Shown in pieces: positions 1 to 64,000 of a stretch of 64,000 bases of DNA. Made by a program: the position numbers and the translations under genes. The notes below the pieces were generated by a model. The model had not been told where the DNA came from and did no database searches. It saw nothing but the letters and a program-made list of their open reading frames with translations. This DNA is from Branchiostoma floridae (Eukaryota > Chordata > Leptocardii > Amphioxiformes > Branchiostomatidae). Location: assembly GCF_000003815.2 (NCBI RefSeq), contig NW_023365776.1:64001-128000 (forward strand). The letters are read 5' to 3'. The first letter of the stretch is position 1; every line of letters starts with the position of its first letter.

Positions 1-257
1 GCTTCGATGCGGGTTCTTGCCGGGCTGGCTCCACTGATCCGGGGTGCGGCTCCGAAGAGGTCGAGTACGTAGCGCCCTGGCTTCAAAGAAACAATTTTCG
101 GCCAAGGAAGTGATCGGTACACGAACTGCGATCTGCTGGGACAGGGAGTATTCCGGATTTCCCAGTCTGATGCCAACACATGAGACGAGAACTCAGGAAA
201 TATTCAAGAAAAGTAAGAAAATTTTCAGAGCAAAAGTCTGTGTGCTTTCACCTCGGG
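1..257. other. Window edge, no recognised gene
   Basis: Moderately GC-rich sequence before the duplicated segment. An open frame of 101 codons crosses it (44-349), but it runs straight into duplicated repeat DNA and has no recognisable domain, so I do not call a gene here. Confidence 0.4.
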
Positions 258-2175
258 TCTACTACGGGTTGCAGCGTGGAATGTTACTCAATGTTTTAGC
301 AACACATCAAGAGTATTCACGGCTGCATTCCAACTACTCCTTAACGTGATATAAGCAACGTTGTAGAGAAGGAGAAGAAGAAGAAGAAGAACTTTATTGC
401 GCCACGTTGTAACAGATACAATGTATGTCAATCTGTATATACATGGGAGTTGTACTATGTACTATTGCAATAATCTAACAACTACTCTAATCTTATCTAT
501 TGTAATAGTATAAACAATCTTGTTGATATCATAAAAGCTAAAACTTCCGAACATTATGTCAATATTGCATTGTCTCGTTTTAGCAATAAGTTGTAACTGA
601 ATAAATTGGCCTACGTAGGTAGATATATGAACATGATATGATAATAACATATAGAAACATATATTCATGGCGACTGTGTTTTCCTCTATAGACTGATCAC
701 TGTGTTAAAGAGTTGGTAGACTTCCCTGAGCCATCTCCAGCTAGTGTTACCGAAAACCTGGCCATCCGTACAACTTTCTATATCTACAAAATAATACGTT
801 TTATTTTCTATCAATTTGAAAACCCCTCAGCAATTTCAAAACTTCGCCGCTGATTTAGCTACGAACAAAAAAAACGTCCATCAATTGATCAGGAAAAAGA
901 CCTTAAAGAATACACAATTCTCACACCAGATATGTTTACAGAGGCAGTAATATCTTTCTGAGAAGAGTCAAATCGACCCCTAATCGTAAAAATAACTCCA
1001 AACCGAGACCATAAAAAGCGACATTTCAGCTGTACAGAGCACATTTGACAACAAGAATAAGCGGCAATAATATAAAACTGTTAGGATGCAAGGTACTTTC
1101 AAGTGATAAAGTATTTCTATTAGTTTAGTAGACGTGTGTTTTGGTGGAATATTGACATTTTATCTAAAGGACTGCTGAAATAAGCTACTTGTCACAAGCT
1201 CGAATCCTTGTTAACAGAGCCTGATAGACTGGAACTGTACATGTCAAAGACTACTGCATAAGGTGAACATTTAAACGTTTAAGTTAACACATGATACTGT
1301 GTGACTGATGTTTGTGTTACGAATGCTTACGGTGCATGCATATGGCAAATAATCGGTGAATATTTGTACTCTAATGCATTGTAGCTTCCGACTTTCTATT
1401 GGCTTACTTGCAGTCAATTTTCATTATTACATACGTTAACAGCATAATAATCAGCTGATGTGTTTGGGGCGTTTGTGTAACTTTACATGTTACCGGCAAT
1501 TGAAAGAACCTTGCCTACTGCTTTGTTTCTCAATTGATTTCAAACCGTCAAGAAATTATTTGTACTTGATATGTAGGTCGACGTCATCGTTTGAGACTGC
1601 ATGTGTTCATCACCTGAAGCAGGTAATTCTACTTGAAGGTGCCTACCTGTTACCAATTTGATTTCAGCTGTTTAAAGAACAAAGGTATAGCATAAAAATG
1701 ACGCAATGTGCGTTAATTGTGACGCTTGAATCTAATTCAATAAATCATTAAGTGATTGTTGAACGTCGTTTAAACTTCAAAAATTATTCAGTTACTTTGC
1801 AACAACGATTTAATGTCTTGGACAGTTGGAGGTTCATCACGTTATATGTAAAACTCTGTATACTCTTAACTTCCAAACCTCATGGCGTCAAGATTACAAA
1901 GTCTGCGTTACTTTTATCATTTGAATTTTATAGGAGAAGCCGTCAACGGAAAGTAGAAAAAATTGCTAAAAACTACTTAGTTGCGTTTCTATAAGGCTTG
2001 AAAACTGTAGGACTCTCCCGGAATCTCGATGATCCGGAAAGCAACTTCTCACTTGATTTCAGACATTATGACGTCACGATGACGCAATGGGCGTTAAATT
2101 TGATGCTTGAATCTGATTAAGAAGTCATTAAGTGATTGTTGAAAGACGTTCGGACGTCAAAATTTTAGTTACCTT
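258..2175 (+). repeat. Segmental duplication, copy A
   Basis: This block recurs in direct orientation at 3579-7900. Matching landmarks are TCTACTACGGGTTGCAGCG (258 and 3579), the LINE 3' tail GCGCCACGTTGTAACAG (about 398 and 3720), CCTGAGCCATCTCCAGC (about 726 and 4429), GCATAAGGTGAACATTTAA (about 1256 and 6969) and GTTTGGGGCGTTTGTGTAAC (1461 and 7189). Inside it, a shorter unit around TGACGCAATG...TCATTAAGTGATTGTTGAA appears twice (about 1700-1775 and 2075-2150). The short open frames here are equally present in copy B and are not convincing genes. Confidence 0.8.
370..690 (-). mobile_element. LINE 3' end fragment
   Basis: Reverse-complement sequence ends in a poly-A-like (TTC)n tail, and its 3' region encodes the residues TYVGQF, resembling VYVGQF at the C-terminus of the longer LINE at 38564-42339. 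The nucleotide stretch GGCCTACGTAG is shared with that element as well. It is a severely 5'-truncated copy and was duplicated with the rest of copy A; the sister fragment lies at about 3690-4010. Confidence 0.6.
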
Positions 2176-2179
2176 GAAA

Positions 2180-2284
2180 CAAACGAGAATGTCGGGCGAA
2201 ACATTGAAGAAGTGCAGTGCGAGTTAACTGTGTGCGACCCTAGACATCCAAATGTCTGTCCTGCGTCTGCATACCCGTATCAAG
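2180..2284 (+). CDS. Possible exon upstream of the CARD exon
   Basis: A frame reading ...VQCELTVCDPRHP... is open through this stretch and stops at a strong donor (CAAG|GTAAGT, exon end 2284). The donor leaves one base of a codon, matching the two-base start of the acceptor at 2526, so the splice keeps the CARD frame. The 5' border is not defined. It lies immediately beyond the duplicated block, so it is unique to copy A. No domain is recognised, and the exon rests only on frame and splice signals. Confidence 0.35.
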
Positions 2285-2525
2285 GTAAGTCATTCAGCTC
2301 CGTTCAAAGCAGTCGTTCAGTTCCTTGAAAATGTTGCCTTAAGTTTCTAGTATTTTGATATTTTACAGCCAGACCATCGACCTTTTTGTGTGTTTGTATC
2401 CTGCGGAACGTTTGTTGCTACTTATGCTCCTACCATTCTCTGTTTGCAAGCCCGTCAATGAAAATGATGTCACCCAAACCTTTGAAATATCTTTTTCAAC
2501 ACATTTCTATACTTTCATTACAAAG

Positions 2526-2797
2526 GGCCGGCAGAGGACCTTGAAGATCTGATTAAGAGGAACTACCCACTGCTGAAGGAAAGGCTTCAGGTGTCAGACC
2601 TATTTCCTCTTCTCATCCAGCGGGGCTTCCTGCAGATTCAAGAGAAGGAAAAAATCAACAGTACAACAACCACACAGGGGAAGGCCGAGGCTCTCTTGGA
2701 CCTTCTTAGTCAGCAGGGAAAGTGCAGCAGCTATGAGTTTGTGGAGATTCTTAAGGAAGGAAAGCATAAGCATATCATAGACCAATTGAAACAATAG
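2526..2797 (+). CDS. Terminal exon encoding a CARD (death-fold) domain
   Basis: After a pyrimidine-rich tract and acceptor (TTACAAAG|GG), an open frame of 90 residues ends in TAG at 2795-2797. It reads as a caspase recruitment domain. A first helix contains LEDLIKRNYPLLKERL, followed by the typical hydrophobic-then-glycine turn (FPLLIQRGFLQIQEKEKI), the LLDLLSQQGKCSSYEFVEIL segment with its conserved G-x(4)-F spacing, and a last helix HIIDQLKQ. CARDs are homotypic adaptor domains of about 90 residues, usually in cytosolic apoptosis or inflammation signalling. The domain ends at the stop codon, so it is C-terminal here. Upstream exons other than the candidate ending at 2284 are not identified, so the full protein could be CARD-only or carry another N-terminal domain. 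The acceptor could alternatively be at 2534 or 2536. The DEATH or DED fold is the main alternative. Confidence 0.72.
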
Positions 2798-3578
2798 CCA
2801 TGACTGGTAATTTCAGTTCTGTTAACGTGATACATGTACATTGTATCAATGTGTACAATGTACTCAATTCTAAGTGTAATTAAGTCAATATAGAGCCTGC
2901 CACAAAATATAGATTGATACATGTATCACGTAATGCAAAATGAAGAAGGCAACAGTGGATAAATTCTCAAAGGATCCAGGCATTTCAGACACCATCCATC
3001 ATCTTTCATTAGTGACTATGGATGAGTCTATCAGTGAATGCAGCATGAACTGTACATACATGAACAATCTTAATTGGTATGATGATTTGTTACTGGAAAA
3101 ATCAGTTTTCTACTGTTAAACCTGGTACTGTATTGATCTTTTGTTGTGCAAAGTCTTGCGTCTTATTTTTGCATATATAAAGCACATGCAATGTAACGTT
3201 GAGTCACTTGAAAGTTTATTTTGAATGCATGTTCCCAAGGCTGATTCCAAGCCAAACACTACATTTCCAAGGCAGCTTTGACTAGCTTGGTTCCTAGCTG
3301 AAACGCTGATACAATGACTGAAAAATGTATGGTTTTGATTTTTCAACTAATAAGCTTGAAGGTAAAGTTGATTAATGTCAGTTGGTACAAAGAAAAAGAA
3401 GTTAATCACACAGTAACCTTACTAACTGTTGCACAGTAGCAACATTAGGGCCGCATTGTGTTCATGTAAACTACCTTCTAAGCAGAAATAACAAAGCTCC
3501 TTGTACACAGCCAAGTGATTAAACCATAGATGTTTCGGTAAAAGCTTTGTTACTTTCCTCAACGGAATACTGACCTAT
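2798..3578. other. Intergenic, nothing recognised
   Basis: AT-rich sequence downstream of the CARD exon. I see no coding exon with splice signals, no RNA gene and no strong repeat. Confidence 0.5.
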
Positions 3579-4033
3579 TCTACTACGGGTTGCAGCGTGG
3601 AATGTTACTCAATGTTTTAGCAACACATCAAGAGTATTCACGGCTGTATTCCAACTACTCCTTAACGTGATATAAGCAACGTTGTAGAGAAGGAGAAGAA
3701 GAAGAAGAAAAACTTTATTGCGCCACGTTGTAACAGATACAATGTATGTCAATCTGTAAATACATGGGAGTTGTACTATGTACTATTGCAATAATCTAGC
3801 AACTACTCTAATCTTATCTATTGTAATAGTATATAATATCATACAAGCTAATACTTCAGAAATTTATGTCAATATTGCATTGTCTCGTTTTAGCAATGAG
3901 TTGTAACTGAATGAATTGGCCTACGTACTAGGTAGATATATGAACGTGATATGAGAATATGTAAACATGACATGAGAATAATATATAGAAACATATATTC
4001 ATGGCGACTGTGAAAATGGTTTCACAAGTTTTC

Positions 4034-4035
<2 letters not shown>

Positions 4036-4070
<35 letters not shown>
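4036..4070. repeat. (TA)n microsatellite
   Basis: An uninterrupted TA dinucleotide run of about 35 bases, present in copy B but not at the matching place in copy A. Confidence 0.9.
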
Positions 4071-4073
<3 letters not shown>

Positions 4074-5589
4074 TGATCACTGTGCAAATAGTGTAGCTGT
4101 GTGACAAAAATTAATAAATCACACCACCGTGAGCTCTTTTAGTGTTTTTTCTTCGTTGAATTTCTTGCTTTATTGATTAGTATTTCTCGCCAATTTGTCT
4201 ATGCAATTTCAAACTTATTCAACATTGGGCCCGGGCCAAACCAATCTTCCCATCCTGGGGGACCGATTTTAGGCCTAACTTTAGGCCGATCTTGCTGGTC
4301 TCCGTTTGCACCATTTTCTGTCACACATCCTGTATCTATACAATATTTAAAATTATAATGGATACGAACCAGAACAAACGCAGAGACTGAAAACTGTGCC
4401 TTCGTTTTTACGGAGGTGATAAACTTTCCTGAGCCATCTCCAGCTTGTGTTCCCGAAAACCTGCAGCTGGACATCCATACAACTTTCTATATCTACAAAT
4501 ACGTTTTTTTTCTATAAATTTGAAAACCCCTCTGCAAGTTCAAAACTTCGCCGCTGATTTAGCTACGAACAACAAACCGTCCCATCAGTTAATCAGGAAA
4601 AAGAGCTTAAAGGATACACAATTCTGACCACGTATGTTTAGAGGAGCAGTAATACCTTTCCGAGTCAAATCGGCTCCTATCGTAAAAATAACTCCGAACC
4701 GAGACCATAATAAGCGACATTTCAGCTGAACAGAGCACATTTCACAACAAGAATATGCAACGATAATATACAGCTGTTAGGATACAAGGTACTTACAAAT
4801 GATTAAGTACTTCTATTTGTTTAGCAGACGTGTGTTTTGGTTGAATATCGAAATTCGTATCCAAATCACTGAAGTAGCCTACTAGTCGCAAGCTCGAATC
4901 CTTGATATGCTAACGTCACATTTGCACAAAGGGGCCCGGCCGGGTAGGTTAGGGGCGGAATTGTTGTACTTTCGGGCGGGGCCCCGTGAGACCCCCGGCG
5001 GCTGCCGGGCTATTTTGGGGCTCGGGCGGGGCCCCGGTTGATTCTAAGTCGGACCTAAAATCAACCGGGGTCCGGGCAGGAAAATACGCCGAATCAAAGC
5101 CGTCAACTAATCGTGAACGCATCGGCAGAGTCCCCTACAGTACCTGCCCGGTACCCGCCCGGTACCCCGACGGTACTCGACGGTACAGGCCCAACCTTCT
5201 TGCATTACAAACTATTGCATCCGTTGTGTCATCCCGGAACAACGCCAGGGCCGCTGACGGGTCCCTCTGTCATCAAACAGGACAAGTTGGGCCATGGTCA
5301 CATTTCCACATAGGGACCCTGGCGGGTAATTTGCGGACTATTTTTTGGCTCTTCCGGTTGGGGTCCTGCTGGTCTCCCAGCGGCTGCCGGGTTATTTTTG
5401 GTCTCGGGCGGGGCCCCGGTTGGTTTTAAGTCGGACTTAAAATGAACCGGGATCCCGGTGGGGAAATTATTAGGGAAATATCATCAGTAAAAAACTCACT
5501 TTCTACTCTTCTCAATGGAAGGTCCCACACGCATAAGGCTCATAAACGACTCAAAGTCGCAAGAATGTTCTCGCATTTATAGCTTGCTC

Positions 5590-6089
5590 ATCAGCGTCAT
5601 CATCATCGGTCGACGTGATCAAATGTAGACATGTTCGCACATGTCTACACACGACGGGGTTATACCGCCCCTTACGGGGTGACATACCCTTTCGTAGGCT
5701 AATTACAAGACGGGGATGCGCCAGGTCTCCCGTCCGGGTGAATGATGTAATTCACCATGTGGCTGATACGAGACAGAGGTTCGCCAGGCCTCCATCCGGG
5801 TGATTTGAAGTGAATCACCAACTCCCGACAGAAGGATTTGCACCAACGCACACCGCACCATCGCACGTGTGGGGGTTCTTTAACGTGCATGGGGTATGGC
5901 TCTCCCCATACACGGGACCTCCATTTAACGTCCTATCCGAGGGACGACTCATTTTCACTTGAGTAAAGTGAGGAAAGTCGTGTAAAGTGCCTTTCCCAAG
6001 GGCACAAGACCGGCAACACGGTAGGCGGATTCGAACCGGCGACCTCTCGATCACGGGCCGAATACAATACCACTGTGCTACGCGGCCCC
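5590..6089 (-). mobile_element. tRNA-derived SINE
   Basis: On the minus strand the element starts GGGGCCGCG, followed by a near-consensus RNA polymerase III A box (TAGCACAGTGG, 6070-6080) and a consensus B box (GGTTCGAATCC, 6027-6037). The tRNA-like head is followed by a long unrelated body and a (TGATGA)-rich tail near 5600. The body contains a tandem pair of about 57-bp units (about 5705-5820), each beginning with a GTGA(A/T)T...TCACCCGGA segment. The head is not a functional tRNA gene because no intact acceptor stem is visible. Confidence 0.75.
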
Positions 6090-6566
6090 ACAAACTCATC
6101 AGCGTATCGTAGACCCAAAACATGGTTCGGAGCCTAACCCAACATCTTCTTCTCTGGTACTGCCGTTCTCGCTTGTCTCTTCTCTTCCACTACCCATGTA
6201 GCAAGAATGAAACGGTGACGAACCGTCGCCACCCTCACTCAGCCTGAGTTGAGCCAGCAGCATGTGCTCATCCTGTCGGTCAAAGTGGCATTTTCCGCTT
6301 CTACTAGTACTAGTACTACGTGGCACACTTGCAAAAGTCAACGGAGACGACCCAACCAATGCTTATATACCCCCCCCCCCAAAGAAAAACCAAAAAAAAC
6401 ATGACGGTCGTGGTTCGCGGGGCGTACGACAGGGACCATAGAGTTGTCTACAAGGGGTGAATCGGCCGACCCACTGCCAGACCCCTACGGGGTACCCGTG
6501 GACATCCCCAGGGCAGCTTACGGTTGCCTGCCGGACATCGAGTGATAAAGGGTTAAAGCATACGAC

Positions 6567-6754
6567 TACTGTAAATGCAGAAATGTTCGCGGTGGATTAA
6601 TGTTCGCGGTTTTTTAAATCCACCGCGAACATTTTTCTATAAAGGTATTAGATCGCAGTCGATGGTGTTACCGCGAAATTAAATCCACCGCGAAAAGTCA
6701 TTTTCCCCGCTACCGCGAAATTAAATCCCCGCGAACTTAAATGCATTTACAGTA
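6567..6754. mobile_element. MITE with TACTGTAAATGCA termini
   Basis: Inverted ends TACTGTAAATGCA and TGCATTTACAGTA bracket an interior rich in GTTCGCGG and CCGCGAA motifs and capable of folding back. A second copy of the family lies at 32779-32983. No coding capacity; a non-autonomous DNA element. Confidence 0.75.
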
Positions 6755-7904
6755 TTGCACGAAAGCCGCCGGAATGCCCAACGGAGCCCCCCGGGTCCTC
6801 TTACGGGACGCGTGAAGAAAAAATGATTTGTGACTGTGTGAGCCGATGTCTACCCGGCTTCAGAGCCCGGCCGGGGCCTACATCGGTTAGACACCGCACG
6901 GACACCCTGGGTAATGTGACGTAGGCCTAACAGAGATAGACCGAAGCTGTGTAGGTCAAAGATGACTGCATAAGGTGAACATTTAACGTTGCATGTTTTA
7001 ATAGTGCACATGATACTGTGTGACTCATTTTGTGTTACGAATACGTATACGTAGTTACGGTGCATGTATATGGCAAATAATCGATGTGTCAATATTTGCT
7101 ATACTCAAATAGCTTCCGACTTTCTATTTGCTTACTTGCAGTCATTTTACATTATTACATACGTTAACAGCATAATAATCAGCTGATGTGTTTGGGGCGT
7201 TTGTGTAACTTAACATGTTACCGGCAATTGAAAGAACCTTGCCTACTGCTTTGTTTCTCAATTGATTTCAAACCGTCAAGAAATTATTTGTACTTGATAT
7301 GTAGGTTATCGTTTGAGACTGTATGTGTTCATCACCTGAAGCAGGTAATTGTACTTCAAGGTGCTTACCTGTTACCAATTTGATTTCAGCTGTTTAAAGA
7401 ACAAAGTTATAGCATAAAATGACGCAATGTGCGTTAATTGTGACGCTTGAATCTAATTCAATAAATCATTAAGTGATTGTTGAACGTCGTTTAAACTTCA
7501 AAAATTATTTAGTTACTTTGCAACAACGATTTAATGTCTTGGACAGTTGGAGGTTCATCACGTTATATGTAAAACTCTGTATACTCTTAACTTTCAAACC
7601 TCATGGCGTCAAGATTACAAAGTCTGCGTTACTTTTATCACTTGAATTTTATAGGAGAAGCCGTCAACGGAAAGTAGAAAGCCATTTGATTGCTAAAAAT
7701 TACTTAGTTGCGTTTCTACAAGGCTGGATAACAGTAGGACTCTTCCGGAATCTCGATGATCCAGACAGCAACTGTTCACTGTTGTTTTGATTTCAGACAT
7801 TATGACGTCACGATGACGCAATATGCGTTAAATTTGATGCTTGAATATGATTTGAGAAGTCATTAAGTGATTGTTGAAAGACGTTCGGACGGTAAAATTT
7901 GTAA

Positions 7905-8210
7905 GTTACCTTGCCAAAAGGCGTATAATGTGGCTCATACCCCGCTATGGCTCATACCTGAATCTCCTTGTGCAGAGCTATACACCACTCAAAAAGTCAA
8001 GACAACAGCAAGTCCAGATCACGATATATCAAACCGAAATTCCGCTGCAGTACCATAAAAGGTTCCTTGCAGGCCCGAAAGGTAATAATTCTTTACGTCT
8101 TATCAAGACATATTCATATCGAAAACATCAAGACAACCCATCCAGGCATTCTTAATGTATCGTGGTCACAGACAGACAGACAGACACACTCTCAAACTCT
8201 ACCTAAAACA
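7905..8210 (+). repeat. CA-tailed dispersed repeat (family of 37.6-37.9 kb)
   Basis: Shared signature pieces are AGAGCTATACACCACT, GATATATCAAACCGAAATTC, GCAGTACCA and a terminal (CAGA)n/(CACA)n tail before AACATAACC. Related copies lie at about 33750-34060 (+), 37600-37925 (+) and 26040-26255 (-). Short open frames here are by-products. Confidence 0.5.
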
Positions 8211-8399
8211 TAACCTTCTCTAACATTGTGTCCATCATTATGCGAAAAAAAAGTTGTTATAATTGTTTTGTATCTCAGCTCAAATAAGAAATCAGGAAAA
8301 CACACGGCGTAGAAGGCAACAGGGAGTAAACAACCTGCTCAATGTTAATATTTAAACTGGCAGAGGCAGAAAATCAATATTATATCACGCATATATGAT

Positions 8400-8632
8400 A
8401 GGCAAATATATCAAAGACTGATTCGCTATTAGAAAGAATACTGAAACCCATGATTAGCCCAACTCGATTGTAACACTGTATCAAAGACTTATATTAGCCC
8501 TTCTTGTTGTGTTAATTAGGATGTTTTAGTTATTACGTCTTATTCTGTACACCTATTTTGTACTTTGAGTAAAAGTCGTTGCCATACATTGTACCATGTA
8601 CAAGTGTCGTGCAATAAAGTTCTTCTTATATG
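8400..8632 (+). mobile_element. LINE 3' end fragment, plus orientation
   Basis: The stretch GCCATACATTGTACC followed by GTGCAATAAAG is the same as the reverse complement of the 3' end of the LINE at 38564-42339. Only the untranslated tail is present. Confidence 0.5.
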
Positions 8633-8639
8633 TACACGC

Positions 8640-9149
8640 CTCAGAGTAGTTTGTCAAAGTTCAGTTGCATTCAATGCTGTTCATTTCTTAAGCCTACAAA
8701 CTATTTTTTTTTTAATGTTTGGAAACAATGGAGGATTGTAGAACAATTCACAGCCCAAATATGACCGGGTAGGTCTCGGAATATTTTGAGCAACAAGCAA
8801 ACCATGTTTATTTATCGTTATATATGGTAATATTCAAATGTCCAGCTTCAGACAATCAGCAACACCCTATAAATAAGACTAATCTAAAATAGTTTGTCAC
8901 ACTGCATCGCGGATCAGCTACTGGGACAAGTATCCTGCCAGCAGAGAAGCAACAAGACTACAAAACGGCTTTCATATCTTCCTGGTAAGAAGGTGCCAAC
9001 TGAAGATATTCTGACTGTTCCCAAAGGTAAGTTTGGATCAACCTTAAGGGTAAGTATGCAGCAGTGATAAATCATAATGTCCTGTACTTATGTGCCCCAC
9101 AAGGGGGAGGACATCATAGCCACAAACATTATTGTAAAGCTAAAGATAT
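8640..9149. other. No recognised feature
   Basis: AT-rich sequence. I see no convincing exon, RNA gene or repeat. Confidence 0.4.
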
Positions 9150-9696
9150 AACCCGCCGTACGTGTTTTTGTCCGTACGATTTTTTTTTGGAGGCCACGTC
9201 TGCCACGTTTTTTTTTTCTGAAAACTTGGGGAAGGAATGGCAAGAGCAGGGAGGGCGTACGTACGTCTCAACGCACGTCACTCGCACGGTTGCGTATGTG
9301 TTTAGTACGCCACGTCTGTCCGTGAGCGGTTACATGCATTGTTTGTTGCGCAAGGGGCAAGGAAGTTGTACGTACGACTTATGTGCGATTTCCATGTTAC
9401 CGTATGCAGGCCGTACTTACACGTGCTGCTTACGTACGGTTTCCTTACTCACTCACATTGGCTGTACAGGGCACGCGCGTACTGACTCGTCCGGGGGTGA
9501 ATCCACAGCCTGAACGTAGGGAAAGTTCTGCATTGACGTAAAGTGCTACGGCGTGTCTGCGTGCTCGGAAATCCGCTGGATTCCGTAGAATTTCCGATGG
9601 AGGCGGTACTTACCACTTACGGATCCCAAAAGATTGGCCATGTTTCTGCACGTAGACTTGCACAATACTCAATTGCACGTACGGCGGGTTGTGCCC
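9150..9696. mobile_element. Non-autonomous DNA element with ACCCGCCGTACGTG ends
   Basis: The left end ACCCGCCGTACGTG (9151-9164) is inverted as CACGTACGGCGGGTTGTGCCC at the right. The interior is full of short CGTACG words. Related copies lie at 22741-23177 (inverted relative to this one) and about 35150-35403, the latter sharing GGCGGTACTTACCACTTACG. The 149-codon open frame inside it is repeat-derived. Confidence 0.65.
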
Positions 9697-10940
9697 TTCG
9701 TCGTATCAGGAGAACGTTTCAATGTTCCCAAAAGCACCATTATTGTATTAAGTTTGGTCACACACTCTAACCATTTTGAAAGGAAGAAATTTCGGCAAAC
9801 AGTGAAATACACGCAAATTCACAGAGGTCAGGAAATTTGCGTAGTACCACGTTTTCATGAACTTCAATATGTTGAAATCTGTATAACATTTAGTTAAGAA
9901 TTTTCAAAAATTGCTCGCTTGATTTTGTTAAGTTAATTGTAGTGTTTAATGTTGGCAGGAGATTTTACCAAATTGGAAGTACAGTTATTTTATGCCAATG
10001 TGAAAAGATGGACATTGTGCATGGACAAATCGTTACTGAAATTATTACTTGTATAATTTCAACCCACACCCAAACATCATTCTCTTCAAATCCCGTCGGG
10101 GCGACATCACCGTATTCTACCGTTCGATAGTAATTGTCAAATATATGTCATATGACATCGTTATCGAATTTACATGTACATGCCAACAGACTGGTTCATC
10201 TAACTTAGATTTTCTGTACTCCTTCTTTATGCTTTACATTTCTTGTTGTTTTTTTTTCTTTGATTCTTTTCAAGTCAGTGCTGTCATTTTGGCCAGGCTT
10301 TCAGACAGCCTATCATTTATCCACATGTGTGCTGTTAATTGTTTACTTTCATCTACCGTGAAAAATAGACACGAAAGCAAAACGTACTCTTACAAGTTGC
10401 CGCCCAGACAATCAATGTGTAAACAGGTACGGTTTAAAGATTAGATTAAGGTCTCATTGATGAGTTTTTTCTTCCCATAGACTTCTATGTTAAATTCGTT
10501 CGTTGTTTACATGGGCGCGTTCATAATGAAGCTACATGAAATATCAGCAGAATTTTCATTCTATGTTGAGCACATTTACCCTATATCGTGGAAAAAAATT
10601 GCCAACGTCAACTATACACAGGTTCTTTTTTTATAGCAGTTACAAACCAAGATTAGTCAATCCCAACAAAAGGCACTTTTTCGCTGTTAGTGTACAACCG
10701 CACCACTCAGAACCCAGGGCTGTGTACCTCCGACCTAGCGCGCAGCTGTAAAACTTTACCTGCTAATTTCTTAAGTTATAAACAAGCTTTCACCAATCTA
10801 ACTTTTGATATCAGTTCCGCTGGCTAAAAGGGAATTTCTCACCGATAAAAACACGCGTCCATACAGCCGTTTATTTTTTGGCTCGGAGTATACATCAATG
10901 AGACCTTACGTGTCAGGCTGAAAGTACATAATGTGTATGC
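9697..10940. other. No recognised feature
   Basis: AT-rich DNA with short spurious frames. I see no splice-framed exon or clear repeat boundaries. Confidence 0.4.
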
Positions 10941-10949
10941 TAATGACTT

Positions 10950-12400
10950 TGTATTTAAGGTATATGTTGTAGAATTTTGGCACCAAAACTGCAAATATTC
11001 CAATTTTTTAAATCTCCATTCAAATTGACATTTGCAACTAATTTTCAACATAGCACGCTTCGTCTTCTCACATTGCAAGCGTTGGTAAACAACCCAAACG
11101 CCAGGCGCGGCCAATTCCCCTCGAATCAAGGAGAGACGCAAGAATTTGCGTAGGCGCCTAGAACCCCCAGTGAGAAAATCATTAAACCATTAAAAGCCTT
11201 TCGTGGTGGGATTTTATGTGAAATCTGAGCATTTTGGGAGTGGCTGCGGTAGGAAAGATCTTACACTTGTTGAATTAGTTGTAAAAAATGACCTTTCTCC
11301 ATCGACGGGGTTTCCGCACCCCCCTGAAATAGTGGTATCGTCGTCAGATAGCTGTTTGGAGCCAAACGGACCAATCTAAGGGCTCTAATTAGGGGTTGTA
11401 TCAAAAGACTAGCCGTATAGAAATTCTTGCAAATGATTTTGATGAGACAGGACATAGTAGGCTATCATTTGAGGGTAAGTTTGTATGGCTTGAACTTTAT
11501 ATTCTTGAGATAATTGCATATCTGTTTCCTCAACTCTCCCATTGGATTGGATGTATTACTGGGGAAAATTCTAATGGTTGCGTCTCCCCTCATCATAACA
11601 TCAGAGATCTTTGAAGCTTCGTAGAGGATGAAAAAATCACCACAAATGGACTGTGAACGAACTTCAGTGAACCACCAAACGCATTTCGAGCGCGTTCCTT
11701 AATTCGTCGAAAATTTGGGCTAATCAGGTGATAACTCAAGTGGCATGGCAAGTTCGCATAGTTGGCATTCCACCGGAGAAGGGAGTGTTATTTTCCAATA
11801 GATAATGTATCAATGAATACATGATCAGCCGATCTTTTATGGAATTCCGCTTGTGGCGAATTACGCAACGTGTGTTTGCAAAACAATATGACACTCACTA
11901 AACCCATGCAGACCCTACCCATGCATTCCCTATACGTATAGACACTTCCTTTGTCGTGAATATTTTCGGTATAAATGAGGGCGCTAAGCACACCAAGAAG
12001 GTCAGTTGTTCAAAAGATTTCAAAGAACACATAACAAGGCGTACTTTTCTAAGCGATCCTGAAATTACGTTTGTAACCTAAGTTAAGTCAGGCGTTGTCA
12101 GGCACATTGTTTTCAGTCATAGGCTGAGATTGATTAATTTAATTAGAGGGTACTTGCGGAGTTTTGTAGATGACTGAATGCTTTTTGATGCGAGTGGGGC
12201 TAATGGGTGCTTTATCGTATAATGTTACGTAGCATACATTTGTCACTTCCAACAATTAATATCTATCAGAAAATAACAGTCCCGTCTGGAGTGGAATGCC
12301 CCTTTAAGTCATATTCTTGTGAATACCTGTATTGTAATGAGGTAGATTAAACTTATCATTTGGAAAAATGACCTATAACAGTGACTTTGTTTTATATTTT
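10950..12400. mobile_element. Diverged, expanded relative of the element at 45399-45914
   Basis: Several short blocks occur in the same order as in the 45.4-45.9 kb element: AAATCTCCATTCAAATTGACATTTGCAACT (near 11010), the GAACCACC(A)AACGC block (near 11670), the AACTCAAGTGGC block (near 11730) and the CAGTGACTTT segment (near 12380). Here the element is longer and its termini are not preserved. Confidence 0.4.
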
Positions 12401-13020
12401 GATCGCTCATAGATACTACGGTTTTTTTAAGTAATTATAATTGCAGCACTTGCCATGGGCTTGGAGCGTTGCTATGTTGTGGTTCAATGCAAGACTATGG
12501 ATTAAATGTTTTTCGGCAAGTTTTGTAATACGCGATTGATACCGGTATCTCATTAAAACTTCATTTCCTTTTTAATGGTTTTCCCAGTAAACATACTAAC
12601 GTTAACATGCGAACATTTTCAGGTCAACATGCAGAGATGTGTGTGTGCAAACTCACAGGTTCTTTGTACACAAACAAGTATTTTTGATGATAACTATGCA
12701 AGGTTTCGATGACCAACTGTCACATTCCCCATGGCAATACTGATTCAGTCCCGTTTGGAGCCGCATTGTCCACGCGGCAGCAACGACACCTGGCTGAAGT
12801 GCAAAGCACTACAACAACGATGTGTGTGTATATGTGTGTGTAGGGGGGGGGGGGGGGCAAACCAGTTGTATAGCCACCTTCACTTGGGTGTTATGATGAA
12901 TATTTATACATTTTTGTATGTTGTGAAACATCCAGTGACACTGAGCTGATACATCTGTGTGAAATGCTACAACGGATCGGTCGTGTGGATTAATTCCTGC
13001 TCCTTCTGTTTAGGTTTCAG
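12401..13020. other. 5' flank or intron of the LRR receptor gene
   Basis: Contains a TG/G-run microsatellite (about 12821-12857). It ends in a pyrimidine-rich tract with acceptor TTTAGGTTTCAG|G directly before the ATG at 13022, so at least one 5' exon, probably untranslated, should lie upstream. I could not place it. Confidence 0.5.
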
Positions 13021-13021
13021 G

Positions 13022-16000
13022 ATGGGGAAAAGGCTGAAACACATGCTGATTTTCCTTCTCATCATCCTGAAGGATCCCGAAGTACCAGAAGCAGGATGCA
13101 GCTGTTCTATATCCTCACCCTGCAAAAGATGGTATTGGGATACACCACAACCGCCTTGCTGCTACTGCACAGGGCTTGGCCTCACCAGCGTCCCTCAGAA
13201 CATCCCACAAAATATATGCTTCTTATCTTTGGAAGATAATCAGATGACCAGCTTCCCAAAGAAACTCCCAAAATCCTTAACTTTCTTGAATTTGGGAAAC
13301 AATCACATAACAAGCATTCAGGCAGGTTTAGTCTCAAATCTACCCCTGCTTGGTCAATTGCACCTGTACAAAAACCGGATAACTAACATTGAGCCTGGCA
13401 GCTTTTCAAATCATTCGTTGCTGTGGAAGGTGAGCCTTTCTTCAAACAGCATAAAACACCTCCAAACTGGCGCATTTTCAAATTTACCCAAGCTCCGAAA
13501 ATTGTATTTTGAGAACAACGATATAAATGACATCCATTCAGGCGCATTGTCAAACCTACCAGAGTTGCAAGATTTAAATCTAAACAGCAACCGTATAAAT
13601 AGCATCCAGCCGGGTGCTTTCTTTAATCTACCCAAACTTCGCGAATTGCACCTGGGTGGCAACCAGATCAAGCAAGGCACATTCACTAATTTACTCAAGC
13701 TCAGATCTTTGAACCTAAAGGTAAACAATATGACTTCTATCCATCCAGGTACATTCATTAATCTACCTGAGCTCTTTGACTTGTACCTGTCGTATAACCG
13801 GATAACTTCTATCCCATCTGATACATTCACTAATCTACCCAAGCTAGAATATTTGGAACTGAAGGAAACCCAGATAGCTTCCATCCAACCCGGAGCAATC
13901 TCTAATCTACCCCAACTCTGTAACTTGATTCTTTCTCAAAACCAGATAACTTCTATACAAACCGGTACATTCTCTAATCTACACAATCTCAATAATTTGA
14001 ACCTGGAGAAAAACCAGATTATCTCTATTCAACCAGTTGCATTCATTAATTTACAGAAGCTCAAAAAGTTGTACCTATCCTATAACCAGATGACTTCTAT
14101 CCAGCCTGGTACGTTCACAAATCTACCTGAACTCTGTATCCTCGACCTGTCTTATAATCAGATAACTTCTATCCAGCCATTTACATTCACTAATCCTAAG
14201 CTTGAGGCATTGCACCTGTATGGAAACCAAATAACTTCTATCCAGCCAGGTGCATTTGCTAATCTTTTAAAGCTCGAATGGCTGAATCTATATATAAACC
14301 AGATGTCTGTCCTTCCCGCGTCTGTTCACGACATGCTGTCAGCAATCAGGTGTGTAGAAATTTACAACAACCCCTGGCAGTGTGACTGTAGGATGGTTCC
14401 CTTCAGACTGAAAATGAATGGGTCTGCTTATTTCGAAAACCAGATAACTTGTGCCCAACCTGCCAACTTCCGCGGGCAAAAGATCAAAGATATCAACCCT
14501 GAAGACCTGATCTGTGAAGATACCCATGCTTCATCTGCAGTGTCAGCATCTTCATTTGACACCACAGAAAGCAATACTAGCCCGATAGCACATCCTATAG
14601 GCTCCACAGCTGATGGTATCCATACCTCATTCACCTCATCTGCAGTGTCAACATCTTCAGTTGGCATCCCAGAAAGCAATACTAGTCCGATAGCACATCC
14701 TATAGGCTCCACAGCTAATGGTATCCATGTCTCATATGCATGCATCTCATCTACAGTGCATCCTGTAGGCTCCACATCTGTCCAACAGCCCATAACAACA
14801 GCATCACTAACTACACCCCTTGTAATCCCCCTACCTGTTCTCATCGGCTCTACCTTTGGTACAGTGGGTGGTATTGTCCTGATTGGCGGCATAGTTCTTA
14901 CCATTTGGTGCAAAAAGAGGACCAGGCATCATCCTTCAGGCCGGAATTCTAAAGTTATCGTAACTATCCCAAACACTACAGCTACTGGGAATGATGATCA
15001 GGCATTGCAGAGTCTGAATGTTGTAACACATAACAACATACTAGCTGCCTTAAAGCAAAATCCTACATACGGAGGTGTAGGAGCACCACCATCTACAAGT
15101 TGTCATGATCAGACAGGCCAGGGCCAGTCTCAGGCCATCATGGAATCCTACACAAGCAACACACTTGCAGTAACAGTCAGTGGTCAATGTCAGACAGGGT
15201 ATCAGACTCTCCGTCACACTAAACAGAACACAGGGCCTACTGCAGAGCTGTGTAAAGCTACAAGCAAGTATCAGGCCATCACTGAATCCCACACGTACAC
15301 AAACACCACAGCTGCTGTACTGACTGGTGGTCATGATCTGTCAGGGCAGGGTCAGTCTCAGACCATCACTGAACCCAACACAAGCTCCGCAGCTAGTGTA
15401 CTGACCAGTGGTCATGGTCAGACAGGGAAGGGCCAGTATCAGAACATCACTGAATCCAACACAAACACCACAACTAGTGTACTGACCAGTGGTCATGATC
15501 TGACAGGGCAGGGCCAGTATCAAAACATAGCTGAATCCAACACAAACACCACAGCTAGTGTGCTGACCAATGGTCATGATCAGACAGGAGAGGGTCGGTC
15601 CCAGGCCATCACAGAACACAACACAAACACCACAGCTGCTGCACTGACCAGTGGTCATGAACAGACAGGGCAGACCCAGTCTCAGAATAACACTCGATCC
15701 TTTGATGTTAGAAATCTAGCATATAACCAAACTGCATCTCTGTCACAGCAAAATCGTCTGTACACAGGAGTAGGATCACCTCCAAATAACCCAACAAGCG
15801 GAGGTGCAGGTCCAGGGAAACCTGTAGAAATAAAGACATCTGGATCCCCAAATCAAAGCAAACCCTGGAAAGATGAACCCCCTCCACTTCCCCCACCTTG
15901 TGAAGGTGCTGATACTTTACTAGCTGTCTCAGAGCCTTACGTATACGAAGACGTTGATACGCCATTAAAGAGCCTTAAACGTACAGTTGTTTGGCCGTCT

Positions 16001-16708
16001 GCTAAGAACGAGACGCTGGTTTTGGCCAACAAGACTAAACCCACAAAAGAAGAGCCTCCCCCTCTTCCTCCACCCCGTAGAATTGATAATACCGTGCTAA
16101 CTGTCTCATATCCCCACCTGTATGAAGATGTCGACGCGCCAAAACCGACAGTTAGAGGTCTAAGGCAGATTGCTAATAAGACCATTGTTACAGAGAATAA
16201 AAACAAAACTGTTCAAGACAAGCCTCCCCCTCTACCACCAAAGATCTCAAAGAGGACAGGTACAGGTCTAAGGAAATTTGCTCAGGATGAGACCATTCTT
16301 ACAGAGAATAAAAACAAAACTGTTAAAGACAAGCCTCCCCCTCTGCCCCCAAAGGGCCCCAAACCGACAGGTACAGGTGTAAGGCAAATTGCTACCAACA
16401 AGACCCTTGGAACAGGTATCAAAAGCAACCCCAGTAAAGAAGATCCTCCCCTTCTTCCCCCATCCCTTAAAGGCACTGACGTCCTGCCAGCAGATTCACA
16501 GCCTCATGTATATGTAAATACACCACAAAAGTGCCCGAAACAGAAAGGTGCCGGACTAAAGCACTTTGGAACAGATTTAAAAAACAAACTTCCTAAAGAT
16601 AAACTTCCCAAAATCCCACCACAAGGCAAATGTACTGAAGCCAGCTTTGAGAAGTCCGCAGGGTCTGATGACAACCTGCATGTTTATGAAAATAACGAAC
16701 TTGAATAG
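13022..16708 (+). CDS. Single-exon LRR transmembrane receptor with SH3/SH2-ligand tail
   Basis: The frame encodes 1228 residues without interruption. I chose the ATG at 13022 because a splice acceptor ends at 13020, and the longer frame begins only with GTG at 12959. Order of parts: signal peptide (1-25); cysteine cluster like an LRRNT (26-50); 16 leucine-rich repeats of mostly 24 residues with the core LxxLxLxxNxI and TSIQPGTFTNLP (about 64-440); LRRCT cap with NNPWQCDC (449-456) and cysteines near 477 and 498; a Ser/Thr-rich stalk with a duplicated segment (500-597); one membrane helix (about 598-629) followed by CKKRTRHH. The cytoplasmic tail has an NPTY motif (680-683), five regular 27-residue repeats, PPPLPPP twice, PPPLPPK twice, DPPLLPP, two YEDVD motifs (Y975, Y1034), YVNT (Y1164) and YENN (Y1222). 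Known partners of such motifs are PTB, SH3 and SH2 domains, so the receptor probably signals through adaptors. LRR 7 (about 21 residues) and LRR 14 (23 residues) are short. The ligand is unknown. Toll-like function is unlikely because no TIR domain is present. Confidence 0.9.
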   Translation: MGKRLKHMLIFLLIILKDPEVPEAGCSCSISSPCKRWYWDTPQPPCCYCTGLGLTSVPQNIPQNICFLSLEDNQMTSFPKKLPKSLTFLNLGNNHITSIQAGLVSNLPLLGQLHLYKNRITNIEPGSFSNHSLLWKVSLSSNSIKHLQTGAFSNLPKLRKLYFENNDINDIHSGALSNLPELQDLNLNSNRINSIQPGAFFNLPKLRELHLGGNQIKQGTFTNLLKLRSLNLKVNNMTSIHPGTFINLPELFDLYLSYNRITSIPSDTFTNLPKLEYLELKETQIASIQPGAISNLPQLCNLILSQNQITSIQTGTFSNLHNLNNLNLEKNQIISIQPVAFINLQKLKKLYLSYNQMTSIQPGTFTNLPELCILDLSYNQITSIQPFTFTNPKLEALHLYGNQITSIQPGAFANLLKLEWLNLYINQMSVLPASVHDMLSAIRCVEIYNNPWQCDCRMVPFRLKMNGSAYFENQITCAQPANFRGQKIKDINPEDLICEDTHASSAVSASSFDTTESNTSPIAHPIGSTADGIHTSFTSSAVSTSSVGIPESNTSPIAHPIGSTANGIHVSYACISSTVHPVGSTSVQQPITTASLTTPLVIPLPVLIGSTFGTVGGIVLIGGIVLTIWCKKRTRHHPSGRNSKVIVTIPNTTATGNDDQALQSLNVVTHNNILAALKQNPTYGGVGAPPSTSCHDQTGQGQSQAIMESYTSNTLAVTVSGQCQTGYQTLRHTKQNTGPTAELCKATSKYQAITESHTYTNTTAAVLTGGHDLSGQGQSQTITEPNTSSAASVLTSGHGQTGKGQYQNITESNTNTTTSVLTSGHDLTGQGQYQNIAESNTNTTASVLTNGHDQTGEGRSQAITEHNTNTTAAALTSGHEQTGQTQSQNNTRSFDVRNLAYNQTASLSQQNRLYTGVGSPPNNPTSGGAGPGKPVEIKTSGSPNQSKPWKDEPPPLPPPCEGADTLLAVSEPYVYEDVDTPLKSLKRTVVWPSAKNETLVLANKTKPTKEEPPPLPPPRRIDNTVLTVSYPHLYEDVDAPKPTVRGLRQIANKTIVTENKNKTVQDKPPPLPPKISKRTGTGLRKFAQDETILTENKNKTVKDKPPPLPPKGPKPTGTGVRQIATNKTLGTGIKSNPSKEDPPLLPPSLKGTDVLPADSQPHVYVNTPQKCPKQKGAGLKHFGTDLKNKLPKDKLPKIPPQGKCTEASFEKSAGSDDNLHVYENNELE
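15310..15685 (+). repeat. Coding minisatellite, 81-bp units
   Basis: Inside the LRR receptor gene, five 27-residue units of the form SVLTSGHDQTGQGQYQNI plus TESNTNTTA follow one another, with two more degenerate units upstream. The repeat length is a multiple of three, so expansion or contraction keeps the frame. The units are rich in Asn, Thr, Gln and Gly and look disordered. Confidence 0.85.
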
Positions 16709-16914
16709 CAACCTGGGGGTCAAAAATTATCATTTACACATTCATGTAACGTTGGATCTTATTCAAATTTCCAAGAACAAGAACTTCTCTGTCAAAAGAT
16801 GAATTTGCTTGAGATGAGAAAGGCTGGCTATTACAATTGAAAACGTTCCATAACAATACTTATTACTTATAACTTATATACTTATAACTTATATACTTAT
16901 AATACTTATTCGCA
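16709..16914. other. 3' flank of the LRR receptor gene
   Basis: AT-rich, with a short imperfect tandem of ATACTTATAACTT near 16856-16905. No clear polyadenylation hexamer is seen close to the stop. Confidence 0.4.
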
Positions 16915-17376
16915 TTGCTAAAGCCTGGAGTGCTCTTCACAACCTATATGGAAGTTTTCACTACCAGACAACCTGAAAATGGATTTTTTCAGAGCGATAG
17001 TTGAATTTCTACTGTTGTATGGCTCACCAGCTTGTACATTAACTAGGAAGCTTGAAAACAAGTTAGAAAATTACACGCGTATGCTGAGGGCCGTGCTTAA
17101 ACCAAAGAACAGTTTTATAGCAATATTCCCGCCATATCAACCATCATCGGGGAGCGCAGGACTAGATTTGCCGGTCATTGTTTTTGGAACAAAGCAGAGC
17201 TTGCCAACACACGGGTATGCACATGCTGGGCGACCTCGACTAACATACATAGACCAGCTGGCTCGTGATGTGGGGCTGCGGGTTGAGGACTTAGAGAATG
17301 CTAGGGGGGACAGAGACGTTTGGAATGAGAGAGTGGACCTGGTCCGGGCAACCAGCCCGTGATGATGATGATGACT
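16915..17376 (+). mobile_element. Degenerate LINE 3' fragment (reverse transcriptase C-terminal region)
   Basis: The translation contains AKAWSALHNLYGSF, then LLLYGSPACTLT, YTRMLRAVL and, at the end, GRPRLTYIDQL...DRDVW...VRATSP. This is the usual C-terminal pattern of many endonuclease-type LINE polyproteins, followed by a (GAT)n tail at about 17360. A frame break and a missing middle part show it is dead. The clade (RTE-like or other) cannot be settled by eye. Confidence 0.7.
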
Positions 17377-18744
17377 TATCATATAATTAATATAGTTGCA
17401 AGTTCACATCTACTGATACTGTAATAGCTGCATCTGTGACATGGTGCTCTAAGTACTGTAACAGTAGTAATTACTACCATTGATATATTGTATCAATCTT
17501 GTTACATGGCTGTGGAAGTTGGAGCAATGCCTACATTGTACTTGAATGGAAAGTGTAAACTATTGTAAGTGTAATTATTGAACATTTCTTTATCATCTAT
17601 TAGCACGGTACACGTCAACCATAGATCTGTTTACTTGTTGATTGACACGTTCATGAATGTTAGACATTGTTACTTGTTTGTTTATCAAAGTTCACCACAC
17701 ATGTGGATAGGGGGTGAGCCAACGGGTCTTATCATCCAAGCAGACCCTACGGTAGCATAAGATAGTATCAAAAGCTGGCAGAGGAGTGAAGCCGGCTTAG
17801 GAGTGTGTTCCGCTACCGGGCAAATGAACACCTCTTGGCTGACTACACTTCTTGGCCAGTTTGGTACTAGATTACGCCATTGTAGGATCTGCCTGGAGAT
17901 GAAATAGGTGTTATCACATGTACTAGCCCAAACATGAGACATTTAATGCAAAAGTTGCTCAAGCGCCTGGATAACATTTACAATAGCCAGGTGTTTCAAA
18001 CATCATCCATTGTCACTAAAAGTCAATCAGCTCCTGTTGCTTTAACCAATGCACTCCTGATCATGACTCCAACAACAAAAACTAATTGGCTTAGTAGCCA
18101 AAACATTCGTCTTCAATTTTTTGTAAATTGAACAATCTAAGAATTGTCTTTACCTCACTCACATATGTCGTCAAATGTGGGCTTGGGTCCAAATTCATTT
18201 TTTTCACAGCCAAAAGAAAAAAGCGGATGCTTCATGGAACACCTGGCCGTTACAAAACCTACAGAGTTGCTTGAGAAACTTTTCAGTCATTTAGATTTAG
18301 CATTGATTGGCATACTTGCAGCAATGAAAACTTGCATTTACTGTCATGTGTATTGAGTGACTCACAGCTTGTTGAAGGCTTTACTAAGTATTGTGAAATT
18401 GAATGTAATCATTCATTCAACCATTGTAGTTGTGAAATTCCGGTCAAAATCGGCTGTCAATTTGACATTTTCACGAACTGATTTAGCAAGAAAATGTTTG
18501 GTGTCCATAGAAATTGAAGCGACTTGCATACATTATAGCATATACATAAACTAGAGTGCATTATATCGTAGAGTTCATGACATTGTAAGTTGCATACATA
18601 ACGTTATAAGGGGTACGCCACCACTACTCTATATTTCTTTTTGTTTTGTTACCACTGTGCTGCTGTAATGAAAATTAAAAAAAAGGTCAGTTTATCATAG
18701 AATCATAGGAATGTGGCATTTTATGGTACAGTCATGGTACGTGG
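17377..18744. other. No recognised gene
   Basis: AT-rich, with several short frames that have no supporting splice signals or domains. Confidence 0.4.
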
Positions 18745-19080
18745 TCAATCACATTGGTCAAGTAGTCTTTACTGTATGTGGTTACAGGTATAAGTATGAC
18801 TGTACATGTATATCAATGGTCAGGTGGTTCTTATATAGAGCTGGTCATTTGTACATGTTTGACTGTATATCAGCGACCAGGTGTCCCTTATGTAGAAGAA
18901 GAGATTGTCATTATAGTAAAAAAAATTGACTATATGTGAATAGCCATGTGTTCTTTATGTAGAAGAAGGGATGGTCATTAGTAAAATTTTGACGATATAC
19001 GAATAGCCATGTTTTCCTTATGTAGAAGAAGAGATGGGCATTTAGTAAAATGTTGACTATATATGAATAGCCACGTGTTC
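18745..19080. repeat. 63-67-bp minisatellite running into an assembly gap
   Basis: Units contain GAATAGCCATGTGTTC and TTATGTAGAAGAAGAGATGG. TAGCC recurs at 18941, 19004 and 19068, with older, more diverged units upstream near 18810 and 18875. The array ends exactly at the N run, so its true length is unknown. Confidence 0.8.
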
Positions 19081-19180
19081 NNNNNNNNNNNNNNNNNNNN
19101 NNNNNNNNNNNNNNNNNNNNNNNNNNNNNNNNNNNNNNNNNNNNNNNNNNNNNNNNNNNNNNNNNNNNNNNNNNNNNNNN
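19081..19180. other. Assembly gap (100 N)
   Basis: Exactly 100 N, a placeholder of unknown true length, directly after a tandem repeat. Confidence 0.99.
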
Positions 19181-19189
19181 TCGGCCGAG

Positions 19190-19413
19190 CTAAATTACTT
19201 GATTTGTAAAGGGGGCTTTACTAGGACAACACAGAAAAACTTGTACCTCCCGATCAGTATGAAGTACTTTAGGAACCTCTTTCATGGCCAGATGGCACAA
19301 TTCATCGTTTAGCCATTTCCTCTGGTACGTTGCACAATTCTCCATTTCTTCCAACACGTTGGTCAGGGTACTAGTATCTTCAATGTCAACAAGATCCTCT
19401 AAGCTCAGCCCTT
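19190..19413 (-). CDS. Putative terminal coding exon, unassigned protein
   Basis: On the minus strand a frame of 73 residues ends with TAG (19190-19192). It starts after a plausible acceptor (CCCGATACAG|AA) that leaves two bases of a codon. Its residues look like real protein: LSLEDLVDIEDTSTLTNVLE, ENCATYQRKW, LCHLAMKEVPKVL, then a C-terminal FLCCPSKAP segment. I do not recognise the family. The frame stays open a little further upstream (to about 19449), so the border is uncertain. The remaining exons would be at higher coordinates, yet none is visible before the SLC22 gene. It might be the last exon of a gene with long introns, or a processed or duplicated fragment. Confidence 0.45.
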
Positions 19414-19449
19414 CTGTATCGGGTAAGTCAATTGTTCGAGCTCTAGTGA

Positions 19450-20544
19450 ACGCTTATTGAAAAATCATGATGAGCTGATGAACGAATCTTTCTTGTAGTA
19501 CTACGGAAAGGCGAACACCATTTGTGAAATACCACATGTAAAAATAGCCTGGCGGGCTGTTTGTCTGACCCTATGTGATGGTTAGAGGTTCGCAGACCTT
19601 GAACCAGCTGGTTTCGACTGTTCCATTGCGAAGCACACTATACAATTATCTTATTAAACAGAGTTTTAAGGACATGGAAATTAACAATAGAATGTGAGGA
19701 TGATCCATTTCTATCAGTCTCAACTACGGGTAAATGTACTTGAACGCAGTACAATTCTATTTCACTGCCCTACCACCCCCCCCCCCCCCACCCCCCAGCG
19801 TAAGGGATATAATGGTTTGTTCCTCCTCAGGCGTCATCTCACATTCCAAAACATAGGGACCGGTCAGTCAGAACAACAAGAGCCGCGATCTTCGGGACTT
19901 TCGGAAGTATTATCAGTTCTTTCTAACGAACGACTAACAGTCAACAAAAAAGGGAAGCATGGTGATTTTGTCTTCTTGATTGATAGGTAAGGGGTGCTGT
20001 AACAGAAAAAGGAATTCAAGGGCTGAACGGACAGTGGAAGGCACTGGACACTAAACGGGAGTAAAAGTAACACGATTCAAAGTGAGGTGAGCAAGTTGTA
20101 TTGTTTTCATTACGATTAAGTGGGATATCTATCATTTTTGAATGACAGAAAGGCGTTGTCAACATACATAAATGAACATACAGTGTGAGAATTGGGTCAC
20201 AGAGTTCAGTAACCCACAGTCGACTGGATAAACGGACATAAACTTTTAACCTCGTCATCCTCCAATGGTTATCGAGACCTTCTCCTGAATAAGCTCGTAC
20301 GAGTTCACTACGCAAATGCGGGCAACAACAATTCTGGGTAATATATGTCAAAGGTGAAGGCCCGATGAATTCGAACGTGAACATGCCGCCATTTTGCAGG
20401 TGCCATTACGTTCCGTACAATGTTAGGCAAAGCAAAACAATACTAGTCGAGACTGTTTACGTCTGACCATCCGATGACAACTAGTACCTGGATGTCTGAA
20501 ATGAGTATACAGAGGGTATTGTTGTTGCTGCATTACCTACCTAC
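19450..20544. other. No recognised feature
   Basis: Contains a poly(C) run near 19777-19796. No convincing exon on either strand. Confidence 0.4.
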
Positions 20545-20755
20545 CTAACTAGTCTCTTGACCTCCTTGTCGTTGGGGGGACAAGGTAGACATAAAGATAG
20601 AGAGTTGTCTCCAGGCCCGTCTGTCTCTTGCTACAGTCAGCCTTTCCTGCAGGTTGAGTGATGTCCACTCTGTGATGTTGTCTTGCCAGGTCTTCCGTTG
20701 ACCCCCACGGCGCCTCCCACCTTCCACGGTGCTCTGAAGAATTGTCTTAGCCAGG
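20545..20755 (-). mobile_element. LINE 3' fragment (polyprotein C-terminus)
   Basis: The minus strand encodes GGRRRGGQRKTWQDNITEWT, then ARDRRAWRQL and SPQRQGGQ before a stop. This is the familiar end of many endonuclease/reverse-transcriptase LINE proteins. A (TAGG)n-like tail follows toward lower coordinates. Only about 60 codons remain. Confidence 0.7.
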
Positions 20756-20917
20756 TTGATGTATTAGTAGATCTTCTTTTAACCTCCTCGATCATTTAAT
20801 AGCATTTTCACGAACATAGTACCTTATGTTCTGTCTTATGTTAGTAGACACAGCCGATAGCAACCACAGTATAGCCAGAATTTGGATGGTTCTGCTACCT
20901 TGATAAAACGTGTCATC

Positions 20918-23900
20918 ATGGAGTACGAAGATGTATTGCGAGAGCACCTCGGTGAGTTCGGCAGGTACCAGAAACTGGCAGCCTTGCTCACCGTCTTGAT
21001 CGGTCCGTCCGTCGGTGCAACCATGTTCGCCCAGGCTTTCCTAGCGGCCACACCGGCGCACCACTGCCGCTTTTACCAGAACGACTCCTCGGCGATGTAC
21101 GGCCACCCTTCCGAGAGGCTCAGCTCCAGCGTTCCCATGGAAAACGTGGACGGCACGTGGAGATACAGCTCCTGTCTGATGTACAACGGAAGTGGTGAAA
21201 CGTCGACGGAGAGTAACCAAACTGTGACCTGTAGCCACGGCTGGGAGTACGACCAGAGCGTGTATCACAGCACTGTTGTTACAGACGTAAGTACGGTGTC
21301 ATCCCACGATTGGGACTAAGGTTACATTTCCAATCCGGGGCCCGGTCCGTATGCTTTAAGAAAAATTAAAAAAATAAAAATACACATCGTGTCCATGAAT
21401 CTTATTTTGAAATTTTGTATGTTTTTATATTTCCTTTATGTCATTCTTCTCGCTCCCAAAAGCTTCCACACTGGGCCTCAGTTTGGAAATTTATCTTAAG
21501 CATTACTAAGGCCATGTTGATTTAATTATATGGATGACATCCACTGGAAACCCCAAAAACCGATGCGAGCGTGACAATTAAAAAAAAATGTCCAAAAACA
21601 AGTTGCCTTCTTTATGAAATCTAAGTGGTCAGGAAGGTTGAACAAATAACACAAATTCACTTTCCATTAATTAAGTCTATAGGTGTCGTTCACATGTACT
21701 CCTTAACCTTTTCGTCACAATTAGTTAAAATGGCTTTTTGTGATGGGAATGTAGAAAACGTAAAAATCAATTTCAATACGCTTCCATTCATTGTGAGTTC
21801 AGGCAAGTGATGGAAAATGTCCTATTTTACGTTAACATGATTTGAACATGTCAAGCTAATATGTAATTTCCCTGCTTCCAGTACGACCTTGTGTGTGAGC
21901 GACACTGGTTAAAGGAACTGGGACAGTCCATCTTCATGGTGGGGGTGGCCGCTGGGGGACTCATTTCAGGAACGACATCGGACAGGTACAAGGTCGATTT
22001 CATTAAATGAATGAAGACCTTTATTGCACATTTTTGCCACACCGGGCTAAGTACAGGTCACAACAAGACATGTTGAAAAGATACAATTAATAGATAGGGA
22101 TACAAAATGAGACTTTTGCTGGATAAATCCAACTTCTCCTCGCTTTTCTGTTATAGTAGAGATAAAAGAGCAGATATGCTTGTTCCATTTCCTTTGAGAG
22201 GAAATAGAAATCCATTGTGTCGGCTTGTCCAGTCATTTCGTTTGCTTTCAGTACAAGTATTATGAAAATAGCCATGAAAATATTGTCCGGAGGAAGGGTT
22301 ACAACTGTCCTGTCAACACAAAACCATCCACTATTATAATTCATTTTAGATTATTGAATTTGCTGCATGTTTTGTCAGATTCGGTCGCCGTCCCACAGTT
22401 GTGGCCTGTATAGTGATACAGCTGATTTCAGGACTGGCTGCTGCCTTCACCACAGATTACGTCACCTTCCTCGTTCTCCGCCTGCTTGCCGGCGGGGCTG
22501 CCAACGGTGCCTTCTACGTCGGCTTGACTCTAGGTATCAGTTTGGTTCTCATCTCACATAGTTAAAGCTTAGGTCCCAATTGGAAAAAGGGCTGTTTTTT
22601 TCACTTTCGGGCGTGACGCCTACATGGCCGGCCCCGGGTTGAATTTAAGTCGGACTTAAAATGAACACGGGACCAAGTAGCAATTAGACGCTGCCCGATA
22701 TCCGCCCATCCATTTCGCTTGTAGTCGACACTTATGTTAAGGGCGCAACCCGTCAGTACGTGCAACTGCGTGGTGTCCACGTACCAATACGTGGGCAATC
22801 GTTTGGGATCCGTAAGTGGTAAGTACGTTGTAAGCACGACAACAAACGATGTGCAACAAACAATGCACGCAACCAGCTCACGGCCAGGCGTGGCGTGCAG
22901 ACCACATACTTTCGTATTACACCCTGCGCAACCATGCGAGTGACTTGAGTTGAGACGTACTCCCTCCCTGCTTTTGCCATTCCTTCTCCACTAGCCTGAT
23001 TAAATCTCGCTTATAGCAGCCCACCAAACATCTGCCGGCCCCCTAGGGGCCAGTTACAGCCCTGGACAGCGGAGTTTGTGTTACACAGACTACTTCTCCA
23101 CGTTTTTAGAAAAACATGGCCGATGTGGCCTTCCACAAAAACGTACGAATAAAAAGCACGTGCGGCGGGTTGTGCCCTTAGCTATATACTTAACCCGTGC
23201 GTCGAAAATTCGAACAGTTGGCAGAATATCCTAGCACAATTTATCGCAGACCAGTGAGCTTACCCATCGCAAATTCTACTTACTGACACAAACTTCCTAC
23301 TTTTGGTGTCCAGGTATAGAAGTCGTCGGCTCTTCCAAGCGGAATGTCGTGGGAATGACGATTTCTTCCAGCTGGAACCCAGGAGCTGTCTTTCTCGCAG
23401 GTCTTGCGTACTTCTTGCGTGATTGGTGGAGTCTTCAGTTGGCCGTGTCTCTCATGTCGGTGCCCCTCCTCTCGTACTGGTGGTACGTTTACCTGTAAAC
23501 TACGTTTACCTATTACCTACTAGTATTACTATTTGAATGAATGACATGGAGACATCTCCTGTAAGTTCATTTTGAACAGACCTACCTAAAACACGGACCC
23601 ATTCTTACATTACTTTCAATGCAGTGAAAAAAACGCATGAATGAAACATTGACTTCGCCAACTGGTTCAACTGGGTCAAAACTGTAAAGTTGCATTGTAT
23701 CATGTGTATTTTCTTGCCTAAATTTGCTTGATGGAAATTTTCGAGTTAGTACGAAGTTACGATGCGATAAAACATGAGTTATCTTTTTGTACTGGGGTGT
23801 CTGTGTGGAGCAACGGTTAGAGCGTTGGAGTCAGAAGCAGAAGGTCCTGAGTTCTAAACTCGCCATGCCCCTGCCCCCATGACGGTGGAGTGACGCCCAC

Positions 23901-26900
23901 CGAGCCTCACGGCTAATCTGTCTAAAGGTGCCAAAAAACACCTACGTATTTGGTGTTACCAGTGTGTCAACATCTGCACACTTGCCACTGAGACCCGTGA
24001 ATTTTTTTTTAATCTTTTTGTACACTGATGCGTCTAGGCTTCTCCCTGAATCACCAAGATGGCTCCTCAGTAACAACCGGATCAAGGAAGCCAAAATAAG
24101 CATCCAGAAAGCAGCCAAGTTCAACAGGGTCACCATACCGGATGATGTTTACGAAAAAGTCATCACAAAAGCGAAGGACAAAGAACCTGGGGAAAAGTGT
24201 AAGAAGTACAGTCTGGTCGACCTGTTCCGGGGTCCCCGTCTTAGGAGATTCACAGTAACAGTTTCATTAGTCTGGTAAGAGTTATTGTATGCTACTAGAA
24301 CTATGAATATATATGCATTTTTCCTTAATCCAACATAAGCAACGGCACACAAATTGACCCATATGTACAGGTCATACTTAGTTACGTCTGAAAGTTCATC
24401 TGTGTTGGTAGAAGTCATTGTAATATCCAACACAAAATTGGACTCACTCAAATTTTCGAACTTAACAGCACCAGTCTTTGTCAAGGAATGAACAATCTCC
24501 TGCTGTCGTGACGTCACGTTATGCAGATAGACTTCCTGCAATTTATGATCCACTGCTCATTGAGACACGTGCTCTATCTGCATAACATGACGTCACGGCA
24601 GCAGCGGATTGTTCATTTCTTGACAAAGAATTGTGCTGTCCTGTCGAACATTTGGGTGAGTCCAATTTTAGTGTTAAATATTACAGTTATAAACTAGTTC
24701 AAGATTCAGTTACGTCTTGTGTGTTTGCTAGGTTTGCTACAGTGGTTGTGTACTACGCCTTGATCATTGGTTCTGCCGACCTTGCCGGTGACCCCTACCT
24801 GAACTTCGTCCTGGGCGCACTACTGGAGTGGGGGCTGTCGTTTGTGGGCTTGGTTGCCATGGAGAAGTGGGGGAGGAGGCCTGTGGTTGGTGGATTTCTG
24901 TTTCTGACAGGAGCCGCCTGTCTGGCAGTGGCTGCAACGCCAACAGGTGGGCCGATGGTTCTTTAAAGCCGCCCGAATTTCGTGCGACATTCAATGAGGA
25001 TTTGACTAGGATTTAACCCTATTCATACCGGGCTTTTTTGGTCAACCCTGGACTTGGGGCTTTTGCGGCCCTCCACTTCTAAGCCCTGTTACTCTTAAGC
25101 GATTTATCATATAGCCACCAAATTTTCAGGGAATGATATAAGCATGATATCTAAAGATTTTAAGAACTTTGACGCTATTATAACGTAATATGACGTAATT
25201 ATGACGCCATCATTTTGATTGTATTGGCTGCACCCATGAAAAAAGGGTATTCCCAGAAAACTTCAAGGTATGCTACAAAAATGTAACAGCAAGTGCAGAT
25301 AACAGAATAATATTTAGTGTCGGCCAGTTAAAGTAAAGGTTATGCATAATACTACTTTAATTCTATCTTCGTTGATATCAGAAAAAAATATTCTGCAACC
25401 AGAAGGTTGGTGTGCCCTGATGTCGACGGTTTCCTTCACCCCCTGTCACAAAATAACAGGAAACCGATGTGACATTGTGTTACAGAACGACGAGATGTTA
25501 TTCGGTACATCTCCCTGCTCGGGCGGTGTGCTATCGGCGTCGCCTTTAATTGCCTGGCCGTGTACTCCCCTGAGGTGTTCCCCACCGTAGTCAGGTAGGG
25601 TTGTCTAATCACCAAACACTTGGAGCTGAATTGTACATGAAACATAAGGCCTATCTTATTCACCAACTGTCTGTCTGTCTCTCTATATATATATATTTCT
25701 CTCTCATTTGCTTTCTCACTTAGGCATACGTCACATTTCGGGCTGTTAGCGGAAACGAAAAGAATTGAAATTTTACCCAATGAATACGCACAAGGCATGC
25801 TGTTGAATTTATTTTTGGTTAGTTTTGTGCTGTCTTTTATATCATACTTTTCGTTCCCCGAAACTACCCGGCCGGGCCGCTTTATGGAAATGTGACGTTA
25901 GCCTTAAAGGATAGAACCCCACTTCAATGTACCAGCCTCTCTGTTCGTCCTGTCCAAGTTGATGTACTGATTGTAGATAAGTTTCGATCTAACGTTTATA
26001 TATACTTCTGTTATAGCCCTGGAAATGGTGAAGCGTTGATAATTTAGAGAAAACTCTTGTCTTTGTGTTTCCGGGTATTTGTGGTCAACATAACTTTAGA
26101 ACCTCTGGATTGATTGTAATTACATTTTGGTAAGTGGGTAGATGTTGGGAAGAAAAAGGTTAAGGTCAATATTGGTCCCCTGGGGTGTGACCATGGTACT
26201 GCAGCAGAACTTCTTTTTTTTTTGGTAACTTTTGACCTGGACGTGCTATGGTCTTGTTCATTTTGCTTCAGGACGATGGGTGTGGGTGTGGCCAACATGT
26301 GGTCCCGTGTAGGCGGCATCCTGTCCCCGTTCGTGTCCCTGCTGGCGGACGTGTGGCCGCCCCTCCCCATGATCACGTTCGGGATACTCTGCACTCTCGG
26401 CGGGGCCGGAGTCTTCAGCCTTCCCGAGACGTTCGGTATCCCTCTTCCGGATACACTTGAAGATGGCGAAAACTTGGGAAGGTAGGCCTTAGATGACAAC
26501 ACTAATCGTAGTGCTTAACTTTCTTCTTAATATACAAAGACATATCAAATTTTCAACGACCGCTGTCTCCTTCTCCTAGATCGATACTGATTACCGTCAG
26601 AACGTAAACTCGCGAGAGTTACAAACACGTGATCTCATTTACACATGATCTTGTAGATACGTGACGTCAGCAATTGGTCAAACGTGTCAGGAAGTTTACA
26701 ACGCCCACCCTCTCTGTTCAGTGATGGCTGGAGTGCCCTGATGTATATGGCCTCCTTGATTTGATCCGTGTGTACCCTTGTGTTGGAAGAAAATTTACCA
26801 TTGTACTACCAACACAGATGAGCTTTCATGATAGTTAAATCAATATGATTGATTAATTCCCATTATTTTATTCAAGCTTTGACGGTTGACCCCATATTAC

Positions 26901-27028
26901 TCATTTTGTGTTCTCATAAATGTCTTCACAGAAAGCAGCCAACAAAGATTGTAAAAACAGACAGGAGAACCGCATCCAAACGCGACTGTGACGTGATCCG
27001 GGACAATGGTGTTTTCTATCTTACATGA
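20918..27028 (+). CDS. SLC22-family organic ion transporter (complete, nine exons)
   Basis: Exons in frame: 20918-21286, 21882-21985, 22379-22533, 23314-23482, 24038-24274, 24732-24946, 25486-25594, 26272-26481, 26932-27028. All introns are GT-AG with matching phases, and the CDS sums to 1665 bp (554 aa), usual for the family. Hallmarks: N-terminus VLREHLGEFGRYQK; a large first extracellular loop with cysteines 50, 86, 105 and 128 and sequons at N55, N90 and N100; the MFS motif SDRFGRRPT (156-164) after helix 2; LLPESPRWLL (267-276) before the central cytoplasmic loop; DLFRGPRLRR; a second EKWGRRP motif; and SPEVFPTVVR with TMGVGVANMWSRVGGILSPF. SLC22 proteins carry organic cations, anions or carnitine across the plasma membrane. 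The substrate cannot be read from sequence. The start has a good context (ATCATGG) and family-like spacing to helix 1. Most introns contain mobile elements. The stop is 0.8 kb from the convergent NTase-TPR gene. Confidence 0.94.
21287..21881. other. SLC22 intron 1 with dispersed repeat
   Basis: Contains GCCATGTTGATTTAATTATA and TGGATGACATCC followed by GATGCGAGCGTG (about 21510-21690). The same repeat recurs at about 31724-31860 and, as a short piece, at 52138-52170. Confidence 0.55.
22005..22145 (-). mobile_element. LINE 3' tail in SLC22 intron 2
   Basis: The motif TGAATGAAGACCTTTATTGC is the reverse complement of a LINE 3' end with a (CATT)n-type tail. No coding part remains. Confidence 0.5.
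22741..23177. mobile_element. TTAA-flanked MITE in SLC22 intron 3
   Basis: The left end GGGCGCAACCCG follows TTAA; the right end CGGGTTGTGCCC is followed by TTAG. The interior matches, in inverted orientation, the element at 9150-9696 (for example the ACTCCCTCCCTGC and GCAACCATGCGAGTGAC blocks). The TTAA-like target suggests a piggyBac-type mechanism, which is inference. Confidence 0.65.
23795..24005 (+). mobile_element. tRNA-derived SINE in SLC22 intron 4
   Basis: The head GTGTGGAGCAACGGTTAGAG resembles an A box region, and GAGTTCTAAACTC resembles a B box. A (T)-rich stretch follows about 190 bp later, 30 bp before exon 5. Not a functional tRNA. Confidence 0.5.
24380..24717. mobile_element. 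Fold-back element abutting SLC22 exon 6
   Basis: Two long inverted arms (about 24415-24531 and 24573-24690) match through blocks such as TTGGACTCAC(T/C)CAAAT, TTTGTCAAG(G/A)AATGAACAATC and GTGACGTCA(C/T)GTTATGCAGATAG. The element is bounded by a 10-bp direct repeat AGTTACGTCT (24380-24389 and 24708-24717), consistent with a target-site duplication of the Mutator-like size class. Its right border is 14 bp before exon 6. Confidence 0.75.
24947..25485. other. SLC22 intron 6, nothing recognised
   Basis: AT-rich, with a short TGACGTAAT-type repeat near 25180-25210. No mobile element is clearly delimited. Confidence 0.4.
25855..25906. mobile_element. Solo end of the CGTCACATT/CCCGGCCGGG family, in SLC22 intron 7
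   Basis: CTACCCGGCCGGGCC followed by AAATGTGACGTTAGCC and then TTAA matches, in inverted orientation, the left end of the insertion at 4905. It is helpful because the TTAA flank is intact here. Confidence 0.55.
26040..26255 (-). repeat. CA-tailed dispersed repeat ending just before SLC22 exon 8
   Basis: The reverse complement matches the 37600-37860 repeat (CTGCAGTACCATGGTCACACCCCAGGGG and AAGACCATAGCA blocks). The match stops about 15 bp before the acceptor TTTTGCTTCAG of exon 8. Confidence 0.55.
26482..26931. other. SLC22 intron 8, nothing recognised
   Basis: No repeat or regulatory signal stands out. Confidence 0.4.
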
Positions 27029-27838
27029 ATTTTGAAATGTTCATATCGGTTCACGCATACATGTGTACACGTATCTCTCAATGTCAACACCAAGTCGACG
27101 GTTACTTGAAGTGGATCAGGATACATATACATGTACAGTAGGTTATCGATATCAATATATCTATCACCCTCCATGTTAATTTTGGAATTCCAGTTTAATT
27201 CCAGACGAACCCTAATCATTTGAAAATCGATGTACCAAATTGATTAATATTTGTATATAGATTATTGTAGTATATTAAAAGATTATTGATATGTAGATTG
27301 CAATTAGATGTCTCCAGAAACAAAGCAAATTCTGGAGAATTCTGAAGAATAATGGCCGAATTCTCCAGAATTCCGGCTCAGGTTCCCAGGATGCTGAAGA
27401 ATTCCCCAGAATTCTGTTCAACCTCTCCAGTTCAAAAACTATTGGTTGTGCAACAATCATGTACTCTTCATCTGAGTTGTCTGATGAAGACATTTGTGAT
27501 GTTTTAGTACCGCTGGTAAGAGAACAATATGTTTGCCTGCTTCATGTCGACCCGCACGGATATACACGCACGTATATGTTTTGTCATGTTCACTGTAGTG
27601 GTCGTTATCATTTGCAGTTCATCAATGAAAAATATTTTGTAAACAATATTTTTGCCTACTGTGATTAATGATGGCCTGTATGGATACATGTATACAACTA
27701 GCATGGTAAATGTAGCGGTCTTTATATCATTTGAAGCAGTTTATAATTTTTCTAAAGTGTGTATTTGTTCGCAAATATGGCGCAAATGTTCTAGTTGACA
27801 GATACACGTGTTTTGCACAGGAATGTTCAACGGTGTTA
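27029..27838. other. Convergent intergenic region
   Basis: Lies between the stop codons of SLC22 (+) and the NTase-TPR gene (-). At about 27300-27430 there is a cluster of GAATTCT(C/G)CAGAA-type imperfect palindromes of unknown meaning. No gene seen. Confidence 0.5.
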
Positions 27839-30800
27839 TCAACAATTTAACTGCCTGTGCATCTCCAACACCTTAGACAACACTTGGAACGCCTTTCCCT
27901 CCTCTCCCATATCTCTCCGCGCTTTACACAGGTTGGTAAGAATTATCAGCACATCCCGGTGTGGCGTGTCATGTCCATAGATCTCTCTCATCATCTTCAG
28001 CGACTTCTGAAGAAATCTAGCTGCCTTCCTATGTTCCCCACGTAGTCTCCAGACCGTACCTAGATTGCCTAGTGACTTAGCGATACACTGATGCGTCGCG
28101 TCGTGGCCGTAAAGCTGTTTCCCCATCTTCAGAGCCTGCTGGTTCAAGTCCAACGCTTTTGAATGATTGCCGTGATTACTCCATGCTGAAGCCAGGTTGT
28201 GGAGTGACGTTAGAGTGTCCGGATGAGCCGCGTCATCTCCAAAAAGACGCTGTCTCATATTCAAAGCCTTGTCGTGTAAGTTGATTGCCTTTTCGTGCTC
28301 GCCTATGTTATTCCAAGCCATGCCTAAATTGTTGAGAATCGACGCGACCTCAGTGCAGGACATGTCGTGGCCGTGCACAAGTGTCCACATTTCCAAAGCC
28401 TGCTCGTAGAAGTCGATAGCTTTTTTGTGATCGTCTAGGTCACTCCAACAGGTTCCTACGTTGCTGAGTGACCTGGCAATGTCAGAATGTGCAACATCTC
28501 CGTGCAAACGTTTTCTCATTCGTAGAGCATCTTCGTGGTAGTGGATTGCTTTCCTGGGATCACCCAAATGTTCCCAAGCTCCGCCCAGGTTCATGAGAGA
28601 CGATGCAATGTCAGTATGCAGTGTATCATAGCCATAGAGCCGTCTGGCTAGAGCCAAGGCATTTTCAAGTATGTCGATCGCTTTCCTGTACTCCCCCAGC
28701 TCAATCCAGGCTGTGCCCAGGTTGTTAAGTGAAACCACGATTTGCGGGTGCATTGCATCCTGTCCCCATACTAGTTTCCTCATCTCTAGGGCCTTGTTAT
28801 AAAAGTGAATGGCTGTCTTACAGTCCCCTAGCTCTTGCCATGATCTACCAAGACCATCCAGCGACCACGCGAGATCTGGGTGTGCCCCTTCGTGACCGTA
28901 TATAGTTTTTCTCATATCGAGAGCCTGTCCACAAATATGGATCGCCTTTTTGTAGTCTCCCAAGTAACCGTAGACTGCCCCTACGTTGTTGAGAGACAGT
29001 GCGATGCTTGGATGCACCGCGTCACTTCCGTGTATACGTTGAAACATATTCAGAGCTTCCTCATAGTAGTCCTTGGCTTTCCTGTAGTCTTCCAGACGAC
29101 TCCAAGCTTCTCCAAGGTTGATGAGAGATGTCGCCACCTCTGAGTGATCCATACCCTGTCCGTACAATGTCTTCCATAGATCCATGGCCTCTTCGAGAAA
29201 TCTTAGAGCTTTTCTATGATCACCCAGAGCACTCCACGCGAAGCCAATACTGTTCAGTGACGAGGCAATTTCTGAGTTCGCCATTTCGGAACCAAAGACT
29301 CGTTTCCTCACAGCCAGAGCCCTCTCAAAGAAGTCCAATGCCTTTCTGGGATCGCCAAGATCTTGCCAGGCCGATCCGAGGTTATGGAGCGTGATAGCAA
29401 TTAGGGGGTGCGCCATGTCTCGTCCGTACAGAATTCTGTACATGCTTAGCGCCTGTTGATGTACATCAAATGCTTTCTTGTAATCTCCCGCCTGAGCTAG
29501 TGCTATACCGAGATTGTCTTGGGAGACGGCAATATCTGGGTGAGCCGCATTTGCCCCATAAATGTGTTTCCTCATATCCAGAGCCTGTCTGTAGAAATCC
29601 ACTCCTTTTCTGTAATCTCCAATGCACAGCCAAGCGGCTCCGAGGTTGTTTAGTACTAAAGCAATGTCTGGATGTTTCGCGTTGGCCCCGAATATACGCT
29701 CCCTCATATTCAGGGCCTTTTCATAGAAGTAGATAGCTTTTCTGTCATTACCCATATCACTACAAGTTTTGCCGAGATTATTCCATAACATTGCAATGTC
29801 CTTGTGTGCCGATTTGCCGTGTACTCGTTTCAGTATTCTCAGAGCTTGTAGGTATAAAGCCACTGCTTCTTCCGTATTTCCCAGATAGTTTGCAACTATG
29901 GCAAGACCAGTAAGCGAGGTCGCGATATCAGGGTGTGCTTGTTCCTCTCCATGTATATCTTTGTACATCTTCAGGGCTCGTTCGAAGAAATTCTTTGCTT
30001 GTGTGTATTCTCCAAGCTTCAGACAGACATGACCGAGGCTGTGTAGGTTTGATGAAGTCATGGGATGTGTGGTGTTTCCGTACATGATCTTCTTCCTTTT
30101 TAGTTCGGTTTCTAATTGTTCTTTAGCTGATGTGAAATTGCAGAGCTCTGAGTTCATTTTACCCATGATTTCTTCGGTGCAATTGAATAGAGTTGATGAT
30201 ACTAGAGACCTCAGCTGCTGGTCTTGGGGTTTTAAGAGAATTCTACGAAGAGGGACAGCGGTGTAGTAATACCTGTACAACATCTTACGGTTTGGGAGAT
30301 AGAAAACCTTTTCAATGACTGGTGTGGTGGTACCTGTTATGCTAGTGCTAGTAGGCACCAAGGCAGACATGTTTTCTTTCTGCCCTCCATTTTCTATGTA
30401 CGTCCTCAGCCTCAGCTCTGCTGAGATACTAACAAGAACCGCCAGATGTCGCGCGTTTTCTTCACTCACATGGTTTCCCTTTTGCAGTTCTTCTATCAAT
30501 GCCCACACACTGCTTGCCTGGACACCGCAGCGCAAGGCAATATTCTGTACGGCGATGGCGGGGAAGCGATATATTTCCTTCTTTACGTTCAGAAGCGTTG
30601 CTGTTAGTTTAGGAGTGCTGAATTCTTCCCTGTCTGCCATTTGAGCGCTGGCGTCGACACCATTATTCCTAAATGTTGCCGACACTGCCATCAGGTACTC
30701 TTTCACTAGAGCAATCTCGCCTGTGATGTAGCACGCGCTCTGCAAGATGTCTGATAAGTGATATCCTTCCGCGAGGGCAAAGTCAAGCCTCTGATACATG

Positions 30801-32555
30801 GCCATTTTCCTAGGCGTTTGAATGAGCTCAAGAGCCGGCTTGGTATTCGTCTGCTTCCGCCCGAGTGGAGTTTTGCTCGCCCATGGCATGGCTCCGTCAA
30901 ACGAGAAACCGTGAGGCGTTACGGAGTCATAGAACCAACTGTCTCCCGGATCGTCGGAGTAAAAATCATTCAGTGATTTTACCCCCATTGCGGGTAGAAT
31001 GGTCTCTCCCAGGTTGATGATTTTTAGATGTAAGTAGTGGGTAATGTTTCGAAAGTATTGTTTATTGTCATCAGAATCGGATCCGTCTTCCAGCAGTATT
31101 GCAAATTCCAGATCGGAATACGGAGTTACCAATTCTGTAGCCTGTGAACCCAAACCTATGACGGCATACTTACATGGCGGCTGCCCCATAACATTGGTGC
31201 ATTCAACAATGAGCTTGTGTATGAAGTGTATCCTGTCCTTGGCTATGTTTTGAAACAGTTCTTTCACAGCTACAGCTCTTGCCGTTTCAACCTCTTTCAC
31301 TACTGCACCATATCCATCGTACTTGTATGGATCGTGTCGTTGCTCAATAGCGGCAAGTTGCCCTTTCACGTTTTCTCGCATTGTTTTCAAACCATTCTTA
31401 TGCTGTTTATTCGTCTCAAAATGATTTGGTTTACAGTCCGAGCCCAAAGTATGTTGAACGAACGCCTGCTCTGTCTGTTCTACAGCATGTGCTATGGCCT
31501 TCCTAAGCTCTTCCTCCGTTGTTCTCACCAAGGCTGCGTTGTAGAGGGCGGCGGCTTTGGTGAAGTCTGAACCTTGTTGAGTCATCTTCCCACGTTCAAG
31601 GTAGACGTTTCCCATCTTGTGTAAACATTCGGCTTCTAACTGCACGACTGAGGGCTCCTTCCCTGTGTTGATGAGATAATGATTTATAATAGTATACAAT
31701 TGATAACGTTTTTACGGAGATAAGGATTTGATTATATGGATGACATCCTCTGGGAACCCCAAAACTGATGCGAGCGTGAGAATAAAAAAATGTCTGGCCA
31801 AAAAATGCCTTCATGCATTATGCAATCTAAGTGGTCTGACAGTTTAAACAAATGACTAAAAACACAGAGTATGATATACCGAACAATAAATTCTTCATTT
31901 TTGTTCTTTCCCATCTTCCCCTATGACCGTGAAATTAACCTTGCAATTTTATGATATTAGTACACGATTTCTGATATGTATTTTTTTTCATCCAACGGCA
32001 CATATTTGCACATTTTGCAGCTGCTTTGTACGGTTTACAGTATGGTAGAATTTTTTTTATTAATTTTTGGAAATGGACGAAAATTGATGCGCGCACAGAT
32101 GGCATCCAAATTATCAAACCAACATTACCGAAGGTCGAAAAAGGTCAATTTACCAAAATTTTTTGTATTGATTTTATATACATACAACTGTCTTGTAAAC
32201 AGCACGTTTTACCCACCGTACTCACCATGAACAAGCTTCAGCGCAGAGGCAAACAGAAGCTCTGCCAAGTCTAACCGTCCCATCTGCTTCGCCTGGTCCC
32301 CCAGACAGCAATGTTCTCTGTACGACCTGTATGAACGATAAAATCACACAACGCTAGTTCACCTTTATCCGCGGGGTAACCTATATCCGTTGTTTTGAAT
32401 GATGTATTGATAGGGTGGGTTTTTTTTTTCAAATGTGATCATGTGGTCGTGAGAATACAAATATTAAGAACTTACCTGAAATCATCTGTAGTTTGAAAAC
32501 CTGTAACTGCCATGGGGGGTTCGTTGTCACTCGTTCTCTTCCTGACGTCAGTCCT
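27839..32555 (-). CDS. Nucleotidyltransferase-fold protein with 17 C-terminal TPRs
   Basis: Minus-strand exons 32476-32555, 32226-32326 and 27839-31662 splice in frame with GT-AG borders. If translation starts at the ATG at 32513 (context CCCCCCATGG), the product is 1320 residues. If spliced to the exon at 34130-34671 it is longer. Order: a TPR-like N-terminal part (EHCCLGDQAKQMGRLDLAEL, then KAAALYNAALVR); a nucleotidyltransferase core GLGSQATELVTPYSDLEF with the pattern G-S-x(10)-D-x-E (G218, S219, D230, E232); an all-helical segment with GYHLSDIL and LRLRTYIENGGQ; then 17 near-identical units of 42-44 residues (about 579-1320) of the kinesin-light-chain/nephrocystin-3 TPR type, with core LNNLGxAWxxLGDYRKAIDFYEQAL. 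The NTase pattern keeps the acidic residues that bind metal in the pol-beta/GlnD superfamily, so activity is possible. TPR arrays bind protein partners. The substrate is unknown. I know this architecture as multicopy in Branchiostoma. The exon carrying all TPRs has no introns. Confidence 0.9.
31663..32225. other. Last intron of the NTase-TPR gene
   Basis: Contains the TGGATGACATCC / GATGCGAGCGTG dispersed repeat (about 31724-31860) also seen in SLC22 intron 1, and a TTTACAGTATGG...GATGCGCGC segment (about 32000-32100) shared with 47870-47990. Confidence 0.5.
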
Positions 32556-32778
32556 CTATAACAAATAACAAAGGTTTGTTAACGTGTGTTATCATAAGGA
32601 AAAGAAAAACTTATCATAGGTAAAATAATACATGATTATCAAAATTAAAAATGAGTAATACATGTACATTGTATATGGGAGCCGCGGAAACCAACAAGGA
32701 TGGTACCCAGAGGTGAAACTTGGCAGATGGTCAAATGTCAGGAACTCGAGGACGGCATGTGCCCGAGAGTGCAGCATG

Positions 32779-32983
32779 TACTGTAAATGCAGAAATGTTC
32801 GCGGTTTTCGCGGTTTTCGCGGTGACCACTTCACAGCGAATTTAAAACCACTGCGAACATTTTTTCTATTATGGTATTAGATTGTAGTCTATGATGTAAC
32901 CGCGAAATTAAAACCACCGCGAAAAGTCCTTTTTCCCTTAACCGCGAAATTAAATCCCCGCGAACTTAAATGCATTTACAGTA
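32779..32983. mobile_element. MITE with TACTGTAAATGCA termini
   Basis: Inverted ends TACTGTAAATGCA and TGCATTTACAGTA with interior CCGCGAAATTAAA motifs, the same family as 6567-6754. It lies 220 bp upstream of the possible start exon of the NTase-TPR gene, so it could sit in its promoter or in an upstream intron. Confidence 0.75.
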
Positions 32984-33740
32984 TTTCGGAATACGGACAC
33001 GGTTGTGCTATGTTTTGTCCAAAAATCCTCTAATTGTCAGTGGCGGATTTGAGATCTCCGATTTCTTGCTTGACCATTGAACAGAATGCAGTTGGAGTTG
33101 ACACAAACCACTATATAGCTGTCATCTAAAATTTTCGAATTTCTTAGCACTTTGGATGGGTTTAATGTAAAAAAAAGAGAAACGATTCATTCTGATTTCA
33201 AAGGCAATCACAAGGGGAAAATACAACCTAAACTCCCTTTTTTTCTTCCTTTTCTTAGCAAATCTAAACAAATATAGCTTCCAACGGTATATGAATTTCA
33301 AACTAACGTAATCAAGCACGCAGTATACTGTTCCTGGTCGCCTCTCCGCAAAACAAGCAGAAACGCGTGAGCTGAATACTAAGTGGCCACGACGACAAAA
33401 ACAAAGCCGTAAGGAAGTGAAACCGTGACCTTCGTGTGTGAAAAAACACACAGTACAGTAGACTAAACAGCTTACATGTAGTTACGCGGACTTGTAACGT
33501 AAGAAAATACTAGTACTTCCTCATTTCCAACATGTATATACAGTGGGATCACACTCTTTTCATGTGGTACTCACCCCCAAGACAATAGTGTCGTGGAATA
33601 ACCCTTACTCAGATGACATGCAATGCCTGGTGATTATATTTGGCAACGTGCATTGCCAAACTACCTACTAGGAGGTTCACGGAAAGACCATGGGTCTACA
33701 AATTAAGAGGGCCGTTCGGTTCGGGCGGTGGACAAAACCT
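32984..33740. other. No recognised feature
   Basis: Upstream or intronic sequence of the NTase-TPR gene, AT-rich, without a clear exon. Confidence 0.4.
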
Positions 33741-33749
33741 ACACCACTT

Positions 33750-33939
33750 ACTCTCTGCCCCTAGAGCTATATACCACTTTAAAATCAGGACTATATGCGA
33801 GATATCAAACCCCACTGCAGTACTTATTAGAAAGCCGCTAGGGGCCATTATCGAACATTCCCGTCATTTTCTCGACCCCTACCCACCTACCAAATATCAT
33901 AAGGATACATCTACAACTTCTCGAGTTAACAGAACACAC

Positions 33940-33972
<33 letters not shown>

Positions 33973-34065
33973 GCACGCACACACACAGACACACACACGC
34001 ACACACACAGACACACACACACACAGACACATATACAAACAAACAAACAAACAGCACCGAAAATA
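33750..34065 (+). repeat. CA-tailed dispersed repeat with long (CA)n tract
   Basis: Same family as 37600-37925 (AGAGCTATATACCACTTT, AAGCCGCTAGGGG and CCTACCCACCTACCAAATATCAT blocks), followed by (AC)n at about 33941-34030 and (AAAC)n. The frames on both strands here are cysteine/valine or threonine/histidine strings from the CA tract and are not proteins. Confidence 0.65.
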
Positions 34066-34129
34066 AAACTTCTTTGCGATGGAAACAAACGAAAAAAATG
34101 TGAAACTGAATGCAGAACGTTAACCTAAC

Positions 34130-34671
34130 TCTTTTCAGCACTTCCTTGATCCTCTCGGTGTACAGGACGCGATGGACAAGTACCTCTCTCCTGTCTGGGT
34201 CATCCTCACATCTTGTCCTAGCCTTCTCGTACATTCCCTTCGCTTTCAACATTAGAGATGAATCTGACATCTCCTTTCCTTCCTCAAGATACAAGTCCCC
34301 TAGAGTTTTGAGGACTTCTACTTCGAGCGGTGTGTCACAAGTTGCGATAGCGGTTACCAAAGTTTTGGTGTATGTTTCCTTAAGGAATCTTACATCTCCC
34401 CCATCTTGGGTCCTATCTAGAGTAAGGCAGATGTCAGCCACACGTAGAATACTGCTTGGAAATGTACGAATGTTGTTTCCAATGTCCCTGTGCCAGTTTA
34501 AAACGGATTTGCGTTGCGCTTTGCTAGCAAGTTTCTCTAAGTACCGGATACGGTGCTTGATAGCTTCTCTCCCGTCTGTATCTGTACACCGTACGAAGGC
34601 AGCCCCGTATAAGGCCGCGGCCTTGTCAAATTCTCCCGCGTCCTTCTCGATCCTTCCCCTCTGGAGATATA
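34130..34671 (-). CDS. N-terminal exon of an NTase-TPR family protein, cut by a gap
   Basis: About 180 codons read YLQRGRIEKDAGEFDKAAAL, YGAAFVRCTD, IRYLEKLASKAQRK, then KTLGDLYLEEGKEMSD, YEKARTRCED and RIKEVLKR. The LERG...KAAALYNAA(L)VR pattern repeats the one at the start of the NTase exon, so this belongs to the same family. The donor can be at 34130 (phase 0, fits exon 32476-32555) or at 34125 (phase 2, fits exon 32226-32326 directly), and both keep frame. I therefore favour it being the 5' part of the same gene rather than a separate paralogue. The frame enters 100 N at 34672, so the start codon is not visible. Confidence 0.7.
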
Positions 34672-34771
34672 NNNNNNNNNNNNNNNNNNNNNNNNNNNNN
34701 NNNNNNNNNNNNNNNNNNNNNNNNNNNNNNNNNNNNNNNNNNNNNNNNNNNNNNNNNNNNNNNNNNNNNNN
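34672..34771. other. Assembly gap (100 N)
   Basis: Exactly 100 N, inside the 5' coding part of the NTase-TPR gene. Confidence 0.99.
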
Positions 34772-35149
34772 TAATAGACAAGTAAGAGAGGACGCCCTAG
34801 TCACAATGAGGTTTGATTAGATGATGTAGTGCTAATAGAAGACAAAACAGGACAGCCCACAATACAGAGCTAGTGATGTCCGTTTTTTGAAAAAGTTGGG
34901 TATCCCCGTCCGACACATAGTGTAGAAGTTTCTGTGTTTGTTTAGGCCTAGTTGACAGATTAGAATAAATGCGTTACTGATAACAAGAGCCACCCGTGAG
35001 AGAGGGCCACGAGAAAATAAGTACCACATGACCGCCTCCCCCGCTTCACGGAGATGTAAACAAACTGCCACTGATCACTAGAACAGAACCACTCACTGAA
35101 TAGAGCAGAACCACCGCGACGATAATCACGCTCACGCAAAAGCATGACA

Positions 35150-35403
35150 AGTACTGGCACGTACGGGAGGCGAATCCGTAGCCCGATGGCAGAGGAAGTC
35201 TTTCCTGCACGTAAAGTTCTACGGCGTGTCTACGTGCTTCATAATCCATCGGATTCCCTACGAGATCGTACGGAGGCGGTACTTACCACTTACGGATCCC
35301 AAAAGATTGCCCACGCTGTGGCACGTTTTTTTTTGTTTCTCCTGTCGATTGGACAGATGAGGAGGCAGACAGGCTTTTTTTGCACGCACGGTGGGTTGTG
35401 CCC
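35150..35403. mobile_element. Partial copy of the ACCCGCC/CGTACG element
   Basis: GGCGGTACTTACCACTTACG, GGATCCCAAAAGATTG and the end GTGGGTTGTGCCC match 9540-9696. The left end is not clear. Confidence 0.55.
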
Positions 35404-37140
35404 TTATCTTTATACAAATCATCACATTCATCACACAATACGGATAAGTAAAAGGAAGGCATACACGACATCAAAACACCAGATATTGCTAAATACAATC
35501 CAAATCATATGAGTGACCAATTTACCTCTCCTTTTGTCAGTTGTTTTGTTACAAAAGATAATGCACTGTGTAGTTATTCTGCCATAGACGCACGGTAAGG
35601 GGAGGACACCCCGTGGCCGGCATGGGCCCGACGAACACGTGTCCCGGCAGAAGAGGCGGTACCCTCCAGATTGACGGAAACCCTACCTCACTACCCTTCC
35701 GGCACCCCAAAACGTCCATTGCTGGGTCACTGCACCAAAACGTGGACGTATGGGAAAAACTAGCAAAATTCTTGGGACAAGGGCCCGGAAGTCTTTGTTT
35801 GGATAAAGAATAAAGTTCAGGATAAGAAATTCTTCGCCCCACGTTTGAGGGTAGCTTTAGAGGGCAGATGTAAAAGTCGGAACAGGTCGTCGACCCGAAT
35901 TGCCACCGAACATGTACACCGAGTAGCACGGAACAAAACTAAGTCGGAATGAACAGTGGCTTCTGCATCATAATCACGCCCTACTCTCGCGGAGAGTATT
36001 CCAAAGTAGGAAGTCCCCGATGAAGGAGTGTCCGTTTGCGTTTTAATCACAGCTGGCACGTTTAATTTTAAAGATCCACGTGCACGAAACGCCAGATCTT
36101 TGACCCGAATTTCAACTGAACCGAAACGTTTTTTACCTACCGTAACTTGGTTGTATTTCCCTGTATGTCACAGAAGGTCGTTCAGCTCTTGATCTTTGAG
36201 CAGATGTTATAGAATGGCTTATCCATACACCTATGTCAACATTGCAGCGTTGGCCAGATACCTTGATTCCTTGGAACCGATGACATAGAATGGATTACCC
36301 GAAACCAAACACTTACCTGGCCAGGCGCAGATAATCAATGTAAAATGTAGCATGCTTGAAATCTTTCTAATTTCAACTTCGTTGATTGTTTTGATATTTC
36401 TCGGAGGGGTTAGGTGCATCTTACAAACGAGACGTTTAAATAATGCCGTAATTGCGCGCGCGTTCAGCTAAGGTTGTCCTTTGTTTAAAGTACAAATCTG
36501 AGGTGGAATTTTGCGGTCCCCCTGTAATTAGAATTTATAACATTGCAAATTACATAAATGATGCATATTTTAATGTTGCATATGATATGAGCATTTCCAC
36601 ACCGCCATGGACCATGTTACGAAGCGGCATCCTTCCTGTTGGCCATGATCACCTTGGCGTACAGCCATGTGTACCTTTGGTCCGCTCAGATAGTCGTTAT
36701 GGATGTAACAGTTCAACATAAAAGCTCATATGGTTATGGGGTTCACTCACACGCACAGACATAGATTGTAGGGACTAATATGTTTTTCGTTCCTTTTATG
36801 TGCGTATCTATATCGATGTACTTAAGTTTTACAGAAAAAGCACATACCTCAATGTTGCAGTTGTTTCCAATATCTTGGTATTTGTTGTCATCGGCAAATT
36901 ACAGACGGTTTCACATGTACATGGTGATAGATTACAACAGACCGCACTGTGTATGTATTTGATTCTACACAGGTAACAATATATTCACTTTAATAAAATA
37001 AACCATGTCATTAACAACATCATACTTCACAGCACATCAAGGACAACGTATCGCGACACTACGACACTCGCTATAGACAGCCCGCAACATGATCATGACT
37101 TACCGAGCATACAATTCCTTAATCATCTCTATCAAGATAT
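35404..37140. other. No recognised gene
   Basis: At 35560-36060 several frames are open on the minus strand with protein-like composition, and GAATAAAGTTCAGG (about 35807) could be the 3' end of a retroelement, but no domain is recognised. The rest is AT-rich with nothing visible. Confidence 0.35.
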
Positions 37141-37174
37141 CATATACATGTATAACAAGAGTTCGGAGACCTCA

Positions 37175-37924
37175 TACCTCCATGAAATATTCTGATTATG
37201 CAAATGACTTGCATACCTGCATAATTTATGCTTGGTTATATACACCTTTGCATAACTTACACAGGTCACAATGTTGACAATCCAATCATTTACTACATTT
37301 GCTACATGGATTAGGACACATTTACATTAATTATGCAAATTAGGGACTTATTTGCATAATTGGTATCTGCTAATCTTCCACCTGTCACAAATTACATGTT
37401 ACATGTATTTAAGTCCTATGATGAAAAATACTGGAAACATAGATTTTCCTCATTAAAGATGCAAATTAGTCCAAATTTGCATAATTTGCACTTCATTATG
37501 TACATCTCTGCCAAACATACCTATATGCTAAATATCATAGAAATCCATCGTTCCTATGTTCCGTTATGCTCCTTGGAAGATTTAGACAAAATTGCTCCTG
37601 CAGTTCCAGAGCAAGCCGCTAGGGGGCCCAAACCTATATACCATTTTCCTTGCGTCACAAGCTATCTGCCACCAAGAAATCAAGACCATAGCATGTTCAG
37701 GTCAAAAGATACAAAGAAATCGAAGTTCTGCTACAGTACCAAGGTCACACACCAGGGGGCCCAAAATCGACCTTTGTCTTCCAAACACCTACCCACATAC
37801 CAAATATCATTACAATCCATTCAGGGGTTCTAAAGTTATGCTGGCCACAAATATGCGGACACACACACAGACATACACACACACAGACACACCAAAAACT
37901 ATACCTCCATTTTTCGTGGAGGTA
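37175..37924. repeat. Dispersed repeat with TACCTCCATGAAAT start and hairpin end
   Basis: Begins TACCTCCATGAAAT (37175). The interior is rich in ATTATGCAAATTA words and ends in a (CA)-rich tail plus the palindromic TACCTCCATTTTTCGTGGAGGTA (37902-37924). Related sequence is at 61884-63265, about 47930-48330 and, inverted, from 63774 to the window end. Confidence 0.6.
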
Positions 37925-37974
37925 ACAAAGACAAACGATAGTACCGTCGCCATGGCAATGCTTTTTAATTACCA

Positions 37975-38197
37975 CACTTTTTTTACACCTATTTTTATTA
38001 TACCAAGAAAGTACCGCCGGCTTTTAGCACCAGGACACGCCCGTCGGTCGTCATCATCGATCTAGCGCGAAAGACCCGGCCTCTGGTGGCCGCTGACCGC
38101 CTGAGGCGGTGAAAACGGGCCCTCACCTGTCCAGGGCTATGACGTCATCGTGGCCTCGGAGCCACGGAAAGGTATAATGGCAACTTATGGCGAGAAA
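37975..38197 (+). repeat. 366-bp GC-rich repeat, partial unit 1
   Basis: Contains TACCAAGAAAGTACCGCCGG, GTCGTCATCATCGATCTAG, GACCGCCTGAGGCGG and CTATGACGTCATCGTGG, shared with the two full units downstream. The 5' part of the unit is missing. Confidence 0.8.
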
Positions 38198-38563
38198 GAG
38201 ACATCTTTCCCCCAGACTATGGTGCCTGTCCCCGGCGCCTTGGCCAGGGGCATGGCTGGGGACCCATGGCGGGCGCACATCTCGTCGCCGCTCTTAATGG
38301 CTCTTAAAAAACCCTGGGTCCCATTGGAATGCATTGCGCCAGGGCTTTTTACACCTATTTTTTTTATACCAAGAAAGTACCGCCGGCTTTTAGCACCAGG
38401 ACACGCCAATCGGTCGTCATCATCGATCTAGTGCGAAAGACCCGGCCTCTGGTGGCCGCTGACCGCCTGAGGCGGTGAAAACGGGCCCTGACCTGTCCAG
38501 GGCTATGACGTCATCGTGGCCTCGGAGCCACGGAAAGGTATAATGGCAACTTATGGCGAGAAA
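38198..38563 (+). repeat. 366-bp GC-rich repeat, unit 2
   Basis: A full unit from GAGACATC to GCGAGAAA, followed directly by the 3' end of a LINE. It includes a palindromic CCGCCTGAGGCGG and a CRE-like TGACGTCA. Small open frames in it are repeated identically in unit 3, so they are not independent genes. Confidence 0.85.
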
Positions 38564-41500
38564 TGAATGAATGAATGAATTTATTGCTCAACAATCGCAC
38601 AGGGTACAATGTATGGCAATTAATAACAACTAATAGCTATACAGACAGTAGTACTAAGAGGCTACATACAAAACAACAACAAAACATTATCGATAATAGT
38701 ACAGTTATGTATGATTAATCTGATCTCGCATTTGGAATACATTATAAAGAAACTGGCCTACGTAGACGGATATATGAGTTGAACATGAGAGCAATACATG
38801 GAAAATATCGCTTTCTGCACCAGCGAGAGAGATGTGTGTTTTGGTTCTAACATTCTTAAACAATGTTTCTCTCTCTTTACTGTAGGTGGGACATTTCATA
38901 ACAAAGTGGAATTCATCTTCTATATTTTCATGACATGTAGGACACAGTCTCTGAGTGGCTGGTGTGTTACGGTGACGACGTTTTTCAATTTCTAAGCAAT
39001 GTGCACTTATTCTCAGTTTTGTAATGTTGTATCTAAATGATCTATTATGAATTGATTTGAGATATTCTTCCATACCAAAGTGTTTTTTGATTTTCGAATA
39101 TGTTTTAAGTTTGTTGGTGCTTTTGAGCTGTTCCCTCCAGCCAGAAAGAAACGTGTCTTTTAGACGCTCTTTGAATATGTTCCCAAAATGTTTGGCATTA
39201 ACAGCGGGGTTAAGCCAAACATTTTGGAACCCATGTCGGCATAAAATGTCCTGAACGTGAGTAGCCCAGTCATGTCCTTCTTCGACTGAAGTGTCGTAAG
39301 CCTTTTTAACAATCCTATCATTTGGTAGAGTATGCAATCTTAGCCAATATTTAATCAGATATGTTTGACTGTCAACGAATAGAGGAAATACTCCTAATTC
39401 CCCTCTTACGGCGGCATTGACAGAGCTTTTCGGTACATGAAGTAAAATTTTGCAGAAATTTAAGAGTACGTATTCTAAGTCAGGTATTTCATATGAGATT
39501 TTTGGTTGTTCTATTGTTATATGCTGGTTCCTAAACAAAGTGTCTGACTGGTATATCACGTTCAGTTTGTCACTGTATTTCTTGAATCGAACAAGAATGG
39601 GACGAGTATAAATAGGCGAGGCTTCTGATATATTTCCCATACGAGAGACTCTAAGTATGTCAACTTCTGATCCCAATATCGGACTGAGGACTCTGGCTAT
39701 AGATGTTCTGGTCGTTTCATTTTGACATTCCGGAACCCCTTTGAATATTAAATCTCTGCAGTGTGCATTTATTCCTGTGAGCTCACTACAATAAAGTAGG
39801 ATAGGTTTAACCAGGCTGTTAAACAGATCAATAGCTAGGGAAATCGAGGGGTTGGAATTAGATGATAAGAATGATTTCAATTTGAACGAGGCCCGTAGTG
39901 CTTTCAATCTTAACTGTTTTATGGCTCGACTAAAAGATCCTGAAGGTGTTATGTCCACTCCTAGGTAGGTATAAAAGTGTGTTATCTCTATACTTTGACC
40001 CTGAGATGTGAAAGGTGACTGTTTGTTATTGACTGTCCGCCCATTTTTGGAGAAGATCATTACTTTTGTTTTGTTCTTATTGATTGATAATTTCCACAGA
40101 GAGCAAAATTGGTCCAGTGCCCTCAAACATTCTTTGAGGCCTGATTCTGATTTCGATACAAGTACAAGGTCATCAGCCCAAAATATGCTGTTTACAGGAG
40201 TATCTTTTAAGAATAGGGAGTCACAAGATATTGGATTTAATAGGGCCGGGAAATCGTTAATATAAAGGTTAAAAAGGAGGGGACTTATGTTACAACCTTG
40301 TCTCACCCCGCAGAATGACTGGAAGTATGGTGACATGCCGTGTGGGGTTTTAACGCAATATTCTATGTTGTGATACATTGATTTTATTAGTCTAAAGAAG
40401 TTACCTCCTATCCCTAACGATAAAAGTTTATAGAATAGTCCGTTTCGCCATACCAAGGACGTTACATCACCTGATGTAACGTCCTTGGCCATACCGAATC
40501 AAAAGCTTTTCGGAAATCCACGAAACAGGCATATAGCTTACCCCCAGGTTTGGATGTCTGTTGGTCGATTAACGTTTTGAGGACAAAGACGTTATCGCTT
40601 GTTCTAAAATCTTTTCTAAAACCGGATTGAAAAGGTGATAGTAAATTTGAGCTTTCAAGGAAATGTTGTAAACGTTTGTTCAGGATAAAAGTAAACAATT
40701 TGCCGACACAGCTAGAAATAGCTATTCCTCTGTAGTTGCTAGGATTTGATGCTTCTCCACTTTTATAGATTGGAACTAGAGTGCTTTGGCTCCACTGTTG
40801 GGAAAAATGTCCGGACTGTAAAAATATGTTGAACATTTTTTTGAAGGGCTGTATCAGTTGAGGTGCGCCATATTTCAGCATTTCATTAATTATTGAATCT
40901 GTTCCGCTAGACTTGTTGCTTTTTAAACTAGACAGAGCGTTTTGGATTTCTTCTTCAGTAATCTCGAAGTCTAGCGGGTTATCAGTTTCATGTTCAAGAG
41001 AGTTGATTATTTTATCGGCGTGTTCTTTATCTTTTGTATCTACTGTGATGTTTGCATTAATTGTTTTAAAATGATTAAGCCATTCACTAATTGAAATTTC
41101 GTCCCCTGTCTCAACCTTGGACCCATTTTCTAAGTTTCGAAGATTATTGATTTCTCTCCAGAATGATTTAGGTTCTTTCTTAGCTAGTTTGGATAAGAAT
41201 GTCATTTTCCCTTCATTATGTTGTTTTTTTCTCTTTTTTATCAGTTTCTTATATTCCTTGACTTTGTATACATAATTTTGTCTTTTGTCTTGTCGCCATG
41301 GAAATTTCCTAATTTCCGCGGCAAGGGCTCGCATTCTTGATTTTAAATCCCGACACTGTTGGTCGTACCACGGTTTATTTAAAGGTTTCTTTTTTCGCTT
41401 CAAAACTCGAATAGATTTTAGTGACAAGTCAGCTGTTATTTTGATGATGTTATTAAAGTCTTCAACAACATGTTTTGTTTGGCTGGCAGAGTACGGTTTT

Positions 41501-42339
41501 GATATAAACTGTTGTATGGCGTTTTTTGTTTGTGAGGAACGAAGGGCCTCCTGGAATTTTTCACATGACGTTTCTTCCCAGATATATCTTTTAGGGAATG
41601 AATTAGTTTTTTCTTCTGTTTTGTGTCTAAAATTTGAATGATTCGTTTTAAGGGAGACTGAAATTTGACAATGATCGGACATCCAGGTTGGGTCGTGGAC
41701 TTTGAAATACTGTACAGATGTGAAGAAATGTAGACTAGTAATACAGTAGTCTACCGTACTTGTGCCATTATATTTTATACATGTGTTTTTTCCTGGAAGA
41801 TCCCCAATAGTCCTTCCATTTACAAGAATCATATTAGCAGCAGAGCATAAATCAATGAGTTCTCTGCCGTATCTGTTATTTACAGTGTCGGTATTAAATC
41901 TTGGTTTTAGTTGAATTTCACATGCATTTTCATCAAGACCATCAAACAGTTTTTCTTGTACATTAGATGTTCTAGAATTCAAATCACCCAGAAGTAGAAT
42001 ATGTCCCCCGCTGTTGAATTTGGCTATGTCAGCAGTTAGGTCTTCAAACAGTGTATTCTTTTTAGTAGCAAATATTGGAGAATTTTCAGGAGGTAGATAA
42101 AGACAACCTAAAATTACATCCCTGTCAAAGCCAAAGAAATTCTTATCTAATTTGCACCAAATAATGTCGGAATTGTTACTATGTAATTTCGAGATTCCTT
42201 TCGCAAGATTTCGTTTAAAGAGAAGAACTACCCCGCCTGAATTTCTACGTGATTGTTTTTTAAGTTTTCTGTCGCTCCGGAAATAGTGGTAACCGTCTAT
42301 ATAAAAGTTGTCTTCAGGTTTCAGCCACGTTTCTTGATA
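38564..42339 (-). mobile_element. 5'-truncated APE-type LINE, broken by a hairpin insertion
   Basis: Read on the minus strand, the 5' part (42339-40494) encodes an apurinic-type endonuclease (ETWLKPEDNFYIDGYHYF, LLLGDLNSRTSN, VNGRTIGDLPGKNTCIKYNG, DYCIT, MSDHCQISVSL) lacking its first residues. A linker and the start of reverse transcriptase (LVPIYKSGEASNPSNYRGIA, FVDFRKAFDSVW) follow. After a 41-bp insertion the frame resumes shifted (40447-38705): NGLFYKLLSLGIGG, GVRQGCNISPLLFNLYINDF, catalytic FWADDLVLVS, and a C-terminal C-x2-C-x8-H-x4-C knuckle (CPTCHENIEDEFHFVMKC). The 3' end carries an (ATTC)n tail at 38564-38583. Except for the break and the 5' truncation, the frames are open, so the copy is fairly young. 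The clade (CR1/L2/Jockey-like) is not resolved by eye. Confidence 0.88.
40448..40493. mobile_element. 36-bp perfect hairpin insertion with 5-bp duplication
   Basis: The core 40453-40488 consists of two perfect 17-base arms (CCAAGGACGTTACATCA and its reverse complement) around CC. It is flanked on both sides by CCATA (40448-40452 and 40489-40493). Removing 41 bases restores the LINE reverse-transcriptase frame across FRKAFDSVWRNG. Confidence 0.9.
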
Positions 42340-42705
42340 GAGACATCTTTCCCCCAGACTATGGTGCCTGTCCCCGGCGCCTTGGCCAGGGGCATGGCTG
42401 GGGACCCATGGCGGGCGCACATCTCGTCACCGCTCTTAAGGGCCCTTAAAAAACCCTGGGTCCCATTGGAATGCATTGCGCCAGGGTTTTTTACACCTAT
42501 TTTTTTTATACCAAGAAAGTACCGCCGGCTTTTAGCACCAGGACACGCCCGTCGGTCGTCATCATCGATCTAGCGCGAAAGACCCGGCCTCTGGTGGCCG
42601 CTGACCGCCTGAGGCGGTGAAAACGGGCCCTGACCTGTCCAGGGCTATGACGTCATCGTGGCCTCGGAGCCACGGAAAGGTATAATGGCAACTTATGACG
42701 AGAAA
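42340..42705 (+). repeat. 366-bp GC-rich repeat, unit 3
   Basis: A full unit in the same orientation as unit 2, immediately past the LINE 5' end. It is followed by the start of another unit (GAGACATC at 42706) that stops after a few bases. Confidence 0.85.
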
Positions 42706-42713
42706 GAGACATC

Positions 42714-43300
42714 ACAAATGAGTCACATGACTATATGACACCATAAGAACGCACACCAATTCCTTGTTGTTCAAAGCAGAAGAATAGAAGCGAACTACTA
42801 CCCGGATGGTACCTAGGCTACTACCATGCGGGGGTAATGTGGACATTCAGCCGACTCACCGAGGCAATCAGCTGTAAAGGTCACGCGCATTGATACAATT
42901 ATTGAATGAATGGACGAACATGCACCGCAATCTGTCACATGCGGCCTGAAAGTTGACTCACTATACTACCATATAGCAAAGTTCATTCCCTGCTGTCTTT
43001 CACGTAACAATGTTTGCATACGCTTCAAGAATTCGGTCGCACTTCTTTTTTACCTTTGCGTCATAGACCAACGGGGTCGCGTAGAAGTACTGTGTTCTTT
43101 GGCCTTGACGCGAAAATACATTATCTGGGTAATCAGGTGATAATGCCGCTTTACCAGGAAGTTCTCGACCGATATATCGGAAAAATTTTCGGTGCCCAAT
43201 CCCAAACTAATGTTAAAACCTATGATATTACCAATACCTTCTGAGATTACCAATTTTGATACTATGGACATAAAGCAACGTCTGCACAGTATATAACGTT
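42714..43300. other. No recognised feature
   Basis: Sequence between repeats, with no exon or RNA gene visible. Confidence 0.4.
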
Positions 43301-43302
43301 AC

Positions 43303-43467
43303 AGTCAAACCTGTCTATAGCGGCCACTCAAAGGACCAGACAAATGTGGCCACTATAGACAGGTGGCCTCTGTATAGAGGTGGCAACTTGTAGAGAAAAT
43401 ACCCAAGGGACTGACAAAAATTGGCCACTATGGACAGGTGGAGGTGGCCCCTAATACAGGTTTGACT
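43303..43467. mobile_element. MITE with AGTCAAACCTGT termini
   Basis: Perfect 12-bp inverted ends AGTCAAACCTGT and ACAGGTTTGACT. The interior repeats GGCCACTATAGACAGGTGG-like words. Non-coding. Confidence 0.8.
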
Positions 43468-43693
43468 ACATATTTCTCCTCACAGTTGGTACCAGCACAT
43501 TACAGTCGTAACTTCAGCATCGTAAACAAATTTAGCATGCACATGCATTCGTTTTAAAACACAATTATGTTTTTGTTTCTTTATATATTTTTTTCGGCCA
43601 ATGAGTAATTTATGCTCAATTCTAATACAGCTAAGAAGAACCTGGAATCACTTTTTTTAGTCTCTGGAATGATAAGAGTTAAGTGTAATAATT

Positions 43694-44147
43694 TTAGATT
43701 AGGGATGGGTACCGGGATAGTGTACCAGCTTTTTCTTATTGGACCGGTCCAGAAAAATCGGACCTCAAAAAATTTGGCGGACCGGATGTTGGCTCTATTG
43801 GAAAATGGACAGATTATCTGATTAGGCATTCAAACGTTTCGGGGCTTACCGGTCGAAGAAAAATAACAAGGGCGAAGTAGTGTGTAGAGTCTATAGTTAT
43901 TTCTAACAAGTTCTACAGTCAATAGTTCAGACTGGGGCAGTTAGCCTTGTATTCTTTTAAAACTCCAGTGGGAGTCGAATACTCCACAAAACAGATTTCT
44001 TTGTTGCGAAATGGACCATTGTTTTGATTATCGTCCATTCACAAGTTCTCACATACTGAATCAGGTCCAGGTTCAGGTCCGGACCTGATCCTCTGGACCT
44101 GAACCGGACCTGAATTTTCTGTACGGCACCCACTTCCTAATTTAGAT
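43694..44147. mobile_element. Element with degenerate TTAGGGATGGGTACCG ends
   Basis: The left end ATTAGGGATGGGTACCGG is imperfectly inverted at the right as CGGCACCCACTTCCTAAT. The interior has palindromic runs of CAGGTCCGGACCTG and GGACCGGTCC. Confidence 0.5.
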
Positions 44148-45398
44148 GTCTTACGCCAACCCTGAGACTTCTACCAACACAAGGATCTAGAAAGACCTTC
44201 CAAGACTATAATATTAAATAAAAGATGACATAAGACTTGCATTGAAAGATGCAGAAACCCGTAGTTTACTTTTATTTGTCATATTGTACAACATTCGAGT
44301 GAAGACAGAATAATACTCACGGATATCTTACAGTGTTGGCAACAGAAGTTCGTTTTTGTAAACGCTTTTCAAAACATTTTAACTACTTGAGAAGAAAAAA
44401 ACTTCAACACGTTCCAAGAAATTAGTCATTTCGTTTTACTTTTGTATATTTTTCTAGTTAAACAATATATTTCAAACGACAGGTAACATATGTAAAACAT
44501 TGTATTTCTTTTATGGAATATGGAAAAAGAACGCTAACAGAGCATAAACCCCTGAAATCATTTAAGTTTACCCCCACAACATCCAGGTGGCGTACTTTAA
44601 TGTATGTGTGAAAGAACAGTTTTATTTTCACTTATATGTGGAACATTTCTGAGCTGAACAACCCATCTACAACTGGTCTGTTTGGAAACGTCGAACGAAA
44701 TCAACAGTATATAACTGTAAGAGTCATCTTACGCAAATCATCATTAGTGAGCATCACTTTGTATCCTTGTAAAACTCTTCTTGATGTATTGTCATCATTA
44801 CCTGGAGGTATTGTTTTTTATAATTCACATATCATTACATTGGTCTTCGTCACAGTTTAAAGGCATGACAATTTCATTCATCACTTTTCACTTCTCCTGC
44901 ACTATGCCTTTGTCACATCATTGCCATCTGGTCGGGAATGGTCAGGCCTGCATAACCCTCAGTTCATCATGCTGCAGGAACACAGAAATGCTTGTCAGAA
45001 TCTAAGCGTAGATTGTCGACAGAGTTCACATTCTTTTGCCGTGTGCAGAAACTTCATAAACAACAGGAAGGCAACAGCAAGTAAATTTTATGGATGAAAT
45101 CTTGGGCATAATGCAAAAAATGATTAGAAAAAAAAACGATGGGTAAAAGAAACAAAACAAGAATAGAAAAAAAGCCCACAGACAACGCCCTTGTGGCGTA
45201 AAAGTGCGTCAATAGAGAGAGATGTAGACATGCAGATAAGCCCACAAAACTTTGTCAGGTACTCCCTCCCACTGGTGAATGGACTTGGGAATATAGATAA
45301 CTTACTTGATGCTGATCACAGCAATGTCTATTTACTTACGGTTAGTGCAAGCAGCATTAGTTTTTCCTGATCATGGGACTCCCACCTCATGCTTTAAA
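44148..45398. other. No recognised feature
   Basis: AT-rich, without a supported exon. Confidence 0.4.
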
Positions 45399-45914
45399 TA
45401 AAGGGACATAATGTAGAAATATGGCGCCAAAATTTCAAATGTTCTGAACTTAAAAATCTCCATTCAGATTGACATTTGCAACTTATTTATAACTTATCTG
45501 CGCCATTCTATCACATTTCTAGTGCTTATTAACAACAGCAAAGTAAGCCGCGGCCAAATTCACTTACTTCCGGGTAGCCTACCGGATGTAAGCCGACCGT
45601 AGATTTCCGAATCGACCGTTGCGGTCGAAGATCTTCGGAGCTTAGCGGGGACTTTCAACAAACTTCAGTAATGATTCGAGCGAACCACCGAACGCGTTCT
45701 AAAGCGCACTTTGGCTCGCCGGCGAGTTGAATAAAATGGCGGACAACTCAAGCGGCGGAGGGACGGTGCGCATATTTCAAGACATCCTCACGGCTCAACA
45801 AAGTCGTAGTCATGCGTTGCAAATATTGCTGTGCAGTGTAATAAGGTAGACTCAACTCATTATGTAGAGAAATGACCGAAAACAGTGACTTTAATTTTAC
45901 ATTATGTCCCTTTA
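45399..45914. mobile_element. Non-autonomous element with 17-bp inverted ends
   Basis: Perfect terminal inverted repeat TAAAGGGACATAATGTA (45399-45415) and TACATTATGTCCCTTTA (45898-45914). The GC-rich interior has no coding capacity. A diverged relative spans about 10950-12400. Confidence 0.8.
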
Positions 45915-46650
45915 ATGGGAAAGTAGGCTACAGAAACTTTTCATCAACACACTGCAAATCTCATGACCCTGACGACCGCGTATAACGTTACCTCACTCTG
46001 CACCAGCAACAAAAAAAGAAAAACTGATCGGACTTCAGTAATGCAGCTTATCACATGTCCTGGCGCAGTCTCCTACAATAATCTGGAAAAATTAGTTTAG
46101 GGAAATTCTTAATTGTGCGTTTTTTACCACGATAATATACATGATAATACTATAGTGGTAAATGATGGGAATTTCATTTTTGCGGGAGTTGGAAGCTAAT
46201 TAATGGTAATACTAAAGGTGAACATTACCAGAGAGAGAGAGAGAGAGATCATGCAAATCAAGGTCTCACTAACACGATCATTATGCGGAAATGCTGTATA
46301 GATATCAATTGAAAAGTTTATTATGAACTTGAATTGCCAACAGTATGAAGACATTATAAGGTCGTGTGGCCAATACGAGCGATCGTGATGATGTCACGGT
46401 GACGCAGTAGTAGGCAAAAAGCAGGTGTTTGACAAAATATTGATTTACATATTAACCAGTAATTTGAGCCGCTAATTTGAATATCAATTTTTGATCCAAT
46501 CTACTGACGTCCTGGTAGCTGGCAACAACCGTCCAATACCCCGGATATAAACAACAACAGCGATCGCTCGAATGTACTTGCATACGAATAGCATAGAAAT
46601 TGCAAAACAAACAAACGAACAAACAGACAGACAGACAGACAAGCGCAGTA
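45915..46650. other. Upstream flank of the candidate gene start at 46762
   Basis: Contains a (GA)n run (about 46231-46248) and (ACAG)n at about 46621-46641. No exon is visible. Confidence 0.4.
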
Positions 46651-46689
46651 CATGTATACTATTTGCATATTTGCTGCTGCTGCCCGATA

Positions 46690-46770
46690 CCCATTGGTCA
46701 GAAGTACTGGTAACGTTAGGGAGAAATGACCAATCAGAGCACAGACTGAAGCAAATTCAAGATGGCTGCT
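46690..46770 (+). promoter_or_regulatory. Candidate TATA-less promoter with CCAAT and YY1-type motifs
   Basis: CATTGGTCAG (inverted CCAAT, near 46694), ACCAATCAG (near 46730) and CAAGATGGCTGC (46759-46770) lie in sequence. The last fits the YY1/initiator consensus that often overlaps the start codon of housekeeping genes. No TATA box is seen. Confidence 0.45.
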
Positions 46771-46793
46771 GGCGTGTGTTCGGGCAAGGAGGG
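46762..46793 (+). CDS. Candidate first coding exon, gene unknown
   Basis: ATG in strong context (CAAGATGG) reads MAAGVCSGKEG and meets a consensus donor GAGG|GGTGAGT, with exon end at 46793 in phase 2. Downstream exons are not identified with certainty. The isolated exon at 60930-61039 has the wrong phase to follow directly, so at least one more exon would be needed. Confidence 0.35.
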
Positions 46794-46799
46794 GTGAGT

Positions 46800-48317
46800 A
46801 TTTTCGGAAATTTCTACGTTATCTGTGACTAACATTGACTGGAAGAATACGTAAAATATGGAGGAATAGATCGATAAGTATTTTAGGAGATATTGTGTAG
46901 ACTTATCTGAAAGGAACGACGCTAAGCGACTTCCATGTGGATGATAAAATAGATAACGTTTCAAGTCGTCTGTTCAACGGTCGGGCGGGCCAAAAATTTG
47001 GCGCCCATATTGATTGATTATAAAATCAAACCCTAGTCGGCTAAACAAACAGTACACACTGCGCAAAATACTATATAGCAAGGATTCACAGATCAAGGAA
47101 GATTGATTTGCCCTTGTTTGGAGCTCAACGTAAACTGTGTGCCTTGTGTGGTTTGCTACAATTTATGCGTTCACTTTATAACTTGTTGTGATATATGGAC
47201 TCACTATTTGGTCTTCTACAAATCCAACACCGTGACTTGTTACGTAACATTAAATTATTCTCAATAAGAATAGGCCAGCTAAATTATGCTGCTATCCATC
47301 CATTTGTAGGGCACTACTAGCTAACGTTTTTTTTAGTGCATTGACCTTGTTTAGAAACCTGCTCCCTCGGGTTTGATGAAAGAGCTGAGCTGTACCCCTG
47401 GCCTGTCTAGCTGGTCTGGCTATCACGTCAGGCCGCCAAGATCCCTCCCCACTCAAAGCCCCACAAAAAAACAGCTTGTCATGTAACCCTCAAGCGGAAT
47501 ATAGACAAATTACACCCATTACGCTGAAAGCGTGTAACGTAACTAAATGCATTGTCAAGCCACCTACAAGCAAAATAAACTGATATCTATTCAACTTTAC
47601 TTGTTTGAATATAAATTTCTAAGGGTCTGCAAACACACAAAAAGCAAGGACTTGCAAAAAGCTAAGTTAAATGCAGTCTACTTTAGCGAGCCAGTCCTTT
47701 TTTTGCATCTGTCACCTTGGACCCTCGGAAGCTCCGCTAATGTAGAATTTAGTCTCTTTCTCCTTTGACCGGCCGACTCCCCTAGCATACTCCATCTGCC
47801 CAATATCTGCTACTGTATTAGTCCACCAATCCGCGGGGCTGGCATGCATGTAGTCTCTGTATATCTGTTTTTGGTTATTTTTTCAATCTACAACATACAT
47901 GTGCTCATTTTACAGCTGCTTTGAATGATTTACAGTATGGTCAAATTCTTTGTTGGAAACGGACAAAAATTTATGCGCGTGCAAATTTCATCCTTTTATT
48001 TACTATTCAATCAAATCAACTTGGCCTCATGCAAATGTATTTCACATTTACACACTTCATGTACATTGTGACATTCACATTTAACTAATTTACTCATGTA
48101 CAAGTTTGTCATGTCACCATCATTAAACTCTAAAGCATTATGGCATTTTTGCATAACTTATGCAAATTGGAGCCTTTTTTTACATAAATATCTGTTAATG
48201 TTGCACCTACCCTTAGATACATAAGTTTTATGTTTTGTAATTAGAAAACACTTGAATTACAGAGTTTCTTAGTTGATTATAGAAATTTTCATAATTCATA
48301 TCTATTAGTAATTACTT
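46800..48317. other. No gene; partial dispersed repeats
   Basis: Segment 47870-48330 belongs to the TTTACAGTATGG / TTATGCAAATT repeat family (relatives at 32000-32100, 37175-37500 and 61884-62440). Nothing else is recognised. Confidence 0.45.
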
Positions 48318-48606
48318 AGTGACCGGTGCAATGACCAAGTGGGTAGAGTGTTCACCTTGCATTCGGTAGGTTGTGACTGTGACTGTGAGTTTGATCCCCG
48401 GCTGAGTCATACCAAAGACTTTAATTCTAGTTTTAAAATGGTACATTATCGAAGCTGCTTTCTCTGATAGCACTCAGCATGTGGTAAAGAGTACATCACT
48501 ACCAGTGGACCAGCCCCCTGCTGTAGTGACCCAAGGGCTACAGAAATGGAGATGGGTGCCACCCCTATGCATCTGCTCAGATGTGCGAGCAACTTTATCT
48601 TTTTTA
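48318..48606 (+). mobile_element. tRNA-derived SINE
   Basis: The A-box-like CCAAGTGGGTAGAGTG and B-box-like GAGTTTGATCCCC (48387-48399) are separated by a (GACTGT) duplication. A body of about 200 bp ending in CTTTTTT follows. Not a functional tRNA. Confidence 0.6.
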
Positions 48607-49428
48607 ATGTTCCTCTCTTTCTAAATTATAAATGTCATATCTTTGAATAGTCCTATCATGGAAGGCTTTGGGTCTATTGTATTTCTTCATTTATTACATG
48701 GAACTTTTATCATGATCATTTGCATGATGATCATCTATCAAAGTCAATCATCATCAGGGCTCGAAATACCACCTGCATATGCATGATAGCACAGGTAAAA
48801 TTGGAGCTGTGCAGGTGTTTCTGGTGTCTACCTGCACCTAACCTGCACTGGTCCATGTACTGGGTTTTATATTAATGTCCTATAATGTAGATGTATATGG
48901 ATTGTCTTTAGCTTCAGTGACTGTTATCACCTATAAAGTATAAAAGAAAAAATAGCAATGGTTCCTGAACAATTTTAGTATGATCCATACTTCCTAAATT
49001 CAGAGTGGTGCAGGTAAAATTTGTCTGGTGCAGGTAATTTTCAATGTTACCAGTGCGGGTACTTAGAAAAAAGTATTACGAGCCCTGATCATGTAAACTA
49101 TCTCCATTCTCCACACCAAAACAGGTACATTTTGCAGCTATTTTGTAAGGTTTCCTTGATGATCTACTATGCATTGCTTATACTTCACTTGTATGAGTTG
49201 AATAATTTGGCTCCCTGATGGCCATACAGTCACACACCGGTAAAACTAAAAGGAAATTTCTCAAGGCTGATTCCATATTCACATATTCTTGGATAAAAGT
49301 AAATTCAATTATGCTGTGATTATATTGCAATCCATACATAGTATGGGATTGCAATATATTGCTTTTTATTTTCACTCCGCGTACCGTAGGTACGCTTCGA
49401 GTGAAAATATTGTTTTCATACGGTTTCT

Positions 49429-49583
<155 letters not shown>

Positions 49584-49599
49584 CCTGTCGCGACCTTTG

Positions 49600-49890
49600 A
49601 AGTGATTCCTCTCCGTCGTTCCTGGACCAAATGGCCTGAAATTCGGCACAAGGGTACAGTGGGCCAATACCCAGACCCGTTTTTCTCATTTTCTTGATAG
49701 ATACCTTTACAATGATTTTAGGGATGTTTTAAGGTCGTTTTCTGGCCCGGCTGTATATTCATGTCTCCCGTGCCCAGGTATTACGTCCAGATGACTTGAA
49801 AGTTGGTATGATACTGCGTGAGATACTTATTAAAAGGACCCCGGTATTATTTTTGGCCAATCGTCACTTCAAAATCATTTAAAAGCCAAT
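49600..49890 (+). repeat. Two diverged units of the 162-bp repeat family
   Basis: GGCCTGAAATTCGGCACAAGG, TTCTTGATAGATACCTT and GTGCCCAGGTATTACG match units at 58900-59900. Confidence 0.6.
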
Positions 49891-49942
49891 TTGGCGGGGT
49901 ATCTACGCATATTTTCACCGAGCTCGCGTTTCGCGCGTGTAA

Positions 49943-49988
49943 CCATATATGGTCACGTTTGCACGTGCGTCCGTTGCACCATATATGG
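49943..49988. promoter_or_regulatory. Two perfect CArG boxes
   Basis: CCATATATGG occurs at 49943-49952 and 49979-49988, separated by CACGTTTGCACGTG. Each fits the SRF/MADS-box consensus CC(A/T)6GG exactly. No target gene is recognised nearby, so function is unproven. Confidence 0.4.
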
Positions 49989-50162
49989 TTATGGACGTTT
50001 CCGCGCGTGACGTAAGCTGTTTACCTGCAGCTGTGCATTGTGGCTAATTGAATTTAGAAGGGAACCAATATGCGCCCGACACTTAGCGGAAGCGATGACC
50101 TGATTGGTCAGCTCGGGTACAGCCAATGAGGAAGGGTTTTTCAACTTAGCCGCTGGGAGTAC

Positions 50163-50400
50163 AATTCCTGTGTGAAAATCAACTCGCCCCGGGCGGTTCG
50201 AACCGGTCCGAGGGCAGTCCACCTCGTCCGCCTACGTCAAAGCCGTCCGGCCCGCAAGGCTGCCGGTTCGAGCGTCGGGCGGCGAACCGTCATTAAGTGG
50301 TTCAGCACGTTCGGCAGTTCAGGACCGCCGGACGCTTCGGGCGCCGTAAAACACTTAGAAAAAATTGCCGCCGCCCAGCCAAATTTTGTCTAAGTCCCAA
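50163..50400. mobile_element. GC-rich element end with AATTCCTGTGT terminus
   Basis: Starts AATTCCTGTGTGAAAAT and continues with dense TTCGAACCGG and CGTCCGG words. The same terminus, inverted, ends the block at 56921. Confidence 0.5.
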
Positions 50401-50718
50401 CATTGTATGAAGCCGTGCGACAGCGCCCCCTTCCGTACACTAAGCACAGCGACCAGAAGAGCGGTACAGTCCGTAGGTGAGACTATTAGACATTGTTAGA
50501 GGCATGTTTTACGTCCATTATCACGGGGCAACAGCCAGAGCGGACGAACACTAATAGTAATAGCGTTATACTGTCGCCTAAACAATACTAATAGACTAAG
50601 TAATCCTATGAAAATAAAATAAAAATGAGATTTTTCTACCTTCAAATCTACAACTTTTCTTCTATATTGAATGTTGGCCGCGACTAATAAACGGGTGATG
50701 TGTTTTCTTGCATATTCG

Positions 50719-50818
50719 NNNNNNNNNNNNNNNNNNNNNNNNNNNNNNNNNNNNNNNNNNNNNNNNNNNNNNNNNNNNNNNNNNNNNNNNNNNNNNNNNN
50801 NNNNNNNNNNNNNNNNNN
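50719..50818. other. Assembly gap (100 N)
   Basis: Exactly 100 N; true length unknown. Confidence 0.99.
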
Positions 50819-52600
50819 GTAAAGAGTAGAGTATAATACAATCTGATGGGTCTTCTAGTAAAGTTTACATACACTATAAAAATGCTGTTCATTTTCCAAT
50901 TTCCAGCTTACAGTGTTGAGTCCCCCTTTGAAGAATCTACTCCGCTACTCAGTGCAGTTTTTCAGCATGCGCGAGCGTTGCTCGGAAAGCCGACTGTCCA
51001 GTGCGCAAGATGATATTGACAAACACGGCGATCCCAGTTCCAGGCCGCACCCGCTGAAAATAAACAGCGGGTTGATTGACATCCCGCCTGTGAGGCTCAC
51101 GTGAGCGGCGCTCTGGTAGTCTTCCCACCACACATTGGCCGTTGCCATGGCGCCATGCTGGCGGTAGCCGTCTGATGTGTACAGTGTGTGACAATCTATT
51201 TACTGGCTAGCCAATCGCTACGATTGGTACGAAATGAGCCGGAGACATCGATTTTCACTGCAAATAATGAGCAACATGATTGGTTGTAAGAAACTGAAAC
51301 TGAAATCCTATGCCCCACTTTCAAGTTTCTTGGAAATTCATCTGAATATGGCGAGCCAAAACACGTTGTTCAACCATGCACGTACTTGAGCCCCCTGATC
51401 GTCAATAAGAAGTTTTAAACATACGCAGAAATGTGACAAACGGAGAAATTTTACGATAAATTCAAGTGATTCAGGCATTGCCAAAATTTTCGCAGTTACA
51501 TATTGCCACATTTTGTGACATAATTTAGGTTGTGGGCCCTGTCCGAGTTTTATGAATTATGGACGGGAAAATACGTCCGTGTGGGAGAACTGCTACAAAT
51601 GCCTGTTTATGGTACCGCCGGGCGGTCTAATGAAGTCGACCTGCTCTCTCCTTGCAGGAAAATGTTAGTCTCTACAAGGACTCATCTGATAGAATGTCGT
51701 CCTTGGTCTCTACCAGACTCCAGGTCGCTGGAAAACCGTAGAAATAGAATGAATAGAAGAGTAAGCCGGCCAGAGGAGTGTAGCCGGCCAGGGAACAGTA
51801 CGCGACCTGCACAGTTTGGATTGCCCATCACGCCCATGCAGCGTTGAGTGTGCGGATCACACCTACATGTTTATCCTCTCGACCATTATCAAAGGGTAAT
51901 CTGCCACGAAGTACCAGTCTTTGTATCGTATCTCGTACACTACCAAATGCCGAGCATGCAGCATATAAAATCTTTATTGACACGACAAAAGTAAAGCCGA
52001 CTTTCGTAAGGTCTATAACTAAACAGACATGTGAATATCTATAGGTATGAACAAGTCATTGTTACGAAGTCTGTTCTCATGAAGAATGAATATGTTTTAG
52101 TCCTGTTTGTCTCTTTATTTTTCTCTAGCGATAAGGCCATGTTGATTTGATTATATGGATGACATCCGCGCCGCTTGGATAGTCGCAGTGGCATGGCGGA
52201 TAAGAATTCGACACGCCGTGTTTCGTTTCTAAATCACACGAACGCTATATTGTCCGTTCTGCTGTCGTGTTTGATTTGCTAACTACATTGCCCACGCCAA
52301 TAAAATCGTTGTCTTCCAAGCGCAGTGTAATAAAGTACTATAAGAAGAATAAACGACAATGCTATTGTAGGTCACCCTGGCACCTGAGGTCTTCACCACA
52401 CGACTCGGGATTGATCATGCTCGCACGGCGTTAAAACGGGCGGGGAAAAGTTACAGATCACCATTGTTTTCTGTAGAACTAAATATAATCTTTCTACCCT
52501 ATGATTAAATAATTGTCTCTGGCTCTTTACAAATAAGACGACATTGAGTTGCGCTACGTTTCGATTGACTGTCATTGTACCAAGCGACGATTCTGTCCAA
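50819..52600. other. No recognised gene
   Basis: A LINE tail (CTTTATTGACACGACAAAA, about 51972, minus orientation, also at 57186) and a short piece of the TGGATGACATCC repeat (52138-52170) are seen. Other frames lack support. Confidence 0.4.
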
Positions 52601-52764
52601 ATGTGCAATAATACGGGAGATAATGTTGAAAATGTATTTAGCATCTTTATTGCCCTTTCATGGCGTCCGGCATTATCTCGCCTTGTGGACAATACCTAAC
52701 ATGATTTGTGAAGTGCAATATTTTGAATGTTTCTCACTTACCAAAATTTCCACCATCGTTTGGA

Positions 52765-52926
52765 GTCAAAGCGCATGCTTTGGCCGGAAAGGAACTTGTG
52801 AGCAGTACCTGGTTGGATCACCTGTTGGACGACCTGCAGCAGCGAGACTTCAATCGACTCTCTGAAAACGTGTTGAGTTTGACCAGTGATATTCCCCTTG
52901 ACATTATATCAAGAAAGTGGGACTAA
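52765..52926 (+). CDS. Candidate terminal exon, unassigned protein
   Basis: A frame ending in TAA (52924-52926) reads KAHALAGKELVSSTWLDHLL and then DDLQQRDFNRLSENVLSLT before SDIPLDIISRKWD. It has protein-like amphipathic composition unlike its neighbours. The acceptor is ambiguous (CGTTTGGAG near 52765 or GGAAAG near 52790). I do not recognise the family, and no upstream exon is convincing. Confidence 0.35.
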   Translation, partial: VKAHALAGKELVSSTWLDHLLDDLQQRDFNRLSENVLSLTSDIPLDIISRKWD

Positions 52927-53338
52927 AAACAAGTACAGTGCTGTGTCACGCTGGAGTACGGTATCCAAAACAGGACACGTGTAACGGTTAGCCGAACATC
53001 TAACGCCACCATTTTATATGCATATTGTTGTTAGAAGCGTTAGAACTACTTTATCATTTTGACCTGTACTTAGCTTTAAGAGCACAAACGTACAATAAAA
53101 ATTAGAAAATATATTACTCGTTAGTCGAAGCGACGACTGGATCAAGAAACGCCGTGGATGGCTGCATCCAGCACGTTACACTTACAGAAGGAGAGACTAT
53201 GCACTACCCGTGCGTCGTAAATTGATAGGGGTTGGGGATGGTGACGCACAATCTAGGGGTCGGTGTCATGTTCCCCTGAGAAATTTGGACGCTTCATCCT
53301 TCGTAATATGAAAGGTTAGACTTAGAGCTGCCCTGGAT

Positions 53339-53475
53339 CGGGCCAGGGACAGGCGGATCTCAGGACACGCAACAGTGCCTCCCGAACCGTTCTGAACGTT
53401 CGGACCGGCTATCACGATTATTGTCAGCAGGGTGTCAAGCTTGAAAGACTCCCCTGTCTGCCCCTGGGGATAACA
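53339..53475 (+). repeat. Direct repeat, copy 1
   Basis: CAGGCGGATCTCAGGACACG, CCCGAACCG and ATTATTGTCAGCAGGG recur at 54249-54382 in the same order and orientation, about 0.9 kb away. Confidence 0.7.
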
Positions 53476-54248
53476 TGAGCATTGCGCGTGCGTCGCGGTC
53501 ATTTCAAATTGAAAACTCATCAGTAAACCGTTTCCTGATGTCCTGTGTTATTTTTTCCGCTTTTTAGTCTTATACTAAGGCTAAATGTACAGACTATCAT
53601 GGATAAGTTGGAAGAGGTGTCGCGTGAGGGTTTGTACGTTGTCGTTTCGGGTCAGGATGCATCAAACTGCCATGGAGAGATGGAAAAAGACTAGCAACAC
53701 AAACAATTTGTGGAATTATGTTTTGGTGCTGTTCCAACCGACTGCCGAAACTTCCGTGGAATACGAACGGACTGGAATACAAACATCCCTTCTTGTTCAA
53801 GACTGAACTGGTAAGAAACTGTTTTACATCGTTTAGCTGTGTTACCAAGTGTGTTAGATGTGAAATTATCAACAGCACAGTCAAAATCCTGGCTAACTGA
53901 AGTATCCATGTATTTTTTCCGCACTTACTGGGACTCCTGTGGGCTGTATTATGCACAATGTTGTTTCAGCGCCCATTTTCGTGGAAACACAGTGGTATGA
54001 TGACGTAACTTTCATTTGTTGCAGCAAAGGAAGTCATGTTTCCACGTACCGTTGCAAATTATATCATAAATATAACCTTCTCGGCGAAGATAATGATGTG
54101 ATTATGATCGTCTTACAATTTCCGCATACACCACTGATCGGAGGTAATTTTAAATCCATGACGAAGGTAACGAAGTTGTTTCCTCAATGTTCCGGGTTTG
54201 ATAAAACCTCCCTGGTATGGGGGCAACGTTCTCACGGGTCGGACATGT

Positions 54249-54382
54249 CGGAGCCAGGCGGATCTCTGGACACGCCACAGTAAATCCCGAACCGTTTGAA
54301 CCGTTCGGACGGGCTATCGGGATTATTGTCAGCAGGGAGTCAAGCTTTAGAAACTCGCCTGCCTGCCCCTGGGGATAAAACC
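54249..54382 (+). repeat. Direct repeat, copy 2
   Basis: Partner of 53339-53475; both end in CTGCCCCTGGGGATAA. Confidence 0.7.
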
Positions 54383-55882
54383 TGTGAAATTCCAGCGAAT
54401 TTGTTTTCTTCTCTGTACTTCAGTAGTGTATCTTGGTTGTGTACATGCCCAATGTTGTGTAACGACTAATCGCACAGAACAAAGACTAAACTGTAGACTA
54501 AGCGTAATCTGAATTCACGTCAGGTGTCCATATCCATGCTTCATATAGAGTAGAGAGAGTAGAGTACAACTACAACTGAAAAATATTAATGTCAACGTTC
54601 TATAGAATTACTTCTCCTCACCATGGCATACTAGTAACTTCCTCCCAAGGACGTTATATCCATGTCCTCACGAGCGGAATTCCTCGACATAATCCTCCCC
54701 GTTTAATATTGTTCCTCCTTACCAACTTTTCAAAAAGCGTTTATTTACTTGTGCCGCAAGTAAAGATTTGGCCTGCTATTCACACATGTGCCTTTGACGG
54801 GCATAAAAATCTATCAAGCGATGTGAAAGTTGAAACGTCTACGGCGTAGGTTAACAATAATCCTCTAGGGTGACGTCTTTTAATCTCTACTCATTCAATC
54901 AACATTGTATGATAACACTCGTGGTACTTCTGAAGCCTTCTGAATATCGTTGATTTTACAAAAGTTAATGAAATCACATGCACAATAACTATACACTAGA
55001 GACAAGCAGATTTTACATCCTATTTGCTTTGCTGAATAATTCAAGTAGATTCTAGACTTACGGCCGAAGCTCAAAGGTGCGGCCGGACGTTGGTGATTTT
55101 GCCACCCTTCCAGAAATTGGAGACCCGTTGTAGTGTGACATTTTGATTCCTGCCCTACGAATCGGTCTGGTAGGCGGCTGTCCCCGGAGACCAGTTTTGC
55201 TGGGATTAGGAAGGAAAGCTTTACGGGAACACCGACCAGTCTTGTCAAAAGTCGCTTACAAGTGCGCAAAGTAAATTTACTGACGAAAGATTCCAATAAT
55301 AATTGTGCAGACGTTTTATAATACGGACAGCATGACACCCAGCTAGCGGAGATATGGTTGCTAATTATTTTCTCGGTCGCCACGCGATGATGGACAGCGG
55401 CACGCCTCTATACCTAAAGTTTCGCGCTGTGTGGGTGTGGCCTAGCCACTGGCTCGCAAATTGATATCTGGATCGTATTTTCCCGTCTTTGAATAACTTG
55501 CTCGTGAAAAAAGGCAAAAAACACAAAGGAAATGGGCATAATGACGACATCATTCTTAGTGGTATTCCTGTCAATGGATGTGCAAACTGTGCCAAAAATT
55601 AACACATGGAACGTAAAATAAACAACAAACAACGAGTTATAGACATGTGCGCACTTGTCGGGCGGCTGTCCCAAAGGACCGGGAGGCTTCAATCAAGTGT
55701 GGGAGAGTTCAATTCACGTATGGGGGGCAGCACCTATATCAAAACTAGTCTTATTTTAGACACGTAGAATAATATTTTGTGGCACTAGATTAACATATAT
55801 TACCATTCAATATTTAGATACAACTTTCTTTCAACAAAATACAATAAAGTTTCACACACACCAACAAAATGTTTGGCTTCTT
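54383..55882. other. No recognised gene
   Basis: Long minus-strand frames (for example 54895-55383) lack any recognisable domain or splice context. Confidence 0.35.
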
Positions 55883-55982
55883 NNNNNNNNNNNNNNNNNN
55901 NNNNNNNNNNNNNNNNNNNNNNNNNNNNNNNNNNNNNNNNNNNNNNNNNNNNNNNNNNNNNNNNNNNNNNNNNNNNNNNNNN
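55883..55982. other. Assembly gap (100 N)
   Basis: Exactly 100 N; true length unknown. Confidence 0.99.
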
Positions 55983-56399
55983 GATCGTCTTCTTGTTTAC
56001 GTTTGAGATGAGGTCACTGAACCCTCGCCGCCGCTGGGTGCGTAACGTGCCTAGCGTTGGCATGAATATATTAGGGCATTCAATGATGTTTATAAATGAA
56101 TCTTCTAGATTATGGACTTGAATGTATATCATATATTAGTGATAGTGTCTCCACCGCATGTTTGGTAACCACGCTTCAGTCGGAAAGACATCAGAAATCC
56201 ATTACTTACGCTTTGTACATGGTTTGTGCGGGCAATCAAATGTTTCCTGGGACTCAGCACGCACATAACGTCAAAGTGAGGGCACATGTGATTTACATTG
56301 ATTGTCTTGGGGCTGGTGTCATTCTGTAACTTCAAGCCGTCATTAATATTTTGTCTATAGGAGCGCTGGCGGCAGAGGGATGAATTGCATTCAAATTAT

Positions 56400-56921
56400 T
56401 TCTATTTTGTGACGGCATTCCGGCGGTTCATACCGTCCGAACTGTTTGGGCAGCGATTTCCACCTCATAACAGCATGATTTTACGCATTTCACGGGTGTT
56501 TGGGAGGTACAGTTGCCATGTAAATTGGTGGTTCGCAGACGTCCGCAGACGTCCGAACCGGCGCCCCGCGGTGCTCTGCACGCCCCCAGACAGTTCGGAT
56601 CGCTTTGTTGCTATGGGAACCGCCCGTTCGGCCGTCCGGCCCGGGCGGAGCCGTATCGGCTCGAACCGTTCGAACGGCCCGCTCCAGGCCGCCGCCCGAA
56701 AGCGTTCGAACCATGCCGTCCGGGACCAGTCCGGGACGTAGTCCGGGCTAGTCCAAGCGGCCAATCTGGACCCTTTATGGCCGTCCGAACCGTTCTGCGA
56801 ACTGTCGAGCGTCCGTCCCGTCCGACCGACCCGTCCGACCCCCGGACTATTGCATGGTTCGAACTGACGGTTCATGCCGGTTCGGACTAGTCCGGGACGG
56901 GCAAATTTTTACACAGGAATT
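56400..56921. mobile_element. GC-rich TTCGGAC/GTCCGAA palindrome-rich element
   Basis: Very dense CCGTCCGAACC, TTCGAACGG and AGTCCGGGAC words, ending AATTTTTACACAGGAATT, which is the inverse of the terminus at 50163. All frames across it are Arg/Pro/Ser-rich repeat artefacts. Confidence 0.6.
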
Positions 56922-57549
56922 ATATGTCGCCGGGAAGAAGTCCGTTAAAAGTAAGTGAAAAATTGTACTGTTTATCTTAAAATTGGCTACAATGGACAAA
57001 CACAGTAACAAATTTGTGTAACTTGTCGTCGTTATTGTGTAGTTTTTGTTTGATTTACCCACGTTTAGAGTGTCTGGATAAGCGATACCGTAGCGTCAGA
57101 ATGCCGCGGTAAGTGGGAGCGCATGCATGGAATATTGTTGCGCTTTGCAGTGACTGATGAGACAGTACTAGTATTGTATCATCAAGCTTTATTGACACGA
57201 CAAAAAGTACAGTCAATTTTGTATGGCCAACTTTAAACTGCAACGAAAAAAGAAAGAATACAGAGTATATCTTACAATTCTACTAATTAAACATTATGAT
57301 ATGATTCTACTACTTATCGGTAAAAAGTGTACAGTAGTTCTCTTCCATAGTAACGTTATATGATAGTACAGATTTTCAAGGGCAAATCTACTAGTACAAA
57401 CGTTACACTATGTTGTGAATTGTCCATTCAGGTTGGTTGTACAAGAATATATGTAATCAGGTGTGGCTTTTTTTCTAATCAACAAACAAAAAGGATCTTC
57501 CTTTTACTCTGGGTGGCAGTACATGAAATTACACAAAGGAAATACTAAT

Positions 57550-57775
57550 TATTGTATTCTATTCTATTTTCTACTGGAGGAAGAGGATACACCACCAGGA
57601 CTGTTGTGCAGACAGGTGGGGTTGTGCCTTGATAGAGGGTGTCAATTTGACAGTGCTAAATTCATTATTGGTCGGGTGCTTGAACTCAACTAATGCCACA
57701 AAGTCTGGCCTGTCAGAGAACACAATAGTCAACTGGCTACAAAGGTGGCATCAACAGACACCAAGGAGAGGATAG
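57550..57775 (+). pseudogene. Possible decayed coding fragment
   Basis: One frame reads LLEEEDTPPGLLCRQVGLCL and RGCQFDSAKFIIGRVLELN to a stop at 57693. Shifted by one base, the next frame continues ATKSGLSENTIVNWLQRWHQ to a stop. The second half resembles a helix-turn-helix-like segment. Family unknown; possibly from a transposase. Confidence 0.25.
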
Positions 57776-57779
57776 CAAA

Positions 57780-58745
57780 GTCACGTACAAGAAGCGTTAC
57801 TGTGACAGAAACACCAGCTTTATGTATGATTAGGCTATTTGGGACAATATTGTAACTAGTAAACTAAGTGACAATTAGAGATATTATTATACCAACCATG
57901 AGTTCAAACATTGTATTTCATGACAGACATGAATAAGTTTTTATGACTTTTCAGACACCACGTCATGGTATATGCTGTGTAATTTAGTAATGCACTGTAC
58001 TACAAACAGTTAATCAGAATAATTAGATAATCATAAACTGATTAGTTTATGTGGAAAATAAATGGGACGTTAAGTTTATAACAGACGTATAATAACTGCA
58101 ATTGCTGCATCCTTTTTTCAGACAAAAAGCATGCAAAACATTTAGATATGCAAAACAGACTCCGTGCAAACATACAGTCGCTAATTAGCTTTGTTCATCA
58201 ATATAATGTATTAGCTGATTAACTCTAAGTATAAAAACAGAATGCGATCCTTTTTGTCTGAATACAATGTGCATACATTTATATGTATTTGTAATGATAA
58301 TGTAATTGCAGAGCAGCCATGATATCCAATTGGATTTTTTATTTTAATTGCACTTCGCTAAAAACGGCTAATAAGCATATCTTGGTAAAGAGTTAAAAGT
58401 GTAGTACAGTTTGTTTGGAGAGGTCTGCTTGTATGAAGATTAGTTATGCTTGTGACAACCTTGAATAAGTGCAGTAATTGCCCTTGCCTTGTGTAAATAA
58501 GCAGGAAAACTTTAATCATAACCACGCTATTGTCTGCTGTGGGTACGTAATACCAACGTTTAGGGTCACATAACGTGTTGCATCTGTAGAAAATTTCCGT
58601 TTGTGACATAATTTTTTTTTCTTGAAGTAAAACGGTGCTTGCTTTGTTAATGTGTGAAACATTAGCATGCTGTGTGCGTGTTGTAATAAAGAAATAAAAG
58701 TTTGATTACCGTACAGTACTCACATTGGATTTTTCAAGTTCAATT
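57780..58745. other. No recognised feature
   Basis: AT-rich; nothing supported. Confidence 0.4.
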
Positions 58746-58749
58746 TTGG

Positions 58750-60045
58750 AAAAGTCCATTTTTGCATAAAGGGGAGAGCGGAGTGAAAATAGCTGAATTT
58801 GCTCCTAAGCAAATACCGGCCTTTCTAGTCCTTTATCTCTTCTTCTCCTCCTCCTCCTGTCAAATCTTCAAATGGATTCTACTTTTTCATTCTTGGGCCA
58901 AATGAGCTGAAATTTGGAATGGTAGTAGGGATAGCAAATATCCCCAGACTTTTTTTCAATTTCTTGATAGAGACCTTAGAATTTATGATATTTAGGGTTT
59001 TTGGTCATTTTTAGACAAAATATGTATATTTTGGGCCCCTGTGCCCTGGTATTACAAGCTAATGACCTGAAATTTGGTACAGAGGTGCATTGGACATATA
59101 AGCACAGGAACCCATCAACACCTTCTTCATAGATCACTTAAAAAATTAGTTATTTGGGGGTTTTGGGCCATTTTTGACTAAAAATGTATATTTTTGGCCC
59201 CTGTGCCCAGGTATTACAAGCTAATGATCTGAAATTTGGCACAGAGGTGCATTGGACATATGAGCACAGGAACCCATCAACACTCTCTTCATAGATTACT
59301 TAAAAAATTAGTTATTTTGGGTTTTTGGGCCAATTTTGACTAAAAATGTATATTTTTGGCTCCTATGCCCTTTTATAGAATTCAAATGACCTGAAATTTG
59401 GTACATAGGTGCATTGGACGTATGGGCACAGGATCCCATCAACGCTTTCTTCACTGACCACTTCAAAAATGAGCTATTTTGGAGTTTTCGGCCATTTTTG
59501 ACTAAAAATGTTTATTTTTGGCTCCTATGCCCTTGTATAGAAACCTAATGACCTGAAATTCGGCATGAAGGTGTGTCTGGCATGTGCCCACAGTACTTCA
59601 TTTTCACTTTGGGGATACATTACTTTAAATTGTTGAATTTTGGGATTTTTGGCCATTTTTAGACTAAAAATGTTAAGTTTTGGCTCCTGTGCCTATGTAT
59701 GGAAACCAAATGGTCTGAAATTTGGTATAAAGGTGCGTACGGTATGTGGCCACAGGGCTCTATTCACACCTATGGTGTACATCAATTAAATATTGTGAAA
59801 TTTGGGATTTTTTGCCGTTATTGACCAAAAATGTACATTTTTGCTTCCTGTGTCATGACAAAGCCAACTGATCTGGAATTTGGTATTAGGGTAGCTTTAG
59901 CACTATAAATGGGAAATGGGCCAAATAGACTGGTCCATTTTGCATAGATAGGGGTGTTCTGGAAGAGTCCATTATTGTATGAAGGTGGATTGCAATATGC
60001 TGTATTTGCTCCCAAGCAAATGTCGGCCTTTCTAGTTTTGCTCTG
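58750..60045 (+). repeat. 162-bp tandem array, seven decaying units, with repeated borders
   Basis: The anchor CTGAAATTTGG (or a close variant) occurs at 58907, 59067, 59229, 59391, 59553, 59715 and 59873. The word TTTTTGACTAAAAATGT recurs in most units. The block opens and closes with similar sequence: GAATTTGCTCCTAAGCAAAT at about 58795 and GTATTTGCTCCCAAGCAAAT at about 60002, each followed by GGCCTTTCTAGT. Confidence 0.85.
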
Positions 60046-60214
60046 CATTTTCATGGACTGCAGTACGTTTTGAAGATGAGCTATTATTAAATATCATGTA
60101 TATGCTATTTAAGTTTGTTTATTATTATGTTATTTACTTTCTTATACTAGCCAATCCCGCAGAGTGTGATCTCTCAGTTATATGATAGAGATTATTTCCT
60201 TGATTCTCAGACAT

Positions 60215-60330
60215 AGGGCACACTGACTAAAGTGGGCACAAGGGCACAAGATTCAGGTGCCACAGCAGGATTTGAACCCGAAACCTTCCGGTCCCCAGCC
60301 AATGCGCACTTCTGATTGTGAATGCTGCCG
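60215..60330 (-). mobile_element. Partial tRNA-derived SINE
   Basis: The reverse complement contains GGGTTCAAATCCTGCTGTGG (B-box-like) preceded by GCGCATTGGCTGGGGACCGG. Only part of the head and body remains. Confidence 0.45.
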
Positions 60331-60929
60331 TTCTATTCATTTCGAATCGGTCCAACATCCTGTCTACTGATTTTTTTCCAGGGCCAGTCCAACAAAAAGA
60401 AACCCCTATTAATAGTATTATGTAACTGCAAAACTAGCTAATTTTGTCAAACTGCTCATGAGTATTCTCATCACAGCTAAACTAGTATATCATCCACTGT
60501 CCCTAGAGCCATACTGTGTATTGATATATCTTCCACTAGTGTACTTCTTTGACCGTTCTTGTCAATATACAATGATTACTTGAGCAAAACGACTTAATAT
60601 GTTCTATGTGACACACTGTGTTCTTTGGGCCTCATTTCCATGATTTATGAGCAAATGCTATTCTTTATGTTAAGATGAGTCTTTTATACATTGACGAACT
60701 TGTTCCTGTCAGGGGTTTTGTCTTTGCACCAATGAATCAGGATCCTTTTGATGGATTGGTCTGACATTTGGCCAACACCGTAGACACGTCAACAGCAAAC
60801 ACTGTAATTACTTCATGGAGAAATGTGTTTTTCTTGTTTGTATTTCTTGTCCGTTGTTTGGGGTATGAAAACTGCAACTTCTTATGTGTTGTTTGTATTA
60901 TCTAATGATTGATATGTTGTTTGTTGCAG

Positions 60930-61039
60930 ATATAGTTGGTGCAACTGCAGATGGAAAGAGAAGCCAGTCCAAGTCATTTAAAGGTCCTCAAAGTGCTGGG
61001 ACAAGACATCCCTTTTACAAGGTCAATCAATCAATCAAG
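60930..61039 (+). CDS. Isolated internal exon, unassigned protein
   Basis: A strong acceptor (TTGTTTGTTGCAG|AT) and donor (CAAG|GTACGT) bracket 110 bp. The frame reads IVGATADGKRSQSKSF and KGPQSAGTRHPFYKVNQSIK; it starts with two bases of a split codon and ends in phase 0. It does not look like any repeat in the window. I do not recognise the family. Partner exons may lie beyond the window or among unrecognised sequence. The candidate start at 46762 is on the same strand but is out of phase for direct joining. Confidence 0.5.
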
Positions 61040-61883
61040 GTACGTATTACTAACCACAAGCAAATCTTAGTAGGCAGATTTGAGACAAGTCTTCCTTAAT
61101 TTGCAAGTCTATTTGTTACTTTCTTCAGTAAAAATCCAGAACTAGAAAAGGATATACTTCATCATATGTTTACATAACTTGCAGATATGTTGCTTTTAAA
61201 TCCAAAGCCATCTCCTGAATGTGAACCCTCCAATAAATGATAATGAAATTTGAAGGTTTGTAGTGCTCAGTACAGTGCGTAGTTGGGCCTGAATTTATGT
61301 TCTGACTCAGTCTGCTATACAGTCACCATTTCATTTCTTAGCCTGTTTGATGTCCAAGGAGCCAGGATGTAATTTGGGATCATAAATTTAGGAAAGAAAA
61401 AATTCTGTACTGTGAATCTGGGGAAGTCAAATGTAGAGGGAAAAAATTTTCACCTTTGTAGACATTATTTAGAGAACCAATTTGTACCACAGTACGTGTT
61501 GTCCAATTGAAACTCAATTCTATTTTGTGTCCTGTCGGTAATGTATGTTGCTATATGTTAATTGAAAAATTTTTGCTAATTGAAAAATTTTTGCTTTCCT
61601 CAATATCATGAATATGATGTTTTCGTGATCAAACATGCTTATACTGTTACAGTAGTAAATCTACATATCACTATACTTGGGCTACAGCATAAGTACATGA
61701 AACTGTTAAGGAACAGTGCATGCATTATTTAATTTTTGTCTAAATTTTATTTATTTATTTATTTATTTGAAAAACAGAAAGCAAAGAATTCTTGAGCTTC
61801 CAGCAATGGCAAAATATAATATGTTTAATTGAAAGATATGTAATAAACCTCTGTCAGTTTGCATCAAGAGATCAGAGAACTCA

Positions 61884-63265
61884 TACCTCCATGAAATATT
61901 TTAAGCAGCTTTAGATTCATTGTTTCATCTTGTCTCATTGATTATACAAATAAGGCTGCAACCAAAATCATCTATTTTATCTATGGTAGTCTTCTTCACA
62001 CAAAAAAAAACATAAATTTTTTTTGTTTGGAGCCCTGTCAGCAAAATTTAATGTTTACATTTTGTCATTAATTGCTATTGACGCATTTCCATACTCTATG
62101 AATTGCAGTGTACAAATTAACTAACTTACATAAACCAAAAGTAAATATGTGATCCCTGGCACTTGCCACTATAGAATGATAGCACTTTTGCATTAATTAT
62201 GCAAATTAATATTATTTGCTTGATCAGTAATGGTTAACGTTTCACCTGCCAGAATTCAATTAGATTTAATGTGTATAAAAGACCTATTTTAGAAAACATG
62301 TTAGAATTACAAATTTTGCCCATCAATTGTGCCAAGTAAGTCTTGCTTTGCATAATATCATTATGTACATCTGTCTAAATTTCTACAAAAGCACTCCTTC
62401 GTTTCCTGGAAAATCCACCAGCGGGCCCAAAACTACAGGGTTTCACAGGGACTGCTTGACACAAGATAAATGGAGATCAAAGCACTGTTTGTGGGAAGTA
62501 AGCAAGAAAGCTTACATGGACAAAAGGAGAGCGAAGCATTGTAGGTGCAGAAGTAAGCGACAGAGCTTACTCTCTCTCCAGGCATACCGGCTGTTTCCCT
62601 ATGACGGCATTGGTCTCGCCTTCCATGGGGGACATTGCTAACAAGGGACCAGTTTCACAGGGACTGCCTTACACAAGACAAAAGGAGAGCGAAGCATTGT
62701 AGGTGCAGAAGTAAGCGACAGAGCTTACTCTCTCTCCAGGCATACCGGCTGTTTCCCTATGACGGCATTGGTCTCGCCTTCCATGGGGGACATTGCTAAC
62801 AAGGGACCAGTTTCACAGGGACTGCCTTACACAAGACAAAAGGAGAGCGAAGCATTGTAGGTGCAGAAGTAAGCGACAGAGCTTACTCTCTCTCCAGGCA
62901 TACCGGCTGTTTCCCTATGACGGCATTGGTCTCGCCTTCCATGGGGGACATTGCTAACAAGGGACCAGTTTCACAGGGACTGCCTTACACAAGACAAAAG
63001 GAGGGCAAAAAGGAGATCATAGTATTGTATGTGCAAAGTAAGCTTGTGGCATGTTGAAGGTATGTGAATGTGAACAATGAATTTTTTGAGTATGACCTCA
63101 TTTGCATAATTGATAGAAATAGGAGTTGTTTTTTTTTAGACAACATCGCTTCAGTTTAGGTGCAAGAGATTATCAACTAATTCATTTCAATAAGGGCCTT
63201 ATTTGAATAGATAATAAGAAACATGATAAGATAGTTGTTAGGGTTAAAATCATTTCATGGAGGTA
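61884..63265. mobile_element. TIR-bounded element carrying a tandem array
   Basis: TACCTCCATGAAAT at 61884 is inverted as ATTTCATGGAGGTA at 63252-63265. The interior shares GCATTAATTATGCAAATTA and ATTATGTACATCT words with 37175-37924 and holds the 158-bp array (62520-62993). Confidence 0.6.
62520..62993 (+). repeat. 158-bp tandem repeat, three nearly identical units
   Basis: Units at 62520-62677, 62678-62835 and 62836-62993 begin ACAAAAGGAGAGCGAAGC, with partial diverged units on both sides. Each unit contains the inverted repeat AGTAAGC GACAGA GCTTACT, able to form a small stem. Confidence 0.93.
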
Positions 63266-63773
63266 TGTGATTGTGGAATTCTTGTTTCAACATGAAACTT
63301 TGTAGTTTTCCATCCCTTGTACCTGATAAATGGTTTTGTCAATTCACGGAATCTTAAAAGATTTGGGATTTTTGTTAAAAGTGGCTGCCCATATTGTCTT
63401 CAAGCTTTGTCAGCTGTCAATATGGTCCAGGATATTATTGTCCTTGGAAGCGAAGAAAAGGCCATCACATCAGTATGCTGTGCAGAGACTTACAAGTGTA
63501 GTTTGTAGATAGTATTTGTCTTTTAATCATTTTACCCAACATGTTTTGGTAATTGTGTTGTCCACTGTGAACATATTGACTGGTAGCCAATAGTTCTATC
63601 AATTATGTCATGATTTGTTAGCTATATACAATTTGTTTGATGATATTATTCATAGGTCTGTCATATGTTTTTCCTGACTCGATCCATTTTTAAATGATAT
63701 GATGATGTGTCCTATTGACTAATGACATAATAGTTAGTAATACTATATTTCTCAAATAATGTGTTTTTACCTC
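63266..63773. other. No recognised feature
   Basis: AT-rich sequence without supported features. Confidence 0.4.
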
Positions 63774-64000
63774 CATGAAATGTCATGGAATGGAGGTTAT
63801 ATTTTCTGTTATGTGTCTCTGTCTGTGTAGATGATTACTCAAGAACGGCTGGATGGATTGGTTTCATACTTGTTGTGTTGGTGGGGTGTGATGAAAGCTT
63901 GAATCGATGAGATTTTGGGAGCCGTATCTGTCGTTATAATTGATGTAATAATATCAGAAATCACCCCTATATCTGCGATATATTGGTACAGGCATCGTGG
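63774..64000 (-). repeat. Start of another CA-tailed, hairpin-ended repeat
   Basis: TTACCTCCATGAAATGTCATGGAATGGAGGTTA is a palindromic end (shown here as TTACCTCCAT and GGAGGTTA arms), followed by TGTGTCTCTGTCTGTG. It is the inverted counterpart of the end at 37860-37924, and the window ends inside it. Confidence 0.55.

What the first reader, a model, noticed from the sequence alone, without database searches (positions are those of the whole stretch)
27839..34671. Nucleotidyltransferase fused to 17 near-identical TPRs
GLGSQATELVTPYSDLEF keeps the G-S...D-x-E signature of pol-beta/GlnD-type nucleotidyltransferases, and the C-terminus is a long NPHP3/kinesin-light-chain-like TPR array. An enzyme that can modify proteins or make nucleotide signals, joined to a large recognition solenoid, is the design seen in several immune sensors. 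That role is inference. The family appears expanded in amphioxus and has no assigned function.
Basis: partly seen in the sequence, partly recalled or inferred. Interest (0 to 1): 0.72.

Follow-up and report, generated by a model that had tools for sequence, protein, structure and literature searches.

The report
Amphioxus AMPylase with a TPR targeting arm
This amphioxus gene joins an enzyme domain, predicted to fold like the bacterial enzymes that tag proteins with AMP, to seventeen TPR repeats that would choose the target; hundreds of related sequences keep its catalytic residues, and many of them vary most at the TPR positions that likely bind partners, so it is likely a member of an unrecognised class of enzyme-armed recognition proteins.

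The parts
34130..34669 (-). Exon A (first one present): N-terminal TPR-like helical region; the 5' part is lost in the N gap 34672-34771
   Evidence: tblastn with P0007, 70% identity; splice check; weak TPR_14, E 0.00047
32476..32555 (-). Exon B
   Evidence: AG/GT borders and in-frame joining
32226..32326 (-). Exon C
   Evidence: tblastn with P0007, 64% identity; AG/GT borders and in-frame joining
27839..31662 (-). Exon D, the main exon: end of N-terminal region, NTase plus helical domain, 17 TPRs, stop codon at 27839-27841
   Evidence: open frame; 79% identity to P0007
30077..31444 (-). Nucleotidyltransferase body that was modelled: NTase fold plus C-terminal helical domain
31007..31282 (-). 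Pfam DUF294 match
   Evidence: 29.4 bits, cut-off 21
31106..31150 (-). Catalytic motif G188-S189-x10-D200-x-E202 (residue 1 is the first codon of the open frame 31711-27839)
   Evidence: kept in 327 of 327 spanning instances
30896..30898 (-). D272, likely third catalytic acid
   Evidence: kept in 327 of 327; the role as third acid is inferred
30362..30595 (-). DUF294_C-like helical domain (put in the HEPN clan by PMC3710099)
   Evidence: 21.5 bits, just under cut-off 22.5; passages of the paper
27842..30067 (-). Array of 17 TPRs of kinesin-light-chain/nephrocystin-3 type
   Evidence: repeat split; TPR_10 and TPR_NPHP3; first part modelled as regular helix pairs

Best explanation
The gene encodes a nucleotidyltransferase with conserved catalytic acids that is predicted to transfer AMP onto a protein, as DrrA and GlnE do, and whose TPR arm would likely choose the target. 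SHOWN: the intact reading frame after the gap, the NTase signature with three conserved acids, 17 TPRs, a large amphioxus family, relatives in octocorals, an annelid and bacteria, and TPR variation that peaks at known ligand-binding positions in the family. PREDICTED: the DrrA/GlnE-like two-domain fold. INFERRED: ATP as donor, a protein as acceptor, target choice by the TPRs, and use against or in response to intracellular microbes. Proposed cycle: the TPR groove binds a specific protein (a microbial protein, or a host protein altered by one), the bound protein or a neighbour reaches the active site, Mg-ATP held by D200, E202 and probably D272 gives AMP to a hydroxyl side chain, and the tag inactivates or flags the target. 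Gene duplication and exchange of repeats would then diversify the groove while the enzyme is kept. The window copy has old, diverged repeats, so its partner is probably stable.
Against: No activity data. The second acid is E, not D as in DrrA. SidM_N in the window protein is below its cut-off (at most 19.2 of 27 bits). A shared fold does not fix donor or acceptor; UniProt names relatives after uridylyltransferases. The window gene and P0007 show no concave excess (0.26 against 0.32), two further pairs of 26 go the same way and one ties. Concave positions vary most in TPRs generally (PMC1261162), so the variation alone does not prove diversifying selection; a control with unrelated TPR families and codon tests were not run. 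Pairs include orthologues and possibly alleles, and some gene models are truncated. Homologues were collected by shared words, which favours kept motifs.
Confidence: 0.55

Rival explanations
1. A GlnD-type uridylyltransferase or another protein nucleotidylase with a housekeeping target: same chemistry on a protein, but UMP (or another nucleotide) and a conserved partner, with copy number driven by drift.
For: Pfam DUF294/DUF294_C and the UniProt name Protein-PII uridylyltransferase N-terminal domain on relatives. The window gene and its closest relative are well conserved (84% NTase, 78% TPR, no concave excess).
Against: Closest solved folds are adenylyltransferases, though no GlnD row appeared, which excludes nothing. 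Expansion and concave-face diversity of relatives do not fit one stable target.
Confidence: 0.2
2. A gene family spread mainly by duplication of unstable repeat genes, with concave variation from relaxed constraint and little immune meaning.
For: Detected repeat number differs in 22 of 26 close pairs (truncated models may add to this); concave positions are the most variable in TPRs at large (PMC1261162).
Against: Catalytic residues kept in 327 of 327 spanning instances. Concave change is 1.8 times that of convex exposed positions.
Confidence: 0.2
3. A nucleotide-signal synthase of the cGAS/OAS/CD-NTase kind with a TPR sensor.
Against: Far below DrrA (25.9) and GlnE (20.7); the helical domain is of DrrA/GlnE type. 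Weakness or absence in that list does not exclude such a product.
Confidence: 0.08
4. A small-molecule nucleotidyltransferase, as in aminoglycoside-modifying enzymes, with TPRs for localisation.
Against: The whole-body match is to protein adenylyltransferases; chlamydial relatives pair the domain with F-box or OTU and TPRs, which act on proteins.
Confidence: 0.07

Closest known systems
DrrA/SidM adenylyltransferase domain (Legionella)
   Different: 17 TPRs follow; SidM_N below cut-off in the window protein; E in place of the second D; animal gene; 15% identity in the structural alignment
GlnE glutamine-synthetase adenylyltransferase
   Different: One catalytic unit, not two; TPR array; eukaryotic
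Pfam DUF294 / DUF294_C (GlnD-like) proteins
   Same: DUF294 above cut-off (29.4 of 21 bits). PMC3710099 already lists DUF294_C, GlnD/GlnE and DrrA helical domains together (passages)
   Different: DUF294_C just under cut-off; TPR array follows
Chlamydial NEX2 family (Neochlamydia; PMC4209131)
   Same: DUF294 in mid protein and TPRs at the C-terminus; 50 proteins, lineage expansion (passages)
   Different: Most NEX2 members start with an F-box, ten with OTU after it; none in exon A and the non-TPR part of exon D or in the list for P0007
Metazoan AMPylases FICD and SelO (PMC8097203)
   Same: FICD also joins TPRs to a protein AMPylase
   Different: Unrelated catalytic folds; the review says only Fic and SelO classes are known in metazoans (abstract and passages)
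Fungal NLRs with internally conserved TPR/ANK/WD repeats (PMC4986451)
   Same: Repeats of one array alike, repeat number variable, change focused on the binding face (passages)
   Different: An enzyme stands in place of the NOD domain; no array here reached a mean of 85% (0 of 137), the level that paper used by its own measure; positive selection not tested
Coral TPR-CHAT expansion (PMC12314368)
   Same: Large TPR-plus-other-domain family in an invertebrate (passages)
   Different: CHAT domain, not an NTase

Membership tests
Pol-beta nucleotidyltransferase superfamily | G-S ... D-x-[D/E] motif on the NTase core | tested here: met
   327 of 327 spanning instances in 316 proteins, window included; the other 20 of 336 (15 proteins and loci L002, L003, L004, L008, L009) had no instance spanning both motifs and were not counted
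Pol-beta nucleotidyltransferase superfamily | NTase fold | tested here: met
   confident model; the four Foldseek rows at E<=0.001 are all NTases of this kind
Pol-beta nucleotidyltransferase superfamily | third catalytic acid | tested here: inconclusive
   D272 invariant but geometry not measured; E236 is kept in 325 of 327
Pfam DUF294 (PF03445) | score above the curated cut-off | tested here: met
   29.4 of 21 bits; 40 of 41 relatives match at E<=0.01
Pfam DUF294_C (PF10335) | score above the curated cut-off | tested here: not met
   21.5 to 21.9 of 22.5 bits
DrrA/SidM family | SidM_N (PF20879) score above cut-off | tested here: not met
   at most 19.2 of 27 bits in the window protein
DrrA/SidM family | GEF and PI4P-binding domains after the ATase | tested here: inconclusive
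   after the NTase mostly TPR-type matches head the list, but only 25 of 40 families were shown
Protein adenylyltransferases (works like) | transfer of AMP to a protein | not testable with these tools
   needs an enzyme assay
cGAS/OAS/CD-NTase | closest fold to cGAS-like or CD-NTase structures | tested here: inconclusive
Chlamydial NEX2 family | F-box at the N-terminus (majority of members) | tested here: inconclusive
   none at E<=0.1 in exon A and the non-TPR part of exon D nor in the precomputed list of P0007; exons B, C were not scanned and ~52 residues of the window copy are missing
Diversified repeat receptors (fungal-NLR type) | near-identical repeats with change focused on the binding face | tested here: not met
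   window gene: 39-41% repeat identity; concave 0.26, convex 0.32 against P0007. Some relatives come near, e.g. P0051
NLR/STAND receptors | NACHT or NB-ARC domain | tested here: not met
   none at E<=0.1 in exon A and the non-TPR part of exon D; the missing 5' end was not seen

The most novel reading that the evidence does not exclude
Amphioxus carries hundreds of enzyme-armed recognition proteins: DrrA/GlnE-type AMPylases, a third metazoan AMPylase class beside Fic and SelO, each steered by its own TPR array whose groove is diversified by repeat exchange and change at positions 2, 9, 12 and 13. The same NTase-TPR module serves intracellular bacteria as a host-directed tool, so hosts and symbionts wield one weapon against each other, passed between them by ancient gene transfer.
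Probability: 0.3. Interest if true: 0.93.

Novelty: new variant of a known kind. Interest (0 to 1): 0.8.

Why it matters
[quoted passage not shown] A third one in a large, diversifying family would open an unexplored field of protein modification in animals. The family is also a natural library of TPR arrays in which a conserved enzyme is coupled to changing binding grooves, so the recognition rules of TPRs, and how an invertebrate without adaptive immunity might diversify intracellular recognition, become directly testable. The bacterial relatives offer a route to a shared target.

Tried and rejected
Near-identity of the 17 repeats: rejected for this gene. CD-NTase-like and MNT-like readings: disfavoured by the fold ranking, not excluded. 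Defence library: PADLOC none; NCBIfam only a sub-threshold MntA antitoxin match (14.4 of 60 bits). A profile of amphioxus domains alone (A1) found no PDB sequence at E<=10; the more diverse A3 was needed. Whole-genome copy number by the genome search: not completed, so copies per species are unknown. A second NTase copy in the window: none at E<=1. Origin by transfer: for the first tree 66 sequences were taken (20 amphioxus of the hundreds found), 4 dropped for short coverage (P0213, P0215, P0239, P0241); the 62-row tree left the backbone open. The 39-row tree (21 unnamed rows and the long-branched L010 and L011 dropped) put the 27 animal rows on one side of a branch with support 91/90, not decisive, with the chlamydial rows nearest; direction unresolved. 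The bacterial scan used two peptide patterns only, so its taxonomic range is a lower bound. The second model (811 residues, pTM 0.78) shows regular TPR helices; no coordinates were at hand to measure the groove or the active site. Papers: ten searches; no listing or passage that I saw describes the animal NTase-TPR family, but only open-licence PMC papers are held and no paper was read whole.
Full report
THE GENE. The minus strand holds one long frame, 31711-27839, 1290 codons. tblastn with the closest listed database protein, P0007 of Branchiostoma lanceolatum, gives three blocks above 50% identity in order: 34669-34130 (70%), 32328-32221 (64%) and 31663-27845 (79%). Splice borders add a small exon between the first two; exons 34669-34130, 32555-32476, 32326-32226 and 31662-27839 join in frame into 1514 codons ending at the stop. 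The 5' end falls in an assembly gap, 34672-34771. P0007 is 83% identical in the searched region and no listed protein is closer, so the window is probably from an amphioxus species or assembly not represented there; the species was not determined.

THE ENZYME PART. Pfam DUF294 is above its cut-off (29.4 of 21 bits), DUF294_C just below (21.5 of 22.5), SidM_N weak (E 0.0024). Scanned apart from the TPRs, this stretch and exon A show no other family above its cut-off. Numbering below starts at the first codon of the long frame. The signature is G188-S189-x10-D200-x-E202. Among 133 domain copies from the first search (window included), G188, S189, D200 and E202 are kept in 133 of 133 and D272 in 132 of 132 with a letter there. 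In the larger set, the window protein, 324 proteins of three searches and 11 bacterial frames, 327 instances in 316 proteins span both motifs and all 327 keep G, S, D, E and D272; the other 20 of 336 had no spanning instance and were not counted. The searches collect candidates by shared short words, which favours conserved motifs, so this is an upper estimate; still, so many diverging relatives without one lost acid argue for selection on catalysis.

THE TPR PART. The C-terminus splits into 17 repeats of 40-44 residues, starts set by eye, with mean identity 41% (39% by profile register). A second model of 811 residues shows TPR helix pairs directly after the enzyme domain, pLDDT 81.6, pTM 0.78.

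THE FAMILY. The first search returned 846 proteins at E<=1e-3 among 7996 scored candidates; the 120 listed are all Branchiostoma. Neighbouring locus tags in the list (Bbelb_223110, 223140, 223150, 223160, 223170) point to tandem arrays. A search with a shorter length range brought octocorals (Paramuricea, Dendronephthya), the annelid Owenia, a Parachlamydiaceae bacterium and Neochlamydia; the octocoral entry that I printed (P0162) ends near the NTase, while Owenia P0225 runs on into TPRs. The scan of bacterial and archaeal species genomes with two peptide patterns gave 11 loci, titled Amoebophilaceae (2), Cytophagales (1), Rickettsia or Rickettsiaceae (4), other Alphaproteobacteria (2), Chlamydiae (1) and a Gammaproteobacterium (1). 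Six of the 11 frames carry TPR hits of the same kind (L001, L002, L003, L005, L006, L007); five do not, of which L009 and L010 run to a contig end. Neochlamydia P0323 has F-box, DUF294, SidM_N and TPRs, and PMC4209131 describes the 50-protein NEX2 family in those terms and its large families as most likely working within eukaryotic hosts (passages). Chlamydiae, Rickettsiaceae and Amoebophilaceae live in eukaryotic cells (general knowledge), which suggests, but does not show, that the module works in eukaryotic cytoplasm. In a 39-row tree the 27 animal rows lie on one side of a branch (91/90) with the chlamydial rows nearest; a 62-row tree leaves the backbone open. Direction of transfer is unresolved.

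DIVERSIFICATION. PMC1261162 names positions 2, 5, 9, 12, 13, 33 and 34 as the most variable, concave TPR positions (passages); I had used 2, 5, 9, 12 and 13 from recall before reading it. Of 134 proteins with one full NTase and at least five repeats, 26 mutual-best pairs were compared. They include orthologues and perhaps alleles as well as paralogues. The TPR part is less identical than the NTase in 25 of 26. Concave positions differ at 638 of 1272 sites (0.50), convex exposed ones at 436 of 1533 (0.28), core ones at 318 of 2309 (0.14). Concave exceeds convex in 22 of 26 pairs, one tie; 4 of 100000 random five-position sets reach the concave mean. In P0083/P0094, with 88% identical NTases, 73% of concave positions differ. 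A stricter set of 9 pairs gave concave 0.445, all other positions 0.242, core 0.116, and 8 of 9 pairs. Within arrays concave exceeds convex in 137 of 137 arrays of six or more gapless repeats, the window's included; mean repeat identity is 70% or more in 53 of 137, 80% or more in 10, 85% or more in none, and under 50% in 27. Positions 31 and 24 also vary strongly. PMC4986451 describes internally conserved repeats, variable repeat number and positive selection on the binding face in fungal NLRs, and calls such repeats rare in animals (passages).

RESULTS AGAINST. The window gene and P0007 have the same repeat number and show no concave excess, 0.26 against 0.32; P0098/P0294 and P0099/P0103 show none either, and P0052/P0074 ties. 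The window repeats are not homogenised. Concave positions are variable in TPRs generally, so without paralogue DNA and a control with unrelated TPR families selection cannot be told from relaxed constraint; the convex exposed positions are only a partial control. Among bacterial frames the within-array concave excess is smaller or absent (for example L007 0.53 and 0.53, L001 0.68 and 0.46). SidM_N does not reach its cut-off in the window protein.

READING. The most economical mechanism is a protein adenylyltransferase whose TPR groove picks the target. The parallel to FICD, a TPR-bearing AMPylase of another fold, and to DrrA, which acts on a host GTPase, comes from reviews (passages). PMC8097203 states that only Fic and SelO classes are known in metazoans. 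In my ten paper searches I saw no description of this animal family; subscription papers are not held. ATP as donor, protein as acceptor, and an immune or symbiosis role are inferences.

Noticed in passing
window 12950-16708 (+): 1252-aa open frame with many LRRs, an LRRCT match and coding tandem repeats; looks like a membrane LRR receptor.
   Followed up: partly
window 38705-42426 (-): Non-LTR retrotransposon: endonuclease and reverse transcriptase in two overlapping frames.
   Followed up: partly
window 62519-63003 and 58990-59843: Tandem repeats: 158-base unit, 3.1 copies, 100% matches; 162-base unit, about five copies.
   Followed up: no
P0002, P0003, P0004, P0005: Gene models with two or three NTase domains; P0002 has three at regular spacing and equal identity, perhaps fused tandem genes or real multi-enzyme proteins.
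   Followed up: no
P0020, P0281: Models that join the NTase to CUB/LDLa or collagen/C1q-type Pfam domains; may be annotation fusions.
   Followed up: no
P0171, P0177, P0178, P0192: Divergent amphioxus members outside the large amphioxus clade; P0178 sits with two octocoral rows with weak support, hinting at old animal paralogues.
   Followed up: partly
TPR canonical positions 24 and 31: Highly variable besides the known concave positions in homogenised arrays; their place in the solenoid was not measured.
   Followed up: no
L002, L004: Very long bacterial frames (2743 and 2813 aa) with NTase units, in records titled Rickettsia typhi but marked MAG; the species label may be wrong.
   Followed up: no
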